Positions 1-64,000 of a stretch of DNA of 64,000 nucleotides are shown one piece after another. Made by a program: the position numbers and the translations under genes. Location of the stretch: assembly GCA_012837965.1 (NCBI GenBank), contig DUQF01000008.1:1-64000 (forward strand), read 5' to 3'. Position 1 is the first letter of the stretch, and each line of letters starts with the position of its first letter. This stretch comes from Clostridiales bacterium (lineage in GTDB: Bacteria > Bacillota > Clostridia > Christensenellales > Aristaeellaceae). The notes beneath the pieces are model-generated. The model did no database searches. It saw only the letters and a program-made list of their open reading frames with translations, and was not told where the DNA came from.

Positions 1-80
1 CCTCGAGTTTTTGTATCTATATTATACCATATAACCTCGATTTGATCTTGACTTTTAAGGGATTTTGCAGGTTTCATTGA

Positions 81-113
81 ACAAAGTCCCAACGCGAATG
101 GTTGGGACTTTGT
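81..113 (-). terminator. Hairpin downstream of the LRR gene, possible terminator
   Basis: A perfect 13-bp stem (ACAAAGTCCCAAC pairing with GTTGGGACTTTGT) closes a 7-nt loop. It lies just past the stop of the minus-strand LRR gene. Neither strand has a U-tract after the stem, so it may be an mRNA 3'-end stabiliser or a weak terminator rather than a classical intrinsic terminator. Confidence 0.4.
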
Positions 114-143
114 CTACAGTCTGAAATAAAAAATAAAAATTTT

Positions 144-1172
144 TTATCTGTTTTCGGCAGGAAGCAAATTCTCAGTATCATCCCAAGCTCGCCACTCTCC
201 TTGATTAAATATATCGTAAACGATTTCATATCGGGGATGAAAGCGCCACTTTCCACCGGTACCCATGGAGGAGGAATCAATTACGCAACAGGGAAGAGCT
301 TTTTCTAGTAGCGGTAGCAGTTCTTTTATAACCGGGTCATTTTTCTGTCCTCGGGACTCGTTGAGCCAAAGTCTTTCAAGTTGTGGCATTTTAAGGAGGG
401 GAGAAAGGTCTTTGATACGGTTGTGAGCAATATTTAAGTCAATAAGTTTTGTACAGTTTTGGAGAGGACTTATATCGTTGACTCTGCATGAAAACATTTC
501 AAGATACTCCAAATCTTTAAGTGTACCAATGGGAGAAATGTCTCTCACCGGATTGCATCCAATAATAAGGAGGCGTAGCTTGGGCATATACTCAAGGAAA
601 GAAAGATCCTCCACTAAATTACGGCCAATATCAAGCGCCATTAAGTTGCGGCACATACGAAGACAGGAGATTAGTTCAGTTGGGTGTAAGAGTGATTGAT
701 TGTTGTGCAGGGTAGAAAAAGCGGTAGCGTCTGTGCGCACAACATGTTCAGCAAATCTGACAGTAAAGCCGAAATGTACGTTCGGATAAGTGTCGAAAAG
801 ATATAGCATATCTACACGAGGAAGACGAGTTTCGTAAAGGTCAATAGTTTGAATGTTCGGATATGCTTTAATAAGTGCCTCAATCTGGTTCTTGTCGATT
901 TCCGTGGGTCCTTCAACTACGAAATCAAGCATTTCATCGCTAAGCGTAATCTTTTCAAGTGAGTCAGTAAACTTTATTGTTGCTTGTGGATAGGTGGACT
1001 TTAATTCCTGCCTTTCCTGTGGACTGAGCCAAAGATTTTTTATAGTGCAGGCAGCTTCAGGGGAAGTCTGTAGGAAAATTTTAGCTTCATCCAAAGAAGA
1101 AAAATTTTTCGGTTCTTCCGCCAAGGAAGTAAGGCAGATGAATATCAGCAACAAAAGTAATATTTTACGCAT
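144..1172 (-). CDS. Secreted leucine-rich repeat protein
   Basis: This 342-aa protein begins with a clear signal peptide (MRKILLLLLIFICLTSLAEE). I chose the ATG at 1172 because it has an AGGAGG ribosome binding site about 6 nt upstream and puts the signal peptide at the N-terminus; an upstream in-frame ATG at 1259 has no such site. Residues about 170-270 hold at least four SDS22-like leucine-rich repeats of the form LxxLDIxxNxVxDLSFLExMPKL. LRR domains of this kind usually bind protein partners outside the cell; the partner here is unknown. The C-terminus is rich in Trp, Arg and Asp. The gene stands alone and is not in an obvious operon. Confidence 0.8.
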   Translation of the reverse strand: MRKILLLLLIFICLTSLAEEPKNFSSLDEAKIFLQTSPEAACTIKNLWLSPQERQELKSTYPQATIKFTDSLEKITLSDEMLDFVVEGPTEIDKNQIEALIKAYPNIQTIDLYETRLPRVDMLYLFDTYPNVHFGFTVRFAEHVVRTDATAFSTLHNNQSLLHPTELISCLRMCRNLMALDIGRNLVEDLSFLEYMPKLRLLIIGCNPVRDISPIGTLKDLEYLEMFSCRVNDISPLQNCTKLIDLNIAHNRIKDLSPLLKMPQLERLWLNESRGQKNDPVIKELLPLLEKALPCCVIDSSSMGTGGKWRFHPRYEIVYDIFNQGEWRAWDDTENLLPAENR

Positions 1173-1441
1173 AAAATCCTCCTTATTTATTGAATGGTTT
1201 ATCGATAATATTAGCATAAAACCCTGCTGAAGTTCTTTGAGTGTCGTTTTCGTAATCATCGGTGTGTTTTTTTGAGCATTTTCTCTAAACAGTCAATTCA
1301 TATATTCAGAATTTATTATAGTGAATAGGACAAATACATTCAAGTATATACCGGAAGGCCCTTTACTCATCATGTATTTTAGTTTGGGCGCGTACCATCA
1401 ATATTTTAACATAAAAATTGGGCTTTGTTTGCCAATAAGAA

Positions 1442-1480
1442 AAGCAAAAACCCCGAGCGATTGTCTCGGGGTTTTTGCTT
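1442..1480. terminator. Bidirectional intrinsic terminator
   Basis: A perfect 16-bp stem (AAGCAAAAACCCCGAG with CTCGGGGTTTTTGCTT) encloses a 7-nt loop. It has A-rich and T-rich flanks on both strands. It sits directly after the rpmB stop on the minus strand. Confidence 0.9.
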
Positions 1481-1489
1481 GTTGTTATA

Positions 1490-1711
1490 TTAGGCTTCTG
1501 CCGTATCCGCTTTTTCACGGGGCAGGGCACGAACAACCTTGCCGCTGCGCAGACAGCGGGTGCACACGGTTAGACGCTGGGGCTTATTGTCCACCAGAGC
1601 ACGAACGGACTGCACGTTAGGGTATAAAAACCGGCCACTCTTACGGTTGGAGTGGCTGACCTTGTTGCCGCTCATGGCGCCTTTTTGGCACACTTCACAA
1701 AACTTACCCAT
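1490..1711 (-). CDS. rpmB: 50S ribosomal protein L28
   Basis: This 73-aa basic protein is a structural component of the large ribosomal subunit. The N-terminal MGKFCEVCQKG and GNKVSHSNRKSGRF segments match the L28 family, and the pattern CEVC near the N-terminus plus CTRC near residue 48 is the zinc-binding (C+) form of L28. The length is normal for the family. It is monocistronic, with its own upstream promoter-like sequence and a strong terminator immediately downstream. Confidence 0.96.
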   Translation of the reverse strand: MGKFCEVCQKGAMSGNKVSHSNRKSGRFLYPNVQSVRALVDNKPQRLTVCTRCLRSGKVVRALPREKADTAEA

Positions 1712-2259
1712 TGATAAAACACCTCACTTACAAGGAACTTAGGGACAAATAGCCCTTACTTACAAAACAGCTTTGATATCCTACCATAAAAAATGTTAAA
1801 TAGCAAGCAAATGACTAAAATTCTTTAAATTCTTTACTTCTGCTTTGGAACGACACCTCAATAATCGCTGGAAGCTATCGTGAGCCAAAATATTGGATTT
1901 TTCTGTGGAATGGTGTTATACTTGAAGCCGAAAAAGGAGGTTTTTTGGATAAATAATCGGGCTGTTGGCATTCAATTAATTATGTTGAATAATATGTTTC
2001 GTATTTTTGGCTTTTTTTATAGAAGCAACACGGCGGCACTTTCTTTTTCGAATTTATGAAAATTTGTTAGTATAAATCTTGAGTGATTTTAGGAAGAAAC
2101 AGTCCACAACTCTCCAAAGACGAATGTCGGTTGTTTCTTGCTCGTTCGTTTAGGTTATATTCTGGAAGATGAAACATAGGTTAATTTTGAAAGAATGGTT
2201 TGTGTTTATTATCACAAAGACTGAAGACCGAAGATTGACTATGTGGAGGTAAAAAACTG
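1712..2259. other. 548-nt intergenic region between rpmB and the flavoprotein gene
   Basis: No gene of useful length is visible. On the plus strand a promoter-like pair (TTGGAT at 1893 and TATACT at 1917, 18-nt spacer) is followed by a perfect AAAGGAGG ribosome binding site at about 1933 and a TTG start at 1945 that runs only three codons to TAA. Further on, an 8-bp inverted repeat (AAGAAACA at 2094, TGTTTCTT at 2132) precedes a TATATT at 2156. I see no recognised riboswitch or T-box motif. Confidence 0.5.
1778..1806 (-). promoter_or_regulatory. Putative rpmB promoter
   Basis: On the minus strand a TTGCTA -35 element and a TAGGAT -10 element are separated by 17 nt, about 65 nt upstream of rpmB. 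Only the spacing and partial consensus match support it. Confidence 0.4.
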
Positions 2260-3120
2260 ATGGTTGATGTATTGATTGTAGGTGGAGGCCCTGCGGGTTG
2301 CTCCGCGGCCTTAACCTGTCGTAGAAGAAATTTATCTGTTACTATGGTATATAGTGGTGATGGCGCTTTGGCAAAGGCTCACCGGATTGATAACTATCCC
2401 GGCACCCCAAGAATTGAAGGTCAGGAATTGTTACGCTTAATGCGAGAACAAGCGGTACTTGAAGGGGCGGTTTTACAAAAAGGGCTGGTTCAAACCATCC
2501 TTCCGATGGGTGAAAGCTTTAGTGCGCTTGTTCAAGACCAAGTTCTTGAAGCAAAGTCTGTTATTTTAGCTTGTGGCACCGGTCGGGTTAATTTTTTAGA
2601 AAACGAAGAATCCCTATTAGGTCAGGGAGTTAGCTACTGCGCAACCTGTGACGGTATGTTTTTTAAGGATAAGGAAATGATCGTCATTGGCTCGTCTGAG
2701 GAAGCTATCGAAGAAGCCAATTATTTGGCCGAGCTTGGTCATGTGCGCTATCTGATAGAAAAGAAACATGATACTACTGGACTCCATCCATCAATTGAGC
2801 TTGTTCCCGGAGTACCTCAAGCCCTTCAAAAAGATGAGAGAGGCTTAACTGTTTTTACCAAGCAAGAGGAGGCTTATAAGGCCGACGGCATTTTTGTTTT
2901 CAGACCCACTGTTGCTCTTACTCAGCTTTTATCAGGACTTGAAAGTGAGAATGGGGCTGTGAAGGTGGATACATCATGCGCTACCAACATTCCCGGTGTT
3001 TTTGCTGCCGGAGACATGATTGGCGGTACTATTCAATTAACCAATGCCGTAGGTGAGGGAACGACGGCGGCGCTTAGCGCGGCTTCCTATGTATCAAAAA
3101 TGAACAAGGCGGAAAAGTAA
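2260..3120 (+). CDS. Thioredoxin-reductase-like flavoprotein, possibly ferredoxin-dependent
   Basis: This 286-aa protein has the thioredoxin-reductase fold. The FAD-binding GGGPAG lies at residues 8-13, the redox-active CATC in YCATCDG near residue 128, and the C-terminal FAD motif FAAGDM near residue 248. It should reduce a thioredoxin or similar disulfide partner in the cytoplasm. The central pyridine-nucleotide domain is shortened (family members are usually 305-320 aa): the GGGNSA motif is replaced by GSSEEA and the usual HRR motif is absent. Clostridial ferredoxin-dependent flavin thioredoxin reductases are known to lack both motifs, so NADPH is probably not the donor (inference). The start has GGAGG 10 nt upstream. 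It overlaps the next gene by one base. Confidence 0.82.
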   Translation: MVDVLIVGGGPAGCSAALTCRRRNLSVTMVYSGDGALAKAHRIDNYPGTPRIEGQELLRLMREQAVLEGAVLQKGLVQTILPMGESFSALVQDQVLEAKSVILACGTGRVNFLENEESLLGQGVSYCATCDGMFFKDKEMIVIGSSEEAIEEANYLAELGHVRYLIEKKHDTTGLHPSIELVPGVPQALQKDERGLTVFTKQEEAYKADGIFVFRPTVALTQLLSGLESENGAVKVDTSCATNIPGVFAAGDMIGGTIQLTNAVGEGTTAALSAASYVSKMNKAEK

Positions 3121-3845
3121 TGAAAAAAACAATCGCTTTACTTTCGGCACTCATATTATTTATCGTTCCCTGCTTTGCGCAGACGGACGGGTATTTTTTA
3201 CTTCATTATGAAACGATTGAGCTATATTATCCAAATAATGAAAATCCGACCTATACTTTCATCTGTCAATATCCTGTGATTGATAAAAATTCCCTGGTGG
3301 CCGAACAGATGAATGAGTTTTTTAGATTGGCTGTAACGGAGTTTAGAGATGTGACCATCCCGATGTATGCAAATGATAAAATTTTGGGCAAGCAATCCGG
3401 CAACATAATCACGCAGAAATATGAAGTGACGGTCAATACAGAAAATTATTTTGGTACCCTGATGTACCAAGAACAGACTATAAACGGCGAAAAGAAAGAG
3501 TCGTTAATTTCACAGGTGTTTGCGTCCACAGGACCCTACGCTGGCGAAACACTTACATTACGCGGGGCGCTTGGCGAAATTGGTGAAAGCAGTGAACAGA
3601 TTGCGGAGCTTATACTTGAAGATATCTTTCATAGGGTCAAGTCTAATTTGAGTGCGGAGAAAACAAAAGGCTTTGAGCAATTTTCCCTTGAAACTTTATC
3701 CCTTGATTTTTTTCCTGAAGCACAGTTTTTTATGAATAGCGATGAAGATGTGGTTTTCTATTTTCTGCCGGAAACACCATTGGGAAGCCTTTCAGAAACG
3801 ATGTTTGTTTATAGTAGTGAAAAAATCAGTGAATTATTACAATAA
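3120..3845 (+). CDS. Secreted protein, DUF3298/RsiV-like
   Basis: This 241-aa protein has an N-terminal signal peptide (residues 1-20, ending near CFAQ). The mature part has the layout of the DUF4163/DUF3298 (RsiV-like) exported proteins: an early strand with a PVID and AEQMN segment, a central FGTLMYQEQ stretch, and a C-terminal EAQFF...DVVFYF segment resembling the RsiV C-terminal half. There is no cytoplasmic anti-sigma region or transmembrane anchor beyond the signal peptide, so it is not itself an anti-sigma factor. The start ATG overlaps the preceding stop (TAATG), which indicates translational coupling. The function is unknown. Confidence 0.6.
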   Translation: MKKTIALLSALILFIVPCFAQTDGYFLLHYETIELYYPNNENPTYTFICQYPVIDKNSLVAEQMNEFFRLAVTEFRDVTIPMYANDKILGKQSGNIITQKYEVTVNTENYFGTLMYQEQTINGEKKESLISQVFASTGPYAGETLTLRGALGEIGESSEQIAELILEDIFHRVKSNLSAEKTKGFEQFSLETLSLDFFPEAQFFMNSDEDVVFYFLPETPLGSLSETMFVYSSEKISELLQ

Positions 3846-3868
3846 TAGATTGAAGGGGGACTGTTTGT

Positions 3869-4906
3869 ATGATGATGGATGCTTTGGTTAAAGCACAGCC
3901 CGGCAAAGGCTTAGAACTTAGGCGGGTTCCAAAACCGCAAATTGGGATTGATGATGTGCTTATCAAGATTCACAAAACTGCGATTTGCGGGACCGACTTG
4001 CATATTTACAACTGGGATGTTTGGAGTCAAAAACACATTAAACCGCCACGCGTTATCGGTCACGAATACGTAGGCGAGATTGCCCAGATAGGTTCTAACG
4101 TTAAAGGTTTCCAGATTGGAGACGTTGTTAGCGGCGAAGGCCATATCATCTGTGGGCATTGCCGCAACTGTCGTGCGGGTAACGGTCAGTGGTGTCATAA
4201 TACCCAGGGAGTTGGCGTTCAGCGTGATGGCGCCTTTGCGGAATATCTTTCCATACCCGCGTCAAACTGTATTCCGATTAGCAAGGACATTCCTGAAGAT
4301 ATAGTTTCTTTCTTTGATGCTTTTGGCAATGCAACGCACACCGCCCTTATGTTTGATGTGATTGGCGAAGATGTACTGATCACTGGAGCCGGCCCCATTG
4401 GCATGATGGCTGCGGCCATTTGCCGCCATAACGGCGCGCGTCATGTTATTATCACCGATATCAACGATTATCGTTTAAATCTTGCCAAAAAATTAGGCGC
4501 CACAAAAACGGTTAATGTAAATCACGAAAGCCTTGAAGAGGCCATGAAGGAAGCCGGCATGGTTGAGGGCTTTGATGTTGCCTTGGAAATGTCCGGAGCG
4601 CCAAGCGCATTAAAGCAGATTTTTTCCACCTTGCGCAATGGCGGGAAGGTAGCTTTGCTTGGCCTCTTTGGTGACAAACAGCCTGAGCTTGATATGGATG
4701 AGATTATTCTGAAAGGCGCCACTATACAGGGGATTTACGGTCGTAAAATGTATGAAACCTGGTACAAAATGGCTGCGATGGTGCAATCCGGTCTTGATTT
4801 ATCACCGCTGATTACCCATTATTTTTCTTATCAAGACTATGAGCAGGCCTTTGACACGATGAACACCGGCATGAGCGGTAAAGTAATTTTAGAATGGAGC
4901 AAATAA
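3869..4906 (+). CDS. tdh: L-threonine 3-dehydrogenase
   Basis: This 345-aa zinc-dependent medium-chain dehydrogenase oxidises L-threonine to 2-amino-3-ketobutyrate with NAD+ in the cytoplasm. Visible motifs are the catalytic zinc Cys in ICGTDLH (about residue 40), GHEYVG with its zinc-binding His-Glu (about 65-70), the structural-zinc cysteines in [15 protein letters not shown] (about 95-109), and the Rossmann motif GAGPIG near residue 173. FGNATHTAL is typical of Tdh. The neighbour kbl starts one base after its stop and supplies the next step, which strongly supports the assignment over other alcohol dehydrogenases. Confidence 0.95.
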
Positions 4907-4907
4907 G

Positions 4908-6089
4908 ATGAAAAAAGCACTTCAATATTACCTAAATGAGCTGCAAGCCATTGAACAAGCAGGTACTAAAAAATCAGAGCGTATTATTACGACTGAGCAA
5001 AAAGCAGTCATTGATACGACTGTGGTAGACGGCGTTCTGAATATGTGCGCTAACAACTATCTTGGCTTGAGCAATCATCCTGAGCTGATTGCCGCTGCCA
5101 AAGAAAGCTACGATAAATGGGGCTTTGGTTTATCAAGCGTACGTTTTATCTGTGGAACCCAACAAATTCATAAAGATTTGGAACAAGAGATTGCGTCTTT
5201 TCTTCAAATGGATGATGCGATTCTCTACTCCTCCTGTTTTGACGCAAACGGCGGTTTGTTTGAAACCATTTTAACCGACCAGGATGCGATTATCTCCGAT
5301 GAACTGAACCACGCTTCCATCATTGATGGGGTGCGTTTGTCCAAGGCTGCCCGATATCGCTATCGCAACAGCGACTTGGAAGATTTGGAAGAACAGCTCA
5401 AAAAGGCAAAGGATGCTCGTATTCGCTTGATTGTAACGGATGGCGTCTTTTCAATGGACGGCTATGTCGCAAAGTTAAAAGAAATTTGTGACCTCGCGGA
5501 TATCTACGATGCCTTGGTCATGGTTGATGATAGTCACGCAACCGGTTTTATGGGAAAAAACGGTATTGGCTCCATTGAGCATTGTGGAGTAATGGGACGT
5601 GTGGATATTATAACCAGCACCTTTGGCAAAGCTTTGGGCGGCGCCTCCGGCGGTTTTACTGCGGCAAGACAGCCCATTGTAGACTTGCTTCGCCAGCGAT
5701 CAAGGCCTTATTTGTTTAGCAATACCCTTGCTCCGGCTATTTGCGCTGCAACGCTACAGACGCTAAAAATGCTCAAAACCAGTACCAATCTTCGAGACAA
5801 AGTACATGAAAATGCAGCCTATTTTAGAGGCCTGATGGAGAAGGAGGGTTTTGACCTGCTTCCCGGTGAGCATCCGATTATAGCTGTGATGCTTTATGAT
5901 GAGCATAGTGCCTTAGAATTTGCTGAAGGAATGCTTGAAAAGGGTGTATATGTCATCGCCTTTTCTTATCCGGTTGTTCCTAAGGGCAAGGCTCGTATTC
6001 GTGTGCAAATCAGCGCTGCTCACACCAAAGAAAATTTAGACTTTGCCGTTCAATCTTTTGCCAAAGTAAAAAAAGAAATGGGTCTATAA
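4908..6089 (+). CDS. kbl: Glycine C-acetyltransferase (2-amino-3-ketobutyrate CoA ligase)
   Basis: This 393-aa PLP enzyme of the alpha-oxoamine synthase family cleaves 2-amino-3-ketobutyrate with CoA into glycine and acetyl-CoA. The PLP lysine lies in [12 protein letters not shown] (about residue 242). [20 protein letters not shown] and the Ser-rich SSCFDANGG segment are characteristic. The length is normal. It follows tdh with a one-base gap, so the two form the standard threonine-degradation pair. Its product AKB is unstable, which fits co-expression and channelling with Tdh. Confidence 0.95.
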
Positions 6090-6098
6090 GGAGTATCA

Positions 6099-7100
6099 AT
6101 GAAACAATTAGAAAATAAAAAGACTTTATATTCCGGCGTTCAACCAAGTGGCAACATTACGATAGGTAATTATATTGGCGCTATTCGTCAATTTACTTTG
6201 CTAAGTGATCAATACAACTGTTTGTTTTGCGTTGTGGATTTGCACGCTTTAACCGTTCGTCAAATTCCAGCAGAACTCCGTAGAAACACACTGGAACTTT
6301 TTGCACTGTACATTGCTGCAGGACTTGATCCGCAAAAAAACATTATTTATTGTCAAAGCCATGTTCCCGAGCATGCGGAACTGACATGGATTTTGAACTG
6401 TTTTACTTATATGGGTGAGCTCTCTCGCATGACTCAGTTTAAGGACAAGAGCGCCCGCAACCAAGATAACTTAAACGCCGGTCTCTTTACGTATCCGGTT
6501 TTAATGGCTTCCGATATTCTGCTATATCAGACGTCCTTAGTTCCGGTGGGTGAGGATCAAAGACAACATCTTGAAATCACTCGGGATATCGCAGAGAGGT
6601 TCAATAATATCTATGGCAATGTTTTTGTGGTTCCCGAAGCGTACATACCAAAAGAAACTTCAAAGATTTTGAGTCTGTCCGATCCGTTAAGAAAAATGAG
6701 CAAATCCGAACCTGACGGGGCTGTTTTTCTATTAGATAATGCTGATGATATTCGCAGGAAAATTAGAAGGGCAGTAACAGACAGCGATGCTGAAATTCGT
6801 ATAGATATAGAAAACAAACCCGGTGTTTCCAATTTGCTACAAATTTACTCGGCGTTTTCCGGCGAATCAACAGATGAGGCCATTGGGCGCTTTGAGGGGC
6901 AAGGCTATGGTCAGTTGAAGAAAGGGGTTGCGGATGCGGTTATCGCAGGAGTTGAGCCGATCCAAAAACGATATCAAGAGTTAATAGCCGACAAGGGCAT
7001 GCTTCATCAGCAAATGATGAACAATGCCGAAAGGGCCAGACAGATAGCTGCTCGTACTCTGCGTAAAGTGTATAAGAAAGTCGGACTTTATCAAGGCTGA
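6099..7100 (+). CDS. trpS: Tryptophanyl-tRNA synthetase
   Basis: This 333-aa class I aminoacyl-tRNA synthetase charges tRNA-Trp with tryptophan. The HIGH-equivalent is PSGNITIGNYIG (about residues 18-29) and the KMSKS loop is seen intact as RKMSKSEPDG near residue 202. GEDQRQH (about 151) is the usual TrpRS tryptophan/ATP contact. The start has AAGGAG 5 nt upstream. It is 9 nt after kbl and 5 nt before acpS, so it is probably co-transcribed with both. Nothing in the leader suggests a tryptophan-specific T-box. Confidence 0.96.
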   Translation: MKQLENKKTLYSGVQPSGNITIGNYIGAIRQFTLLSDQYNCLFCVVDLHALTVRQIPAELRRNTLELFALYIAAGLDPQKNIIYCQSHVPEHAELTWILNCFTYMGELSRMTQFKDKSARNQDNLNAGLFTYPVLMASDILLYQTSLVPVGEDQRQHLEITRDIAERFNNIYGNVFVVPEAYIPKETSKILSLSDPLRKMSKSEPDGAVFLLDNADDIRRKIRRAVTDSDAEIRIDIENKPGVSNLLQIYSAFSGESTDEAIGRFEGQGYGQLKKGVADAVIAGVEPIQKRYQELIADKGMLHQQMMNNAERARQIAARTLRKVYKKVGLYQG

Positions 7101-7105
7101 AATTA

Positions 7106-7486
7106 ATGGTTGTAGGAATTGGGCTTGATCTTTGCTCTGTGGAAAAGGGTCGTCAAATGCTTGCCAACGAACGTTTTTTGCAACGTGTTTTTACGGAGGA
7201 AGAGCAAGCTTATTTCCTGAGTAAAGGTGTAGGCGCTGCTACCTCCTGTGCAGGATGTTTTGCGGTAAAGGAAGCAGTATTAAAAGCATTAGGCATTGGG
7301 CTAAGGGTCTCTTTGCAAAACATTGAAGTAAAGCACGATGCAAGCGGCGCACCCCAGTGTACCCTTACGGGAAAAGCCAAAGAGATTGCGCTTTCTCTTG
7401 GGGCAACCAGTATTTTTATCAGCATAACACACGAAGAAAACATGGCTGCTGCCGTTGCTGTTATTGAGGGGGTGTCAAAAGCATGA
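7106..7486 (+). CDS. acpS: Holo-[acyl-carrier-protein] synthase
   Basis: This 126-aa enzyme transfers 4'-phosphopantetheine from CoA to a serine of apo-ACP, activating it for fatty-acid synthesis. The metal-binding GIGLDLCSV (residues 4-12) and the WAAKEA-equivalent FAVKEAVLKALG (about 53-64) are the AcpS signature motifs, and SITHEENMA matches the conserved SISHE region. The length is normal. It overlaps nnr by four bases (ATGA), the common acpS-nnr arrangement in Firmicutes. Confidence 0.94.
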   Translation: MVVGIGLDLCSVEKGRQMLANERFLQRVFTEEEQAYFLSKGVGAATSCAGCFAVKEAVLKALGIGLRVSLQNIEVKHDASGAPQCTLTGKAKEIALSLGATSIFISITHEENMAAAVAVIEGVSKA

Positions 7487-8931
7487 TTTTATCGGTTTCA
7501 CCTGACCATATGAAACGGTGGGAAGATGCTGCCTTTTGCAATGGCACTGACCCGTGGCGTTTAGTGCAAAATGCTGCAAGCGCAGTGCTGGATTTAGCCA
7601 AAGAGCTAATCGGTTCCCTTGAAGGTAAAAACATTCTGATTGTATGTGGACCCGGCAACAATGGCGCTGATGGCTATGCTTGTGCCAGACTTTTTCGTCA
7701 AGAACAAGCCTTTCCATATGTTGTAGCTGTAGAAGAAGCAAAAACTAAGCTTGCCATACGTGCTCAAAGCGAATATGAAAGTTTAAATCTTCCTGTCTTA
7801 CGGAATATTCCTGAAAACATATCGTTTGACCTTGTGATTGATGCAATCTATGGGATAGGTTTTAGAGGTTCTCTAAGTGAGCATGTATTAAAAACAGTTT
7901 ATCAAATAAATGTCTTGTCCTGTCCAATCATAAGCATTGATATTCCTTCTGGCGTGGAAGGATTAACAGGTGCGTTTGAGCATTCGGTAATGGCTAATGC
8001 AACTCTTTCCATGCAATGCCACAAACATGGCGTTTTGCTGGCGCCTAAAGAAGTTGTTGGGGCGCTTCATGTGGCAGATATTGGCTTATTCCAAATAGGT
8101 ATTCCCAATGCAATAGCTCCATTTGACATTGTATATAGTGCGGAAGCGTTTGATTTGAAGGATTTATTACCAAGTAGAAAGTCTAATGCTCATAAAGGTG
8201 ATTGTGGTAGGGCTTTACTTGTTGTGGGCTCTATGGGCATGGTTGGCGCTGCAAGTACGGCAGCCAAAGCCTGTTTAAGAGGAGGAGCCGGACTTACAAC
8301 CATTGAGTGCGACAAGTTTATTATGCCAATCTTACAAACCATTGTACCTGAAGCTATGTGTACTTTAGCGGAGGAAAACCCGCAGTTTGATGCGGTACTG
8401 ATAGGCTGTGGCTGGGGGAAATCAAAGGAAAAATTCCTTAGGATTCAAGCGCTACTAAAAGAAAGGAAACCGACTGTACTTGACGCTGACGCCCTCAATA
8501 TGATAGCGGAAACCCCGTTACATTTAGGAAAACAGGTTATCATCACCCCGCATTTAGGTGAGGCGGCAAGGCTGCTAGCAACCTCGGTTGATGCCATTGC
8601 AAAGAACAAGATCGAAGCTTGTTTTCAATTGCATGAAAAGTATGGCTGTTCAGTCCTGTTAAAGGACGCAGTTTCCGTTTTGTATGATGGAAACAAAATG
8701 TCGTTGAATGTCGTTGGAACTCCGGCGTTAGCCAAAGGCGGAAGCGGCGATCTCTTGGCGGGGCTTTTGTGTGCCCTTTTAGCACAAAACCGGGGTGAAA
8801 ACATGATGCGCTCTATGCAAGCTGCCTGCCTGTGGATGGGGATGGCTGCCCAAAAAGTCCAGGGTAAACGATATCAAGCAACAGTCAATTCAAACGATAT
8901 TATAGAAGCACTTGGTTATTGTTGCATATAA
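7483..8931 (+). CDS. nnr: Bifunctional NAD(P)H-hydrate epimerase / ADP-dependent dehydratase
   Basis: This 482-aa protein repairs damaged (hydrated) NADH and NADPH. The N-terminal YjeF_N half (residues about 1-210) is the epimerase, with CGPGNNGADGYACARL near residue 52 and DAIYGIGFRG near 126. The C-terminal YjeF_C/ribokinase-like half (about 225-480) is the ADP-dependent dehydratase, with LDADALNMIAE, ITPHLGEAARL and the catalytic GGSGDLLAGLL near residue 412. A GGGGGTG ribosome binding site lies 8 nt before the ATG. It is the last gene of the trpS-acpS-nnr run. Confidence 0.95.
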   Translation: MILSVSPDHMKRWEDAAFCNGTDPWRLVQNAASAVLDLAKELIGSLEGKNILIVCGPGNNGADGYACARLFRQEQAFPYVVAVEEAKTKLAIRAQSEYESLNLPVLRNIPENISFDLVIDAIYGIGFRGSLSEHVLKTVYQINVLSCPIISIDIPSGVEGLTGAFEHSVMANATLSMQCHKHGVLLAPKEVVGALHVADIGLFQIGIPNAIAPFDIVYSAEAFDLKDLLPSRKSNAHKGDCGRALLVVGSMGMVGAASTAAKACLRGGAGLTTIECDKFIMPILQTIVPEAMCTLAEENPQFDAVLIGCGWGKSKEKFLRIQALLKERKPTVLDADALNMIAETPLHLGKQVIITPHLGEAARLLATSVDAIAKNKIEACFQLHEKYGCSVLLKDAVSVLYDGNKMSLNVVGTPALAKGGSGDLLAGLLCALLAQNRGENMMRSMQAACLWMGMAAQKVQGKRYQATVNSNDIIEALGYCCI

Positions 8932-9080
8932 TTTTATAGATTTGTTAAACGTCTTGTATGCATGTTGTTTAATTGATTTTTTGATTAAGCAAAAGGAATT
9001 TTTTCTTATCTCCAAGTATTTACTTATTGTCCAATATGTTTGATGCTTTCATTAGGCTTGATACTGATTTTTAAAAAAGC

Positions 9081-9109
9081 TTTACAAAAAAAATACCGTG
9101 TGATATAAT
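9081..9109 (+). promoter_or_regulatory. tRNA-Ala promoter
   Basis: TTTACA (9081-9086) and a perfect TATAAT (9104-9109) are separated by 17 nt. They lie 10 nt before the tRNA 5' end. This is close to the sigma-A consensus and positioned for a short primary transcript. Confidence 0.85.
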
Positions 9110-9119
9110 ATCCTGCGTT

Positions 9120-9195
9120 GGGGCATTAGCACAGTTGGTAGCGCGCCACAATGGCATTGTGGAGGTCAAGGGTTCGACTCCCTTATGCTCCACCA
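9120..9195 (+). tRNA. tRNA-Ala (anticodon GGC)
   Basis: The 76-nt cloverleaf folds as follows. The acceptor stem is GGGGCAT/ATGCTCC with one G-T wobble. The D-arm has AGTTGGTA in the loop. The anticodon stem CCACA/TGTGG closes the loop ATGGCAT, giving anticodon GGC, which reads GCC and GCU. The T-arm is AAGGG-TTCGACT-CCCTT, the discriminator is A, and CCA is encoded. A decayed prophage remnant starts soon after its 3' end, so this tRNA may have been the integration site (inference). Confidence 0.95.
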
Positions 9196-9271
9196 TAAGA
9201 GGCCAACACGAACACCGAACACGCTATTTATGTAGTGGACAACATGTTTGTACTGGTACTCCCCATCAGAG

Positions 9272-9308
9272 AAAAGGTCACTGGTTAATCCGGTGGCCTT
9301 TTTCTTTA
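9272..9308 (+). terminator. Intrinsic terminator after tRNA-Ala
   Basis: A 12-bp stem with two G-U pairs (AAAGGTCACTGG with CCGGTGGCCTTT) closes a TTAAT loop and is followed by TTTTCTTT. Its right arm can also pair perfectly with AAAAAGGCCACC at about 9312-9325, giving an alternative hairpin. Confidence 0.75.
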
Positions 9309-9353
9309 CAACAAAAAAGGCCACCCTTTGCTGGGGGGTCTTAGTCGTCTCTA

Positions 9354-9695
9354 TTAGTGTATGTTGCTGTGCGTGTTCCCCACGGGAGTGGAGGTGGTCT
9401 CTAATGTCTGTTCATAGCCCTTTATGGTCGCTAACCAAACGATAATAGCGTTACCCGGAAGGATTAATATGTCTGCTATCTCAAAAGGTGTGCCTAAAAT
9501 AAGTTTAGCTATAATCACTACCACAAATGATACAATCAAGACCATAGTTCTGATACTTTCTATGCCCGCGTTACGCATGAAACCTTTTTTAACGCCTTGC
9601 GTAAGTAATCCGGCTATTAGAATCATGCCGACTTGAGAGCCAAGCATTTCTTTGGTAAGCAGTTCGGTTTTGGCTCCTTCTGTAGGAAGGTCTTC
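9354..9695 (-). pseudogene. Small phage membrane (holin-like) protein, remnant
   Basis: The open frame runs from about 9695 down to the stop at 9354. It starts with a polar segment (EDLPTEGAKTELLTKEML), and an ATG at 9647 would give 97 aa. It has two hydrophobic segments (GMILIAGLLTQG and VLIVSFVVVIIAKLIL) and a third weaker one. No ribosome binding site precedes the ATG, and the 5' end is fused out of frame to the truncated capsid gene, so the original start is gone. The size and membrane character fit a holin or a small phage structural membrane protein, but I do not recognise the family. Confidence 0.45.
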
Positions 9696-9862
9696 AGCCT
9701 CGTATAGGCATAGGTGAGGGTTGCGCCGCCGCCCGTGGGGCTGACAGCGTCATCAAAGGTCAGGGCGTTGAGCAGATAGTTCGATTTACGGAACTCATCG
9801 ATTACGCCCATTTGCAGTGCGTCTTGCACGTTCTTTTTGGCTTCAAGTAAAGTAATTGCCAT
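9623..9862 (-). pseudogene. Phage major capsid protein, N-terminal fragment
   Basis: The first about 60 residues (KKNVQDALQMGVIDEFRKSN, then LTFDDAVSPTGGGATLTYAY) read like the N-terminal arm of phage major capsid proteins of the type encoded after a GP20-like scaffold. After TRLKT, at about 9685-9695, the sequence becomes unrelated (PKPNCLPKKCLALK) and stops; the minus-strand frame beyond belongs to the adjacent membrane protein. This is a deletion that removed most of the capsid gene. A ribosome binding site (AAGGAT) precedes the ATG at 9862, 7 nt after the scaffold gene. Confidence 0.7.
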
Positions 9863-9868
9863 AATTCA

Positions 9869-10414
9869 TTATCCTTTCATTTGGTTTTCATACGCTTGTT
9901 TTACAGCGTCTTGGAAGGTCACAGGCTGCTGCGGGTCGCTGCCTGCCGGTGGAGGGTTGAAACCGCCCGAAGGCGGCTGCTGTTCCTGCGTGTCAAACAG
10001 ATAAGCGTCAGACTTGACAAGCCCTTCGATGGCCTCTTGCAAGCCTTTCACCGTGCCGTCTTCTTGCAGTTCCAGCTTGCCGGTGTCAAGCAGCGCCAAC
10101 GCCGCCTTGGTGTTCTTGGCTTTCGCCTGCGTCAAAGCAAGCGCGATGGCCGCGTCTTTTCGGGTCGCCTGAACGGCTGCGTCCTTGGCTTTCAGCTGCT
10201 CTTGCAACTGGGCGATGGACGACGCGGCGTCTTCACCGGCCTTTACCTTGGCGTTCAGGGCTTCAATGGCCTTGTCACGCTCGGCAATCTGCGCTTCCGC
10301 CGCTTTCTTCTCCTCGTTCACTTGCTTGAATCGGTCGTAGGGTACATGGTCTTTGAGCACCTTGTCGGCTGCTTCTTCCGATAGCCCTAAAGCCATCAAC
10401 TCTTGCTTGGTCAT
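9869..10414 (-). CDS. Phage scaffold protein (GP20-like minor structural protein)
   Basis: This 181-aa, Ala/Lys/Glu-rich, largely helical protein has the layout of Gram-positive phage capsid scaffolds (phage minor structural protein GP20 / DUF4355 type). An N-terminal helix (KQELMALGLSEEAADKVL) is followed by a long coiled coil (about residues 30-100), then a Pro/Gly-rich linker (PPSGGFNPPPAG) and a short C-terminal helix, the usual capsid-contact end. I chose the ATG at 10414 because AAAGGA sits 6 nt upstream; a longer reading to 10435 is possible. It sits just upstream of the capsid fragment, the expected head-module order. It appears intact, though the module it served is destroyed. Confidence 0.75.
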   Translation of the reverse strand: MTKQELMALGLSEEAADKVLKDHVPYDRFKQVNEEKKAAEAQIAERDKAIEALNAKVKAGEDAASSIAQLQEQLKAKDAAVQATRKDAAIALALTQAKAKNTKAALALLDTGKLELQEDGTVKGLQEAIEGLVKSDAYLFDTQEQQPPSGGFNPPPAGSDPQQPVTFQDAVKQAYENQMKG

Positions 10415-10513
10415 GGTGTATCCTTTCTTCCGCATCCGCTTTTTACGGGGTCGCTTCCCGATGATGCGTGTGGGATTGCCGCTCCCACGGGCGAAATGTT
10501 TGTGTATGCAAAA

Positions 10514-10531
10514 GCCGCCCCGAAAGGCGGC
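10514..10531 (-). terminator. Short GC hairpin with T-run, minus strand
   Basis: GCCGCC/GGCGGC forms a 6-bp all-GC stem with a 6-nt loop. On the minus strand it is followed by TTTTGC. It lies between the 82-aa gene and the scaffold gene and may reduce read-through into the capsid genes. Confidence 0.5.
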
Positions 10532-10628
10532 GTAGTGCCGATATTCGCAAGATTTGCTTTTCTTGCGGTTATGGTTTCTGCTGTTCGCAAATTTAGGTGA
10601 TTGAGCGAATAAGGCTCATGCAATCAAA

Positions 10629-10654
10629 AAGCACCTTGCTTGCGCTTGGTGCTT
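10629..10654 (-). terminator. Terminator downstream of the 82-aa gene
   Basis: AAGCACC and GGTGCTT form a 7-bp stem with a 12-nt loop that can itself pair partly. On the minus strand the stem is followed by TTTTGATTG. It lies 16 nt after the stop of the minus-strand 82-aa gene. Confidence 0.6.
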
Positions 10655-10669
10655 GTGGGTTTGTTTAGG

Positions 10670-10918
10670 TTAGTACATAATTACATTAACCGCTTTTGGG
10701 AGCACATCATGTAAAGGCTCACCGTCAATGATGAAATGATTAAGCATCTCCTCTGCGGTATCAAAAGTCTGCTCATGAAGTCCAAAGGCCTTTTTTCGAT
10801 AAGCAACTATTTTTCCGCTCTTATCCCAGCCAATCCCGTAACCTATTCCCTTATAGTCAAACTCAAACTCATGGCCAATGTCACAGTTGGCTACAAACTC
10901 TTGAATGTCTTTAATCAT
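10670..10918 (-). CDS. 82-aa acidic protein, candidate immunity protein to the Ntox50-like domain
   Basis: I do not recognise a family. The protein is compact and acidic with mixed helix and strand (MIKDIQEFVANCDIGHEFEF, YGIGWDKSGK, FDTAEEMLNHF). I chose the ATG at 10918 because AGGAGG lies 8 nt upstream; two more in-frame ATGs (10927, 10924) overlap that site. The start overlaps the stop of the minor-capsid/toxin gene by 8 nt (ATGATTAA), so translation is coupled, and a terminator follows. A small acidic gene directly downstream of and coupled to a polymorphic-toxin C-terminus is the usual position of an immunity gene. That role is inference from position and composition only. Confidence 0.55.
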   Translation of the reverse strand: MIKDIQEFVANCDIGHEFEFDYKGIGYGIGWDKSGKIVAYRKKAFGLHEQTFDTAEEMLNHFIIDGEPLHDVLPKAVNVIMY

Positions 10919-11645
10919 TCTCATCACCTCCTAACAAGTCCTTGTTTTGTCTCTTTTCTGCCTCAGTCCACTCTCGGTCATGCTTTGCCCGTTTTCCTCC
11001 CGGCCAATCGTGGGCGTGCGGTACGATTGGGTGCAGTTTTGGATTGCCGTGGTCAGTCATATCCAAGTCTTTTTGAGGCTTACCATCATGGCCGTAGTAC
11101 CTGCGTTGCTTCACAGTCCCATCATCGCGAACTAAATCCTTTACGCTGTCCGGTTCAGCTTTCATCGGCAGATTAGCGTGGTATCTATCCATAAGTATAT
11201 CCTCTTTTCTGAGGATTTTCAATACTTCCCGATAGTCTGAGGTAAGTTCCTGCCACTTTTCACTATTAGCCCGTTTCATAGACCGGAAGGCGCTCAATGT
11301 CCGTGGCGTGTTTTCCTTGCCAAGTACCGCCCTGTACCTCTCCCACTGCTTACGGTCTCGTAGGCGTTCAGCGTTCTTACGCTGGGCATCCTCATACCGT
11401 TTGCGCTCCCTCTCGCCTCGTGGGTCAAGGTCAAAGGGGCGGGAAGATTGAGCCAGTTCTTTTTTCTTTTGTTCATCGGTCTTTTGGTTCCAGAGGAAGG
11501 GCACTGCCACATGCATACAATTTGGATGAATTGTCTTGTACTGCGGCCAGCGTGGGAAGCCCTGCTCAATGCGGGGGAAGGCATTCCTTTCGTCACCTTC
11601 AGGGAAGTCGATTGTCCGGTACACCCGGCCTTGCCTTGGAGCGTA
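10911..11645 (-). pseudogene. Phage minor capsid protein C-terminal part with Ntox50-like toxin domain
   Basis: About 245 residues remain of a larger phage minor capsid (head morphogenesis) protein. The segment RQGRVY...TIHPNCMHVAVPFLW is the conserved end of the minor capsid protein 2/MuF-like region, followed by a charged helical linker (about 70 aa). The last about 75 residues carry QRRYYGHDGKPQKDLD, DHGNP, HP and PHAHDW, which match the polymorphic toxin type 50 (Ntox50) pattern of conserved Tyr, Asp and His. Ntox50 domains are predicted ribonucleases. The 5' part is missing: the frame enters unrelated DNA at about 11640, where it is antisense to the plus-strand polyvalent fragment. The last 8 nt overlap the 82-aa gene. 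Confidence 0.68.
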
Positions 11646-12996
11646 TGATGAGGTGATAGCCAGCGCGAGCCAGATGGCGATCAAGGGCAGCAAGGCGGTG
11701 CAGACGCTTGCCGAGCAGAATCCGAGCTTATTCAATACCGCTAAACATTTCTTGGAAAGGTTCTCTGATTACATAGACAGGGCGTTCAAGGGGATTGACA
11801 CGACCCGTTATGAAGCCAAGGCGATGATGGATTCCAGTGGACAGATGCTTGAAAACGTGCAGAGGCTATGGGATAACAGCCTGCTTGCCGCGCTGGAGGG
11901 CAAGGGGTGGCAGGTTGACCGGCCATCGCAGGGCGAAGTCGAAACACGAACAAACCAAACCAAGCCGCGGCAAACCATTGAACTGCCGGGCATACAGACG
12001 GAAACGCAAACAGACACGCGAACAGAAACACAGGTTGAAGCGCGGCAAGCGGAACCTGAACAAGTTACACGTCAAACGCAAACAGAGCCAAGGGCTGAAG
12101 CGGAGGCGAAGTTTGAGTTTAGACAAAGCGCTGACAATGAGCAAAACGAAGTAGCAAGAATTGTACAAGATATTTTTTCAAAAGAAGACTTTAATTATAA
12201 TGCCTTGGTACAAAAGCCGGATATGCGACTGACGCAAGTAAAGGGTGCGGACGTATATGACGGGTATACCAGACAACAGATTAAAGCCCTTGCGCTCGAA
12301 AATGTGCGGAACAATGGCGGTGTGTCGCAAACTAACGGTATGGCTTATGTTTATGTTGATGATGTTGACAGCGATGTTCATGTATCCAAAAGGAGTGTGA
12401 CACATAGCAACGACAGAAGATATAAAAACAGTAAAAATATTTTGCCGTACATTGGCGAAATTTTAAAAAATTCAATTGCAATTAACGAGTTTAATCCAAA
12501 AGAACAAAAAATCGGCTCTTATGTGCTGCTTGGCGCAGCGATAGAACCGAATGGCAATTTAGATGTAGTTAGCTTTATTGTAAACAGAGAAAGTGGCGAG
12601 CTTGAAAGCTTTGATGTTTTAGGTTCTGTGAACGTGAAGGGACCAGCCGCGCATTACCGCCACAGTTTCAACACTATTACTGATCCCACTATTACTATAC
12701 GAGATTTATTAGGGAATGTCAAAGATTTTTTTGGAAATGTACTGTCTGATGATGTCATGAACACCTTTGGGATGGAAAGACCAACCCCTGACGCTTTTAA
12801 GGACAGCAGAAAGTACGACCTTCGCGGCGGGGATATCCAGTCCAAGCGTGAAGTATTGATTGACATGCTGGACAATCAGGACTTGAGCGTAGCGGACCGG
12901 AACAAGTTACATGTCAAACGTAAACAGAGCCAAGGGCTGAAGCGGAGGCGAAGTTTGAGTTTAGACAAAGCGCTGATAATGAACAAAACGAAGTAG
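11641..12996 (+). pseudogene. Phage polyvalent/MuF-type protein, fragment 1 (LPD3-like domain copy A)
   Basis: The frame enters at the rearrangement junction (AYDEVIASASQ) and reads 452 codons. An N-terminal helical part (to about 11930) is followed by a Gln/Thr/Glu-rich linker (TQTDTRTETQ), then at 12120-12660 a domain with ALENVRNNGG, HVSKRSVTHSNDRR, LPYIGEILKNSIAINE, YVLLGAAIE and SFIVNRESGE. Conserved His and Arg in this layout resemble the LPD3/PBECR class of BECR-fold (barnase/EndoU/RelE-like) domains found in phage polyvalent proteins. Next comes the module RKYDLRGGDIQSKRE. At 12901 the frame runs out of phase into a repeated segment and stops at 12996. No start codon with a ribosome binding site is visible. 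Confidence 0.6.
12059..12225 (+). repeat. Direct repeat, copy 1 (167 nt, partner at 12901-13067)
   Basis: This segment, starting AACAAGTTAC, recurs at 12901 with only scattered substitutions. The offset is 842 nt. Copy 1 is read in frame as EQNEVARIVQDIFSKED. Confidence 0.9.
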
Positions 12997-13067
12997 CAAG
13001 AATTGTACAAGATATTTTTTCAAAAGAGAACTTTGATTATGACACCCTGATTCAAAAGCCGGATATG
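12901..13067 (+). repeat. Direct repeat, copy 2 (167 nt, partner at 12059-12225)
   Basis: Near-identical to copy 1. Since 842 is not a multiple of three, the incoming frame is shifted here and ends at 12996; the correct frame resumes in the repeat and runs on from about 12901 to 15359. A second shared block, starting GTACTGTCTGATGATG at 12739 and 13581, keeps the same 842-nt offset. The whole unit is therefore a tandem duplication. Confidence 0.9.
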
Positions 13068-14492
13068 GAACTTACACAACTTGGAAACGTAACCGAGCTT
13101 GATGGGTTAAGCAGAGAACAGGTCAGAACTCTTGCTATTGAAAACGTTAAGGAAAACGGGGGAGTTTCGCCCGATACAGGATTGGCTTATGTTTACGTGA
13201 ACGACCGGGAACAGATGTACATGTTTCAACATAGAAGCCTAAAGCATGGGGTTGATAGAAGATACGGTCTAAATAAAGCGTTATTGCCGCATATAGGCGA
13301 AGTTCTTAAAAAATCTATAGTTATTAATGAGTTAATGCCACGAAAACAAAAAATCGGGTCTTATGTGTTGCTTGGAGCAGCAATAGACCCTGATGGAAAT
13401 ATAAAGGCTATTAATTTTATTGTAAACAGAGAAAGCGGTATGCTTGAGAATTTTGATATTGTTTCTTCTTTTAATGTGAAGGAACCAGCCGCGCATTACC
13501 GCCCCAGTTTCAACACTGGCTCTGGTTCCACTGTCAGTATACAGAATTTAATCAATGCTGTCAAGGAAAATTTCGGTAATGTACTGTCTGATGATGTCAT
13601 GAACACCTTTGGGATGGAAAGACCAACCCCTGACGCTTTTAAGGACGGCAGATTTGATAGCCATAAAAATATATACTTAAAGATTGGTGAAGTATTAAAA
13701 AATTCCGTAGCGATTAATGAGTTTTATCCTCGTAAAACATTTAGCGGCGCTTATGTATTGCTTGGCGCTTCTGTCGACCCTGATTCTGGATTAAAAGTTG
13801 TGTCATTTGTTGTAAATAGGAAAAGCGGAGAACTTGAAAGCTTTGATGTTGTATATTCTTTAAATATAAAAGAACCAGCTGCTCAAGGCCGTGGATTAAA
13901 ACTTACCACATCTGATTCTTCTACAATCAGTATAAAGAGTTTATTAGATATTGTCAAGGACAGATTTTCTAATTTGTTATCAGACAACGTGATTGAAAAA
14001 TACGGCGTAAAAAGACCAACAACGGACATATACGAGGACAGCAGAAAGTACGACCTGCGAGGCGGGGATATCCAGTCCAAGCGGGAAGTATTGATTGACA
14101 TGCTGGACAATCAGGACTTAAGCGCAGCGGACCGGAACAGGCTGGAGCTGTACAGAAAGAAAGTATCGGGTTTACAGGCACAAAAAGATAATCTCGCTCA
14201 GCTGCGGGGCGAGTATGAGGCCTTGAAGGCTCGGGAGAGGGGCGGCCAAGAGCTTGGCTTGAGCGCCAAGAGCAGGCTGGCGGGGCTTGAAACGGAGATT
14301 GGCAAACTGAACCGTCAGGTTGAGAACCTTGACATGGACTTGCTGAAGTTTGAAGCGATGGAGCCTATCGACCGGCTGTACAAGCGGGAAGTCGCCAAGC
14401 ATGAAAAGATGGCAAGGGACGACTACAACCAGTGGATTACAAGGTACCGCGACGAAAGGAAGCAAAGGGACCGGAGCCGGATTGCCAAGAAC

Positions 14493-14573
14493 AAAATAGA
14501 GCGGGCTGCAAACGGGCTGAAAACGGCCTTAATTAACCCGACCAACCAAAAGTATGTGCCGGAGGGGATGCGG
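14493..14573 (+). repeat. 81-nt repeat, copy 1 (partner at 15568-15648)
   Basis: The encoded segment KIERAANGLKTALINPTNQK and the following YVPEGMR are found again 1075 nt downstream, with nearly identical DNA. It ends a coiled coil in both places, and different domains follow it. This suggests module exchange at this block. Confidence 0.85.
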
Positions 14574-15344
14574 ATTGTGCTGTATGAGGGAACTGAACAG
14601 TTATATGATTTTATAGAAAAGTCCGCAGACCCAACCTTTAATAAAAAGCTGTATTTTGGCGCGATAAGCAAAGAACACGCTCAATTTATCTATGACAAAA
14701 CAGGGATAGATGTTGAGGGGTATAACCTTGCTCTTGCCGCAGATGAAATAAGAAAAATATTTAAAGACCATGGGAACGCGGAAACGGAAGCCTTGAGGGG
14801 GCAACAGCCGATAGGCGAAACGGACTTTGCCGATATTGTCGATGTGGTTCAAACTCCTGACAAGGTTTCCCTATCGGAAGAGGCGAGGTTTGGTAAACCT
14901 GTTATTGAGTTTGAAAAATACATTAATGGAAGAACAGTTGTTATTACTGTAGTTTCTGACAAACATCGAGATTTAAATGTTCAGACGATATATAAGGGCA
15001 TAAAAAAAGAAAGCCTTGCCACTGCGTCAGGTGAACAAGCCCCTAACAATACGCCCAAAGCGACAAGTGGTACAGCTTCCTTTAGCAATAGTATAGGCGA
15101 AAGTGATACAGATGTCAAGCCCAAGTTCGACCTGCGTGGCGGGGATATCCAGTCCAAGCGTGAGATGTTGTTGTCGGCGCTGGAGCAGCAGGACATAAGC
15201 GACAAGGACAAGCGCATATTGCAAGAGTACAAGCAGCATCTTGGACAGATGTGGGAGCAAGAAAGAGAGCTGGCGGGATGGAAGAAAGAACAATCCGCGC
15301 TCATGAAGAAAAACTTCAACAAAGAGCCTATGAGTCAGATGGAG

Positions 15345-15350
15345 CGCGCG
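15345..15350 (+). other. (CG)3 run at a probable frameshift
   Basis: In frame the sequence reads MERAAA then stop at 15359. Restoring one CG dinucleotide gives MERARLLELNKSIKDMEN, which runs straight into the frame that continues to 16239 and matches the coiled-coil style of the other copy. Contraction of a CG repeat (or an assembly error) is the likely cause. Confidence 0.65.
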
Positions 15351-15359
15351 GCTGCTTGA

Positions 15360-16239
15360 ACTTAACAAGTCGATTAAGGACATGGAAAACACCATCGCGA
15401 GGCTTGACAGGCGATTGCTTAATATTGAGCAGATGGAGCCGATTAAAAGGGCATACAAACGGCAAGTGGACACGGAATACAAGAAAGCGCGGGAGATGGC
15501 AACGCGGCGAATTGAGGACTACCGCCAGTGGCGCAAGGAAGCCGACCGGGGCAGGATCGCGCGGGGCAAAATAGAACGGGCGGCAAACGGGCTGAAGACT
15601 GCCTTAATTAACCCGACCAACCAAAAGTATGTGCCTGAAGGTATGCGGCGGGTAGTTACCGACCTGATTTCCTCCATCGACATGGGGAATACACAGTATG
15701 AGCAGAATGTTCTAAAGGGCGAGGGCATCAGCAAAAAGGCTCAAAACTGGCGTGAAAGCATGGCGAGGCTTGCCGATATATCAGCGCGGCATGACGCCGT
15801 TGCCAACTTTGGCGATGACTCGGCAAGCAATATATACTTTGACCCCGACTTGCGGGCGGAAATTAATGAGCTGCTTGACAAAACACGGGGCGAGCTCAGG
15901 TACCAAGACATGGCTTTGGAACAGCAGGAGCAGCTTGCCGATATATTGACCGAGGTACACAGGGCGGTGAACGACGCCAATAAAATGGTGATGGAAAACC
16001 GCAATATGGACGAGCCGAGCCTAAAAACTATTCAGGAGCTTGAACAGAGGAAGCGATACAAGCTGAAAAAAGGCGCTATCGGCGTGATAGACCAGATTTT
16101 CACCAGCGATTTCGCGGATTCGTTCACGTTCGCTCAGGCGTTCGGCGAGGAAGGGCGGAAGATACTTGGCCTGCTGCAGCATGAAGGGTTTGGGAAGCTG
16201 GTTGAAATTAAATACAAAAGTCATTTTTTTGTGTTTTAA
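15360..16239 (+). pseudogene. Phage polyvalent/MuF-type protein, fragment 3 (coiled coil and helical region)
   Basis: The frame is open from the CG run at 15345; its first ATG is at 15382 (285 codons). The first 60 residues form a coiled coil (ENTIARLDRRLLNIEQMEPI) that is a second copy of the coiled coil at 14290-14480. It is followed by the repeated KIERAANGL...PEGM block and then about 150 helical residues (FGEEGRKILGLLQHEGFGKL) of the kind seen in very large phage polyvalent proteins. The end, IKYKSHFFVF, is out of character, so the right boundary of phage DNA is at about 16215. No ribosome binding site precedes the ATG. Confidence 0.58.
15568..15648 (+). repeat. 81-nt repeat, copy 2 (partner at 14493-14573)
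   Basis: See copy 1. In this copy PEGM is followed by RRVVTDLISSIDMG, a helical continuation, instead of the PBECR-like domain. Confidence 0.85.
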
Positions 16240-16257
16240 TCCTCCTACTGGTATAAT
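16229..16257 (+). promoter_or_regulatory. Promoter of the FHA-ftsW-pbp operon
   Basis: TTGTGT and TATAAT are separated by 17 nt, and a TGG just before the -10 makes it an extended -10 promoter. It lies at the right edge of the phage remnant, 22 nt upstream of the FHA gene. Confidence 0.7.
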
Positions 16258-16279
16258 AACCTATTAGAGGGAGGATGAG

Positions 16280-16963
16280 ATGCAGCCTGAAGTGTACCGA
16301 ATGATTGCCATGCTTTTTCGCTATTGGTTAGCTGTCTTAATGATAGTTATTCTTTGGCTTGCAATCAGATGGCTTTACCGGGAAAGGGCAGCCTATATTG
16401 CAACTTTACGTGTGTTACCTGATGCCGGTCTTATTGGCGAATTGGTCGATCTTGAGACGGGTAAAAGCTATTCCTTGCCACGTGAAGGCTTTATCGGCGG
16501 CAAAAGACAAGCGGATATCGGTCTTAAGGGTATAGTGTATCCTATCCATTTTGAATTGATTGAACACGAGGGTATTTTAATTGAGGCATCCAAACGTCTG
16601 CGTGCTCTTGTTGATGATAAGCCCGTAGGCAAAAAGACTTTTGCTTATCATGGCTCCTTTCTTGAAGCGGGCGCTTATCGTTTGCGTTTTCGCTTGTTTG
16701 AAGGAGTTCCTGTACCTGAAATGAATCCAACTTTGGCAGATGGGATAGATGAAGAGGGTGTTTGGGATTTCCCTGATCAGCAGATGTGGATTGTACCTTC
16801 CGTTATTGAAAAAGGAGGACAAACGGCTGATAACCAACTTGAGGCCTATGCCTCTTATAAAGAGACAGACAATTTAGAAGAAGGGTTTTGTTTAGATGAC
16901 CTAAAAAACAAGACTCCTTCTACTGAACCTTGGGGCGACGAGGAATGGACAGATGGACAATAA
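16280..16963 (+). CDS. Membrane-anchored FHA-domain protein
   Basis: This 227-aa protein has one N-terminal transmembrane helix (about residues 10-30, FRYWLAVLMIVILWLAIRWL). A cytoplasmic FHA-like domain lies at about residues 50-145, where GFIGGKRQADIGL corresponds to the phosphothreonine-binding GR-S/R loop. The C-terminal tail is acidic. FHA domains bind phosphothreonine peptides. The gene overlaps ftsW by 11 nt and is followed by a class B PBP, the same association as FhaB-RodA-PbpA in actinobacteria. It probably recruits a Ser/Thr-phosphorylated partner to the wall-synthesis pair; no kinase lies next to it. GGAGG lies 5 nt before the start. Confidence 0.75.
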   Translation: MQPEVYRMIAMLFRYWLAVLMIVILWLAIRWLYRERAAYIATLRVLPDAGLIGELVDLETGKSYSLPREGFIGGKRQADIGLKGIVYPIHFELIEHEGILIEASKRLRALVDDKPVGKKTFAYHGSFLEAGAYRLRFRLFEGVPVPEMNPTLADGIDEEGVWDFPDQQMWIVPSVIEKGGQTADNQLEAYASYKETDNLEEGFCLDDLKNKTPSTEPWGDEEWTDGQ

Positions 16964-18200
16964 ACACAAACGTTCAAATCATTCTTTAGTTGCAACAATA
17001 ACGCTTTTTATTGTCAGCTGCTTTGTTCTGCTTCTGTTAAAGGAATTGACGCTGCAAAGCGTAATGATGCTTGCGCTTGTTCCCGGCGGTTTTTATTTTC
17101 TTTCAACCTTTATTCCTCAAAAGTTTTCGGTGGACGGTTTGTTACTAACTTTGGTTAATTTTCTTTGCTGCATCGGCATTATCGTACTGTATCGCATGAA
17201 TCCGCAGTATGGGGTTAATCAAGCAATTAATTTTCTGGCTGGCTTTCTAGCCATGATTTTATGTATGCTGGGTATACGGTATATTGAAGCATTTAAACTA
17301 TTTCGTATTCCTTTTACTATGGCTTGTATAGCGGTGATGTTGGCTCCTGTCTTAATTGGCAAGGAAATACACGGCGCCAAGGCTTGGTTGACCTTGGGCA
17401 GATTTTCTGTTCAACCAAGTGAATTAGTGAAGGTTGGTCTGGTTTTAGTTAACGGTTATTTGCTTTCGAAGCGTAAACTTTTAGTCTCCATTACCTTTTC
17501 GGCAATTATGCTCCTTTTACTTTTGTTGCAAAAGGATATGGGCACTGCGCTTTTATATTACGCCGTTGCGCTGATGATGATGTATGTTTCAACAGGTTCG
17601 TTGAGTTTTTTCCTTGCCGGTGTGGTTGGCGCGACCGGAACCGTGGTCGTAGGTTATCAACTGCTTAAGCGCATTGGTTTTGCGCACCTGTCTCGCAGGG
17701 TAACAGCTTGGCTTTCTCCTTGGCATACTTATCAAGACGAGGGATATCAGACAGTACAGTCACTTCTTGCCATTGTCAATGGTGGCCTTTTTGGTCTTGG
17801 CTTAGGCGCGGGCAACGCATCCAACATACCTGTTCGGGAAGCCGATTCCATTTTCCCCTTTATGGTCAACGAATTCGGAATGATTTTTGGGGTTTGTCTT
17901 ATTCTAATTTATACTGTTATTTTTGTGCGTGGCATAGGCATTGCACTCAGGGCAAGGCAAAAGTTTTTTTCCCTGATAGCTCTTGGTTGCAGCGTGTTTA
18001 TTGGTTTTCAGGTGTTTGTTATTATTGGAGGAAATATCAACTTAATTCCTATTACGGGTGTTACTCTTCCGTTTATCAGTTATGGGGGCACCTCGCTATT
18101 GTCAAGCCTGTGTATTGTAGGTGTCTTGCAGGGTGTTGAATGGGTCAACCGTACGCAAATGGCTCTTGATGCCCGCATGGCCTATTGCCGGGAGGACTGA
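16953..18200 (+). CDS. ftsW: FtsW/RodA/SpoVE-family peptidoglycan polymerase
   Basis: This 415-aa polytopic membrane protein (about ten helices) belongs to the SEDS family that polymerises lipid II into glycan strands. Diagnostic segments are LGRFSVQPSELVKVGLV (about residues 150-165), LLLLQKDMGTALLYY (about 190), AWLSPWHTYQDEGYQTVQSL (about 250) and the C-terminal GVTLPFISYGGTSLLSS. It overlaps the FHA gene and is three bases from the PBP gene, so the three form a unit. Whether it serves division (FtsW), elongation (RodA) or sporulation cannot be decided from sequence. Confidence 0.92.
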   Translation: MDNKHKRSNHSLVATITLFIVSCFVLLLLKELTLQSVMMLALVPGGFYFLSTFIPQKFSVDGLLLTLVNFLCCIGIIVLYRMNPQYGVNQAINFLAGFLAMILCMLGIRYIEAFKLFRIPFTMACIAVMLAPVLIGKEIHGAKAWLTLGRFSVQPSELVKVGLVLVNGYLLSKRKLLVSITFSAIMLLLLLLQKDMGTALLYYAVALMMMYVSTGSLSFFLAGVVGATGTVVVGYQLLKRIGFAHLSRRVTAWLSPWHTYQDEGYQTVQSLLAIVNGGLFGLGLGAGNASNIPVREADSIFPFMVNEFGMIFGVCLILIYTVIFVRGIGIALRARQKFFSLIALGCSVFIGFQVFVIIGGNINLIPITGVTLPFISYGGTSLLSSLCIVGVLQGVEWVNRTQMALDARMAYCRED

Positions 18201-18203
18201 GCT

Positions 18204-19604
18204 ATGAAACGTTTAAGACAGACCATTCGCAAGGTTGTCCTCATGATAGTAGGCCTTCTTTTACTTCTTATTGTTTTTGGCGCTGTAAGTGTAACAACCC
18301 AAGGAAATCGCTGGTTTTCATCAGCTGCTAACACCTATTTAAGAGATAGAAAAACTGCTGCTATTCCTGGCAGCATTTTGGATAGGCGAGGCGTTGTGCT
18401 TGCTTCTACCGACGATGAAGGAAGGCGCACATACCATCCCGACGAAAAAGTACGAAAGGCCTGTGTTCATGTAGTAGGTGACAGGGAAAACAATGTAGGT
18501 TTTGGCGCAGAGTCTTTCATGGCCAACTATCTGTACGGATTTAATACCCCTTATATTCGTCAAGTGGTTGCAATGTTGCGTGGAGAAAAACTTCTTGGCA
18601 ATCATGTCATGTTGTCTATTGATGGCGAGGTTTCTGCCAAGATAGCAAATGTTTTTCCGCAGGGCAAAAAAGGGGCGGTGGTGGTAATGAACTACCAAAC
18701 CGGCGAAATTATCGCATTGCTCAGCTTTCCCAATTTTGATCCGGACAACATTACATATACCATTAAAAATGACCCTGCTCGACCTTTTTGGAACAATGCG
18801 ACCAGATGGTTAAGCGCACCGGGGTCTACCTTCAAGGTGGTAACGCTTGCCTCCACCCTTCGAAACATGAAAGGTTGTCAGGAGAGACTTTTTAAATGCA
18901 CCGGCGTCATTGATTTTAAATCAAATCAGATGCGTGATGCCAACCAAGTGGTGCATGGGGTCATAACACTTAGAGACGCGTTTAAGGAAAGCTGTAATGT
19001 AACTTTTGGCAATTTAGCGCTTGAACTTGGTGATAGAAAGCTCAAACGTACGGCTAAGGCCTTTGGCATAGGTGATCACTTTCTTTTTTCCGACTTGGTG
19101 GTCGAGAATTCGTCTTATCCTAAAAACGCACGAACGAATAAACAACTCGCTTGGACGGGCGTTGGCCAGGATGCGCTTGCGCTAACGCCAATGCATATGT
19201 GCATGATTGCGTCGGCTGTTGCCAACGACGGCGTAATGATGGAGCCAAAGCTTTTATTAAAAGCAGTAGATGAAAATGGTAAAGTTCGTGCAGACTTAGA
19301 ACCTCACACTGTAAAAAAACCTTTAAGCAAGGAAGAAGCGGACATTATTAGCGATTTCATGCGGGAGGCCATTTTATCGGGCACAGGAATGAAGGCTAAT
19401 GTTCCCGGCCAACGCATTTGCGGTAAGACCGGCAGCGCCCAAGTGGATGGGCAAGCGGAGACCAACGCATGGTTTATCGGTTTTATTGATGAGGAAAGCA
19501 TACCCTATGCTATATGTGTTGCTGTGATGGATGTAGGTGGCGGCGGATTGGTTGCTGCGCCCGTTGCCGGAGAAATTTTCAAGATTTTGTTTGATTTTCA
19601 ATAA
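18204..19604 (+). CDS. pbpA: Class B penicillin-binding protein 2 (PbpA-type transpeptidase)
   Basis: This 466-aa bitopic protein has one N-terminal transmembrane helix (residues about 11-32), a short pedestal domain starting at PGSILDRRG and a C-terminal transpeptidase. All three active-site motifs are present: STFK (SxxK) in APGSTFKVV near residue 207, SCN (SxN) in KESCNVTF near 265, and KTG in CGKTGSAQ near 410. It cross-links peptidoglycan in partnership with the SEDS protein encoded upstream. The short size is that of the PbpA group rather than FtsI with a large pedestal. GGGAGG precedes the start. Confidence 0.92.
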   Translation: MKRLRQTIRKVVLMIVGLLLLLIVFGAVSVTTQGNRWFSSAANTYLRDRKTAAIPGSILDRRGVVLASTDDEGRRTYHPDEKVRKACVHVVGDRENNVGFGAESFMANYLYGFNTPYIRQVVAMLRGEKLLGNHVMLSIDGEVSAKIANVFPQGKKGAVVVMNYQTGEIIALLSFPNFDPDNITYTIKNDPARPFWNNATRWLSAPGSTFKVVTLASTLRNMKGCQERLFKCTGVIDFKSNQMRDANQVVHGVITLRDAFKESCNVTFGNLALELGDRKLKRTAKAFGIGDHFLFSDLVVENSSYPKNARTNKQLAWTGVGQDALALTPMHMCMIASAVANDGVMMEPKLLLKAVDENGKVRADLEPHTVKKPLSKEEADIISDFMREAILSGTGMKANVPGQRICGKTGSAQVDGQAETNAWFIGFIDEESIPYAICVAVMDVGGGGLVAAPVAGEIFKILFDFQ

Positions 19605-19623
19605 GCTTGAAAGGAGAAAAGCA

Positions 19624-20484
19624 TTGAAAGTGAATAGAAAGCTATTTGTCAAGGAGACCCTCCTTATCCTGTTTTCCAGTTTCCTATCGGCGACTGGCAT
19701 TTATCTGTTTAAGTTTCCCAACCATTTTACTACTGGGGGCGTAACCGGCTTAGGCGTTGTTCTCAACCACATATGGCCGACTTACTCTCAGGCAATGTAC
19801 ACCAATATCATGAATATTGGAATTACCGTGATAGGATTAATTTTGCTTGGAAAAAGCTTTGGCATTAAAACTCTTATATATACAGGTTTTTTCACCATAA
19901 TGATCGCGCTTTATGACCGCTTTTTACCGCTAACTGCGCCACTTACCAATCAGCCTTTTATGGAGCTTATTTTGGCGGTACTTGTTCCCGCGATCGGCGG
20001 AGCGATTATGTTTGATATCGGAGGTTCAACTGGTGGTACGGATGTCATTGCTATGTTGCTAAAAAAATATGGGCGCATTTATAATACTTCAACCGCGCTT
20101 TTGCTTGCGGATATTTTCATTGGCGCCCTTGCTTTTGTGGTTTTTGATGTGCAGACGGGTCTTTTTTCAGTGTTTGGCCTGCTTGTCAGGTCCGTTCTTA
20201 CCGAATCGGTGCTGACAGGTCTTAACCAACGCAAGTATTTTCATATCATTACTGAACACTCTCAGCTGGTTAAAGATTATATAACAAATGAATTAAAGCG
20301 AAGCGCAACGCTTTTTGAAGGCGAAGGCGCTTTTACCGGAGACAAGCGCACTTTGGTTCTTACCGTTGTTTCTCCAAGACAGGCGATTGATTTGCGTAAT
20401 TTTGTGCGTAAAAACTCACCAGAAAGTTTCCTACTAATTACCAATACTTCCGAAATTTTCGGTCGTGGCTTTAAGCCCAATTAA
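19624..20484 (+). CDS. YitT-family membrane protein (DUF161/DUF2179)
   Basis: I start this 286-aa protein at the TTG at 19624, which has AAGGAG 7 nt upstream. The N-terminal two-thirds has five to six transmembrane segments with glycine-rich motifs (FTTGGVTGLGVVLNHIWP, DIGGSTGGTDVIAMLLKKY). The C-terminal about 85 residues form the cytoplasmic DUF2179 domain (YFHIITEHSQLVKDYI, ending near TSEIFGRGF). The family is widespread in Firmicutes and probably transports an unknown substrate. It is 19 nt from pbpA and 3 nt from rlmH. Confidence 0.88.
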   Translation: MKVNRKLFVKETLLILFSSFLSATGIYLFKFPNHFTTGGVTGLGVVLNHIWPTYSQAMYTNIMNIGITVIGLILLGKSFGIKTLIYTGFFTIMIALYDRFLPLTAPLTNQPFMELILAVLVPAIGGAIMFDIGGSTGGTDVIAMLLKKYGRIYNTSTALLLADIFIGALAFVVFDVQTGLFSVFGLLVRSVLTESVLTGLNQRKYFHIITEHSQLVKDYITNELKRSATLFEGEGAFTGDKRTLVLTVVSPRQAIDLRNFVRKNSPESFLLITNTSEIFGRGFKPN

Positions 20485-20487
20485 ACT

Positions 20488-20964
20488 ATGCCTGTTACTG
20501 TCATAGCTTTTGGTAAATTAAAAGAAAAATATTATGATGCGGCCTGCAAGGAATACCTAAAGCGCTTACGACGATTTGATAAAGTGTCAATGATTGAGTT
20601 GCGAGATTTACCTATCCCCAAAAACCCTTCCGCTAAGGAAATTGAAACCTTATTAGAAAAAGAAGGGGAGGCCTTGCTAAAATATATGAGGGACAGCGAT
20701 TATTTAATCGCCTTGGCTATAGAAGGAAGGCAGTTTTCAAGTGAGGAACACGCAGCCAAGTTACAGGACCTTCTTGACCGAGGTGAGCATGTTGTTTATG
20801 CTATTGGATCTTCTGAGGGCTTAAGCCAAACGGTTCTCAATCGTGCTGACGAACTCATTTCATTTTCTCCTATGACTTTCCCGCATCAGCTGGCAAGGGT
20901 TATGCTCCTTGAACAGCTCTATCGCTCCTTTAAGATTAACGCAAACGAAAGGTACCACAAATAA
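20488..20964 (+). CDS. rlmH: 23S rRNA (pseudouridine1915-N3)-methyltransferase
   Basis: This 158-aa SPOUT enzyme methylates pseudouridine 1915 in helix 69 of 23S rRNA using SAM. The SAM-binding knot is visible as YAIGSSEGLS (about residues 107-116) and the C-terminal PHQLARVMLLEQLYRSFKI then ERYHK, matching the conserved HQ...EQLYRA...YHK end. The length matches the family. The ribosome binding site is weak, which suggests coupling to the upstream gene. Confidence 0.95.
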   Translation: MPVTVIAFGKLKEKYYDAACKEYLKRLRRFDKVSMIELRDLPIPKNPSAKEIETLLEKEGEALLKYMRDSDYLIALAIEGRQFSSEEHAAKLQDLLDRGEHVVYAIGSSEGLSQTVLNRADELISFSPMTFPHQLARVMLLEQLYRSFKINANERYHK

Positions 20965-20965
20965 T

Positions 20966-22063
20966 ATGGTTTTACAGCGCCTACAGCTTCAAAATTTTCG
21001 CAACTATCAACGCCTTACCCTTAAGCCTGTTAAGGGTGTAACGGCGTTGGTTGGGGAAAACGGAGCGGGGAAAACCAATGTGCTGGAAGCCATCCATTTG
21101 TGTTGCCTTGGTAAAAGTCACCGTACCAATGATGATCAGGCGATGATATTATCTGGCAGCCAAAGCGGGGCAGCTTACGCTAAAATCCGGCGCACCAACG
21201 GAGAAAACGAAGTGGGTGTCCGGCTTTATTCAAGCCAACGGCAAAAGAAGCGTATTTTTGCCGATGGGAAGACTGTTGGCAGGATTGGCGAATTAATGGG
21301 GAAAATGACCTGCGTTATGTTTGCCCCTGAAGATTTAGATATGATTAAAGGCGGACCTGCTTTGCGGCGCCGTTTTTTGGATATGCTGCTAAGCCAATCT
21401 CGTCCATCTTACTTTTACGCGTTGCAGGGGTATTACGCTGTGCTCAAACAGCGCAATGCGCTATTGCGTTCTATCAATCAAGGCGGAGCCAGAACGCCGG
21501 CCTTGGATATATGGGATGAGCAGCTTGCCGCACGCGCCATACAAATCGCTTTGCAAAGAGCCGATGCCGTGCTTCAATTGAATAAGTTGGCGCAAGAACA
21601 ATATGCTTTTATTAGCGATAAACCCAAGGAGGTATTAAGCCTACAGCTGCGCACCCAAATTGATGCCGACAAGGTGGAAGAACAAATGCTTTCCCTTTTG
21701 CGCGCTTCAAGGGATGACGATATCAGGCGACAAACCACTTTGATTGGTCTCCACCGGGACGAACTTTTTATTACCCTGTCCGGTAAGGAATTAAAGCTTT
21801 TCGGCTCGCAAGGCCAAATTCGAACAGCGGCTCTTGCTTTGAAGTTGGCCCAGATGGATATTATCGAAGATTTACAAGGCGAAATGCCCATTCTCTTGCT
21901 TGATGATGTTTTAAGCGAGCTTGATGCCAAGCGCAGAACGAGGCTGATTATGCGCATCAGGCGGGCGCAAACACTAATGACTTGTACCGACTTAAAAGAG
22001 CTTCGTGGAACAGGTGTTGATTGTGCGCTATCCGTGCAGCAGGGTACAATTCAAGTATTGTAA
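20966..22063 (+). CDS. recF: DNA replication and repair protein RecF
   Basis: This 365-aa SMC-like ABC ATPase loads RecA at gapped DNA. Walker A is GENGAGKTN (residues about 31-39), the signature motif is FGSQGQ near residue 278, and Walker B is LLLDDVLSELD near 312. LQRLQLQNFRNYQRL is the RecF N-terminal fingerprint. I start at the ATG at 20966, right after the rlmH stop, since this gives the family N-terminus. It sits away from the usual dnaA-dnaN-recF cluster, unless that cluster lies elsewhere with another copy. Confidence 0.94.
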   Translation: MVLQRLQLQNFRNYQRLTLKPVKGVTALVGENGAGKTNVLEAIHLCCLGKSHRTNDDQAMILSGSQSGAAYAKIRRTNGENEVGVRLYSSQRQKKRIFADGKTVGRIGELMGKMTCVMFAPEDLDMIKGGPALRRRFLDMLLSQSRPSYFYALQGYYAVLKQRNALLRSINQGGARTPALDIWDEQLAARAIQIALQRADAVLQLNKLAQEQYAFISDKPKEVLSLQLRTQIDADKVEEQMLSLLRASRDDDIRRQTTLIGLHRDELFITLSGKELKLFGSQGQIRTAALALKLAQMDIIEDLQGEMPILLLDDVLSELDAKRRTRLIMRIRRAQTLMTCTDLKELRGTGVDCALSVQQGTIQVL

Positions 22064-22066
22064 AAT

Positions 22067-22090
22067 AGTGACCGAGAATTTTCGGTCACT
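22067..22090. terminator. Hairpin between convergent recF and kinase-like gene
   Basis: AGTGACCGA and TCGGTCACT form a 9-bp perfect stem with a 6-nt loop. It overlaps the last codons of the minus-strand gene (stop at 22086). The T-tract is poor, so its efficiency is uncertain. Confidence 0.55.
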
Positions 22091-22934
22091 GTTCATATTG
22101 ACTAATTGGAATATCCAGAACAGACAGTCGCCAATTGTCTAAAAAGCTTTGTACAGAGTAAGGGCGTTTTTCTTTTTTCTCAGATACGGCCGCGCTTGCG
22201 AGGAAAAAAAGATTTTCAGGCCCCCTCCAGTCTTTTTTCTTTTGGCTTATCCGATTGCCAAAAAAGGCCATTGCCAGTGCGCCCATTGTATATACCACGG
22301 AAAGCTCATCAATCCTTGCTCCTGATTGATAGCCTTCAGGGGCTATGTACCAGGATGCGCCGGGGATGCGTCCTCTTACGTTTCGATGAGGCATTTTTAA
22401 AAACCAATCAACACTGGTTAGATACAATTGCCTTGAAAGCGGCTCAATGAGGAAGTTACCATCATCAATACCGGCGGCAAGATAGTCGTGCTTGGCGCAT
22501 TTGGCAAAGAGAGAATATAGCTGATCAAGGGCGTTTAACTTAAACCTGAGCGGCCAAGACTGAACGGGTTCGAGCAAATGATTGCTGGAATGGGGCGAAA
22601 TGCCATTAATCCATGGGAAAACAAGGGCAATCCCGTTCGGCAAATCAAGATCAGCTTCCAATTGATTGACAGGTTCATTTTCAAGCAGTTGGTACAAGGG
22701 TATAGCTTTTTGTAGGCGCACAACGGCAGTTTCCGGACTGTTTGGATAGTAAAGTGTTTGCGCGCCTGCATATTTTACAAACAACCGCCTTGTGCCTGTG
22801 TGTATACCAAAACTAAGGTTTCCCGAGATGAGCGCGTCATTTACATAAAACACTTGTCCCAGCTCATCAAGGAAACTGAGATCATGCTCTTCCTTTAATC
22901 GAACGGATAGACCGTTTAGGGATTGTACAACCAT
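22086..22934 (-). CDS. Protein-kinase-fold protein, possibly degenerate
   Basis: This 282-aa protein looks like a shortened Ser/Thr kinase fold. An N-terminal glycine-containing strand pair (GNLSFGIHTGTRRLFVKYAG, with a candidate ATP lysine in FVKYAG near residue 54) is followed by a helical lobe. GIDDGNFLIE (about 154-163) replaces the HRDxxxxN loop, SVDWF (about 173-177) stands where DFG is expected, and ASWYIAPEGY (about 192) matches the APE motif of the activation segment. The canonical HRD is absent, so activity is uncertain. It starts three bases after lysC and may be co-transcribed with it. A link to aspartokinase regulation or to the FHA protein is speculative. Confidence 0.55.
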   Translation of the reverse strand: MVVQSLNGLSVRLKEEHDLSFLDELGQVFYVNDALISGNLSFGIHTGTRRLFVKYAGAQTLYYPNSPETAVVRLQKAIPLYQLLENEPVNQLEADLDLPNGIALVFPWINGISPHSSNHLLEPVQSWPLRFKLNALDQLYSLFAKCAKHDYLAAGIDDGNFLIEPLSRQLYLTSVDWFLKMPHRNVRGRIPGASWYIAPEGYQSGARIDELSVVYTMGALAMAFFGNRISQKKKDWRGPENLFFLASAAVSEKKEKRPYSVQSFLDNWRLSVLDIPISQYEQ

Positions 22935-22937
22935 TTT

Positions 22938-24254
22938 TTAGTCGCGAATGAAGGCATTGTATAGTGTAAGGATGGCATGATTTAGCATTTCTTCCCTGAT
23001 TCCCACAATAATACTAAGGCCGCTTGGCGACATAAGCGTTGTGGAAATCTGAATACCTGCTTCGCACAAAGCTGTATACAGTCGTGATGAAACGCCGTTT
23101 TGCTTAAAGGCGCTGTGCCCAACCACCGCTACCATTGCTTTGTTGTTTTGGATGCTTAGGCGGTCGGGCGCAACAGCTTTTTCGAGTCGCTTGAACAAAA
23201 TCTCTTTCTTTTTAGCCAGCTGATCGGTCGAAAGGATAACGCACATTTCGTCAATGCCTGTGGGCATATGGTCGATGGAGAGACCCAAATCTTCAAACAC
23301 CTGCAAGGTGCGGCGGGCAAAGCCGACCTCTACGTTCATCCGAGCTTTTTCCAGCATCACAAAGCTAAAGCCTTTTTTTCCCGCGATGCCGGTAATGGAT
23401 GGCGGTTTTCCGGTGGAGACAGTGGTTGAATAAATGAGGGTTCCTGGATGGAGCGGATCGTTGGTGTTACGGATACGGGTGGGGATGCTGGCGCTGCGTA
23501 CGGGGAAAACAGCGTCTTCATGTAAAACGGAGGCGCCCATGTAGCTTAATTCCCGTAGTTCCCGGTAAGTCATCTGATTGATGAATTTGGCGTCAGGAAT
23601 GATGCGTGGGTCTGCGGAGCGTACGCCGTTGATATCAGTCCAGTTTTCATATTGGTCTGCATTGACCGCCTGCGCCAGCAAGGCGCCGCTAATGTCACTT
23701 CCGCCACGGTCAAACAGGTGAATATTGCCCTGTGCATCCGCCCCGTAGAAACCGGGCATAACACAACCCCCTAAGGGAAGGGCTATTTTAGCCATTAATT
23801 CAGAGGTTGTTTGCGCATCAAGCTTGCCGTCAGGAGAAAACCTCACTACCTCGGTTGCATCAAGGAAGGGTAAGCCCAAACATTCACTCAATAACATGGC
23901 GGACCAGTGTTCGCCACGGCTAACAACCTCGGCATAGGTACTGTCTTTAGATAAGTTTTTGGCAAAATCATCAAAATCTTCTAGGAAAGATTTAAGTGGA
24001 AGATTCAAAGCGAAACCTATTCCAACGTACCGTTCCTTAATAGTTTGAACAATGGGTTTGATTTGTTCTCCCGTTTTTACAGCGTGATATAGATTAATGA
24101 GCTGATCAGTGATTTTAATATCATCAGCTGAACGCTTGCCGGGGGCGCTGGGAACAATGTATTGTCTTTCGGGATTTGCTTGAACAATGGCAGCGACTTT
24201 TTGAAACTGCTGCGCATCCGCAAGAGAAGTGCCGCCGAATTTTGCTACAATCAT
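22938..24254 (-). CDS. lysC: Aspartate kinase
   Basis: This 438-aa enzyme phosphorylates aspartate, the first step to lysine, methionine, threonine and diaminopimelate. The N-terminal VAKFGGTSLAD is the kinase signature, FDRGGSDISGALLAQAV (about residue 190-206) and YMGASVLHEDAV are catalytic-domain motifs, and two ACT domains fill residues about 300-438. The long single-chain form with tandem ACT domains is allosteric. I prefer the start at 24254 (MIVAKFGG); an ATG three codons upstream is also possible. A strong divergent promoter region precedes it. Confidence 0.94.
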   Translation of the reverse strand: MIVAKFGGTSLADAQQFQKVAAIVQANPERQYIVPSAPGKRSADDIKITDQLINLYHAVKTGEQIKPIVQTIKERYVGIGFALNLPLKSFLEDFDDFAKNLSKDSTYAEVVSRGEHWSAMLLSECLGLPFLDATEVVRFSPDGKLDAQTTSELMAKIALPLGGCVMPGFYGADAQGNIHLFDRGGSDISGALLAQAVNADQYENWTDINGVRSADPRIIPDAKFINQMTYRELRELSYMGASVLHEDAVFPVRSASIPTRIRNTNDPLHPGTLIYSTTVSTGKPPSITGIAGKKGFSFVMLEKARMNVEVGFARRTLQVFEDLGLSIDHMPTGIDEMCVILSTDQLAKKKEILFKRLEKAVAPDRLSIQNNKAMVAVVGHSAFKQNGVSSRLYTALCEAGIQISTTLMSPSGLSIIVGIREEMLNHAILTLYNAFIRD

Positions 24255-24289
24255 ACCTACCATCCTTACTTCAAACTTAATATAGCTCT

Positions 24290-24318
24290 ATTGTAAAAAG
24301 ACAATGCGTATTTGTCAA
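24290..24318 (-). promoter_or_regulatory. lysC promoter
   Basis: On the minus strand a perfect TTGACA and a TACAAT are 17 nt apart, about 36 nt before the lysC start. Confidence 0.85.
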
Positions 24319-24324
24319 CGAAAC

Positions 24325-24354
24325 TTGACGATGCCTTGTAATCATTTGTATAAT
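24325..24354 (+). promoter_or_regulatory. Promoter of the hydrogenase sensory operon
   Basis: TTGACG and a perfect TATAAT are separated by 18 nt. The -10 covers an upstream in-frame ATG at 24353, which rules that ATG out as the translation start of the DRTGG gene. It is back to back with the lysC promoter; only 6 nt separate the two -35 elements. Confidence 0.85.
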
Positions 24355-24388
24355 GAATCCGATCATCAATCTGGAGGTCTTATCAATA

Positions 24389-24763
24389 ATGATGACAATT
24401 GAACAGATTATCACAGCTTTGGATGCCCGTGTATTACGTGGGCATGACAAATTGGATCAAAATATATATTGCGCTTGCTGCTCCGATCTGATGAGCGATG
24501 TTTTGGCTTTTGTTAATAACGAAAAGACAGCTCTACTAACCGGACTTACCAACATACAGGTTGTACGTACTGCAGAAATGCTGGATTTGAAGTGTTTGAT
24601 TTTTGCAAGGGGCAAGGTACCGGATGAACAAGTACTTGATGCCGCCGACGAACTGGGTTTAGTGGTGTTGACTGCGCCAAGAACTATGTTCACCTGTGCC
24701 GGCATCCTATTTGAGGGTGGCGTAAGAGGAGCTTCCCTGCCGTGGCCGGGGCTTGAATCATGA
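24389..24763 (+). CDS. DRTGG-domain protein (hydrogenase-locus accessory 1)
   Basis: This 124-aa protein is a stand-alone DRTGG domain of the type found next to [FeFe]-hydrogenase genes in Clostridia. An N-terminal segment, DQNIYCACCSDLMSDVLAFV, is followed by strands with TGLTNIQVVRTAEML and LVVLTAPRTMFTCAGILFE. The DRTGG fold occurs in regulatory parts of phosphotransacetylases; its ligand is not known. I chose the ATG at 24389, with GGAGG 11 nt upstream and a promoter excluding longer forms. It overlaps the next gene by four bases (ATGA). Confidence 0.75.
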   Translation: MMTIEQIITALDARVLRGHDKLDQNIYCACCSDLMSDVLAFVNNEKTALLTGLTNIQVVRTAEMLDLKCLIFARGKVPDEQVLDAADELGLVVLTAPRTMFTCAGILFEGGVRGASLPWPGLES

Positions 24764-25176
24764 TTCAAGCGAAGTACACCGTCGTGCGAGGAGATTATGC
24801 AAGGGCAGGCGAGGCTTCGGCGGATATTAAGCGTACCTTGAAACAGTTGGGAGTTGATTCAAGTACCCTTAGAAGAATTGCTGTTGCCAGCTATGAATCT
24901 GAGCTAAACATGGTCATCCATTCTTTAGGAGGCACACTCACTTTAGTGATTGATAACGACCGTGTAAAGCTTACTTCAAATGATTTAGGGCCGGGTATTT
25001 TCGATGTAAATGAAGCGATGCAGGAAGGGTATTCAACCGCTGACGATATCGCAAGAAATTACGGGTTTGGGGCAGGGATGGGTTTACCCAATATGCGCCG
25101 CAACGCCGATAAGTTTGCTATTTATAGCATGGTACCAGACGGTACAACCATTGAGATGGAATTTAACATCGGATGA
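24760..25176 (+). CDS. RsbW-like HATPase anti-sigma/serine kinase-type protein
   Basis: This 138-aa protein is a single GHKL ATPase domain. The N-box is SYESELNMVIHS (about residues 46-57), the G1 box is NDLGPGI (about 77-83), and the G2 box is GFGAGMGLPNMRR (about 104-116). It lacks a phospho-acceptor domain and so resembles anti-sigma-factor kinases (RsbW/SpoIIAB type). In hydrogenase loci such proteins are conserved, but their target is unknown. It overlaps the DRTGG gene by four bases and is 9 nt from the Fe-S protein gene. Confidence 0.8.
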   Translation: MIQAKYTVVRGDYARAGEASADIKRTLKQLGVDSSTLRRIAVASYESELNMVIHSLGGTLTLVIDNDRVKLTSNDLGPGIFDVNEAMQEGYSTADDIARNYGFGAGMGLPNMRRNADKFAIYSMVPDGTTIEMEFNIG

Positions 25177-25185
25177 GGTGAAATA

Positions 25186-26499
25186 ATGGATGGAAGGATT
25201 CACTCGGTAACCTTAGATAAGGAACGCTGTACGGGCTGCTCTAATTGTTTGATGCGCTGTCCAACGGAAGCTATCAGAGTGCGTCGGGGTAGGGCGCATA
25301 TTATTGATGAGCGTTGCATAGACTGCGGTGAATGTATCCGGGTTTGTTCAAATCATGCAAAGATTGCTTTGACCGAACCTTTGTCTTCCGTTTTTGCCTA
25401 TCGGCACCGTATCGCTCTTCCCGCCCCTGCCCTTTATGGACAATATCGCAACCTGCCCTCTATTAGTTTAGTCATTGAAGGGCTTATTCGCTTGGGCTTT
25501 AGCGATGTGGTGGAGGTTGCTTTGGGGGCGGATATTGTAACCCGTGCAATTAAAGAAAAATTAAAAGAAAAAGGTTTACCAAAACCGATGATTTCTTCCG
25601 CATGCCCGACCATTACCCGCCTGATTCAGCTTAGATTTCCCGATTTGATTGAGCATATTATTGACGTGAGGCAGCCCATGGAAGTAGCCGCTTCCTTGGC
25701 TCGCAAACAATACGCGCAGAAGCATAGCGTTTCTGAAGATGAAATAGGTATTTTCTTTATCAGTCCCTGCGCGGCAAAGGCGACGGCCATTCATAATCCG
25801 CTTGGACATTCTTTGTCACAGGTTAACGGTATCATTGCTATAAGAGATATCTACGGCCCATTGCTTCAGGCAATGGATGGTCTCAAAGTTGGTGAAAAAG
25901 AAACCAGGGCGACACGCTATGGTATCGGTTGGGCCAAAAGCGGTGGCGAAGCAAAGGCCGTCGGTTCTATCAAGCGTTTGGCTGTTGACGGCATGGAAGA
26001 CGTAATCAGCGTACTGGAGGAAATTGAGAACGGACGGCTGCGAGACATTGAATTTTTTGAGGGGGCAGCCTGCCGTGGAGGCTGTGTGGGAGGGCCTTTA
26101 ACCTTTGAAAATAAATTTATCGCGCGAAATACGGTGAAATGCTTGGGAGAGAAACTGCCCGTTACCCATCCGGATGAGGTGATTCACCTGGAGCAGCTGC
26201 CGCCCATACCCTTACATTTTGAAGAGGATCTAAAGCCCAATGACAGTCTGAAGCTGCATCCAAGCATCAGCGGTGCCATAGAACGGATGGAAAGAATGCA
26301 GGAAATTCTATCCATCTTACCAGGCTATGACTGCGGATCCTGCGGCTCGCCCACATGCCGAAGCTTTGCAGAGGACATTGTCAGGGGTTATTGTACCCAG
26401 AACGACTGTATTTTCCTCCTGCGGGATCGCTTAAAGGTTATGGCGCAAGAAATGATTGATATATCACAAACGAAACGGGAGCATTCAAATGACAATTGA
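25186..26499 (+). CDS. Sensory-type [FeFe]-hydrogenase-like iron-sulfur protein
   Basis: This 437-aa protein has two N-terminal [4Fe-4S] ferredoxin motifs (CTGCSNCLMRCP and CIDCGECIRVC), then an H-cluster-type domain, then a C-terminal Fe-S motif (CGSCGSPTCRSFAEDI, about residues 381-396). The H-cluster motifs are altered: TSCCP reads SSACP (about 138), MPCxxK reads SPCAAK (about 193), and the third reads AACRGGCVGGP without GGG. Alanine at the first of the paired cysteines is known from sensory (HydS-type) hydrogenases. There is no PAS domain or phosphatase fused to it, unlike HsfB. It probably senses H2 or redox state and signals through the flanking HATPase or DRTGG proteins (inference). 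Confidence 0.78.
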   Translation: MDGRIHSVTLDKERCTGCSNCLMRCPTEAIRVRRGRAHIIDERCIDCGECIRVCSNHAKIALTEPLSSVFAYRHRIALPAPALYGQYRNLPSISLVIEGLIRLGFSDVVEVALGADIVTRAIKEKLKEKGLPKPMISSACPTITRLIQLRFPDLIEHIIDVRQPMEVAASLARKQYAQKHSVSEDEIGIFFISPCAAKATAIHNPLGHSLSQVNGIIAIRDIYGPLLQAMDGLKVGEKETRATRYGIGWAKSGGEAKAVGSIKRLAVDGMEDVISVLEEIENGRLRDIEFFEGAACRGGCVGGPLTFENKFIARNTVKCLGEKLPVTHPDEVIHLEQLPPIPLHFEEDLKPNDSLKLHPSISGAIERMERMQEILSILPGYDCGSCGSPTCRSFAEDIVRGYCTQNDCIFLLRDRLKVMAQEMIDISQTKREHSNDN

Positions 26500-26830
26500 A
26501 CACTTATGCACGTTGATTGAGGGAAAACCCTTAACCACCTTGGACACGGACCGTACCGTTGTCAGCGGGTATACCTGCGACCTACTTTCTTGGGTGATGG
26601 CAAAGGGTAGTCCTGATGCGGCATGGATTACCGTGCAAACCCATATGAATGTGGTTGCCGTTGCGGCTTTACACGACATGGCTTGCATTATTTTACCCGA
26701 AAACATCACCATGGAAGGCGCGCCTTTAGAGAAGGCAGAGGAGGAAGGGATAGCCGTGCTTACTTCGCCCAAAAGCGCTTATGAAATTTGCGGGATAATG
26801 ATGTGTGAGGGTATTCCCGCTTCTGAGTAA
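26489..26830 (+). CDS. DRTGG-domain protein (hydrogenase-locus accessory 2)
   Basis: This 113-aa protein is a second small DRTGG-type protein, related in layout to the one at 24389 (VSGYTCDLLSWVMAKG, then AWITVQTHMNVVAVAALHDM, then IAVLTSPKSAYEICGIM). I chose the ATG at 26489; it overlaps the preceding stop by 11 nt and has GGGAG upstream. Tandem DRTGG proteins flanking the sensory Fe-S protein suggest that they act as a pair. The function is unknown. Confidence 0.72.
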   Translation: MTIEHLCTLIEGKPLTTLDTDRTVVSGYTCDLLSWVMAKGSPDAAWITVQTHMNVVAVAALHDMACIILPENITMEGAPLEKAEEEGIAVLTSPKSAYEICGIMMCEGIPASE

Positions 26831-26833
26831 CTC

Positions 26834-27511
26834 ATGAATCTCTATTATGATTTACACATACATTCTTGTTTGTCGCCTTGTGCTGACGAACTTATGACCC
26901 CTAAAAATATATGCTCCATGGCTTCATTAAAGGGGCTTGATTTAATTGCCTTGACTGACCATAATAGCGCGGGTAATGTGCGCATAGCCGAGAAGGCCGC
27001 AATGGAGGAAGGTATCCTTTTCTTGCCGGGCATTGAAATATGCACGCAGGAAGAGGTACATTTGCTTGCTTATTTTGATAGCTGCGATGCTTGTGAGGAA
27101 ATGGGCGCATATTGTTACGAATATCTGCCGCATATTCAAAACAAGCCGGATTTTTTTGGGGAACAGGTGTACATTGGTGAAAATAATTTGCCTTGTCGAT
27201 ATGAAGAAAGGTTGCTAATCAGTGCGCTTACTCTCTCGCTTGAGGAAGTTGTGCAAAAGGTTCGTTCACTTGGAGGCGTAGCTGTACCGGCGCATATCTA
27301 TCGTGGAAACGGTATTATGACGATGCTTGGATTTATTCCGCCCCAAATAGGCTTTACAGTAGTCGAAATCAAAGCGGGCGAAATTCCGCCCGCGGGACTA
27401 CGATCGATTACTTCCAGCGATGCGCATGAGCTGGGCGCAATAGCTGAACGGAAATATAAACTAAATGCAACTAACACAAGGGAAGAAGTTTTAGCTTATC
27501 TCTCGTATTAA
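26834..27511 (+). CDS. PHP-domain metal-dependent phosphoesterase
   Basis: This 225-aa protein is a stand-alone PHP domain with the metal-binding motifs DLHIHS (residues 6-11), LTDHN (about 40), PGIEICT (about 65), HLLAYF (about 76), PAHIYR (about 154) and SDAHELG (about 193). Such proteins hydrolyse phosphoester bonds; related enzymes act on 3',5'-nucleoside bisphosphates or nucleotides. This subtype is often found in [FeFe]-hydrogenase loci, where its role is unknown. It is the last gene of the first hydrogenase-linked unit; a strong terminator follows. Confidence 0.82.
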   Translation: MNLYYDLHIHSCLSPCADELMTPKNICSMASLKGLDLIALTDHNSAGNVRIAEKAAMEEGILFLPGIEICTQEEVHLLAYFDSCDACEEMGAYCYEYLPHIQNKPDFFGEQVYIGENNLPCRYEERLLISALTLSLEEVVQKVRSLGGVAVPAHIYRGNGIMTMLGFIPPQIGFTVVEIKAGEIPPAGLRSITSSDAHELGAIAERKYKLNATNTREEVLAYLSY

Positions 27512-27567
27512 TGGGACACAATTTGCCCTGTTAACCAGTTTGCGTCCTGATGTTGTGCAAACAGCAC

Positions 27568-27623
27568 AAAAACCATGTGAAATTTTCTACCTTGTTCAAG
27601 GATGAAAATTTCACATGGTTTTT
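27568..27623 (+). terminator. Strong terminator between the sensory and hydBCA units
   Basis: A 20-bp stem (AAAAACCATGTGAAATTTTC paired with its complement at 27604-27623) contains an inner CCTTG/CAAGG hairpin. It is followed by TATTTTTTT. It separates the PHP gene from hydC; the stretch between it and hydC holds only a possible weak promoter (GATAAAAT near 27641). Confidence 0.9.
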
Positions 27624-27681
27624 ATTTTTTTGTTCAATATGATAAAATAAGCCGCATTGATTCTAAAGGAGGTTTTTTAAT

Positions 27682-28155
27682 TTGGCAACCAAGGATCAGG
27701 AAAAGTATTTGGAGTTGGAAAAAATTATTGAGGAGCACAAAGGACTGCCGGGGGCTCTGATGCCTGCCATGCAAAAAACGCAGGAACTGTTTGGCTGTGT
27801 GCCCCTTAAAGCACAACAAATGTTGGCCGACGGTCTTAACGCTACCCTGTCGGAGGTATACGGCATAGCCACCTTCTACTCGCAGTTTAATCTTGAACCT
27901 AAAGGTGAATATGTTATCAGTGTTTGTCTTGGCACTGCTTGTTATGTAAAAGGCGCTCAAGACATACTGGACAGGATTTGCGAAGAAATAGAAACCATGC
28001 CCGGAAAAACCAGTGCTGACGGACGGTTTACAGTCGAAGCGACTCGCTGCATTGGCGCTTGCGGTTTAGCTCCTGTTATGACCATTAATGAGGAAGTGCA
28101 CGGTCGAATTATGCCCGATGATGTACCGAGCATTCTTGCGAAGTATAAAAAATAA
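27682..28155 (+). CDS. hydC: HydC, NuoE-like [2Fe-2S] subunit of bifurcating hydrogenase
   Basis: This 157-aa protein is a NuoE/24-kDa-type thioredoxin-fold subunit. It binds one [2Fe-2S] cluster with cysteines in VCLGTACYVKG (about residues 81-91) and RCIGACGLAP (about 117-126). In HydABC it passes electrons between NADH-linked flavin and the hydrogenase subunit. The start is TTG at 27682, with AAGGAGG about 9 nt upstream. It overlaps the next gene by one base. Confidence 0.92.
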   Translation: MATKDQEKYLELEKIIEEHKGLPGALMPAMQKTQELFGCVPLKAQQMLADGLNATLSEVYGIATFYSQFNLEPKGEYVISVCLGTACYVKGAQDILDRICEEIETMPGKTSADGRFTVEATRCIGACGLAPVMTINEEVHGRIMPDDVPSILAKYKK

Positions 28156-28706
28156 TGCGTGACCTTTCACTGCACTTGCTCGATTTGGCGCAAAACAGCA
28201 TTTCAGCAGGCGCGAAGCACATCTCGATGAAATTGTCCTTGTATGAAAACGATGAATTACATTTTTTTATCAAGGACGATGGTGACGGGATGGATTCAAC
28301 TCTTGTAAAAGAAGTCCTTAGCCCTTTTGTCACCTCTCGTACTACACGCAAGGTTGGTATGGGCATTCCTTTGATAAAAGAGAGCGCCGAAAGCACAGGC
28401 GGCACCTTTAAACTGAACAGCACGCTTCAAAAAGGTACGGATTTGTTTGCAGTATTAAATACAAAACATATTGATTGTATTCCCATTGGCGATATAGCGG
28501 AGTCCTTTGTAAGCCTTATCTGCGCCAATCCGCAAACACCCGAGTTCACCTTAGCGCTTGAATCGCCTTTGGGCAGTGAAACTTATCAGACGGAAGAACT
28601 AAAACGAATGCTGGACGGTGTTGAGCTAACTGAGCCGGAAGTAATTGAATGGCTGCGCCGCTCCATTGATGAAAAGACAAGGGCACTATTTGGAGGAAAA
28701 GTGTAA
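28155..28706 (+). CDS. HATPase-domain protein of the hydrogenase operon
   Basis: This 183-aa protein has an N-terminal GHKL ATPase domain (LDLAQNSISAGAKHIS as N-box, DDGDGM as G1 box near residue 43, GMGIPLIKESAESTGG as G2 region near residue 73). The C-terminal about 80 residues are unlike a kinase phospho-acceptor domain. Homologous genes lie between hydC and hydB in many Clostridia and Thermotogota, with no known biochemical role. One-base overlaps with both neighbours (TAATG) show tight coupling. Confidence 0.82.
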   Translation: MRDLSLHLLDLAQNSISAGAKHISMKLSLYENDELHFFIKDDGDGMDSTLVKEVLSPFVTSRTTRKVGMGIPLIKESAESTGGTFKLNSTLQKGTDLFAVLNTKHIDCIPIGDIAESFVSLICANPQTPEFTLALESPLGSETYQTEELKRMLDGVELTEPEVIEWLRRSIDEKTRALFGGKV

Positions 28707-29086
28707 TGTTAACCAAAGAACAGTTAGAAGTCATTAGGCAACGAACCTTGGAGCGCATACAAATGCGTAAGGAAGATGAAAACCAAGCAGTTCGTGTGGT
28801 TGTGGGCATGGCTACCTGCGGCATTGCGGCTGGAGCACGTCCCATTATGCGGGCCTTTATGGATGAATGCAATCTTCGTAACTTGACCCACGTTCAAATA
28901 ACGCAGACGGGATGTGTCGGGATGTGCCGGTACGAACCCATGGCGGATGTTATTTTTCCCGGTAAAGATCCCGTCACCTATGTACAGTTGACGCCCGAAA
29001 AGGTGCGTCGCATTGTCGCTGAACATGTTGTCAACGGGCAACCGGTCAAAGAATTTACCATCGGTGCCGTTCTAAATAACCAATAA
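28706..29086 (+). CDS. Thioredoxin-like [2Fe-2S] ferredoxin of the hydrogenase operon
   Basis: This 126-aa protein has a charged N-terminal helix followed by a thioredoxin-like [2Fe-2S] domain, with cysteines in MATCGIAAGA (about residue 36) and QTGCVGMCRYEPM (about 69-81). It resembles the N-terminal ferredoxin domain of HydB and small electron-transfer proteins seen in multi-subunit hydrogenases. It probably serves as an extra electron-transfer or assembly subunit. Confidence 0.85.
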   Translation: MLTKEQLEVIRQRTLERIQMRKEDENQAVRVVVGMATCGIAAGARPIMRAFMDECNLRNLTHVQITQTGCVGMCRYEPMADVIFPGKDPVTYVQLTPEKVRRIVAEHVVNGQPVKEFTIGAVLNNQ

Positions 29087-29103
29087 TCAGAGGAGGGAAC
29101 TGA

Positions 29104-30897
29104 ATGGAAATTTATCGCTCACACGTATTAGTTTGCGGCGGTACAGGCTGTACTTCATCGGGATCATCGAAAATCATCGAAACGATGGAGCAAATGCTTG
29201 TTGAAAAGGAACTGGAAAGGGAAATCAAGGTTATCAGAACGGGCTGTTTTGGCTTGTGTGAAGCCGGTCCTATTGTTATTGTATATCCTGAAGGTACTTT
29301 TTATTCCCATGTCAAGGTGGAAGATGTTGGCGAGATTGTCGAAGAACACCTGTTAAAGGGTCGTATCGTCCGTCGCCTTGTTTATAAGGGCGCATTAACT
29401 GATGAAAGCGCACAAGTGCCGCTGAAAGATATTCCTTTTTACCAACACCAACACAGGATTGCGCTACGTAACTGCGGTGTAATTGACCCGGAGAATATTG
29501 ACGAGGCAATTGCAACGGACGCCTATCAGGCGCTAGCGAAGTGCGTAACCGAAATGACTCCTGAAGAAGTCATCGAAGTTATTTCTCAATCAGGCCTTCG
29601 TGGGCGTGGAGGCGGCGGTTTCTCTACTGGCATCAAGTGGAAGTTTGCCGCTTCCAGCAAGTCGGATAAAAAATATGTTATCTGTAACGCGGATGAGGGC
29701 GACCCCGGTGCCTTTATGGACCGTTCTATTTTAGAGGGTGACCCACACACTGTACTTGAAGCTATGGCCATTTGTGGCTACTGCATTGGTTCGGATGAGG
29801 GCTATGTTTATGTACGTGCCGAATATCCCATTGCTGTAGAACGCCTTGAAAAAGCGATTAGCCAGGCAAGGGCATATGGACTACTTGGAGACAACATTTT
29901 AGGTACGGATTTTAGCTTTAATATTCATGTGCGTTTAGGTGCCGGCGCCTTTGTATGCGGTGAAGAAACCGCACTCATGGCATCTATTGAAGGCCACCGT
30001 GGTGAACCTAAACCCAGACCTCCTTTTCCGGCTGTTCGTGGCTTGTTTGATAAGCCCACCAACATTAACAATGTGGAAACTTACGCAAATATTCCGCCCA
30101 TTATTCTAAATGGTGTAGATTGGTTCCGGTCACTTGGCACAGAAAAATCTTCCGGAACCAAGGTGTTTGCTTTGGGCGGTAAGATTAACAACACCGGGCT
30201 TGTTGAAGTCGAGATGGGAACGCCCCTGCGAACAGTTATTTATGATATCGGCGGTGGCATTCCCAAGGGCAAACAACTTAAGGCCGTACAGACAGGCGGA
30301 CCATCCGGTGGCTGTATACCTGTAGATCTTTTGGACGTACCGATCGAATATGATTCCCTCATCGAACTTGGCTCCATGATGGGGTCAGGCGGCATGATTG
30401 TTATGGATGAAGACAACTGCATGGTGGATATTGCCCGTTTCTTCTTGGATTTCACCGTTGAAGAAAGTTGTGGAAAATGCACGCCCTGTCGCATCGGTAC
30501 CCGTAGGATGCTGGAGATTTTAGACCGTATTGTCGAGGGGAAGGGCAAAGAAGATGACATCGAAAAGTTGGAACGATTAGCTCGTGTGATTAAAGAAACT
30601 TCTCTTTGCGGGCTTGGGCAGACTGCCCCTAATCCTGTTTTATCGACTCTGCATTATTTTAGGGACGAGTACGAGGCCCATATTTATGACCGGACTTGCC
30701 CTGCGCATCATTGCAGGTCGCTGACCAAGTTGCAAATCACTGATGATTGCCGTGGTTGTACCGCCTGTGCCCGTGTTTGTCCCGTGGACGCTATTTCCGG
30801 CGAAGTTCGGCAAAAGCACGTTATCGATATGGATAAGTGTACCAAGTGCTACTCTTGCATTGAAAAGTGTCGCTTTGACGCCATCATCAAGGTTTAA
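29104..30897 (+). CDS. hydB: HydB, NuoF-like NADH-binding flavoprotein subunit
   Basis: This 597-aa protein has an N-terminal thioredoxin-like [2Fe-2S] domain (CGGTGCTSSG and RTGCFGLCEAGP, residues 1-100) and a central NuoF domain. That domain has the FMN/NADH site GLRGRGGGGFSTGIKW (about 167-182) and EGDPGAF-type ADEGDPGAFMDRS, followed by the [4Fe-4S] ligands SCGKCTPCRIGTRRM (about 455-469). The C-terminus adds two ferredoxin clusters (CRGCTACARVCP and CTKCYSCIEKC). The flavin is the expected bifurcation site coupling NADH and ferredoxin oxidation to H2 evolution. AGGAGGGAAC precedes the start. Confidence 0.95.
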   Translation: MEIYRSHVLVCGGTGCTSSGSSKIIETMEQMLVEKELEREIKVIRTGCFGLCEAGPIVIVYPEGTFYSHVKVEDVGEIVEEHLLKGRIVRRLVYKGALTDESAQVPLKDIPFYQHQHRIALRNCGVIDPENIDEAIATDAYQALAKCVTEMTPEEVIEVISQSGLRGRGGGGFSTGIKWKFAASSKSDKKYVICNADEGDPGAFMDRSILEGDPHTVLEAMAICGYCIGSDEGYVYVRAEYPIAVERLEKAISQARAYGLLGDNILGTDFSFNIHVRLGAGAFVCGEETALMASIEGHRGEPKPRPPFPAVRGLFDKPTNINNVETYANIPPIILNGVDWFRSLGTEKSSGTKVFALGGKINNTGLVEVEMGTPLRTVIYDIGGGIPKGKQLKAVQTGGPSGGCIPVDLLDVPIEYDSLIELGSMMGSGGMIVMDEDNCMVDIARFFLDFTVEESCGKCTPCRIGTRRMLEILDRIVEGKGKEDDIEKLERLARVIKETSLCGLGQTAPNPVLSTLHYFRDEYEAHIYDRTCPAHHCRSLTKLQITDDCRGCTACARVCPVDAISGEVRQKHVIDMDKCTKCYSCIEKCRFDAIIKV

Positions 30898-30909
30898 GGA
30901 GGAAATACG

Positions 30910-32667
30910 ATGGAAAAGAAAATGATTTCGCTTACGATTGACGGCGTTCATGTGGAGGTTCCTGAGGGAACAACCATACTTGAAGCGGCACGAAAAGCGC
31001 ATGTTCATATTCCAACTCTCTGCTTTTTAAAGGATGTTAATGAAATTGGCGCCTGTCGCATTTGTGTGGTGGACGCTGGTGCCAGGGCTTTACAAGCTGC
31101 ATGTGTGCTTGAGGTTGCGCCGGGCATGGTGGTTAGAACCAATACGCCCGAAGTGCGTGAAGCACGTAAAACCATCATTGAATTAATTTTAAGCAATCAT
31201 GATAAAAAATGCCTATCTTGTGTTCGTAGTCAGAATTGTGAGTTGCAGAAAATCTCTTTAGATCTTGGCATTGAAAATGGCGATGAATTTGCCGGAACAA
31301 TGAGAATATATTCTGTTGACGATTTATCTGTAAGCCTTGTCAGGGACAATAATAAGTGTATTAACTGTCGCCGTTGTGTTGCGACTTGTAACAAAAATCA
31401 AGGTGTAGGCGTAATTGGCGCAGTGAACCGTGGTTTCAACACTTCAATTGAATCTGCTTGGGATCAGTCGCTGGCGCAGACTGCCTGTATCGGTTGTGGT
31501 CAATGCATCGTCAACTGTCCTGTAGGTGCCCTGTATGAGAAGGATGAACTACAAGACGTTTGGACAATGATTGACGATCCGGATTTACATGTGGTTGTGC
31601 AGCCTGCGCCTTCTGTGCGCGCTGCGCTTGGTGAATGTTTTGGCTTGCCCATGGGCACTAATGTGACTGGAAAAATGGTTGCCGCCATGCGCAGGCTTGG
31701 ATTTGACAAGATTTTTGATACCGATTTTGCTGCTGATCTAACCATCATGGAAGAAGCGACCGAACTGCTTGATCGTATACAGTCCAGGGGTACTTTACCC
31801 ATGATTACTTCCTGTTCTCCCGGTTGGGTACGTTTTTGTGAAACCTACTATCAGGATTTTATTCCCAATCTGTCAAGCTGCAAGTCGCCTCATCAAATGC
31901 TTGGCGCAATCACTAAGAGTTATTATGCTGAAAAGGCTAGCATTCCGGCTGAAAAAATCCGCGTTGTATCCGTGATGCCCTGTACGGCCAAGAAACTTGA
32001 AACAAGGTCACCGGGCATGGATTCTACTGGATATCCGGACGTAGACGCGGTCATCACCACCAGAGAGCTTGGCAAGATGATTAAGTCCAGCGGTATCGAC
32101 TTTGTGAACCTGCCCGATGAAGAGTTTGACCCCATTCTCGGCCTTAGCACGGGTGCCGGCACAATTTTTGGTGCTACCGGAGGCGTGATGGAAGCTGCTC
32201 TGCGCACGGCCTATGAAACTGTTCTCAACAAAGAACTTGAAAAGCTGGATTTCCACGTTGTTCGTGGCATTCAAGGAATTAAAGAAGCCACTATTGCTTT
32301 GGGCGATGTTGAGCTTAATGTAGCGGTAGTCAACGGCACAGCCAATGCCGCCAAATTGCTGGATGCCATTCGTAAGGGTGAAAAAACTTATCATTTTATT
32401 GAGATTATGGCTTGCCCTGGCGGCTGTGTGAACGGCGGAGGCCAACCAATTGTTTCCGCGCAGGATCGCCTGAATCTTGATCCACGTATAGAGAGGGCCA
32501 AGGCACTCTATAAGGCGGACGATGAGATGATCTACCGTAAGAGCCATGAAAACCCAATGATTAAGAAACTATACGATGAATATTTGGAAAAACCCAACAG
32601 CCACCGTGCGCATCACCTGTTACACCGCCACTACGTGAAACGTCCCAAATATCAGAATCAAAACTGA
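30910..32667 (+). CDS. hydA: HydA, catalytic [FeFe]-hydrogenase subunit
   Basis: This 585-aa protein starts with a plant-type [2Fe-2S] domain (CGACRICVVDAG-like near residues 45-60), then the His/Cys-coordinated cluster (CLSCVRSQNCELQ), then two [4Fe-4S] motifs (CINCRRCVATCN and CIGCGQCIVNCP). The H-cluster domain follows: TSCSPGW (Cys 302), MPCTAKKLE (Cys 358) and IMACPGGCVNGGGQP (Cys 502 and 506). The first motif has Ser where monomeric enzymes have a second Cys; I recall this form from multi-subunit HydA proteins. The small C-terminal domain ends in a His/Tyr-rich tail. The maturases HydE, HydF and HydG are not in the window. Confidence 0.95.
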   Translation: MEKKMISLTIDGVHVEVPEGTTILEAARKAHVHIPTLCFLKDVNEIGACRICVVDAGARALQAACVLEVAPGMVVRTNTPEVREARKTIIELILSNHDKKCLSCVRSQNCELQKISLDLGIENGDEFAGTMRIYSVDDLSVSLVRDNNKCINCRRCVATCNKNQGVGVIGAVNRGFNTSIESAWDQSLAQTACIGCGQCIVNCPVGALYEKDELQDVWTMIDDPDLHVVVQPAPSVRAALGECFGLPMGTNVTGKMVAAMRRLGFDKIFDTDFAADLTIMEEATELLDRIQSRGTLPMITSCSPGWVRFCETYYQDFIPNLSSCKSPHQMLGAITKSYYAEKASIPAEKIRVVSVMPCTAKKLETRSPGMDSTGYPDVDAVITTRELGKMIKSSGIDFVNLPDEEFDPILGLSTGAGTIFGATGGVMEAALRTAYETVLNKELEKLDFHVVRGIQGIKEATIALGDVELNVAVVNGTANAAKLLDAIRKGEKTYHFIEIMACPGGCVNGGGQPIVSAQDRLNLDPRIERAKALYKADDEMIYRKSHENPMIKKLYDEYLEKPNSHRAHHLLHRHYVKRPKYQNQN

Positions 32668-32679
32668 TTATAGAGTTAA

Positions 32680-32712
32680 AACTGCCAAGGTATTATTTGC
32701 GCCTTGGCAGTT
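32680..32712 (+). terminator. Terminator after hydA
   Basis: AACTGCCAAGG and CCTTGGCAGTT form an 11-bp perfect stem with an 11-nt loop. GTTAATTGTTATC follows, a weak T-tract. Confidence 0.7.
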
Positions 32713-32726
32713 GTTAATTGTTATCA

Positions 32727-32756
32727 TTGACAAATTGGGTTTTGCTGTGCGATATT
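32727..32756 (+). promoter_or_regulatory. Promoter of the secreted repeat protein gene
   Basis: A perfect TTGACA and a GATATT are separated by 18 nt, 30 nt upstream of the start codon. Confidence 0.6.
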
Positions 32757-32785
32757 AAGCTATAAACCTTTTAAGGAGAAATAGA

Positions 32786-33583
32786 ATGAGAAAGTATATT
32801 TGCATCTTAATGGCTTTCATGTTGCTTGTATCTACTTTTGCTTATGCTCAGGAACTAACCAAGCGGGAAGACTACAGTGAAGATTACTACGCTGTCTATC
32901 ACTACGCCACCACGCAAGATCAAGAAGAGGATTTACCTTTTCGAGAAGACTATTATTATGAACAGGCCTTGCAATCATCGGTTCTTTACCAAACCTTGCA
33001 AGACGGAACTTTACGTACTGACGTTTTGAATGACAAAGGCCAATTGGAGGGATACAGTTTATATCAGGTATCCAACGGAAAAGAGGTGACCGAGGAATAT
33101 GATGCCAACGACAAAATTATTTACCGGCATGAGCAGGTTAGTGATCACCTCATTATAACAGTATATTCTTACTTGGAAAACGGCAGCCTTGACCGGCAGG
33201 CGGTTACCACTCACTTTTCATCCGGCATGACTCGTACTGACCATTTAGATGCAGACGGCAAGCTCTTGTATTATACGCTTGAAACAATTGACAGAGTAGA
33301 TCGCTATGACCCCGATGGGCGACTGGAAGAATTTACCCTCTATCAAATTGATGAAGATGGAACCTATCGGGAAAGTACTTTTAATTCAAGGGGTGAAATG
33401 TTGTCCCTTTCTGTCCAAACGTATGAAGAAGATGGCGCCATCCGAATTGAGGAGTATTCAGGCCAGGGGCACTTACAAGGCTATACTTTAACCAGATTTG
33501 ATGATATATATGCCATCGTAGAAACCTATGATGCTGACGGTACCTTGCTTTCAACCGTGAAGGAAGATGCTATGATGCATTGA
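32786..33583 (+). CDS. Secreted acidic protein with MORN/RHS-like beta repeats
   Basis: This 265-aa protein has a signal peptide (residues 1-21, cleaving after AYA). The mature part is rich in Tyr, Asp and Glu. It is built from short beta-hairpin units with patterns such as DVLNDKGQLEGYSLYQ, DHLDADGKLLYYTLE, RYDPDGRLEEFTLYQ and ETYDADGTLLSTV. The repeated YDxDGxLxxxT resembles toxin-antitoxin MORN-like and RHS/YD repeats. The function is unknown. The gene is monocistronic with its own promoter and terminator. Confidence 0.65.
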   Translation: MRKYICILMAFMLLVSTFAYAQELTKREDYSEDYYAVYHYATTQDQEEDLPFREDYYYEQALQSSVLYQTLQDGTLRTDVLNDKGQLEGYSLYQVSNGKEVTEEYDANDKIIYRHEQVSDHLIITVYSYLENGSLDRQAVTTHFSSGMTRTDHLDADGKLLYYTLETIDRVDRYDPDGRLEEFTLYQIDEDGTYRESTFNSRGEMLSLSVQTYEEDGAIRIEEYSGQGHLQGYTLTRFDDIYAIVETYDADGTLLSTVKEDAMMH

Positions 33584-33596
33584 GTTTTATAAAAAA

Positions 33597-33632
33597 GCAA
33601 GAAAGGCTCTTATTTCGGAGCCTTCTTTTTTA
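33597..33632 (+). terminator. Intrinsic terminator
   Basis: AAGGCTC/GAGCCTT with an 8-nt loop is followed by CTTTTTT, and an A-rich upstream arm extends the stem. It ends the secreted repeat protein gene. Confidence 0.8.
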
Positions 33633-33768
33633 CAAACTATTATTCGGTCTAAATGATTGACGGGAAGAATACAGACCGTTTATCCGCTCATTTCAACCAC
33701 TTATCCAAAAACAGTGGAAATCAAGTCCAAATTATTCTATATTGCAACCAAGAAAGGAGGAGAACAGA

Positions 33769-34209
33769 GTGCAGGTTGAAATCAAAATTGATGCCAATTG
33801 CAAAGAAACAAAAATTATCATTGTTTCAGACAAAATGACGGAAGAAATCAACCAACTGATTAAGAAGTTGTCGGAAGGTGCACCACAAATCATTGCCGGG
33901 GTCAAAGATGATAGCTTGGAAATCTTAAATCCCAAAGACATTTTTCGGTTTTACGCGGCAGACAAAAAAGTATTCGCTTCAACTGAGAAGGGAGAATACG
34001 CCTTGCGATTGCGGCTGTACGAATTGGAAGAAAGGCTGGACGCAAATGACTTTGTACGTATCTCAAATTCGGAGATTATTAACATTCATAAGGTCAAGAG
34101 TTTTGATTTAAGCTTCACCGGAACGATTTGCGTTGCCTTCACGGACGGAACCATTACCTATGTATCACGGCGATACGTCAAAAAAATCAAACAAATATTA
34201 GGAGTATGA
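33769..34209 (+). CDS. LytTR-domain DNA-binding regulator
   Basis: This 146-aa protein has a short N-terminal region (residues 1-45) and a C-terminal LytTR DNA-binding domain (about 50-146). The domain shows IFRFYAADKKVFAST, YELEERLDANDFVRISNSEI, INIHKVKSF and the final TYVSRRYVKKIKQILG, all typical of this family. There is no receiver domain. I start at GTG 33769 because AAAGGAGG lies 8 nt upstream. It is paired with the DUF3021 membrane protein gene 10 nt downstream, a common two-gene regulatory unit in Firmicutes. Confidence 0.88.
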   Translation: MQVEIKIDANCKETKIIIVSDKMTEEINQLIKKLSEGAPQIIAGVKDDSLEILNPKDIFRFYAADKKVFASTEKGEYALRLRLYELEERLDANDFVRISNSEIINIHKVKSFDLSFTGTICVAFTDGTITYVSRRYVKKIKQILGV

Positions 34210-34219
34210 GGTGAATTAA

Positions 34220-34663
34220 ATGAAAAAGAAAGTGATTTCAAGGGCACTCTTGGGTTTCCCTGTGGGTATTTTAATAGGCTATGTGATTACAATATTAATT
34301 TCTCTTCTATTTGCAAAAGGTCACTACTCGCCCTGTGTCCCTGAATTAGTCGAAGCGATGGGAAATGAGATTCATGCGGTAATCTTGCAGGCGGTTTTAA
34401 GTGGCTTATTAGGCTCTGCCTTTTCAGCAAGCTCTATCATCTGGGAGATGGAAAACTGGAGCATTGCCAAGCAAACAGGCATATATTTTGTGGTTACTGC
34501 CCTTGTAATGATGCCGGTAGCCTATGCATTAAACTGGATGGAGCATAGCTTTACCGGATTTGTAAAGTACTTTGGTATTTTTATTATCATCTTTATCATC
34601 ATATGGTTTATTCAATACATGTTTTGGAAAAAGAAAATCGAACAAATCAACTCAAAACTGTAA
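34220..34663 (+). CDS. DUF3021 membrane protein, partner of LytTR regulator
   Basis: This 147-aa protein has four predicted transmembrane helices (ALLGFPVGILIGYVITILIS, then VLSGLLGSAFSASSI, IYFVVTALVMMPVAYAL, YFGIFIIIFIIIWFIQYMFW) and a basic C-terminus. It matches the DUF3021 family, which is encoded next to LytTR regulators and is thought to restrain or sense for them. GAGGTGA precedes the start. Confidence 0.85.
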   Translation: MKKKVISRALLGFPVGILIGYVITILISLLFAKGHYSPCVPELVEAMGNEIHAVILQAVLSGLLGSAFSASSIIWEMENWSIAKQTGIYFVVTALVMMPVAYALNWMEHSFTGFVKYFGIFIIIFIIIWFIQYMFWKKKIEQINSKL

Positions 34664-34692
34664 ATGCGCTACTATAACTTTATAAACTCACA

Positions 34693-34720
34693 AAACCACC
34701 GGATTGATTGCCGGTGGTTT
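34693..34720. terminator. Hairpin terminator between DUF3021 and murI genes
   Basis: AAACCACCGG and CCGGTGGTTT form a 10-bp perfect stem with an 8-nt loop. ACTCA and GAGTT on either side can extend the pairing. It lies between the convergent DUF3021 and murI genes and can serve both. Confidence 0.65.
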
Positions 34721-34794
34721 GAGTTAATGTGCCTATCAGATTACATCAGTCATGCTGCTGAATTTGTTGAATAGTATAGATATAAGCAGTCGAC

Positions 34795-35562
34795 TTACTT
34801 TGCTTCAAACAGTTGCTTCATTAACTGGATTGTGTTTTCATCTCCGCTGGTGAAAAAGGCGGTAGTACCGGGCTGATTGCCTTTGTTTAGCAAGTCTTTT
34901 TCTTTAAGAATATCAACAAGTTCATTGAGGGTTTTTCTACTACCGTCAATCATGATTACATTTTCCGAGAAGAAAGTAGCGGTTTCTTTTTCTAAAAAGG
35001 GATAGTGTGTACAGCCATGTACCACTACATCAATGTTTTTGGTATCAACTTCGGATAACAACGAAGCTAATTTTTGATGTAGTTCATCTCCTGATAGTTG
35101 ATTTCTTTCAGTAAATTCCATAAGTCCCGGACAAGGGAGTGAGTGTACATGATGAGAAAAGGGAGCGGCAAGCTTGGCATATGTATCACTTGCGATAGTG
35201 CTGGGGGTTGCCATCACCAAGACCTTACCTTCTTTTCGTAAGCCGCAAGCTTCTTCAACCGCTGGGCAGATACCAACGACCGGTATCGGCAGTTGACGCT
35301 TTAATTCATCAAGCGCCATGGTTGTAGCTGTATTGCAGGCGATTACAAGCGCTTTGATTTTCTCATTCATCAGCTTTTTAGCAACTGCAAGGGAAAGCGC
35401 GACCACTTCTTCTTTGGGGCGAACACCGTAGGGCGCGTTAGCGTTGTCACCATAAAAAACAAAGTTTTCATTTGGTAATACTGTTCTTGCATATCGCATG
35501 ACACTTAGGCCACCGACGCCTGAATCCATAAAACCGATAGGGCTAATTTGTGAAAGTAGCAT
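34795..35562 (-). CDS. murI: Glutamate racemase
   Basis: This 255-aa enzyme converts L- to D-glutamate for peptidoglycan. Both catalytic cysteines are present: ACNTATT near residue 74 and GCTHYPF near residue 184. FMDSGVGGLSVMR is the N-terminal signature and YGDNANAPYG follows. The length is normal. The start overlaps the stop of the upstream flavoprotein gene by one base (TAATG) and has AGGAGG upstream. Confidence 0.95.
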   Translation of the reverse strand: MLLSQISPIGFMDSGVGGLSVMRYARTVLPNENFVFYGDNANAPYGVRPKEEVVALSLAVAKKLMNEKIKALVIACNTATTMALDELKRQLPIPVVGICPAVEEACGLRKEGKVLVMATPSTIASDTYAKLAAPFSHHVHSLPCPGLMEFTERNQLSGDELHQKLASLLSEVDTKNIDVVVHGCTHYPFLEKETATFFSENVIMIDGSRKTLNELVDILKEKDLLNKGNQPGTTAFFTSGDENTIQLMKQLFEAK

Positions 35563-36977
35563 TAATTTTTACCTCCTATTAATATTAGTGATTCCGCTGC
35601 CCACGCAGCTAATTCGTTAATGGATGGGTGAATGGGTTGAGAAGATAGTAAAGGAGTAAGCGAGCCATCGCCCGTGTTCATTAAATACACAAATGGTTGG
35701 ATTAATGCTGCGGCTTGGTATCCAATGGCATGAGCGCCCAAAATTCTGTTGTTTTGGTCGGTTAGCACCTTCACAAAGCCGCCGTCATCGTCATCACCAT
35801 AGCCCATTGCCCAACCATAGGCGACGTCACGATAGTGGAGCATACCACGCTTATAGGGAATGCCCGATTTTTTTACTTGTTCCTCCGTTTGGCCAACGCC
35901 TGCAATTTGAGGAGTCGTGAAAACAGCGTGGGGGACAGCTTGGTAATTAATGATTGATTGCTTTTGTTCAAACAAATAATCGACCAGTATCTTTGCTTCT
36001 TGGTTTGCAGTGTGCCTAAACATGTGGTGTCCATTAATGTCTCCGATGGCATAAATACCCGGAATGGATGTGGCCATGTTCTTGTCCGTTACAATATAAT
36101 TATTCCGGTCAAGTTCAACTCCAACCGCAGGATCAAGCAGTTCAGGCGCTGTGCTTTTAACGCCGGCTGAAATGATTACTTCATCACAGGGGATCTTAAT
36201 GGATTCATTTGAAGTTGTATTTGTTAAATGGACAACTTTTTCGTTTTCGCTTTGTTCAATTTTATCAAAGCGGTGGGTTAATAAAAACGACACCCCGGCA
36301 ACACGCATGCATTGAATAATAGCAGTTTGTACATCCCCGTCTTCACTTTTTAGGATGGTGCCGCTCCTGCCAACGATGGTTACCTTTGTATTAAGCGTAG
36401 AGAAAAAATGAGCGAATTCACAGCTAATAGTCCCGGCGCCCAGAATAACCAGCCGAGGATAGGGCTTGTTTGGCAAATGTTCAAAAAAACTTCGGTAATG
36501 TAACGCAAGCTCATTGCCAGGAAAAGCGGGAATATTGGGTTTTGCGCCTGTTGCGATGATAATGTTATGGCCGTGTAGGATACGCTCTTTATCACCTGCG
36601 AATACTTTTACCTGATTGGCGGCTATAATTTTAGCTTGACCAATCAGCACCTCGCAGCCCGGTAGCTTGGCATAGCTTTCGGCCATGATTTTACTTTTGC
36701 TTTGTAACTCTTTGATCCTGCCCATGATATTGTGCAAATCAACGGATGGACGGGAAAAGTTTACTCCGATTTTTCGGGCATGCTTTGCTTGCTGAATAAT
36801 ATCTGCCGGATAAGTAAGCATCTTGGAAGGAATACAACCATAGTTCAGGCAGGTGCCGCCGAAGCGATCTTGCTCAATGATGGCGACACGTTTTCCTTTT
36901 TCAAGCGCAGCATCCGCTACAATAAGCCCTGCTCCCGAGCCGATAATAATATAGTCGTATGTTAGATTGTTTTTCAT
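35562..36977 (-). CDS. Dihydrolipoyl-dehydrogenase-like disulfide oxidoreductase
   Basis: This 471-aa protein has the class I disulfide reductase layout: FAD site IIGSGAGLIVADAALEKG, redox disulfide GGTCLNYGCIPSK (about residues 40-52), NAD domain LVILGAGTISCEFAHFF, second FAD contact YAIGDINGHHMF, and the C-terminal interface motif with catalytic His, IHPSINELAAW. I start at the ATG at 36977, one base after the amidohydrolase stop. No lipoyl-dependent complex (PDH, GCV, OGDH) lies in the window. The GSGAG variant in place of GGGPGG suggests a branch near mercuric/mycothione reductases, so the substrate is uncertain. Confidence 0.8.
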   Translation of the reverse strand: MKNNLTYDYIIIGSGAGLIVADAALEKGKRVAIIEQDRFGGTCLNYGCIPSKMLTYPADIIQQAKHARKIGVNFSRPSVDLHNIMGRIKELQSKSKIMAESYAKLPGCEVLIGQAKIIAANQVKVFAGDKERILHGHNIIIATGAKPNIPAFPGNELALHYRSFFEHLPNKPYPRLVILGAGTISCEFAHFFSTLNTKVTIVGRSGTILKSEDGDVQTAIIQCMRVAGVSFLLTHRFDKIEQSENEKVVHLTNTTSNESIKIPCDEVIISAGVKSTAPELLDPAVGVELDRNNYIVTDKNMATSIPGIYAIGDINGHHMFRHTANQEAKILVDYLFEQKQSIINYQAVPHAVFTTPQIAGVGQTEEQVKKSGIPYKRGMLHYRDVAYGWAMGYGDDDDGGFVKVLTDQNNRILGAHAIGYQAAALIQPFVYLMNTGDGSLTPLLSSQPIHPSINELAAWAAESLILIGGKN

Positions 36978-36978
36978 T

Positions 36979-38124
36979 TTACTCAACAGGTTTTCCAAGG
37001 ATAAATACTTGAACGGCTTTGGTCGAAACTGCAAACGGGTCGCCGTCAAACAGGATAATGTCAGCGTCTTTCCCGATTTCCAGAGAGCCTACCCGATCAG
37101 CGATGCCGATATGGTGTGCCGGGTTGATAGTGATTGCTTGAAGAGCCTTGAAGGGGTCCATTCCAGATTTGACCGCCAACGCGGCACAAAGTGCCAAGTA
37201 TTCTTGTGGAATAACGGGCGCATCGGTGATAATTGACACCTGAAGTCCTGCTTTGTCTAGAATTCCGGGCGTATCAAAGGTTTTATTACGCAGCTCAAAT
37301 TTAGAGGCGCTTGTTAAAGAAGGACCAATAGCAACGGGACAGCCTTCCTTTGCTAAATCCTCGGTAATCATATGTCCTTCAGTCACATGCTCCAATGTCA
37401 GCTTGATGCCAAATTCTTTGGCAATGCGAATGGCGGTAAAAATATCTTCCTGAGCATGGGCGTGCGCTTTTAGGGGCATCTTACCTTTGATTACAGGAAT
37501 CATTGCTTCAAGTTTCATATCAAATGGAGGAAGTTTGGAAACATCTTCGCCCGCAGCTTCCTTTTTATTCAGATATTCTTGTGTTTTAAACAGGACTTCG
37601 CGCAGACGAGCAGCGGTTGTCATACGGGCGGTATTACCCTTTTCACGATAACAACGCTTGGGATTTTCACCAAAAGCGCATTTCATGGCTGTGTTATCTT
37701 TAACGAGCATGTCATCCACTCGATGCCCGACGGTTTTATAAGCTGCAAAGGTACCGCCTATTACGTTGGAGCTGCCCGGCCCTGAGTTGATGGTGGTTAC
37801 TCCGGCCTTGGCAGCATCATACAGGTCTGGCTGACCGGGTTTAAAACCGTCAATGCTGCGAAGGTGGGGAGTTATAATATCGCCCATTTCGTTATAATCA
37901 GACCCTTCATAGCCGATACCATAGCCGTGAAGGCCCATGTGGCTGTGTGCTTCTACAAAGCCGGGGTAGACCTGAAGCCTGCTCGCGTCCACCACAGTCA
38001 TATCAGGGGTTGCCTCAATGTTAGGAGCAATCTCTGTGATTTTTCCATCAGCACAAAGGATATCTCCTTTGAAAGGTTCGGGCTGAATTGCGTTGTGAAT
38101 GTTTCCATTTTTGATTAGTAGCAT
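36979..38124 (-). CDS. Amidohydrolase (imidazolonepropionase-like)
   Basis: This 381-aa metal-dependent amidohydrolase has VYPGFVEAHSHMGLHG (HxH, about residue 60), KAHAHAQEDI (about 220) and LEHVTEGH (about 243) as metal ligands, SIITDAPVIPQEY with the catalytic Asp (about 300), and the C-terminal SLEIGKDADIILFDGDPF beta-sandwich. The closest layout is the imidazolonepropionase-like/prolidase-like amidohydrolases; the substrate is unknown. I start at the ATG at 38124 with AGGACGG upstream; an in-frame ATG at 38196 lacks a ribosome binding site. It is followed by the lipoamide-dehydrogenase-like gene and murI. Confidence 0.85.
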   Translation of the reverse strand: MLLIKNGNIHNAIQPEPFKGDILCADGKITEIAPNIEATPDMTVVDASRLQVYPGFVEAHSHMGLHGYGIGYEGSDYNEMGDIITPHLRSIDGFKPGQPDLYDAAKAGVTTINSGPGSSNVIGGTFAAYKTVGHRVDDMLVKDNTAMKCAFGENPKRCYREKGNTARMTTAARLREVLFKTQEYLNKKEAAGEDVSKLPPFDMKLEAMIPVIKGKMPLKAHAHAQEDIFTAIRIAKEFGIKLTLEHVTEGHMITEDLAKEGCPVAIGPSLTSASKFELRNKTFDTPGILDKAGLQVSIITDAPVIPQEYLALCAALAVKSGMDPFKALQAITINPAHHIGIADRVGSLEIGKDADIILFDGDPFAVSTKAVQVFILGKPVE

Positions 38125-38339
38125 TGATATTACCGTCCTATAAAAAATATATTGCTCTGTTATGCTTATCTGCTTTTGAAGCGTGTCCGAAATCATTTTG
38201 GAGTGAGGATTGCTCCGTTGACATGGGAATCGCTATCAGAAAGACTGGATTACAGAGATTGTTTTAACCGAACAAACAAGTTACATAATTGTACCGAATC
38301 CTTCCAGTACAGTTTAATGGAATATTTTGTGACAAGATT

Positions 38340-38368
38340 ATTATAGCTGTGAGAAAACTAACTGTCAA
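38340..38368 (-). promoter_or_regulatory. Amidohydrolase promoter with about 210-nt leader
   Basis: On the minus strand a perfect TTGACA and a perfect TATAAT are exactly 17 nt apart, right after the trkH stop. Transcription should start near 38333, leaving about 210 nt of untranslated leader before the gene. That leader holds a GGAG/CTCC stem but no riboswitch I recognise. Confidence 0.85.
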
Positions 38369-38369
38369 A

Positions 38370-39818
38370 TTAGGTTTTCTTCCAACTTCGCCACGAAAAA
38401 AGAATAATTACGGGCCAAATTTCAAGGCGTCCTGTAATCATGCCAAGGGAAAGCACGAGTTTTGCATATGGGGACAACCAGGCATAATTTGCTGTAGGAC
38501 CAACAGCGCCTAAGCCCGGACCAATGTTATTAAATGTTGCCGCGACAGTTGAAAAAGCGGTTATAAAATCAGGACTTTCAAAACTGACGATTAGTAGTAG
38601 TGTGATAAAAACAAATGCGTAGGCGACAAAATAACCAAACAGTGAACGAATAAGAGTTGATGATATTGTTTTGCGATTAAAACGAATAGGAATAATTCTT
38701 GCGGGTTCTCTCTGATGCAGCATTTCAGCACGCAAAACCTTTCCAAACATGGTAACGCGAGAAACTTTTAATCCGCCGGCTGTGGATCCGGCCATGGCGC
38801 CAACCATCATTAACAACAATAGAATGATGTGCGAAAATAATGGCCAAGCGGCAAAGTCGGCTGTGGAATAACCGGTGGTTGTAATAATGGAGGAGACCGA
38901 GAAAAAGACGTCTATGGCCATCTGCGCTTTATTTTTATAAACGCTCCAGAGGTTTAGACAAATAAGTATAAAAGCAATTGCAACGATTCCAAGATACCAA
39001 TGCAATTCTTCATCTTGAAAAAAGTCTTTAAACTTTCGCAGAAGTAGAAAATAATACAGGTTGAAGTTGATGCCGAAAACCAACATGCCTACCGATAGGA
39101 TAAGATTAATTGACGATGAATTATACCAGAGTATGGAGCTGTTTTTAATTCCAAAACCGCCCGTGCCTGCCGTGCCCATGGCGTGGCAAATAGCGTCAAA
39201 AACCGGCATTTTAGCAATGACCAACAGAACAAACAAAACCAATGTCATAATGAGGTAAATGGCGTACAGCATACGGGCAGTTCCCTTAAGGCCTGAGAGA
39301 ATTTTGCCAAAGGAGGGACCGGGCATTTCCGCTTTCATCATGTATACGTTGTCAGGATCGCTTTTGGGAAGCAGTGCAAGCACAAAGACCAGCACGCCCA
39401 TACCTCCGATTAAGTGGGTAAAGGAACGCCAAAAAAGAGTGGTTTTCGAAAGGATCTCAACGTTAGTGGCAACCGTGGCGCCTGTTGTAGTAAAACCGGA
39501 GCTGATTTCAAAAAAGGCATCAATAAAATTAGGATATTCATGGGTCAAAACGAGTGGGATAGCCCCAAAGAGGCTGGCAAGAATCCATGATAGACTGCAA
39601 ATAACCAAGCCTTCTTTAGCATAAAAACGGGTGTTTTGTGGCTTTCTCCAGACAAGTAATAATGAAAAAAAACAACATGCAAAAGCTACTGAACCATATG
39701 CAAAAAGGATTTGACCTCTTTCTTGGTACAGTAAACCGACTGCTATAGGCAAAAACATAAGTATGCCAACTAAAAGCAGTATTCTACCAACCAGATACCT
39801 TACAATAGACCGATTCAT
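38370..39818 (-). CDS. trkH: Trk/Ktr potassium uptake channel subunit TrkH
   Basis: This 482-aa polytopic membrane protein forms the K+-conducting pore. Four selectivity-filter-like repeats are visible: SSGFTTTGATVA (about residue 105), GTAGTGGFG (about 215), SSIITTTGYSTADF (about 315) and TVAATFNNIGPGLGAVG (about 430). It ends with MITGRLEIWPVIILF, typical of TrkH/KtrB. It overlaps trkA by four bases (ATGA). Confidence 0.94.
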   Translation of the reverse strand: MNRSIVRYLVGRILLLVGILMFLPIAVGLLYQERGQILFAYGSVAFACCFFSLLLVWRKPQNTRFYAKEGLVICSLSWILASLFGAIPLVLTHEYPNFIDAFFEISSGFTTTGATVATNVEILSKTTLFWRSFTHLIGGMGVLVFVLALLPKSDPDNVYMMKAEMPGPSFGKILSGLKGTARMLYAIYLIMTLVLFVLLVIAKMPVFDAICHAMGTAGTGGFGIKNSSILWYNSSSINLILSVGMLVFGINFNLYYFLLLRKFKDFFQDEELHWYLGIVAIAFILICLNLWSVYKNKAQMAIDVFFSVSSIITTTGYSTADFAAWPLFSHIILLLLMMVGAMAGSTAGGLKVSRVTMFGKVLRAEMLHQREPARIIPIRFNRKTISSTLIRSLFGYFVAYAFVFITLLLIVSFESPDFITAFSTVAATFNNIGPGLGAVGPTANYAWLSPYAKLVLSLGMITGRLEIWPVIILFSWRSWKKT

Positions 39819-41170
39819 TGCTGAACAATCTCATCCAAATCAAAAATATTTTCTTCGAGGGTTATGACAACAACATGATCGCCTGCCATAAGCGCATCGT
39901 TTCCAGTTGGTACTAATACTTGCTGATTACGTACAATAGCGGAAATAATTGTATTTTTACGAATCTTAAGCGCTTTAAGGGGCTTTCCAATCAAAAGGCA
40001 TTTTTGTTCTACAAAAAATTGTAGCGCTTGCGCATCGCTGTTTTGCATACGGTAAAGCGCTTCAACCTTGCTTCCTTCTGAATTGGAAATAGCTCGTGCA
40101 AGATGCACAATATAGTCGGCAGTAATTCCAGCAGGGGTAATAATGCTCTGCTGGTTAATTGCCTCTCGAAGGATTTGCAGCAAGTTGGTACGATTGACCT
40201 TGGTAATTAATCGCAGAACACCACAGGACTGTGCAAATAAAGAAAGGAGAATATTTTCCTCATCAATGCCGGTCAGTGTAAGGACGCAGTCATAACGATG
40301 AATGTTTTCAGCGTTTAACAAATTTTGGTCAGTGCCGTCTCCATGAATGACGGTAACATCAGGGTAACTTTCTGCAAGCTGGAAGGCAATCGTCTTATCT
40401 TGTTCAATTACCTTGATATTTATGCCCCATTCTTTCAGTAAATCAAGCACATAGGTACAAATTCGGCCGCCACCGATAATTAATAGTGAACGAATGCGAG
40501 CCAAAGTCCCCATGTGCCGATAAAGCAGACCTAATTCCTGTGGTTTACCGGTTAAGAAAATATGGTCATCTTCCATCAGAACGGTTTCACCACGTGGAAT
40601 AATGGTTTGATTGTCTCGAACAACAATACACACAAGCAAGTGGTTGTAGCGTTTGCGAAAATCAATCAAGGATTGTTTGTTCAGAATACTTTCCTTGGTG
40701 ACGGCAAGCTCCACCAAATTGACACGATTACCCGCAAAAGGCTGGACAGACAGGGCGGAGGGATAGCGTATCAAGCGAGAGATTTCTTTCGCTGCATCAA
40801 GATCAGGGTTAATCATGCTGTCAATACCCAAGCTATCTTTAACAAAACCCATGTGGACAGCATGTTCAGGAGTACGTACTCTGGCCATTGTATATTTTGC
40901 GCCAATACGTTTGGCAATAACAGCGGAAATAATGTTTGTTTTATCATGAGGGGTAGCAGCAATAAACATATCAGCCGAATCAACACCTGCTTCTATTTGT
41001 ACATCATAATAGGAGCCGTTGCCTCTCACACCTAAAATCTCATGCTTTTCAAGCATACTTTCAAGCAAACTCTCTTTTTTTTCAATGAGGGTGACACTAT
41101 GACCCTCACGACTTAAGTCTTGGCAAAGGATTGAACCCACTTTGCCGGCACCGACAATTACAATTTTCAT
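39815..41170 (-). CDS. trkA: Trk potassium uptake NAD-binding regulatory subunit TrkA
   Basis: This 451-aa cytoplasmic protein gates TrkH. It has two RCK halves, each with an NAD-binding Rossmann domain (MKIVIVGAGKVGSILC at the N-terminus; SLLIIGGGRICTYVLDLL near residue 228) and a TrkA-C domain (about 140-215 and 370-451). I start at the ATG at 41170 with GGAGG a few bases upstream. A divergent promoter region with dxs lies upstream. Confidence 0.94.
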   Translation of the reverse strand: MKIVIVGAGKVGSILCQDLSREGHSVTLIEKKESLLESMLEKHEILGVRGNGSYYDVQIEAGVDSADMFIAATPHDKTNIISAVIAKRIGAKYTMARVRTPEHAVHMGFVKDSLGIDSMINPDLDAAKEISRLIRYPSALSVQPFAGNRVNLVELAVTKESILNKQSLIDFRKRYNHLLVCIVVRDNQTIIPRGETVLMEDDHIFLTGKPQELGLLYRHMGTLARIRSLLIIGGGRICTYVLDLLKEWGINIKVIEQDKTIAFQLAESYPDVTVIHGDGTDQNLLNAENIHRYDCVLTLTGIDEENILLSLFAQSCGVLRLITKVNRTNLLQILREAINQQSIITPAGITADYIVHLARAISNSEGSKVEALYRMQNSDAQALQFFVEQKCLLIGKPLKALKIRKNTIISAIVRNQQVLVPTGNDALMAGDHVVVITLEENIFDLDEIVQQ

Positions 41171-41210
41171 ACAACCTCCAGATACAAAAGTATACACCTT
41201 TTTCATTATT

Positions 41211-41238
41211 TTGAAAAGCAAAAGGGGTATGATATAAT
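41211..41238 (+). promoter_or_regulatory. dxs promoter
   Basis: TTGAAA and a perfect TATAAT are separated by 16 nt, 32 nt upstream of the dxs start. Confidence 0.75.
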
Positions 41239-41270
41239 GTTGTCCGATTATTAAAGGAGCTGATTAACAC

Positions 41271-43118
41271 ATGGATTTCCCCTCACCCCAGCAATTAAAG
41301 CACATGAGTGCCGATGAGATAAATAGGCTTATTCCTGCTATCAGGCAAAGGATAACACAGGTGGTTTCCCAAACCGGCGGGCACCTTGGAAGCAATTTAG
41401 GCGTGGTTGAATTGACGGTTGCCCTGCACCGGGTTCTTGATACGCCCAATGACCGTATTATTTTTGATGTGGGTCATCAATGTTACGCACATAAAATCTT
41501 GACGGGACGCAATGAGCAAATGGAATCTTTGCGTACTTTTGGGGGATTGTCGGGCTTTCCAAAATGTTCGGAAAGTGTTTATGATTGCTATGAAACAGGT
41601 CATGCGTCAACCGCTCTTTCCGCTGCTGTCGGTATGGCAAGGGCCAGAGACCTTCAAGGGGATGATTACCATGTTGTTGCTGTGGTGGGGGATGGCGCCT
41701 TGACTGGCGGCATGTGCTATGAGGCCCTTAATGACCTTGGCAGTAATAAAACCCCGCTTCTTATTATTTTAAATGACAATCAAATGAGTATTTCTCCCAA
41801 TTTGAGCGCCCTAAGCGAACATCTGAGCAATTTACGTACCAGCAAAGGTTGGCTTGGGTTCAAAAGGGGAATGGCATCAGCCATACATCGCCTTCCTCGA
41901 CAGGGAAAAAAGACATATTCGTTGCTTCGTCGAATGAGGGATCAACTGCGTAATTTATTTGTTCATGATAATTTCTTTTCATCCCTTGGTATTAGATATT
42001 ATGGGCCTTTTGACGGGCAGGACGAACCTTTGCTTGAAAAAATGATTAGTCGTGCGCTTGGTATGAATGAACCAATTCTCTTGCATGTGGTTACAACAAA
42101 AGGCGCAGGCTATATTCCTGCTGAACAAGAACCGGAAAACATGCACGGAGTTGTGCCTTTTGATTTGGAATCGGGAATACCGCATCACCAAGGTGCGGAA
42201 GGCTTTGGACATAGGTTGGGTTTTGAATTAACTCAATTGGCTAAAAAAGACAAACGATTGGTTGTTATTTCTGCTGCCATGGTTTCAGGAACCGGCATGA
42301 GTGAGTTTGCCAGAGCTTTTCCCGAACGCTTGTTTGATGTGGGAATAGCGGAAGAACACGCTGTCACTATGGCTGCTGGTATGGCAAAAGGCGGACTGTT
42401 ACCGGTTGTTGCTATTTACGATACTTTTATGCAACGAGCGTGCGATCAAGTGATTGAAGATGTTTGCTTGCAAGATACTCATGTGGTTTTTCTTATGGAC
42501 AGGGGAGGTTTGGGGGGCCAGGATGGGCCGACCCATCATGGGGTTTTTTCGGGCAATATCTTTTTTAGCATTCCCAATCTTATCATTCTTTCCCCGCGCA
42601 ATGATGAACAGGCAGTAAAAATGCTTTCTTGGGCTCTTTATGACAATCAACATCCGGTTATGATTCGCTATCCCAAACAACAGGGCAAAGAAAATTTAAA
42701 ATATCCTGTTAGTGACTTTCGCTTAGGCCAGTGGGAGAAATTGGAGGATGGGCAAAATTTAACGCTTGTTGCTCAAGGGTCGATGGTGGATACGGCTATC
42801 AATGTAAAACAGATACTTAGTCAAGCTGGTTATCATGCTGGCATAGTACATGCAAACACTTTTAAGCCACTAGATGAGATTTTTCTTAAAAACAATCAAA
42901 ACCCTATTGTTGTAATAGAAGAACAGCAGCATCTTGGCGGTCTGTTTTCGGCTATCACTTCTTGGTGTGTGGAGAATTGTTTAGTTCTGCCCGTGAAAGG
43001 TTACGGTCTTCCTGATTCTTTTATAGAACATGGAAGCAGAGATGATTTGCTAAATAGTCTTCATCTTAATGCTGATAGCATTGCTAAAAGTATTTTGCGT
43101 TTACTTGAGGGAAAGTAA
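41271..43118 (+). CDS. dxs: 1-deoxy-D-xylulose-5-phosphate synthase
   Basis: This 615-aa ThDP enzyme condenses pyruvate and glyceraldehyde 3-phosphate, the first step of the MEP isoprenoid pathway. GGHLGSNLGVVELTVALH (about residues 37-54) and FDVGHQCYAHKILTGR are the N-terminal signature. VGDGALTGGMCYEALND (about 140) binds ThDP-Mg. The transketolase pyrimidine domain (DVGIAEEHAVTMAAGMAKGG, about 358) and the C-terminal domain follow. It overlaps tlyA by one base. Confidence 0.96.
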   Translation: MDFPSPQQLKHMSADEINRLIPAIRQRITQVVSQTGGHLGSNLGVVELTVALHRVLDTPNDRIIFDVGHQCYAHKILTGRNEQMESLRTFGGLSGFPKCSESVYDCYETGHASTALSAAVGMARARDLQGDDYHVVAVVGDGALTGGMCYEALNDLGSNKTPLLIILNDNQMSISPNLSALSEHLSNLRTSKGWLGFKRGMASAIHRLPRQGKKTYSLLRRMRDQLRNLFVHDNFFSSLGIRYYGPFDGQDEPLLEKMISRALGMNEPILLHVVTTKGAGYIPAEQEPENMHGVVPFDLESGIPHHQGAEGFGHRLGFELTQLAKKDKRLVVISAAMVSGTGMSEFARAFPERLFDVGIAEEHAVTMAAGMAKGGLLPVVAIYDTFMQRACDQVIEDVCLQDTHVVFLMDRGGLGGQDGPTHHGVFSGNIFFSIPNLIILSPRNDEQAVKMLSWALYDNQHPVMIRYPKQQGKENLKYPVSDFRLGQWEKLEDGQNLTLVAQGSMVDTAINVKQILSQAGYHAGIVHANTFKPLDEIFLKNNQNPIVVIEEQQHLGGLFSAITSWCVENCLVLPVKGYGLPDSFIEHGSRDDLLNSLHLNADSIAKSILRLLEGK

Positions 43119-43912
43119 TGAAAAAACGTGCGGATGTATTACTGGTTGAGCAAGGCCTAATTGACAGCCGACAAAAAGCCCAAAGGCTGATTATGGGGGG
43201 AAGGGTTTATCTGGGTGAGATCATGATTACCAAACCCTCTGAAACGATTGAAGAATCACAAACCCTAACAATTCGAGGCGAAGAGAATCCCTTTGTGAGC
43301 CGCGGCGGCTATAAACTTCAAAAAGCGATGGAGGTTTTCAAGGTTGACGCTCAAAATTTAGTTTGTATGGATATTGGCGCTGCGACAGGCGGCTTTACCG
43401 ATGTTTTGTTAAGGGCAGGGGCGCAACATATATATGCCATTGACGTGGGTTATGGTCAGCTTGACTGGAAGCTCCGTAACGATAGCAGAGTCACAGTAAT
43501 GGAACGAACCAATGCCCGCAATTTAACCAAAGAAATGTTTGATTTACAACCTCAATTGACAGTTATGGACGTATCTTTTATCAGTATTAGGTTGCTACTG
43601 CCTGTTCTTGCTGACATTATGGGTGATAAAGGACGTGTTCTGTCACTTATTAAGCCTCAGTTTGAGGCTGGAAGGGAGCAAGTAGGCAAGAACGGCGTGG
43701 TGCGCAATCAGCAAATTCATCAAGAGGTTCTAAGAGAAATCATACAATTTTGTGTTGGCTTTGGATGGAATGTTGCTGGCATGACCTATTCGCCTATCAG
43801 AGGTCCAAAAGGCAACATAGAGTTTCTGGCTGACATCAGGCCTGGAGAAGAAACGATTTTTTCCAACGATGATATTCACCAATTGGTGATGCAAGCTCAT
43901 CAACAGCTATAG
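43118..43912 (+). CDS. tlyA: TlyA-family rRNA methyltransferase (FtsJ-like)
   Basis: This 264-aa protein has an N-terminal S4 RNA-binding domain (RADVLLVEQGLIDSRQKAQR) and a FtsJ-type SAM methyltransferase domain (CMDIGAATGGFTDVLLRAGA, about residues 83-102). TlyA methylates ribose 2'-O positions of 16S and/or 23S rRNA. FVSRGGYKLQKAM is the typical linker. The dxs-tlyA order is common in Firmicutes. Confidence 0.94.
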   Translation: MKKRADVLLVEQGLIDSRQKAQRLIMGGRVYLGEIMITKPSETIEESQTLTIRGEENPFVSRGGYKLQKAMEVFKVDAQNLVCMDIGAATGGFTDVLLRAGAQHIYAIDVGYGQLDWKLRNDSRVTVMERTNARNLTKEMFDLQPQLTVMDVSFISIRLLLPVLADIMGDKGRVLSLIKPQFEAGREQVGKNGVVRNQQIHQEVLREIIQFCVGFGWNVAGMTYSPIRGPKGNIEFLADIRPGEETIFSNDDIHQLVMQAHQQL

Positions 43913-43938
43913 CCTTATTTTCTTTTTCTCAAAATTCA

Positions 43939-43947
43939 TGGTACAAT
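43939..43947 (+). promoter_or_regulatory. Extended -10 promoter of the coiled-coil protein gene
   Basis: TGGTACAAT fits an extended -10 element 38 nt before the start codon. No good -35 is present. Confidence 0.45.
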
Positions 43948-43984
43948 TATTTCAATAAAATATTCTTGAAAGGAAATTGGATAT

Positions 43985-44467
43985 ATGAAAAAGTTAACGT
44001 ATTCTTTAATTGCATTGATTTTAGTGATTTGCGTAGCCAGTGCAGTCTTTTTCGTGAAACTGTCTACAACAACCAAGCTTTTGGACAAGGCCAATGAGAA
44101 AATTAACTCTTTAACAGAAACCATTGAAGGTTTAAATTTGGAAAAAGATCAGTGGGATGCAGAAAAACTTCAGCTGGGCCAGTCGATTAGTACAGTACGT
44201 ACTGCTCTGATTGCAACCTTGGCGGATCTTGATAGTGTTGGCGAATTAATTGGTCTTGAAAAAGAAGTTGAAGCCTTAGAGGATATCGAGGATACCATAA
44301 CCCCTAAAGAAGATAAGCAGCCTGAAGAGGAAATCGATGCTTCCGAACAAGACAAAAAAGACGAAGCTAATGTTGCAACAAGTACACCAATTGAATCAAC
44401 TACGCCTGAAAATGAAACTACTCCGGAGCAACAGGAAGAAACCTCTGTTCCTGAAAAGAAACAATAG
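43985..44467 (+). CDS. Exported coiled-coil protein with acidic C-terminal tail
   Basis: This 160-aa protein has an N-terminal signal anchor (residues 5-25, SLIALILVICVASAVFF), a coiled coil at about 30-100 (LLDKANEKINSLTETIEG), and a low-complexity tail rich in Glu, Thr and Pro (from about residue 108). No family is recognised. Its layout, with a membrane anchor and a wall-spanning disordered tail, fits a cell-surface protein. GAAAGG precedes the start. Confidence 0.65.
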   Translation: MKKLTYSLIALILVICVASAVFFVKLSTTTKLLDKANEKINSLTETIEGLNLEKDQWDAEKLQLGQSISTVRTALIATLADLDSVGELIGLEKEVEALEDIEDTITPKEDKQPEEEIDASEQDKKDEANVATSTPIESTTPENETTPEQQEETSVPEKKQ

Positions 44468-44478
44468 AATAGCATAAG

Positions 44479-44511
44479 CAAAAATCCGGCAAGCACAATG
44501 CCGGATTTTTG
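44479..44511. terminator. Bidirectional terminator
   Basis: CAAAAATCCGGCA and TGCCGGATTTTTG form a perfect 13-bp stem with a 7-nt loop. T-runs lie inside the arms on both strands. It serves the convergent coiled-coil and rRNA methyltransferase genes. Confidence 0.88.
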
Positions 44512-44518
44512 TTAAAAA

Positions 44519-45280
44519 TTATATGTTTTGTTCTTGTTTGAGGTGTTCATACATGAAGACAGCGGCGGCAATAGCGGCGTTTAAGCTTTCAGCCTGTCCG
44601 GGTATTGGAATTTTTATCAAACTGTCCGTGAGATTAAGCAGTTCCTGATCCAACCCTTTACCCTCGTTACCAATAAGAATACAGATAGGCTTGCCAGTCA
44701 TTTGTGTATTATATAAACTTTTACCCTCTAATGCACCTGCGAGGATATTATAATCCTTCAACTTTTTAATTTCATCTACCAAAGATTGTGATTGAACAAT
44801 GCTTATGCGAAAGATTGCACCCATAGACGCACGCATAGCCTTTGAACTATAGGGATCGGCGGTTTTTTCATCAACAATCAAGGTGTCAAAGCCGACGGCA
44901 TCCATGGTACGTAAAATGGTACCGACATTTCCGGGGTCTTGAAGTGCATTGAGGGCAATGACTTTCTTGCCTAAGTGATTGGTTGGCTTAGGAATATCAC
45001 AAACCGCAAAAATGCCTTGGGGTGTTTTAGTATCGGAAATTTTAGACAAGGATGCAGGGGATAACAAATATATAGGAAGTTTACCGTCAAGAAGCTTTTG
45101 ATATTTGTCAACACAGTTGTCAGCACACAAGAGATACTTTGCGTGACGTTCCCTGATGCTTTCTTCTACCATGTGTTCGCCTTCAGCCAAAAAAAGCCCG
45201 GTTGCCTTACGGGCCCTTGTCGTGTTGAGTTTGGCCAGCTCTTTTACTTGCCTCGCGGTTAAATATTGGTATTGAGCCAT
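44519..45280 (-). CDS. SpoU/TrmH-family RNA 2'-O-methyltransferase
   Basis: This 253-aa SPOUT-class enzyme has the three SpoU motifs: LNALQDPGNVGTILRTMDAVG (motif 1, about residues 109-129), ILIGNEGKGL (motif 2, about 194) and IPIPGQAESLNAAIAAAVFMYE (motif 3, about 220-241). The N-terminal about 90 residues are the substrate-binding domain (FLAEGEHMVEE). It probably methylates a 23S rRNA ribose (RlmB-like) or a tRNA; the target cannot be assigned. It overlaps the upstream gene by 22 nt. Confidence 0.9.
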   Translation of the reverse strand: MAQYQYLTARQVKELAKLNTTRARKATGLFLAEGEHMVEESIRERHAKYLLCADNCVDKYQKLLDGKLPIYLLSPASLSKISDTKTPQGIFAVCDIPKPTNHLGKKVIALNALQDPGNVGTILRTMDAVGFDTLIVDEKTADPYSSKAMRASMGAIFRISIVQSQSLVDEIKKLKDYNILAGALEGKSLYNTQMTGKPICILIGNEGKGLDQELLNLTDSLIKIPIPGQAESLNAAIAAAVFMYEHLKQEQNI

Positions 45281-47379
45281 TGATAGGTTAGAGGAAAGGT
45301 CGAAGGCTCTTCATTTTGAAGCGCTTCATCAAGTGTGATTTGATAGAATCGTGCAAAGGGAACCAAGATGGATGAAAGCACATAGTCAAGTGATGATGCA
45401 ATACCGCCGGAAAACAGGACAGAGGTAAATTTTAAGTATTTTGTGATGCGATCTTTTAATAGAAGAGGAACGGGAGTTCCTTTGGATAAAAAGTAATCAT
45501 ACAATTGATCAAGTAATTTAACAGCACTTTCCGGAAGTGTTTGCAATTGTTTTTCTTTAAACAATTGGTATATATTCTGCAAACAAACTGGCACTTCAAA
45601 AGGTAAAAGGTTCATTTCTTGTCCCTTGGTACTGTAATGTACGATGGGCCACTGCATCCATTCATAGGAAGAGTTGACGGGCGAAAATTCTTTTGAGATG
45701 ATGAGCCTTGTATAAGGAACGTTTTTCAAATCACTTTCCTCAACCAACGCAAACGCAACTCCATTTCCGCCTGATAAGTAAGTGGGTAACTTGCCCTTAG
45801 GCAGGGGACCACATTCCGCTGCTCCTAAAGCGGAACTTAAAGAGTGCGCTAAAGTCAGGCTATCGCTTAAGTTTGTGGAAGAAAGCTGTAACGTTGGAAA
45901 AAGGACAAGGAGACAGAGGAGATGAGTGGCATCGTTTTTATTGCACACAAAACCTGAACTCCTCATATGATGCAACAGGTTGTTTGTAATCTTATCAATG
46001 GTCTTTTCTTCAGCTTGTTCAGGCGCGAGCAAGTAGGGTAATCCACCAAGTTTTTCAAGGTCTTGGATGAGCAGGTTACGCTCTTCTAAAAGATTGCTTT
46101 CTTCTTCTTGCAACTGTAAACAATGCTCACGTAAGGAGGCTTGTTGGTCATGGAGTTGTTTTATGTCCTCTTTTGCTTTTACCTCAAGTAGGTTAAAAAT
46201 CTTTGTTGTAAGCTCTTTATCTTCATTTTGTAGTTTTTCAACCTGCATCAGCAAAGACAGCCGGTCTGCTTCCAGCTCTTCCAGTTGTTGTTTGAAGGCG
46301 GTAACGGCCGTACTCTGACGTGTTGTTGCAATGGCTGAGGATATAAGGTTTTGAGCCGATGGTAACTGAATTAAGTATTCAATTGCTTGATTACGGGTTT
46401 CTGGTGCCTCCCAAATATTATCAAGCGCTCTTTTATATTGATCAATAGGGGTACGAACTACAGTTCTTCTGGCTTTTTGGCTGGTGTTGGCTCCCAGTGC
46501 CTCTAAACGAGTATCTCTTGAAAAGCGACCAACAATGCCACTAAGCCTGCTACGTGATTTATTGCTTGTTTTTTCTTTGTTACCGGCGGGATACAGCGGA
46601 GTACCTTTAGAGGAGGTATTCTCAATTTGCTGATTTAGTCCTGCCATTAACAGAGGGGTTTTCTCGGATTTTATTGAGTTGGGAAGTGGCGGCAGGGACC
46701 TAGCTATTTCTTCGATTTTTTCTTGGGCATTGGAAGAATTGAGAGTAGTAGAAGACACATTATCAGCCTCATTGGATGCCACGAAAACCGTAGAAGTTTC
46801 TTGAATATCCTTACTTTGCGCTATAGGCCAGAAAAACAAAGCTTCCTCTCCGGTGGGCAAACCAACAGTAAATAGCCTTCCTGAATCAGGTGGCAAAGAA
46901 GAGATGTTTCCATGACCTTTTCCTGTTGAGGGATCAAAAGGGCCTTCAATATACCCGCCGTCCCTCAGGTAACATAGAGGTGTTAAGCAATCATCCACTT
47001 TTTGTCCTTTTTCAGCGGTCACCACCTGATAAATCATCTCACTTGGTAGCGCTTTGACAGCATCCGAATAAACAATGAATTGATGGTTTTCGCCGTCTTC
47101 TGGTTGATAATTTCTATTTGGACGAATTTTATTTGTATGGGGCGGAAAAGATGCCAGATCAATCAAGCACAGTTTTCCCAAGGAGCGCATTCTGTCTTTA
47201 AAGGTAAAGCGCTCATTTTTGTCGGGCACAATACGAAGAAAGCCATTATCAGGAAATTCCCTGCCTGCATCTTCTATGCATGCGCCCTCATCGGTTAATA
47301 AAGGGAGAGCGTGAAAATAAATGCGCTCGGGGTTGTCTTCCTCAATAAAAGAAAGCATTAATTTTTGGTGATAAAACAT
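45259..47379 (-). CDS. 706-aa protein of unknown function with central coiled coil
   Basis: I recognise no family. The N-terminal about 210 residues look globular and beta-rich (IYFHALPLL, FLRIVPDKNERF, SLPPDSGRLFTVGLP). Residues about 215-320 are low-complexity and basic. A coiled coil follows at about 350-450 (FKQQLEELEADRLSLLMQVE, QLQEEESNLLEERN). The C-terminal 250 residues are helical and Leu-rich (SFCL-like NKNDATHLLCLLVLFPTLQL). There is no signal peptide or membrane segment, so it is cytoplasmic. I start at the ATG at 47379, with AAAGG 7 nt upstream. The 22-nt overlap with the rRNA methyltransferase gene suggests co-expression. Confidence 0.6.
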   Translation of the reverse strand: MFYHQKLMLSFIEEDNPERIYFHALPLLTDEGACIEDAGREFPDNGFLRIVPDKNERFTFKDRMRSLGKLCLIDLASFPPHTNKIRPNRNYQPEDGENHQFIVYSDAVKALPSEMIYQVVTAEKGQKVDDCLTPLCYLRDGGYIEGPFDPSTGKGHGNISSLPPDSGRLFTVGLPTGEEALFFWPIAQSKDIQETSTVFVASNEADNVSSTTLNSSNAQEKIEEIARSLPPLPNSIKSEKTPLLMAGLNQQIENTSSKGTPLYPAGNKEKTSNKSRSRLSGIVGRFSRDTRLEALGANTSQKARRTVVRTPIDQYKRALDNIWEAPETRNQAIEYLIQLPSAQNLISSAIATTRQSTAVTAFKQQLEELEADRLSLLMQVEKLQNEDKELTTKIFNLLEVKAKEDIKQLHDQQASLREHCLQLQEEESNLLEERNLLIQDLEKLGGLPYLLAPEQAEEKTIDKITNNLLHHMRSSGFVCNKNDATHLLCLLVLFPTLQLSSTNLSDSLTLAHSLSSALGAAECGPLPKGKLPTYLSGGNGVAFALVEESDLKNVPYTRLIISKEFSPVNSSYEWMQWPIVHYSTKGQEMNLLPFEVPVCLQNIYQLFKEKQLQTLPESAVKLLDQLYDYFLSKGTPVPLLLKDRITKYLKFTSVLFSGGIASSLDYVLSSILVPFARFYQITLDEALQNEEPSTFPLTYQWLNTNI

Positions 47380-47448
47380 AAGTACGCCTTTCATATAAAT
47401 AAATGTCTATTTTAAAATAGCTCGTCAAAGCCATAATATTTATAATTA

Positions 47449-47474
47449 AAAAACGGGCAATAAGACCCGTTTTT
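47449..47474 (-). terminator. Terminator after the VanY-like gene
   Basis: AAAAACGGG and CCCGTTTTT form a 9-bp stem with an 8-nt loop. A T-rich tract follows on the minus strand. A 14-bp perfect palindrome (CTATTTTAAAATAG, 47407-47420) lies between it and the 706-aa gene and could be an operator. Confidence 0.75.
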
Positions 47475-47486
47475 AATGAATAAAAG

Positions 47487-48668
47487 TTAGTAAGTGATGG
47501 CGCAAACCAATCCGCCCATGTTATCTGTCGAAACAAAGAAGTGAACGGCGTTGGTGGGAATGTTGTGGGTCTGATCGGAACCGGTTTCGGGAATACGATA
47601 TATTTCGTAGCGAAGATTGCCATTTTCGTAGACTAAGATATGCGGGGTTTTGATTAGATAATCAATGTACTCTTCAAGCACAAAGCCTTTGATATGCATT
47701 ACTGTTGCGTGTGGTACACCAACATAGCGGTACGCATTCATTTTGAGTTTGGAATTAAGTCCGGTTACATAACTTTTATCAATGGTTTCGGTTGTTGGAT
47801 AACCGATGGTGGGGAAGCGGAAAACGATGCCATATTTCCATCCTTCAGCGTTTAAAAAAGCGGCTTGTTCAGTTTCCTGAAATTTTGCGGTGTTAATTAC
47901 ACTGTCGTCCTTATTGTAAACATCCATTTCAAAAGAAAAACCGGACTGATAATCACTGGTGCCGGGATAGGAAACGTTTTGCCTTGCCGCTTCTATCAAA
48001 CCATCGCCTTCTCTGTTGGGATGGCGGGCGGTCTCGGTGTTCCAGTACTTGGTTTGTGTTTCCATTGTGCGATAACCCTGTCGCACAATATAGTGTTCAA
48101 GACCTTGTTCTTTTGCGGCATTTACAAACCGTGACAGCGCATTAATGGCTTCTGGGAAAAGGGATACACTACGGTTAGCAACCGGTACCTTGAAGCTGGT
48201 TTCGGTACCCACACTTTTTAAGCCCTGTTCTGCAACAATAAAGTCGCTTGGTAAGGAATGCCAACGGTTAAGGAGCAGAAGGCCACCGGAAAGCGCTTCC
48301 AATCGGGTAGTAGTAATGGCTTGCCCACCTTTTACTGGGACGTTAGAAGCGTCGATAATATCCCAGCCCTCTTGAGCAGGTTCTGGCAGCACTATTTCCT
48401 GAGTTTGTGACATTAACTTGTTGCGCTCAAGAACTTTTTCGTTATATTGAGCGATGAGTTGATTGTTTTCTTCCAAAATCTTGTTTTGCAGTTCACGGTG
48501 TCTGGCATCTTGTGTACTTGAGAGCATACGATGACCAACCAGGAGGCCAACAAAGAGCACACAAAGAAGGATAGTTACCCATATCAATTTTTTGTAAGGA
48601 TCCCCCTTTAAAACCTGTGCTGACTTCTGGCTCTGAATGTTTTCATTCATTTCGTTTCTTTCAGACAT
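47487..48668 (-). CDS. VanY-fold D,D-carboxypeptidase-like protein lacking catalytic residues
   Basis: This 393-aa membrane-anchored protein has a transmembrane helix at about residues 28-48 (LIWVTILLCVLFVGLLVG), a coiled-coil neck (about 50-90) and a C-terminal domain with VanY layout (RQGYRTMETQTKYW, SYPGTSDYQSGFSFEMDV, EGWKYGIVFRFP, YRYVGVPHATVMH, LEEYIDYL). The enzyme motifs are changed: SEHQxGLAVD reads SDYQSGFSFE (zinc His to Tyr, Asp to Glu) and EPWHFRYVG reads KMNAYRYVG (catalytic Glu to Lys, zinc His to Ala). It therefore is probably not a peptidase but may still bind peptidoglycan. I start at the ATG at 48668, with AAAGGTG upstream. Confidence 0.75.
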   Translation of the reverse strand: MSERNEMNENIQSQKSAQVLKGDPYKKLIWVTILLCVLFVGLLVGHRMLSSTQDARHRELQNKILEENNQLIAQYNEKVLERNKLMSQTQEIVLPEPAQEGWDIIDASNVPVKGGQAITTTRLEALSGGLLLLNRWHSLPSDFIVAEQGLKSVGTETSFKVPVANRSVSLFPEAINALSRFVNAAKEQGLEHYIVRQGYRTMETQTKYWNTETARHPNREGDGLIEAARQNVSYPGTSDYQSGFSFEMDVYNKDDSVINTAKFQETEQAAFLNAEGWKYGIVFRFPTIGYPTTETIDKSYVTGLNSKLKMNAYRYVGVPHATVMHIKGFVLEEYIDYLIKTPHILVYENGNLRYEIYRIPETGSDQTHNIPTNAVHFFVSTDNMGGLVCAITY

Positions 48669-48720
48669 TTCTGTATCACCTTTCCGCGCATGGCGCAGGT
48701 TATCATAATAGGCTACGTTC

Positions 48721-48749
48721 TTTATATCAAAATTATGAAGAATTGTCAA
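48721..48749 (-). promoter_or_regulatory. Promoter of the VanY-like gene
   Basis: On the minus strand a perfect TTGACA and TATAAA are exactly 17 nt apart, about 50 nt before the start codon. Confidence 0.8.
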
Positions 48750-48776
48750 ATAAAAATGAAGAGAAGATGTGATTTT

Positions 48777-49034
48777 TTACTTGGTTTTTAATAGCAACTC
48801 TTCAATCGCTTGAAAAGCAGCCTTTTCGTCATGGCCTTCAATGCGTATGGTTAGTCTTTCGCCACCACATGTCATGATGGTCAGTACGCCCAGCAAAGAG
48901 CGACCGTTAATGTGTTGTGTACCCCGTAAATAATGGCAACTTGAAGTAAAACGGTTAATACACCGCACAAGTTCGGTTGCGTGTTCTCTTGTATAGGGCT
49001 CAAGTACGTTAAAAGGATATGTACGCTCGATCAT
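48777..49034 (-). CDS. crh: HPr-like protein (Crh type, lacking the phosphorylatable His)
   Basis: This 85-aa protein has the HPr fold (beta-strands, THATELVR-type helix, NGRSLLGVLTI). The Ser46 region (NGRSLLGV) is kept. At the active-site His15 position of HPr I read Thr, in YTREHATELV against LHARPATLLV, so it cannot accept phosphate from EI. That pattern defines Crh, which works through HPr kinase at Ser46 in carbon control. It overlaps whiA by four bases (ATGA), as crh does downstream of whiA in Bacillus. Confidence 0.8.
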   Translation of the reverse strand: MIERTYPFNVLEPYTREHATELVRCINRFTSSCHYLRGTQHINGRSLLGVLTIMTCGGERLTIRIEGHDEKAAFQAIEELLLKTK

Positions 49035-50008
49035 GATGTTTGTTTCTTATGTTGCGTGGGTTCAGGCTTATGGAGGGACTCGGAAAGGCTCAGTAGCTGA
49101 TTTAGTTGTTTTTGAACGGCAGACTTGGTTAGTGGCGGAGTGGATTTTCCGCCAAGTTCTTGGATAGATAGTTCAGGATATGCAAGGCGTAACCTTGCCA
49201 GCTTTTCAAGCTGCTCGGGTAAAGCGCTTAGACCAATAAAATAAGAAATTTTGTTAATTGCAGCAAGCTGTTTTGAGGACGCACGTAATTGTTTGTTCAG
49301 GTTAGCCGAATCACAGTTGAGGGAGCGATTCACCCTTTGGCTTACTTCCTTTTCTGTTCGTATCTTTTCAAGAGCAAGTACTGCCCTGTATGCTTCAACC
49401 ACTGCAAGGAAATCTGAAAGGGTGTCAGCTTGTTTAAAGTAGACAATTTGCTTATTCTTTCGTGTCTTGATGCTTGATTGTATTTGAAAGGTCATAAGAA
49501 CACGCTGCAAAAATTTGGCTCTTGATGGGTTTGGAATAATAAACTCGGCGGCCGTTTCCTTCTGTGGGTTACTGATGGTTCCGCATCCCAGAAAAGTACC
49601 TCTGATAAACGAACGAGCACAACAGTTGCGCCGTAAAATGCTCTGTTGTAAACCCCGAAAAACTTCTTGACCGCTTTTGGTTCTTGACAACATACCTAAG
49701 GAACGCATCAAGTATCGGGATTCGTTGGAATCAAGACGAATGAGCACCTGCGCAAATCCGCCAAACTGTGGGAGAATGCGAAAACGAGTTGTCGGATGTA
49801 GGTGAAAGCCAAAGCGTAGCAAGGCATTGATTCTGCGTGATAACGGCAGATTGTTTGCTTGAAAGACAAGAGTTACGCGTTTGCCTGCTTGAATAGATAA
49901 CTTTCCCGTTGCTTGTGTCAGAGCATTTATTTCCGCAAGAATGCAGCACTCCTTGGGAAGAGGAACAGCAGCGATTTCCTGCTTTACCTGCAAAGAAAAG
50001 CTGCTCAT
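49031..50008 (-). CDS. whiA: DNA-binding protein WhiA
   Basis: This 325-aa protein has the WhiA layout: an N-terminal LAGLIDADG-like domain without catalytic residues (SFSLQVKQEIAAVPLPKECC, RSFIRGTFLGCGTISNPQK, about residues 1-200) and a C-terminal helix-turn-helix (ARLRLAYPELSIQELGGKST, PPLTKSAVQ). RCCAR-type RRNCCARSF is the usual segment before the second repeat. WhiA affects division and chromosome segregation. It sits between murB and crh and overlaps both by four bases. Confidence 0.93.
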   Translation of the reverse strand: MSSFSLQVKQEIAAVPLPKECCILAEINALTQATGKLSIQAGKRVTLVFQANNLPLSRRINALLRFGFHLHPTTRFRILPQFGGFAQVLIRLDSNESRYLMRSLGMLSRTKSGQEVFRGLQQSILRRNCCARSFIRGTFLGCGTISNPQKETAAEFIIPNPSRAKFLQRVLMTFQIQSSIKTRKNKQIVYFKQADTLSDFLAVVEAYRAVLALEKIRTEKEVSQRVNRSLNCDSANLNKQLRASSKQLAAINKISYFIGLSALPEQLEKLARLRLAYPELSIQELGGKSTPPLTKSAVQKQLNQLLSLSESLHKPEPTQHKKQTS

Positions 50009-50907
50009 AGCACTTGTACTTCAGTTTCTAATCGAACGCCAAACCGCTGGTAAACTTTATCTTGAATAATGCGAGAAAGTTGGAAAAAATCCTTTGCTGT
50101 TGCATTTCCTGTATTGATTAGAAAACCTGCGTGTTTTTCACTTACCTTGGCGCCGTTTACACTAAAACCTTTTAATCCGGCCTGCTCAATCAAGGCGCCG
50201 GCAAAGTTGCCAGGAGGGCGTTTGAAAAAAGAACCGGCGCTTGGATACTCTAAAGGTTGCTTTTGTTTACGGGCAAGGTTATATTCTTCCATAAGCTCAA
50301 TAATTTCTGTTTTAATTCCGGCATGCAATTGAAAAGTGACTGATAGAATAATTAACTTTTCATCAATAACTCTTGATGTACGATAACCCAAATTCATTTC
50401 TTCTTTTGACAGTTCTACCACTTGGCAATCATGGTTAATACAACGACATGAAACAAAGACAGAATCAATACTTTTTTCATAGGCGCCGGCATTCATAGCA
50501 ACAGCTCCGCCTACACTCCCGGGGATACCACATGCAAATTCAATTCCCGACAAACCTTGATTGGCGGCTTCATAGGAACACGTTACAATGGGAACGCCTG
50601 CTTGACAGGTAAGCATCTGTCCATCGAATGATAAGTTTTTCATATTTTTTGTTAAGATAATCAGCAATCCGTCATAACCTTTATCCTTAGCCAATATATT
50701 GGAGCCGAAACCTAATAAATGAAAAGGAAGCCGGAGCCTGTGTGCGGCCTTGACAACCGACAAAACCTCGTCTTCATTTTTAGGATAACAAACCAAACGG
50801 GCTGGCCCGCCCACCTTTAGCGTGGTTAAGGAAGCCAAAGGCACATTTTCTTCCCAATGTATCAAAGGCAGAGATTCCCTAAGATTTCTTGTTTCAAGTT
50901 GATTCAT
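50005..50907 (-). CDS. murB: UDP-N-acetylenolpyruvoylglucosamine reductase
   Basis: This 300-aa FAD enzyme reduces UDP-GlcNAc-enolpyruvate to UDP-MurNAc with NADPH. TLKVGGPARLVCYP (about residues 27-40) and GIPGSVGGAVAMNAGAYE (about 120-137) are FAD/substrate motifs, YRTSR (about 173) and the catalytic Ser in YPSAGSFFKRPPG (about 222-234) are present. It is the type II form, of usual length. I start at the ATG at 50907, with AAGGGGGG upstream. In many Firmicutes rapZ and yvcK (mgfK) lie between murB and whiA; here they are absent. Confidence 0.94.
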   Translation of the reverse strand: MNQLETRNLRESLPLIHWEENVPLASLTTLKVGGPARLVCYPKNEDEVLSVVKAAHRLRLPFHLLGFGSNILAKDKGYDGLLIILTKNMKNLSFDGQMLTCQAGVPIVTCSYEAANQGLSGIEFACGIPGSVGGAVAMNAGAYEKSIDSVFVSCRCINHDCQVVELSKEEMNLGYRTSRVIDEKLIILSVTFQLHAGIKTEIIELMEEYNLARKQKQPLEYPSAGSFFKRPPGNFAGALIEQAGLKGFSVNGAKVSEKHAGFLINTGNATAKDFFQLSRIIQDKVYQRFGVRLETEVQVL

Positions 50908-50929
50908 ATTCCCCCCTTGTTCTTTCATC

Positions 50930-50959
50930 ATTATATCATTAATCAAAGGTATCATACAA
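50930..50959 (-). promoter_or_regulatory. murB promoter
   Basis: On the minus strand TTGTAT and a perfect TATAAT are 18 nt apart, about 23 nt before the murB start. Confidence 0.7.
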
Positions 50960-50960
50960 G

Positions 50961-50989
50961 TTGCTAAGACGGCGAATATTCTGTATAAT
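50961..50989 (+). promoter_or_regulatory. murC promoter
   Basis: TTGCTA and a perfect TATAAT are 17 nt apart, 28 nt before the murC start. Its -35 lies one base from the -35 of the divergent murB promoter, so binding at one may exclude the other. Confidence 0.7.
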
Positions 50990-51017
50990 CTCTTTGTATC
51001 CTAAGGAAAGGTGAAGC

Positions 51018-52418
51018 ATGGAAACACACATTAGAAACTATCAGAACAGCCGTATCCATTTAATCGGAATTGGCGGCAGCAGTATGTCCGGTCTTGCGCA
51101 AATGCTTGTTCAGGAGAGCTACCAAGTTTCGGGCTCCGATTCGGTCGACAGCCACAGCCTACAAAGGTTAAAAGAAATGGGCGTAGACGTTAAAGCCGGT
51201 CATCATCCTGCCATGGTTGCTGGCGCCGGACTGGTTGTTTACTCGGCCGCGATTTCTTCTGAAGCCCCTGAGAGACTGGCTGCGGAATGTCTGCGGATTC
51301 CTCAAATGGAACGAGCGGTGTTGCTTGGTCAGCTGATGGAAGGCTATAATCACAGGATTTGTATCAGTGGTACGCATGGCAAAACAACCACCGGTGCCAT
51401 GGTCGGCTATACCCTAATGAAGATGAACCATGACCCGACCATCCACATAGGAGGTCGCTTGGATAGCATAGGCGGAAGTACCCGCCTTGGTGGCAAGGAA
51501 TATTTTATTGCGGAAGCTTGTGAATTTAACCGTTCTTTTTTGCGGATGGCGCCCACGCTTGCGCTGTTGCTTAACGTTGAAGCGGATCACTTAGATACTT
51601 ATGGCGATATGGAGCATGTTGAGCAGGCATTTTCCGATTTTCTGAACCTGTTGCCGGAAGATGGAGTTGTTGTAGTAAACGCTGAAGATGAACGGGCGAT
51701 GAAAGTGGCGCAAAGTCAATCATGTAAAGTTGTTTCCTTCGGCAAAGATAAAGGTGATTGGACGTATAAAATTACTGAGCTTGCCGGTGATGGAGCGCCT
51801 ACTTTTTTAGTTTATCACCACGGACAGAAAAAGGGAGTTGTCAAACTGAAGGTGGCGGGAGAGTTTAATATTTTACACGCACTTGCAACCATAGCGACTG
51901 TTAATATACTGAAACTAAACGTTCAAGAAGCCTGCCAAGCCATCAGCTCTTTTACTGCCCCACATAGACGGTTTGAACACACGGGTGATGTGCAAGGCAT
52001 GAAAATGTATCACGACTATGGACACAACCCCGCCGAAATGGCCAGTGCTATTGAAGTGGCGCTTTTACAAAAGCGCAGGCTTATAGCGGTGATGCAGCCG
52101 CATACCTACAGCAGGGTCATTAGTCTGTTTGATGATTACTTAACCTGCACACAAAAGGCAGATATAACATTGGTTACCGATATTTACGCCGCACGTGAAA
52201 AAGACCCCGGAACCATCAACAGCCAAATGCTTGTGGACGGAATGCGAAGACACGGTGTCAAAGCTATCCTGACACCAGGATTTGATGATGTAGAGGATTG
52301 GCTTTTAACCAACGGCCGTGAGGGGGATTTGGTTTTGACTATGGGTTGTGGGAATATTAATTTATTAAACGAACAAATGCAGCGTAACGCTAATGCGAAA
52401 CTGATGGAGGATCAATGA
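51018..52418 (+). CDS. murC: UDP-N-acetylmuramate-L-alanine ligase
   Basis: This 466-aa ATP-dependent ligase adds L-Ala to UDP-MurNAc. [15 protein letters not shown] is the N-terminal UDP-binding signature (residues about 12-26), [15 protein letters not shown] (about 113-127) is the ATP P-loop, EACEFNRSF and [10 protein letters not shown] (about 190-199) are Mur-ligase motifs, and [10 protein letters not shown] (about 335) is the MurC alanine-site motif. It overlaps lepA by four bases. Confidence 0.95.
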
Positions 52419-54226
52419 ATAAACGCCAACAACTGACACGAAATTTTTGTATTATCGCTCATATTGACCACGGTAAAAGTACCTTAGCCGATCGTATTTT
52501 GGAGTTAACCGGTGTGTATGATCAGCGTCAGATGATAAACCAAATGCTCGATAGCATGGAGCTGGAGAGAGAACGGGGGATCACAATCAAATCCAAGGCT
52601 GTACATATGCACTATATGGCAAAGAACGGCAACACCTACACCCTTAATTTGATTGATACCCCCGGTCATGTAGACTTTACTTATGAAGTGAGCAGAGCTT
52701 TGGCTGCCTGTGAAGGCGCGGTCTTAGTGGTGGATGCCACCCAGGGTGTTGAAGCTCAAACTTTAGCCAATGTTTATTTAGCACTTGAACACGATCTTGA
52801 AATTGTTCCTGTGATCAACAAGATTGACTTGCCCAGTGCCATGGTAGATAATGCCAAAAAAGAAGTGGAAGAAATGATCGGGCTGGATGCCGAGAACGCA
52901 CCTCTTATTTCTGCCAAGATGGGTACTGGTATTCAAGAGGTTTTGGAAGCTATTGTTGAAAATGTACCCCCGCCTACCGGTGACGAAAAAGCTCCTCTTC
53001 AGGCGCTCATATTTGATGCGGTTTATGATAATTACCGGGGCGCCATATGCTTTGTGCGTATCGTTCAAGGGAGTCTCAAAGCAGGTGTTCGTATACGCAT
53101 GATGTCTTCAGGAGCTGAATTTGATGTGGTTGAAGTTGGCCATCTTGGCAATGGTTATATGCCATGTGATGTGATAAAAGCAGGGGATGTCGGTTATATT
53201 GCCGCCTCCATTAAGGAAGTGCAAGACACCAGAGTGGGTGATACTATTACCGAGGCCAACCGTCCCGCTTCCGAGCCTCTTGCAGGTTACAAGCAGGTGA
53301 CACCCATGGTTTTCTGCGGCATATATCCCGCGGACGGCGCTGACTACGGAAACCTGCAAGATGCGCTTGATAAACTGCGTATGAACGATGCTTCCCTTGT
53401 ATATGAACCTGAGACAAGCAAAGCTTTGGGTTATGGTTTTAGGTGCGGATTTTTGGGGCTGTTGCACATGGAAATAATTCAAGAACGCCTGGAAAGGGAG
53501 TTTGACCTAAATATTATTACCACCGTTCCCAATGTTATCTATAAAGCGAAATTAACAACCGGCGAAACAATTAAAATTGATAACCCTGGAAGCCTACCGG
53601 CCCCTAATGAATATGAAACCATGTCGGAGCCTTTTGTAATGGCAACAATCTATACGCCTGAAACCTATGTAGGCACCTTGATGGAACTATGCCAAGAGCG
53701 ACGTGGCATATTCAAAGATATGCAATACGATAGTGACAGGGTCAAGCTCATTTATCAACTACCGCTTAACGAAGTGATTTATGATTTTTTTGATCAGCTT
53801 AAATCCCGTTCAAGAGGCTATGCATCTTTAGACTATGAACTAATAGGTTATGAAGAAAGCGAGCTAGTAAAGCTGGATATTCTCCTGAACGGCGATATTT
53901 GTGACGCCTTTACTTTGATTGTTCATAAGGATAGGGCTTATGAGCGGGGCCGTAATATCTGTGAAAAGTTAAAAGACGTTATTCCACGTCAGCAGTTTGA
54001 GATACCCATTCAAGCTGCAATTGGCGGGAAGATTATCGCCCGTGAAACGGTCAAAGCAGTACGTAAGGATGTCTTGGCTAAGTGCTATGGTGGCGATATC
54101 AGCCGAAAGAAAAAGCTGCTTGAAAAACAGAAGGAAGGTAAAAAGCGTATGCGGCAGTTCGGCTCTGTGGAATTGCCCAGTGAGGCTTTCATTGCCGTTC
54201 TTAAAATGGGAGATGATAAGCGTTGA
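52415..54226 (+). CDS. lepA: Elongation factor 4 (back-translocating GTPase)
   Basis: This 603-aa GTPase has G1 AHIDHGKST (residues about 14-22), G2/G3 [10 protein letters not shown] and DTPGHVDF, and G4 NKID. EF-G-like domains II, III and V and the LepA-specific C-terminal domain ([17 protein letters not shown]) follow. LepA remodels stalled ribosomes. The length matches the family. The downstream gene starts inside its stop codon (TTGA overlap). Confidence 0.96.
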
Positions 54227-55989
54227 AGTGTCCGGTTTGCGGTACCTACAATCGAGCGAGCTTTCCCAAGTGTTTTCGATGCGGGGCAATTCTTCCAAAA
54301 CCTAAGAGACCGGAAGTCAAAAAAGAGCCGGTGCTTAAACCTCCATCTTCAACAACTCAGGTGTTTGTTGAAAGTGAAAAAAATCGTAATCGAGACTTTG
54401 AGTTACCCAATTCTGAAGATAAACGTAGCGTCAAACAGCGCAGAGATCACGGTCAAGATATTCAAGCCGGTTTGGCGGAGATTGATGAAGTTGCCTTTCC
54501 TATATCGCCCGTGCAGGACAACCTCTATACAAGCGCTTTTGATGGATATGATGGATACGAACAAGGGCAACAGGGTTTGCGACAAGGGGCCTTGCCAAAG
54601 CATGCGCAGGGCGGAGGAATCCGTTTACGCAAAGGTAGGGTAAGTTCAAACCTCTCAAGAAGGCTGCTTGTCATTCTATCCGTTGTGCTACTCTTATCTT
54701 CAGCCGTTCTTGCGGCTTATGTGTTTTGGATAAAGCCGGCTTTGGTGCAGAGCGGTTTAATCAAAGAAAAGCAAACGGGTAGCGTTGTTCCGTCTATTTT
54801 GGATGATGCTGCTGCTCATACCATTACCATTCCTGCGGAAGATGGCGTTCAGATTTATATTAAAGAATTACGCAAGAGCTATACGGCTGTCGACGGGGCT
54901 GTCGTTTTTCAAATAGCAGATCATTTTTGGTATGACAATATTGAAGAGGATCGTGGAAAAGAGGAAATTTATATCGAAGACGGCATCGAAAAAAAAAGGG
55001 TGATTGATCAGTTGTTGATACCGCCGGTGATGGATGTGGAAGTCACGCCCTATTATCGGGCGGCAAGCGGTGAACAAAGGGCAATGGATCCGATATCTTA
55101 CCAAATTGATGTAAGGGAAAGCCCGTTGACTTTAATTCGGCCGGAAACCCCATATGCCGAAACCAACCTAAAACAATATAGCTTACGATTTAAGGTGGAA
55201 CCCAACAGTCGGGTTAAGGTTAACGACGTGGACCTAACTGCCTATGTTAATGCGCAAGAGGGGCTGGTTACTTATAACGCAGACCTTGGAAATACGGGTG
55301 ATACGGTTTTTACCATTGAGGTACGCAGCCCCTATTACCGCATGACTGTACAAGATGTGACACTCTATCGCGAACCCCAAACCATATCTCTTGAAATAGA
55401 TGGCACCGTGGATGATGAAAGCAGTAGATCACAAATGGCCATCTTTTGCAGAACCATACCGGGTGTGAAAATTACAGTACTTAGCCCTCATGACAAGCTG
55501 AATACAGATAAACTTTCAACAACAGGAGAGTTTAACTTTAACGCTATTTTTGATCACTATGGTGTTAATACCGTTCGTATTATGGCGGAGTCAGTAAATC
55601 CGGCGGTTGAAACAGCCCCGACAATCCTTTCATTTGATGTAACGTATACGCCTAATGTGGATGAATATACCAGAAAAGCTTGGGCGCTTAATGATGGTTT
55701 TGGTTATTCCGATTTGTTGGCTAACATGCAAAGGCGTATTGATTCAACCCAAGTCTATGTTTTTACCGGTGTTGTGGAAGAATTTCTTACTGAAAGCCCG
55801 CAATTGGCTATTTTTGATGCGTCTGACGGCAAAGTAGCTTCGCCGCTTCGAGTGTTGGTTGAAAACCAAAGTAAAACCGACTGGGTTATTGGTCAAAAAT
55901 ACACCATTTATGCTGAAGCATACGGCATTTATGGCATAAATAATCCAATGCCAAGGTTGCTAGGACGTTTTACGTATAAGAAAAAGTAA
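54223..55989 (+). CDS. Zinc-ribbon membrane protein of unknown function
   Basis: This 588-aa protein starts with a zinc ribbon (CPVCGTYN...CFRCGAIL, residues 3-23), then a disordered charged linker, one transmembrane helix at about residues 148-172 ([20 protein letters not shown]), and a large extracytoplasmic beta-rich region with several Ig-like units (about 190-588). The start is TTG, overlapping the lepA stop (TTGA) with GGGAG 10 nt upstream; the ATG alternatives would cut off the zinc ribbon. The topology recalls zinc-ribbon signal-sensing membrane proteins (e.g. YvaD/PrgW-like TcaA-type), but no family is sure. Confidence 0.65.
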
Positions 55990-56039
55990 AGGAGATTCGT
56001 GGCCGAGTTTCGTCGGTGGGTATTAAGTTTTTTTTGCTT

Positions 56040-56069
56040 GCTTGCTTTTTTGGCAAAGCAGGCTTTTTT
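56040..56069 (+). terminator. Intrinsic terminator after the zinc-ribbon protein gene
   Basis: GCTTGCTTT and AAAGCAGGC form a 9-bp stem with one G-T pair and a 6-nt loop, followed by TTTTTT. Confidence 0.8.
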
Positions 56070-56148
56070 GAACTGCGAAAGATGTTTTTGGGCATCTTTG
56101 ATTCAAAAGACGAAAGTTTAAATCAATTTGAATAAATAAAAATAGCTA

Positions 56149-56177
56149 TTGCATTGTGTCTAAAAATGTTGTACAAT
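56149..56177 (+). promoter_or_regulatory. Promoter of the BMP transporter operon
   Basis: TTGCAT and TACAAT are separated by exactly 17 nt. They lie about 120 nt before the BMP start codon. Confidence 0.75.
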
Positions 56178-56298
56178 CAAGTTGTTCAAGGTTCGAATGT
56201 TCGTGCTTTGAGCCAAAAGCAGATGGTCACATGCCTTTATTAGCAACAAATTCCTGCTAATAACCGAATGTTGATCACAAAAAAATAAGGAGGCTTTT

Positions 56299-57507
56299 AT
56301 GAAAAAGTTCGTTGCCGTCGTTCTGGTCCTGATGCTTCTTGCAGCATCCACTGTTTCTTTGGCGCAAGGCGTTGCCAAAGAAGACATCAAATTAGGTGTC
56401 ATTCTCCTACATGATGAAGATTCCACTTATGACGCTAATTTTATTAACGCTGTCAAGGAAGCGCAAGCAAGTCTTGGACTGTCTGATAGTCAAGTGATTC
56501 TGAAACGTAATATTCCCGAATCCAACGATTGTTATGAAGCTGCGCTGGATCTTGTTGACGATGGTTGCAATATCATTTTTGCCGATAGCTTTGGGCATGA
56601 ATCTTATATGTTGGAAGCTGCAAAGGAGAACCCTGATGTTCAATTTTGTCATGCGACCGGCACTACTGCCCATACAATGGGGCTGGATAACTTCCATAAC
56701 TCATTTGCCGCTATTTATGAAGGCCGTTACTTGGTTGGTATTGCCGCCGGCATGAAGCTCAATGAGCTGCGTGAAGCGGGTAAACTCAATGGCGAAACAC
56801 CTCTTCTTGGCTATGTGGGCGCTTTTACCTATGCAGAGGTTGTTTCTGGTTATACCAGTTTCTACCTTGGTGCAAAATCCGTCTGTCCTGACGTGACCAT
56901 GAAGGTTCAGTTCACCGGCTCATGGTACGATGAAAAAGAAGAAAAGACAGCAGCCGAAGCTTTAATCGCAGTGGGTTGCGACGTTATTTCTCAGCATGCT
57001 GATTCCATGGGCGCACCAACCGCTTGTGAAAACGCCGGCGTTCCGAACATTCCATATAACGTGCCCACCATAGCGTCTTGCCCCAACACCTATATTGTTT
57101 CTTCTCGTATCGATTGGGCACCCTATTTTGAATACATTATCGGTCAACTGATGGCCGGTGAAAAAATTGCAACTGACTGGGTTGGTACCATTGAAACAGG
57201 TTCCGTTAAATTGGATGAAATCAATACCCAAGTGGCAGCCCCCGGCACGGAAGAAGCTATTCAAGCTACGATTGAGAAGTTTGCTGCCGGAACCTGCAGG
57301 GTGTTTGATACTCAAACTGAAGGCTTTATTACCGTTGATGGCGCTGCCTTGACCGAAGATTGGCGTCCCGGCGAGGCCACTGACGGGGCTTTTGTGGAAG
57401 GCACCAAAATTGTTTATGATGGTTATTTCCACGAGTCCGAATATCGCTCTGCACCCTACTTTGATATTCAAATCGATGGCATTGAACTGCTTAACAGTAA
57501 ATTCTAA
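56299..57507 (+). CDS. BMP-family ABC transporter substrate-binding protein
   Basis: This 402-aa exported protein has a signal peptide (residues 1-23, cleaving after SLA-QG) but no lipobox Cys. The periplasmic-binding fold of the PnrA/BMP (basic membrane protein) family follows: KLGVILLHDEDSTYDANFIN at the N-terminal strand, DDGCNIIFADSFGHE (about residues 88-102), YLVGIAAGMKL (about 150) and GCDVISQHADSMGA (about 228). This family binds nucleosides or related purine compounds. The adjacent xanthine phosphoribosyltransferase gene fits a purine role. The lack of a lipid anchor is unusual for a Gram-positive binding protein. Confidence 0.9.
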   Translation: MKKFVAVVLVLMLLAASTVSLAQGVAKEDIKLGVILLHDEDSTYDANFINAVKEAQASLGLSDSQVILKRNIPESNDCYEAALDLVDDGCNIIFADSFGHESYMLEAAKENPDVQFCHATGTTAHTMGLDNFHNSFAAIYEGRYLVGIAAGMKLNELREAGKLNGETPLLGYVGAFTYAEVVSGYTSFYLGAKSVCPDVTMKVQFTGSWYDEKEEKTAAEALIAVGCDVISQHADSMGAPTACENAGVPNIPYNVPTIASCPNTYIVSSRIDWAPYFEYIIGQLMAGEKIATDWVGTIETGSVKLDEINTQVAAPGTEEAIQATIEKFAAGTCRVFDTQTEGFITVDGAALTEDWRPGEATDGAFVEGTKIVYDGYFHESEYRSAPYFDIQIDGIELLNSKF

Positions 57508-57526
57508 TTACCCCTTAAGGGTGTTA

Positions 57527-57570
57527 CGACAGGCTGCCGCATGGCGGCTGCCTGTCGACTTTTATTTTTA
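57527..57570 (+). terminator. Intra-operon terminator/attenuator
   Basis: CGACAGGCTGCCGC and GCGGCTGCCTGTCG form an extended GC-rich stem of 14 bp, with internal T-T mismatch, around ATG, followed by ACTTTTATTTTTA. It lies between the binding-protein and ATPase genes. It could give more binding protein than transporter by partial termination and 3'-end protection. Confidence 0.75.
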
Positions 57571-57595
57571 ACAACGAACCAGCTGGAGGAAGACA

Positions 57596-59302
57596 TTGGA
57601 ACATTCTATTGCTATAGAACTTAAGGGTATAACCAAAAGGTTTGGTCAAACGGTTGCCAACCGCAATGTTGACCTTGATGTTCGTCGAGGCGAGATATTA
57701 GCTATTCTTGGGGAAAACGGAAGCGGAAAAACCACCTTAATGAATATGATTGCCGGTATCTATTACCCGGACGAAGGCAAAATATTTTTCAACGGCAAGG
57801 AAGTTATCATTCGTTCTCCACATGATGCCTTTGAGCATAAGATCGGAATGATTCACCAACACTTTAAGCTGGTGGACTTGTTTACCGCTGCTGAAAACGT
57901 TATCCTTGGCGTGCATGAAAAGGGTGGATATGACTTAAAATCCGTTAATGAACGGGTAAGTCAAATTGCTCAAAAATACGGATTTCATATTGATCCTAAA
58001 AAGAAAATCTATGATATGTCTGTTTCCGAAAAGCAGACAGTGGAAATTATAAAAGTCCTGTACCGTGGAGCTGATATTCTAATTTTGGATGAACCGACAG
58101 CTGTTTTAACGCCCAAGGAAAGTGACCAGTTGTTTGATGTTCTTCAAAGAATGAAAGAGGACGGAAAGTCTATTATCCTCATTACGCATAAAATGAATGA
58201 AGTCTTAGCGGTATCGGACCGTGTTGCCGTTTTGCGAAAAGGGGAGCATGTTGCCACTGTCAATACCAAAGAAACAAATCAATCCGAATTAACCGAATTG
58301 ATGGTTGGCAAAAAGATTTCCTTAAATATAGAGCGTACCATGCCCATTGAAACTAAAAAGCGACTTATCGTGAAAGGGTTAAAAGTATCCAACATTGATG
58401 GCCGGAAAGTGCTTGATGATGTGAGTTTCCATGCAAACGGCGGTGAAATTTTAGGCATTGCCGGTATTGCGGGCAGCGGGCAAAGGGAGCTTTTAGAGGC
58501 GATTTCCGGCTTACAAAAAATTGATGAGGGTGAAATCACCTTCATTAATCCTAAAAAAAATAAACCGGTCACCTTTTTCCATAAGTCTTTGCAAACGGTT
58601 AAGGATTTAGCGGCGCAAAATGCTTTTCATACGGAGTCAGGCCATCCTGTGTCTTTTGAGGGCATGCCGTCCAAACAAATTAAAAAATGGGTAGAAGCTG
58701 GAGAAATATTATTTAATGAGGATGAGATTATCAATCTCAGGGATAAAACGCCGCTTCAAATACGGGAGTTAGGTGTGCGTCTTTCTTTTGTGCCTGAAGA
58801 CAGACTTGGCATGGGTTTGGTTGGCTCTATGGGTATTGCCGATAACATGATGCTTAGATCTTATCGTAAAGGTAAGGCGGGGTTCTTAGACCGCAGAAGA
58901 CCCCGTCAATTGGCCGATGAAATTATTAAACGTTTACAGGTATCTACTCCTGGTTCGTCTACACCCGTTCGTCGCTTGTCCGGCGGTAATGTTCAGAAAG
59001 TGTTGGTGGGGAGGGAAATTGCCTTTTCTCCCAAGGTTTTCATGGCTGCCTATCCTGTGAGGGGACTGGATATTAACAGCTCTTATACCATCTACGAGCT
59101 TTTGAATCAACAAAAGAAAAATGGAGTTGCCGTCATTTTTGTTGGCGAAGATTTGGATGTTTTACTTGAACTTTGTGACCGTATCATGGTTATCAATTCG
59201 GGCAAAATATCCGGCGTTGTAGATGCGCGCAACGCTACAAAAGAACAGCTTGGTATGATGATGACCAAAAGCACAGAAGACCACGCAAAGGAGATGGTAT
59301 AA
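57596..59302 (+). CDS. Nucleoside-type ABC transporter ATPase (two ABC domains)
   Basis: This 568-aa protein has two fused ABC domains like YufO/NupO. Domain 1: Walker A GENGSGKTT (about residues 40-48), LILDEPTAVLTPKE (about 162). Its signature reads MSVSEKQ where LSVGEQQ is usual, so the C-loop glycine is Ser. Domain 2: GIAGSGQRE (about 288), VPEDRLGMGL (about 398), LSGGNVQKV (about 460). About 50-60 extra residues lie between Walker A and PEDR of domain 2 compared with relatives of about 505 aa. The start is TTG with GGAGG 7 nt upstream. Confidence 0.9.
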   Translation: MEHSIAIELKGITKRFGQTVANRNVDLDVRRGEILAILGENGSGKTTLMNMIAGIYYPDEGKIFFNGKEVIIRSPHDAFEHKIGMIHQHFKLVDLFTAAENVILGVHEKGGYDLKSVNERVSQIAQKYGFHIDPKKKIYDMSVSEKQTVEIIKVLYRGADILILDEPTAVLTPKESDQLFDVLQRMKEDGKSIILITHKMNEVLAVSDRVAVLRKGEHVATVNTKETNQSELTELMVGKKISLNIERTMPIETKKRLIVKGLKVSNIDGRKVLDDVSFHANGGEILGIAGIAGSGQRELLEAISGLQKIDEGEITFINPKKNKPVTFFHKSLQTVKDLAAQNAFHTESGHPVSFEGMPSKQIKKWVEAGEILFNEDEIINLRDKTPLQIRELGVRLSFVPEDRLGMGLVGSMGIADNMMLRSYRKGKAGFLDRRRPRQLADEIIKRLQVSTPGSSTPVRRLSGGNVQKVLVGREIAFSPKVFMAAYPVRGLDINSSYTIYELLNQQKKNGVAVIFVGEDLDVLLELCDRIMVINSGKISGVVDARNATKEQLGMMMTKSTEDHAKEMV

Positions 59303-60427
59303 TTGAAAAACAAATCATCCAGTCCTAAAGAGCCGCTTGTCCATCTTACAAAAAGAATGGATATATCGCCTTTATGTGCGCTTGGCGTGCGTGTTCTTGC
59401 TTTTTTATTCGGCATGATCATTTGCGGTTTGGTTGCTTTTTTGCTAATTGAAAGGCTTAATGACAACCCGGAACGCATTGGTGAATTTTACCAATGTTTT
59501 ATCAAAGGTCCTTTTTCAACACGCAGAAAATTGTGGAAATTTCTCAAAAATTCCGCAGTACTTTTATGCATTGCTCTTGCTTTAGCGCCTGCTTTTCGTA
59601 TGCGCTTTTGGAATACAGGCGCCGAAGGGCAAACACTTGTTGGAGTGCTTGGAGCTATTGCCGTTAATTTCTACCTTGGAGGAAAGATTCCAGAGTGGCA
59701 GCTACTTGTACTCATGCTGTTTGCTTCGCTCCTATGCGGGGCGATTTGGGCTATAATACCAGCGGTTTTTAAAGCCAAGTGGGGGACGAATGAAACCCTC
59801 TTTACCCTAATGATGAACTATGTAGCGACCTATTTGGTTTCTTACTTCTTAGTTGTTTGGGTGCCGAATGGATCCTCATCACTTGGTAAACTAAGTCATG
59901 GAAAACTGCCGTCATTTTACCATGACTATCTATTAATTATCCTCATTGTGTTGGGGCTTACCATTTTGCTCCACATATATTTGACTCATAGCAAGCATGG
60001 TTATGAAATTTCCGTTGTAGGGGAAAGTGAAAATACCGCCCGATATGTTGGAATTAATGTAAATAGAGTTATTATCCGCACGATGTTGCTTTCAGGTCTG
60101 CTTTGCGGCTTGGCAGGCTATCTCATCGGCGCAGGCCTTGATCAGTCAATTACGCCCAATTCGGTCGGAGGCCAGGGGTTTACCGCCATTATGGTGGCTT
60201 GGATGGCAAAGTTCAACCCTTTTGCAATGGTCATCACTTCATCCCTCATTTCAGCCTTAGGTCAAGGCGCGGAACAAATCAGTCAAGATTTTAATGTGTC
60301 CGGAGCCTTTCCCGATGTGATTATCGGTATTGTTTTGTTTTTTATTATAGCCAGTGAATTTTTTATCAACTATGAAATTCACTTTCATAAACGACATAAC
60401 ATGGCTAAGGAGGTGCTGAAAGGATGA
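59303..60427 (+). CDS. ABC transporter permease 1 (nucleoside type)
   Basis: This 374-aa polytopic membrane protein is a BPD_transp_2 permease of the YufP/NupP type. AFRMRFWNTGAEGQTLVGVL (about residues 96-115) and TNETLFTLMMNYVATYL (about 160) are typical. GESENTARYVGINVNRVI is the conserved cytoplasmic loop. The start is a TTG directly after the ATPase stop, with AAGGAG upstream. It overlaps permease 2 by four bases (ATGA). Confidence 0.92.
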   Translation: MKNKSSSPKEPLVHLTKRMDISPLCALGVRVLAFLFGMIICGLVAFLLIERLNDNPERIGEFYQCFIKGPFSTRRKLWKFLKNSAVLLCIALALAPAFRMRFWNTGAEGQTLVGVLGAIAVNFYLGGKIPEWQLLVLMLFASLLCGAIWAIIPAVFKAKWGTNETLFTLMMNYVATYLVSYFLVVWVPNGSSSLGKLSHGKLPSFYHDYLLIILIVLGLTILLHIYLTHSKHGYEISVVGESENTARYVGINVNRVIIRTMLLSGLLCGLAGYLIGAGLDQSITPNSVGGQGFTAIMVAWMAKFNPFAMVITSSLISALGQGAEQISQDFNVSGAFPDVIIGIVLFFIIASEFFINYEIHFHKRHNMAKEVLKG

Positions 60428-61377
60428 ATGTTTGGTTAAATTTTCTTGTGGATTCTTTAGCCTTTGGTGCTACATTTATTTATGGCTCAACTGGGGAAAT
60501 TATTACGGAAAAGAGCGGACACTTAAACCTTGGCATTCCCGGCATTATGTGTATGGGAGGCGCCGGTGGTTGCTATATGCTGAACCTGATCGGGCAATCG
60601 AACATACATCCTGCTCTAATTGTGCTTTTTGGTATTTGCGCTTCATTTACTGCAGCTGCTTTAATGGGTTTGATTTACGGTTTTTTAACCATCACCATGC
60701 GTGCTAACCAGAACGTGACCGGACTGGCGCTCACAACTTTTGGAGCAGGTCTGATGAAAGTGATTATGTCCAAACTGGACGCAACTGTTTATTTAGTCGG
60801 CCCCAGAATGATGTTCCGCTGGCCTTTTGCGCACCGTCAAGATGCTCTGCAGACCTTGGGCGTAATGTTTTTCTTGGCTATTGTTCTTGCTATTGGCGCA
60901 TCATGGGTATTATACCGTACGAAGGTTGGTCTACAGCTCAGGGCGGTGGGTGAAAACCCCGCTACAGCCGATGCGGTCGGAATTAACGTAACGAAATATA
61001 AATATGTTGCAACAAGCGTAGGTGCAGGGATAGCTGGGCTTGGGGGCTTCTATTATATTATCGATTATATGGCGTCACAGGAGGCTTACTTAAGTCTTGA
61101 ATCCTTGGGCTGGCTGTCCATTGCTTTGGTTATTTTTGTTCTTTGGCGGCCGCACATGACCATTATCGGATCTACCGTATTCGGCTTTCTATTTTCCTGT
61201 TCTTCATACATTGCCAACATTGAGGGGATAACGGTCACGATGGCCGCAAAGCCGCTGCTGAAAATGCTGCCTTATGTGGTGACCATTATTGTGTTGATTA
61301 TATCAAGCATCCGAAACAAACGAGAAAATCAGCCCCCTGCCTCCCTTGGTCTTCCCTACTTTAGAGAGGAAAGGTAA
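60424..61377 (+). CDS. ABC transporter permease 2 (nucleoside type)
   Basis: This 317-aa protein belongs to the same BPD_transp_2 family (YufQ/NupQ type), with about eight membrane helices. ATFIYGSTGEIITEKSGHLN (about residues 17-36), GIMCMGGAGGCYML, VTGLALTTFGAGL and GENPATADAVGINVTKYKY (the cytoplasmic loop shared with permease 1) are visible. It ends the transporter operon. Confidence 0.92.
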   Translation: MNVWLNFLVDSLAFGATFIYGSTGEIITEKSGHLNLGIPGIMCMGGAGGCYMLNLIGQSNIHPALIVLFGICASFTAAALMGLIYGFLTITMRANQNVTGLALTTFGAGLMKVIMSKLDATVYLVGPRMMFRWPFAHRQDALQTLGVMFFLAIVLAIGASWVLYRTKVGLQLRAVGENPATADAVGINVTKYKYVATSVGAGIAGLGGFYYIIDYMASQEAYLSLESLGWLSIALVIFVLWRPHMTIIGSTVFGFLFSCSSYIANIEGITVTMAAKPLLKMLPYVVTIIVLIISSIRNKRENQPPASLGLPYFREER

Positions 61378-61383
61378 AAAACC

Positions 61384-61415
61384 ACCGGCAAACGTGTGAT
61401 CGTTCGCCGGTTTTT
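61384..61415 (+). terminator. Terminator between permease 2 and xpt
   Basis: ACCGGC-A-AACG pairs with CGTT-C-GCCGGT around TGTGAT, followed by TTTTT. It lies between the convergent permease and xpt genes. Confidence 0.75.
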
Positions 61416-61429
61416 ATGCGTGCTTATAC

Positions 61430-62002
61430 TTATAAAACAATTTTTCCGTCTTCTATAGCCTTCACGGACGCAAGAGAAAGGATGTCCATCCCTTTTTCAC
61501 GTAAGGCTTGTCCGCCGGGCTGGAAGGCTTTTTCAATCGCAACGGCCGCGCCAACGCATTTACAGTTTGCTTGTTGTATAAGACTCATTAATGCTTGGAT
61601 GGCTTCGCCGTTTGCCAAAAAATCATCCACAATCAAAACCTTGGAATTTTTTGGCAAGTAGTTAGGATCTACTAATAGGTGATTGCTTTTTTGGTGGGTA
61701 AAGCTGTAACATTTTGCGCTGAGCATTCCTTTCGCCTGGTTGGAAGCCTTGCTTTTTTTGGCAAAAACAACGGGTATATTTCCAAGGGCAATACCACAGG
61801 CAACCGCCAAAGCGATGCCAGATGCCTCAACGGTTAGTACAATATCCGGTTTTTCACCTGCAAAGTGCTCAGCGATCTCTGCTCCCATTTTTGTCAGCAG
61901 GTCAGTATCAATTCGGTGATTGAGAAACATATCTACCTTAACAACGCTGTTTCCAATACCGATTCCTTGTTTTAATATCGCTTCCTCCAGTGCCCGCAAC
62001 AC
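61430..62002 (-). CDS. xpt: Xanthine phosphoribosyltransferase
   Basis: This 190-aa enzyme converts xanthine and PRPP into XMP in purine salvage. NSVVKVDMFLNHRIDTDLL (about residues 19-37), VLTVEASGIALAVACGIAL (about 55-73) and the PRPP-binding VLIVDDFLANGEAIQAL (about 122-138) are the Xpt signature. The start is GTG at 62002. Its only ribosome-binding candidate is a run of nine G at 62008-62016, five bases upstream. It is convergent with the nucleoside transporter operon, which fits purine uptake and salvage. Confidence 0.93.
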   Translation of the reverse strand: MLRALEEAILKQGIGIGNSVVKVDMFLNHRIDTDLLTKMGAEIAEHFAGEKPDIVLTVEASGIALAVACGIALGNIPVVFAKKSKASNQAKGMLSAKCYSFTHQKSNHLLVDPNYLPKNSKVLIVDDFLANGEAIQALMSLIQQANCKCVGAAVAIEKAFQPGGQALREKGMDILSLASVKAIEDGKIVL

Positions 62003-62007
62003 GATTA

Positions 62008-62016
62008 CCCCCCCCC
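62008..62016 (-). promoter_or_regulatory. G9 tract serving as xpt ribosome binding site
   Basis: On the minus strand nine consecutive G lie 5 nt before the GTG start of xpt. They can pair with the CCUCC of 16S rRNA in several registers. Homopolymer runs of this length are prone to slippage, so spacing and strength could vary. Confidence 0.6.
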
Positions 62017-62030
62017 AAGAATTTTAATTC

Positions 62031-62059
62031 ATCATAGCACAGATTGTAAAATTGCTCAA
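62031..62059 (-). promoter_or_regulatory. xpt promoter
   Basis: On the minus strand TTGAGC and TATGAT are exactly 17 nt apart. The expected leader before the GTG is only about 20-25 nt, so there is no room for a purine riboswitch. Confidence 0.6.
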
Positions 62060-62085
62060 ATATTGTAAAAAGAAGAATGAAAAAA

Positions 62086-62094
62086 TGGTATAAT
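62086..62094 (+). promoter_or_regulatory. Extended -10 promoter of the sortase gene
   Basis: TGGTATAAT is an extended -10 with perfect TATAAT, 19 nt before the start codon. A TTGTAA at 62063 is too far (20 nt) to be a good -35. Confidence 0.6.
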
Positions 62095-62113
62095 GCCTGT
62101 GTAAGGAGATAGA

Positions 62114-63103
62114 ATGCGTAGGAATCAATTCAAAAACGGTTTTAGACGAAGAGGCGCGAGGCGCATTGGAAACAGGAGCATTCTTGTGCGAGTTTTGCTG
62201 CTGAGTAGTGCCTTTTTATTTTTGATTTCCGCTATTTTGCTTGTCCGGTATCTTATTATGACCGTACATACCAAAAACCTTAGTCAGGAATTAAAAGAGC
62301 AGTATTATTCTGCCTCTTCTTTGCCCTTGATAACAGAGGCATTGGAAGTGGACATAGCCCTTCCGCGCGTGTCTTACAGCCCTGTCCCTACCATAACAAC
62401 AAAATCTTTATTGGGTTTAGCTGCCACTCAAATACCAATAACAAATCAGCCGCGGAATACTCCTGAGCCAGCGATGCTTGACAGTTTTGTTCAATTATAT
62501 AAAACAAACAGGGATGTAGTTGGCTGGCTAAAATCATCAGCTATTCCTGAACTTGATTTCCCTGTTACACATAGGGACAACGTTTTTTATTTAACTCATG
62601 ATTTTTATGGTCGAAAGAGCGCATCAGGCACTGTGTTTTTAGATCAAGCTTGTTTAATATTACCTCGTAGTGAGAACCTGATTTTACACGGCCATAACAT
62701 GAAAAACGGCACCATGTTCGGGAAGTTAAAGAATTTTATGGACGAAACGACCTTCAAAAAAGATCCGATAATGTCTTACACAACGCTTTATCAACAGGAA
62801 CAGTACGTACCTTTTGCTGTAAGCTTGATTTCTGTTGACCCTAAAGATTATAATTATCTCCCGCTTATTTCTCCTGATTTTAAAACCGATGAAAAAAGGG
62901 AGGCTTATATCAACCAATTAACGGCGTATTCGGTGTATTCGTTGCCGATTGACGTCTTGCTTGGGGACGAGTTATTAACGCTGGCCACCTGTCATGGCGA
63001 TGAGGACTCGGAGCGTTTAGTTATCGGACTGCGCAAGGTGCGCTTCTATGAAAATGCCGATGAATTGGCTGAAAATATTCGAGAAAAAATGATTGTTCAC
63101 TAA
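62114..63103 (+). CDS. srtB: Class B sortase
   Basis: This 329-aa membrane-anchored transpeptidase has a transmembrane helix at about residues 26-50 (VLLLSSAFLFLISAILLVRY), a linker and a sortase domain from about residue 125. The catalytic His is in LILHGHNMKNGTMF (about 194), the Cys in LLTLATCHGD (about 296) and the Arg in ERLVIGLRKV (about 304). The class B subtype is supported by the NKDVVGWLK-type NRDVVGWLKSS and by the long helix insert. It attaches surface proteins to the cell wall. No sorting-signal (NPQTN/LPXTG-like) substrate is seen in the window. AAGGAG precedes the start. Confidence 0.93.
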   Translation: MRRNQFKNGFRRRGARRIGNRSILVRVLLLSSAFLFLISAILLVRYLIMTVHTKNLSQELKEQYYSASSLPLITEALEVDIALPRVSYSPVPTITTKSLLGLAATQIPITNQPRNTPEPAMLDSFVQLYKTNRDVVGWLKSSAIPELDFPVTHRDNVFYLTHDFYGRKSASGTVFLDQACLILPRSENLILHGHNMKNGTMFGKLKNFMDETTFKKDPIMSYTTLYQQEQYVPFAVSLISVDPKDYNYLPLISPDFKTDEKREAYINQLTAYSVYSLPIDVLLGDELLTLATCHGDEDSERLVIGLRKVRFYENADELAENIREKMIVH

Positions 63104-63687
63104 CAGCAACATCTACAATAAAAACATAGCCAAAGGAAACCAATCCACTCGAAAAGTGAGCGGGTGGGCCTACTTGTTCGGAAGGTACGAAAAGTTGTTT
63201 CGCCTGATACGGATGCAATACGCTGTGCAATTAAAATATATTCAAGGTTACCGGGATCCATGTTTCTGGCAGTTTGAATATGGCTTTTTGCAATGTCTAT
63301 TTGCCCTAAACCTTGATGGGCAAGTGCGCTTAAAGCATACCAATATGCGCTACGGTTACTTATTTGAGCAAGCAGCGCTAAAGCTTCCGCATACCTTCCG
63401 TAGTTTAGTAGCTGCTCAATTGTATAAAAGTGGTTGCGCTGTGCCTGATTGGTTCTTTGCTGATAAGGACTGCCTGAATAAGTCTGTTGATGGGTGCTAT
63501 AGCTATCGGCTTGTCCGCTTTTAATTGCTTCATACGCGACGTTAATTTCGGCCATTTTCTTTTGCGCATCGGGATTGTTCGGATTCAAATCAGGGTGGTA
63601 TCTTTTGGCAAGCTTTCGGTAAGCGGCTGTAATTTCTTTTTCTGAGGCGTTAGGGGAAACGCCTAAAACTTCATAGGGATTTTTCAA
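63100..63687 (-). CDS. J-domain protein with TPR-like region
   Basis: This 195-aa protein has an N-terminal J domain (NPYEVLGVSPNASEKEITAA...YHPDLNPN, with HPD near residue 36) and then a helical TPR-like segment (about 85-150, YGRYAEALALLAQI). The last residues are hydrophobic and Cys-rich (FLWLCFYCRCCC). I start at the TTG at 63687 because AAAGGAGGGG lies 6 nt upstream and the J domain begins at once. J-domain proteins stimulate DnaK. It overlaps the stop of the sortase gene by 4 nt at its 3' end and the upstream DUF5685 gene by 17 nt. Confidence 0.85.
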   Translation of the reverse strand: MKNPYEVLGVSPNASEKEITAAYRKLAKRYHPDLNPNNPDAQKKMAEINVAYEAIKSGQADSYSTHQQTYSGSPYQQRTNQAQRNHFYTIEQLLNYGRYAEALALLAQISNRSAYWYALSALAHQGLGQIDIAKSHIQTARNMDPGNLEYILIAQRIASVSGETTFRTFRTSRPTRSLFEWIGFLWLCFYCRCCC

Positions 63688-64000
63688 GAATTTCCCCTCC
63701 TTTAATGCCGTAATATTTAAGCCACATACCTCTGGCCAGAATGTTTTCAAGAATTTTCATTTTAATGTTTTCCAAGGGAAATTGAGTTAATTGATCAAGG
63801 CATAATTGCCCGATGCAGTGAAGCAAATGTTCCTGCTCTTCGTGACTACAGCGAACAAAGGGATTGTATAATTCATGCCGTAAGTCATGTTTTAAGTCAC
63901 AGGCCGCATCCATGAGATAAATGAACTTTCCGACATTTTGCCCAAAATCACCATACTTAGGATGAACGTGTTCAAAAATTACTCGTGTTATTTTTCCAAA
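63671..64000 (-). CDS. DUF5685-family protein, C-terminal part (runs off the right edge)
   Basis: The minus-strand frame is open from the window edge at 64000 to the stop at 63671 (109 codons). It reads FGQNVGKFIYLMDAACDLKH then LYNPF, which is the conserved C-terminal GxxIYxxDAxxDxxxD...YNP segment of DUF5685 proteins, which usually lie next to a J-domain gene in Clostridia. An internal ATG at 63913 is not the start. The function is unknown, though the Asp-rich motif suggests metal or lipid-diphosphate binding. Confidence 0.72.
   Translation of the reverse strand, partial: FGKITRVIFEHVHPKYGDFGQNVGKFIYLMDAACDLKHDLRHELYNPFVRCSHEEQEHLLHCIGQLCLDQLTQFPLENIKMKILENILARGMWLKYYGIKGGEILEKSL

Follow-up and report, generated by a model that had tools for sequence, protein, structure and literature searches.

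A conserved gene set around a sensory-type [FeFe] hydrogenase of anaerobic Bacillota may encode an ATP-dependent redox relay

Group D sensory [FeFe] hydrogenases have been the subject of biophysical studies since 2020, and to our knowledge the way in which the signal leaves the protein has not been worked out. The closest described protein is TamHydS of Thermoanaerobacter mathranii (group D/M2e; PMC8163306, PMC13104023), next to which a HATPase gene has been noted, its wider partner set being undescribed there. Work cited in PMC13104023 has its secondary structure altering with H2, and that 2026 paper weakened the leading idea, which ascribes signalling to the redox state of its C-terminal cluster. 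Group C HydS proteins, known from hfsABCD of Thermoanaerobacterium and from Ruminococcus albus, are also sensory-type [FeFe] hydrogenases. Their phenotype is regulatory, touching hydrogenase, adhE, and the yield of ethanol, and loss of hfsB changes adhE expression and ethanol yield (PMC5707799). They differ from the protein studied here in carrying a PAS domain and in their serine phosphatase HfsC (PMC11837493), and a set of DRTGG, GHKL, and PHP genes is unreported for them.

We analyzed a window of 64,000 nucleotides from a gut-type anaerobe, a Clostridiales bacterium (contig DUQF01000008.1), in which the gene order is DRTGG1, HATP1, HydS, DRTGG2, and PHP (24392–27511, + strand), followed by hydC, HATP2, a [2Fe-2S] gene, hydB, and hydA (Table 1). 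The first-pass annotation had described five compactly packed genes with one promoter and a strong terminator, and a second HATPase inside hydCBA; all of these were seen, with HATP2 lying between hydC and the [2Fe-2S] gene. Within the five-gene unit, neighbors overlap by 4 and 11 nt or are separated by 9 and 3 nt.

Table 1. Features of the five-gene unit and the adjoining hydrogenase genes in the window
Feature	Position	Strand	Remarks
Promoter TTGACG-18-TATAAT	24325..24354	+	Consensus scan, 11/12 positions
DRTGG1	24392..24763	+	123 aa; PF07085 above cut-off; Ser35 invariant, unit-specific, in D-L-x-S motif
HATP1	24760..25176	+	138 aa; SpoIIAB-like GHKL ATPase/kinase; PF13581 above cut-off
HydS	25186..26499	+	437 aa; PAS-less sensory-type [FeFe] hydrogenase, group D/M2e features; Pfam domains
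DRTGG2	26489..26830	+	113 aa; weak PF07085; orthologue above cut-off
PHP metal-dependent phosphoesterase	26834..27511	+	225 aa; PF02811 above cut-off
Intrinsic terminator	27568..27632	+	Long A+T-rich hairpin, then T run
hydC (NuoE-like)	27682..28155	+	TTG start; PF01257
HATP2, GHKL ATPase	28155..28706	+	PF02518; between hydC and [2Fe-2S] gene
Small [2Fe-2S] thioredoxin-like ferredoxin	28706..29086	+	Just below PF01257 cut-off
hydB (NuoF-like flavoprotein subunit)	29104..30897	+	PF01512, PF10589
hydA, group A6 bifurcating-type [FeFe] hydrogenase	30910..32667	+	NF040763, 895 bits vs cut-off 765

The mechanically listed start of DRTGG1, 24353, falls inside the −10 box; thus, the real start is 24389 or 24392, with GGAGG upstream and the promoter 35–38 nt before it. 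A second promoter, divergent and also matching at 11/12 positions, points toward an aspartokinase gene. Because promoter-like sites as a class are barely commoner than in shuffles (29 versus 22.9, a slight excess only), position is the main argument for the unit promoter. For the terminator hairpin, a folding energy of −36.2 kcal/mol was computed (z = −6.9), and 0 of 200 shuffles were equally good; a simple terminator scan missed it because of its long hairpin loop.

HydS belongs, by its domains and residues, to the putatively sensory hydrogenases, as the first-pass annotation had read it. The protein has an Fe_hyd_lg_C domain, with two [4Fe-4S] motifs toward the N-terminus and an FeS domain at the C-terminus, and the H-cluster ligands C140, C195, C296, and C300 are kept. 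Motif alignment against the values in PMC8163306 gave the replacements C299→A139, M353→S193, and M497→A294. PF04060 was found in 18 of 18 HydS proteins, and no match to a PAS domain in any of these 18. The [4Fe-4S] motifs, cluster cysteines, C-terminal FeS domain, loss of C299, change of M353 to Ser, and missing PAS domain are all group D (M2e) features, the last setting the window protein apart from group C. TamHydS has the same domain order, is likewise PAS-less, and shares the C-terminal [4Fe-4S] region with conserved Asp-Cys pairs, the loss of C299, and the M353 replacement; at the M497 position it has Leu where the window HydS has Ala. The HATPase flank is common to both. The second flank of TamHydS has been named an AraC regulator, but the same place in Thermoanaerobacter wiegelii is occupied by DRTGG2, in which we found no match to an HTH family.

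HATP1 brings to mind the partner-switching systems of SpoIIAB and RsbW, in which a kinase of this fold acts with short soluble partners and a hydrolase is a possible reset, as it may be here. The protein matches SpoIIAB structures (E about 1e-4) and has the SpoIIAB/RsbW fold, catalytic Glu, and N-box Asn; Glu46, Asn50, DxGxG, and GFGAGxG are invariant, with both ATP boxes intact. It scores below the NCBI SpoIIAB equivalog cut-off (47.6 bits versus 135), and no other HATPase_c_2 protein of the window's own genome exceeds the family cut-off, as it does. Partner-switching systems use STAS and SpoIIE proteins, whereas DRTGG and PHP stand in their places here. The window genome (G000, 97.6% complete) yielded no STAS protein (PF01740), a single partial match to SpoIIE phosphatase that fell below the cut-off, and no Rex, so classical STAS/PP2C partner switching is excluded in this organism.

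DRTGG1 scores 28.1 bits against PF07085 (cut-off 25.2). The window DRTGG2 reaches 16.3 bits, below the cut-off, and its Thermoanaerobacter orthologue is above it at 29.1 bits. The serine of the motif D-L-[LM]-S is present in 75 of 75 members of each DRTGG family and absent from aligned AF_1212; in DRTGG2, Asp31, Ser34, Thr48, and Asn54 are invariant. We consider this serine a candidate phosphorylation site, though such a residue can also be structural or part of a ligand site. Described DRTGG domains occur with CBS domains as regulators that respond to metabolic state, in a CBS-DRTGG pyrophosphatase (PMC11172384) and in SpxR (PMC9888711); unlike these, the unit proteins are free-standing or fused to the GHKL ATPase or HydS, and they carry the D-L-x-S motif.

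The first-pass annotation had suggested a phosphoester signal hydrolyzed by the PHP protein. The PHP fold is present with its metal ligands: H8, H10, C16, H43, E68, H76, H154, D196, and H198 are near-invariant. The structure model (pLDDT 95.9) matched Endonuclease Q (Z 20) and TM0559 (Z 17). RNase AM also belongs to its closest structural kin, as does an AMP-binding phosphoesterase, and enzymes of nucleotides and nucleic acids reach Z 16–20. The tyrosine phosphatases Cps4B and YwqE were weaker structural matches than these other PHP groups (Z 7–8 versus 16–20). Because the modeled fold lies nearer to nucleic-acid and nucleotide enzymes than to Cps4B and YwqE, a role as a protein phosphatase appears doubtful. 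Hydrolysis of a phosphoester signal is possible. The suggested signal takes a specific form if the unit controls the level of a nucleotide that the DRTGG (and CBS) proteins bind and PHP hydrolyzes, in a cycle gated by HydS. Besides these structural kin, the nearest family model, 3′,5′-nucleoside bisphosphatase (below its cut-off), the company of DRTGG and CBS domains in the adenine-nucleotide-regulated pyrophosphatases and SpxR, and fusions of CBS domains to HATP1 would fit such a messenger. However, the unit holds no synthase, a DRTGG ligand was not demonstrated in the literature we found, and a fold alone gives no substrate; we regard this account as unlikely.

We surveyed 131 non-redundant HydS loci. 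HATP1 was present in 98% of them, DRTGG1, DRTGG2, and PHP each in 84–89%, and the complete five-gene unit in 100. Across 398 genomes of the phylum, HydS, HATP1, and PHP co-occurred almost perfectly (phi 0.90–0.93), and HATP1 accompanied HydS in 159 of 160 genomes, both counts being uncorrected for phylogeny. Independent variation of the genes, which the first reading had named as refuting it, was clearly not seen, and its description of a conserved set stands. The clustering is beyond chance. Simple co-transcription of genes unrelated in function is favored by nothing except the compactness of the genomes, and four kinds of fusion, units split within one genome (HATP1-HydS at one site and DRTGG1-DRTGG2-PHP-HATP2 at another), and the near-perfect co-occurrence already disfavor this strongly, the fusions speaking against it even on their own, and we give it hardly any credence. 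The unit was also found in Coprothermobacter platensis, and Thermoanaerobacterium butyriciformans has it in full (locus L174). The proposed conservation in Thermotogota was not borne out: Thermotoga maritima HydS carries a PAS domain (PMC10055695) and is therefore of the group C type, and no Thermotogota locus was among the best 80 of the named-genome scan.

The natural fusions join DRTGG1 to HATP1, HydS to DRTGG2, PHP to HATP2 (locus L100), and HATP2 to the ferredoxin (locus L041). They bind the parts to one another and make HATP2 a member of the working unit; HATP2 also keeps company with PHP where hydABC is elsewhere. The five genes first proposed thus belong together, but that membership was too narrow. 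Long HATP1 reading frames at three loci (L136, L190, and L201) were rejected as fusions and left uncounted, the upstream part being in the wrong frame. Some units are without HydS and have a CBS pair on HATP1 instead.

The proposed link to HydABC holds in part. The hydABC genes adjoin the unit in ~70% of HydS loci, but 26 of the 100 complete units lack a HydA within 9.5 kb. An A6-type HydA occurs in 149 of 160 HydS genomes versus ~137 of 238 HydS-less genomes (overlap counted by hand). These numbers bear on whether the GHKL ATPases, DRTGG proteins, and PHP assemble or mature HydABC and HydS with no signalling at all. Adjacency, the HATP2 and ferredoxin genes inside hydCBA, and the fold of HATP2, which looks more like MutL (its best structural match, Z 13.2) than like a sensor kinase, lean that way; the many A6-type HydA in HydS-less genomes, the 26 complete units lacking a nearby HydA, and CBS units entirely without HydS make such a role decidedly unlikely.

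A link to HydABC alone fails on the CBS versions and on a recurrent direct neighbor, Rex, whose gene lies directly upstream of the unit in 19 loci from at least seven families, often overlapping it by 4 nt; in several genomes Rex is present twice, once at the unit. Modulating Rex could then be the sole job of the unit, but most units have no Rex alongside, and Rex was not detected in four further HydS genomes (G318, G022, G118, and G157) besides the window genome. We judge this quite improbable. A Rex-box scan allowing up to 3 mismatches gave 5 matches versus 7.4 expected, with no enrichment; given this and the missing Rex gene, Rex as a general output was rejected for the window organism.

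Our preferred reading, which we put forward tentatively and at somewhat less than even odds, is an ATP-dependent redox relay with HydS as input, a chain of HATP1, DRTGG proteins, and PHP with HATP2, and output on HydABC and redox genes. The proteins of the set, their conservation and fusions, and the intactness of the catalytic residues are shown by the data above; chemistry and output we infer as follows. HydS, which carries an H-cluster and is a weak catalyst, would register H2 or the redox state of ferredoxin, and its change would pass to its near-universal partner HATP1 and to DRTGG2, sometimes its fusion partner. HATP1, as a SpoIIAB-type kinase/ATPase, would act on DRTGG1, to which it is sometimes fused, and perhaps also on DRTGG2. 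Phosphorylation of the invariant serine that is specific to the unit proteins is the likeliest mode, and DRTGG would thus occupy the place of STAS proteins in partner switching. PHP, partnered by HATP2, may reset the system by hydrolyzing the phosphoester made. The relay would finally retune HydABC along with other redox genes, in many relatives by way of the dedicated Rex copy beside the unit and in the Rex-less window genome by another route. In other lineages, the CBS pair on HATP1 would stand in for HydS. The CBS versions, the Rex neighbors, and the 26 HydA-less units suggest that the core is a general redox or energy relay with interchangeable sensors. Stronger still would be the claim of a new type of bacterial signalling relay for tuning hydrogenase and redox genes across anaerobic Bacillota. 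In it, DRTGG rather than STAS proteins would be phosphorylated by a SpoIIAB-type kinase, PHP would replace PP2C, and an H2-binding HydS and a nucleotide-binding CBS pair would be exchangeable as sensors; we hold this to be rather unlikely.

A description of the set of HydS, HATP1, DRTGG, and PHP was not found in the available literature, where the single paper naming DRTGG as well as hydrogenase concerns something else; this agrees with the earlier statement that the pathway is not worked out. The unit looks like the missing relay of this sensory hydrogenase class, and candidate physical partners of group D HydS can now be named: HATP1 (98% of loci), the DRTGG proteins, PHP, and HATP2. With its CBS sensors and Rex neighbors, the module reaches beyond hydrogenase control. 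If the relay is real, it would explain how H2 production is matched to H2 pressure in many gut and thermophilic anaerobes, and it would bear on rumen fermentation and on the ethanol yield of engineered thermophiles.

The window encodes a compact unit of two DRTGG proteins (DRTGG1 and DRTGG2), an ATPase (HATP1), a sensory-type [FeFe] hydrogenase (HydS), and a PHP protein. After the terminator come, in order, hydC, a second GHKL ATPase (HATP2), a [2Fe-2S] protein, hydB, and hydA, whose product is a group A6 [FeFe] hydrogenase above the NCBI cut-off. HydS and HydA are the only [FeFe] hydrogenase-type genes in the source genome (2.03 Mb, 97.6% complete).

Features of the five-gene unit and its upstream flank (window positions)
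Feature	Position	Remarks
Divergent promoter facing an aspartokinase gene	24290-24318	11/12; - strand; back to back with unit promoter
Unit promoter, sigma-70-type	24325-24354	
DRTGG1	24392-24763	one strand common to all unit genes
HATP1, SpoIIAB-like ATPase	24760-25176	same strand as DRTGG1
HydS, hydrogenase-like Fe-S protein	25186-26499	same strand as DRTGG1
DRTGG2	26489-26830	same strand as DRTGG1
PHP protein	26834-27511	same strand as DRTGG1
Terminator hairpin	~27568-27632	z = -6.9

HydS has two N-terminal [4Fe-4S] motifs, an H-domain, and a C-terminal FeS domain, and it keeps all four H-domain cluster cysteines (C140, C195, C296, and C300). No PAS domain was found in HydS, and this domain set, including the PAS absence, was repeated in 18 diverse relatives. 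By motif alignment, the proton-path cysteine C299 is replaced by Ala139, M353 by Ser193, and M497 by Ala294. The Asp-Cys pairs D382-C383 and D407-C408, together with Lys59, match residues whose conservation across group D has been described (PMC13104023). Judged from its domains and residues, HydS fits group D (M2e), of which TamHydS is the sole characterized member (PMC8163306).

The first-pass annotation had read the five genes as one sensory unit. We searched 398 genomes of the phylum and compared 100 neighborhoods of up to 19.5 kb, the best 80 in a collection of named genomes, and 20 regions in which partners lie apart from HydS. Neighbors were counted at the 131 non-redundant loci whose flanks were long enough. 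Of these loci, 129 have HATP1, with DRTGG1 at 116, PHP at 112, DRTGG2 at 110, and HATP2 at 101. The complete five-gene unit occurred at 100, with HydA nearby in 74 and without it in 26. Across the 398 genomes, scores of HydS, HATP1, and PHP were each sharply bimodal, and HydS co-occurred with HATP1 in 159 genomes (phi = 0.93) and with PHP in 149 (phi = 0.90), values that ignore kinship and span many families. Independent variation of the genes, which would have refuted the first-pass reading, was tested and not found, and the five genes stand as a conserved set. Of the 398 genomes, 286 have an A6-type HydA, and among the 160 HydS genomes the number is 149 (from a manual count of the overlap); therefore, the unit nearly implies HydABC, whereas the converse fails. 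Outside the phylum, Coprothermobacter platensis (L186; L numbers denote compared loci) also has the set.

The set is also modular. Fusions join DRTGG1 to HATP1 (Tepidanaerobacter, L194, and ten loci in the neighbor count), HydS to DRTGG2 (L051 and L062), PHP to HATP2 (L097, L100, and L127), and HATP2 to a ferredoxin (L041). Some genomes split the unit into HATP1-HydS at one site and DRTGG1-DRTGG2-PHP-HATP2 at another, and HATP2 stays after PHP even when hydC lies elsewhere; we therefore include HATP2 in the unit. Structurally, HATP2 is nearest to MutL and gyrase B (Z 11-13), not to sensor kinases. In some units that lack HydS, a CBS pair is fused to the N-terminus of HATP1 (L211-L214 and L220, Pfam-confirmed in L213), which suggests an adenine-nucleotide input in place of H2; at L078 and L115, HydS occurs together with the CBS pair. 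We therefore take the unit to have at least two interchangeable inputs, of which HydS is one. At L035, L038, L050, and L167, a minimal HATP1-HydS pair adjoins a second HydS-like protein of 636-637 aa.

HATP1 retains the catalytic glutamate and asparagine of SpoIIAB as well as its two ATP boxes, and no other member of the HATP1 family scores above cut-off in the source genome. That genome has no STAS protein and no SpoIIE protein above cut-off, so the usual kind of HATP1 substrate is absent there. DRTGG1 and DRTGG2 share a D-L-[LM]-S motif whose serine is invariant (75/75 in each); in AF_1212, the one solved free-standing relative aligning there, this serine is not conserved and a later Thr-Gly is. 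Given the DRTGG1-HATP1 fusion, the invariant serine, and the missing STAS protein, the simplest reading is that HATP1 would act as a kinase on DRTGG.

The PHP protein has the full set of expected metal ligands and a confident predicted model (pLDDT 95.9). The model lies closest to Endonuclease Q (Z 20.3) and TM0559 (17.0), then RNase AM (16.3) and an AMP-bound phosphoesterase (15.7), with tyrosine and histidinol phosphatases far behind (Z 7-8). We infer both the PHP substrate and the relay output; the predicted fold speaks for a phosphoester of nucleotide type no less than for a phosphoprotein. This kinship keeps alive an alternative to phosphorylation of DRTGG, in which a nucleotide messenger would be bound by DRTGG or CBS domains and hydrolyzed by PHP, with HydS gating the cycle.

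At 19 loci, which represent at least seven families and include units both with and without HydS, Rex is the gene immediately upstream of the unit and often overlaps it by 4 nt (L052, L053, L055, L056, L058, L061, L065, L077, L081, L082, L094, L151, L194, L213, L214, L215, L217, L218, and L228; identity by Pfam in L215 and L224 and by clustering in others). A second Rex gene lies elsewhere in several of these genomes, so one of the two may serve the unit specifically. Rex was not found in the 97.6% complete source genome, as in about 10% of the genome sample, and is therefore a frequent, not required, partner. Downstream of hydA, window 33742-34663 holds an apparent LytTR-type regulator gene and, after it, a gene for a small membrane protein; these could provide local regulation in a genome that lacks Rex. 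In L224 (8952-14336) and L223, HATP1 (accompanied by DRTGG1 in L224) precedes an RseC-like protein, Rex, a multiheme cytochrome, and NfnAB-like genes without HydS, an arrangement of the core in another redox context.

For TamHydS of Thermoanaerobacter mathranii, a HATPase and an AraC regulator have been reported as the neighbors on either side (PMC8163306; Land et al.). In Thermoanaerobacter wiegelii (L165:11306-11641), hydS is followed by a 111-aa DRTGG2 with weak PucR-N similarity and no HTH match, so, judging from this species, the AraC annotation is probably an error for DRTGG2. The group C hfs operon of T. saccharolyticum includes the serine-phosphatase-like HfsC (PMC11837493), and a regulatory influence of this operon on adhE and on ethanol has been reported (PMC5707799). 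No paper on a DRTGG-hydrogenase gene set was found among the open-licence papers searched. The gene set of the putative relay around group D HydS is real, modular and widely conserved, and it was apparently previously undescribed.
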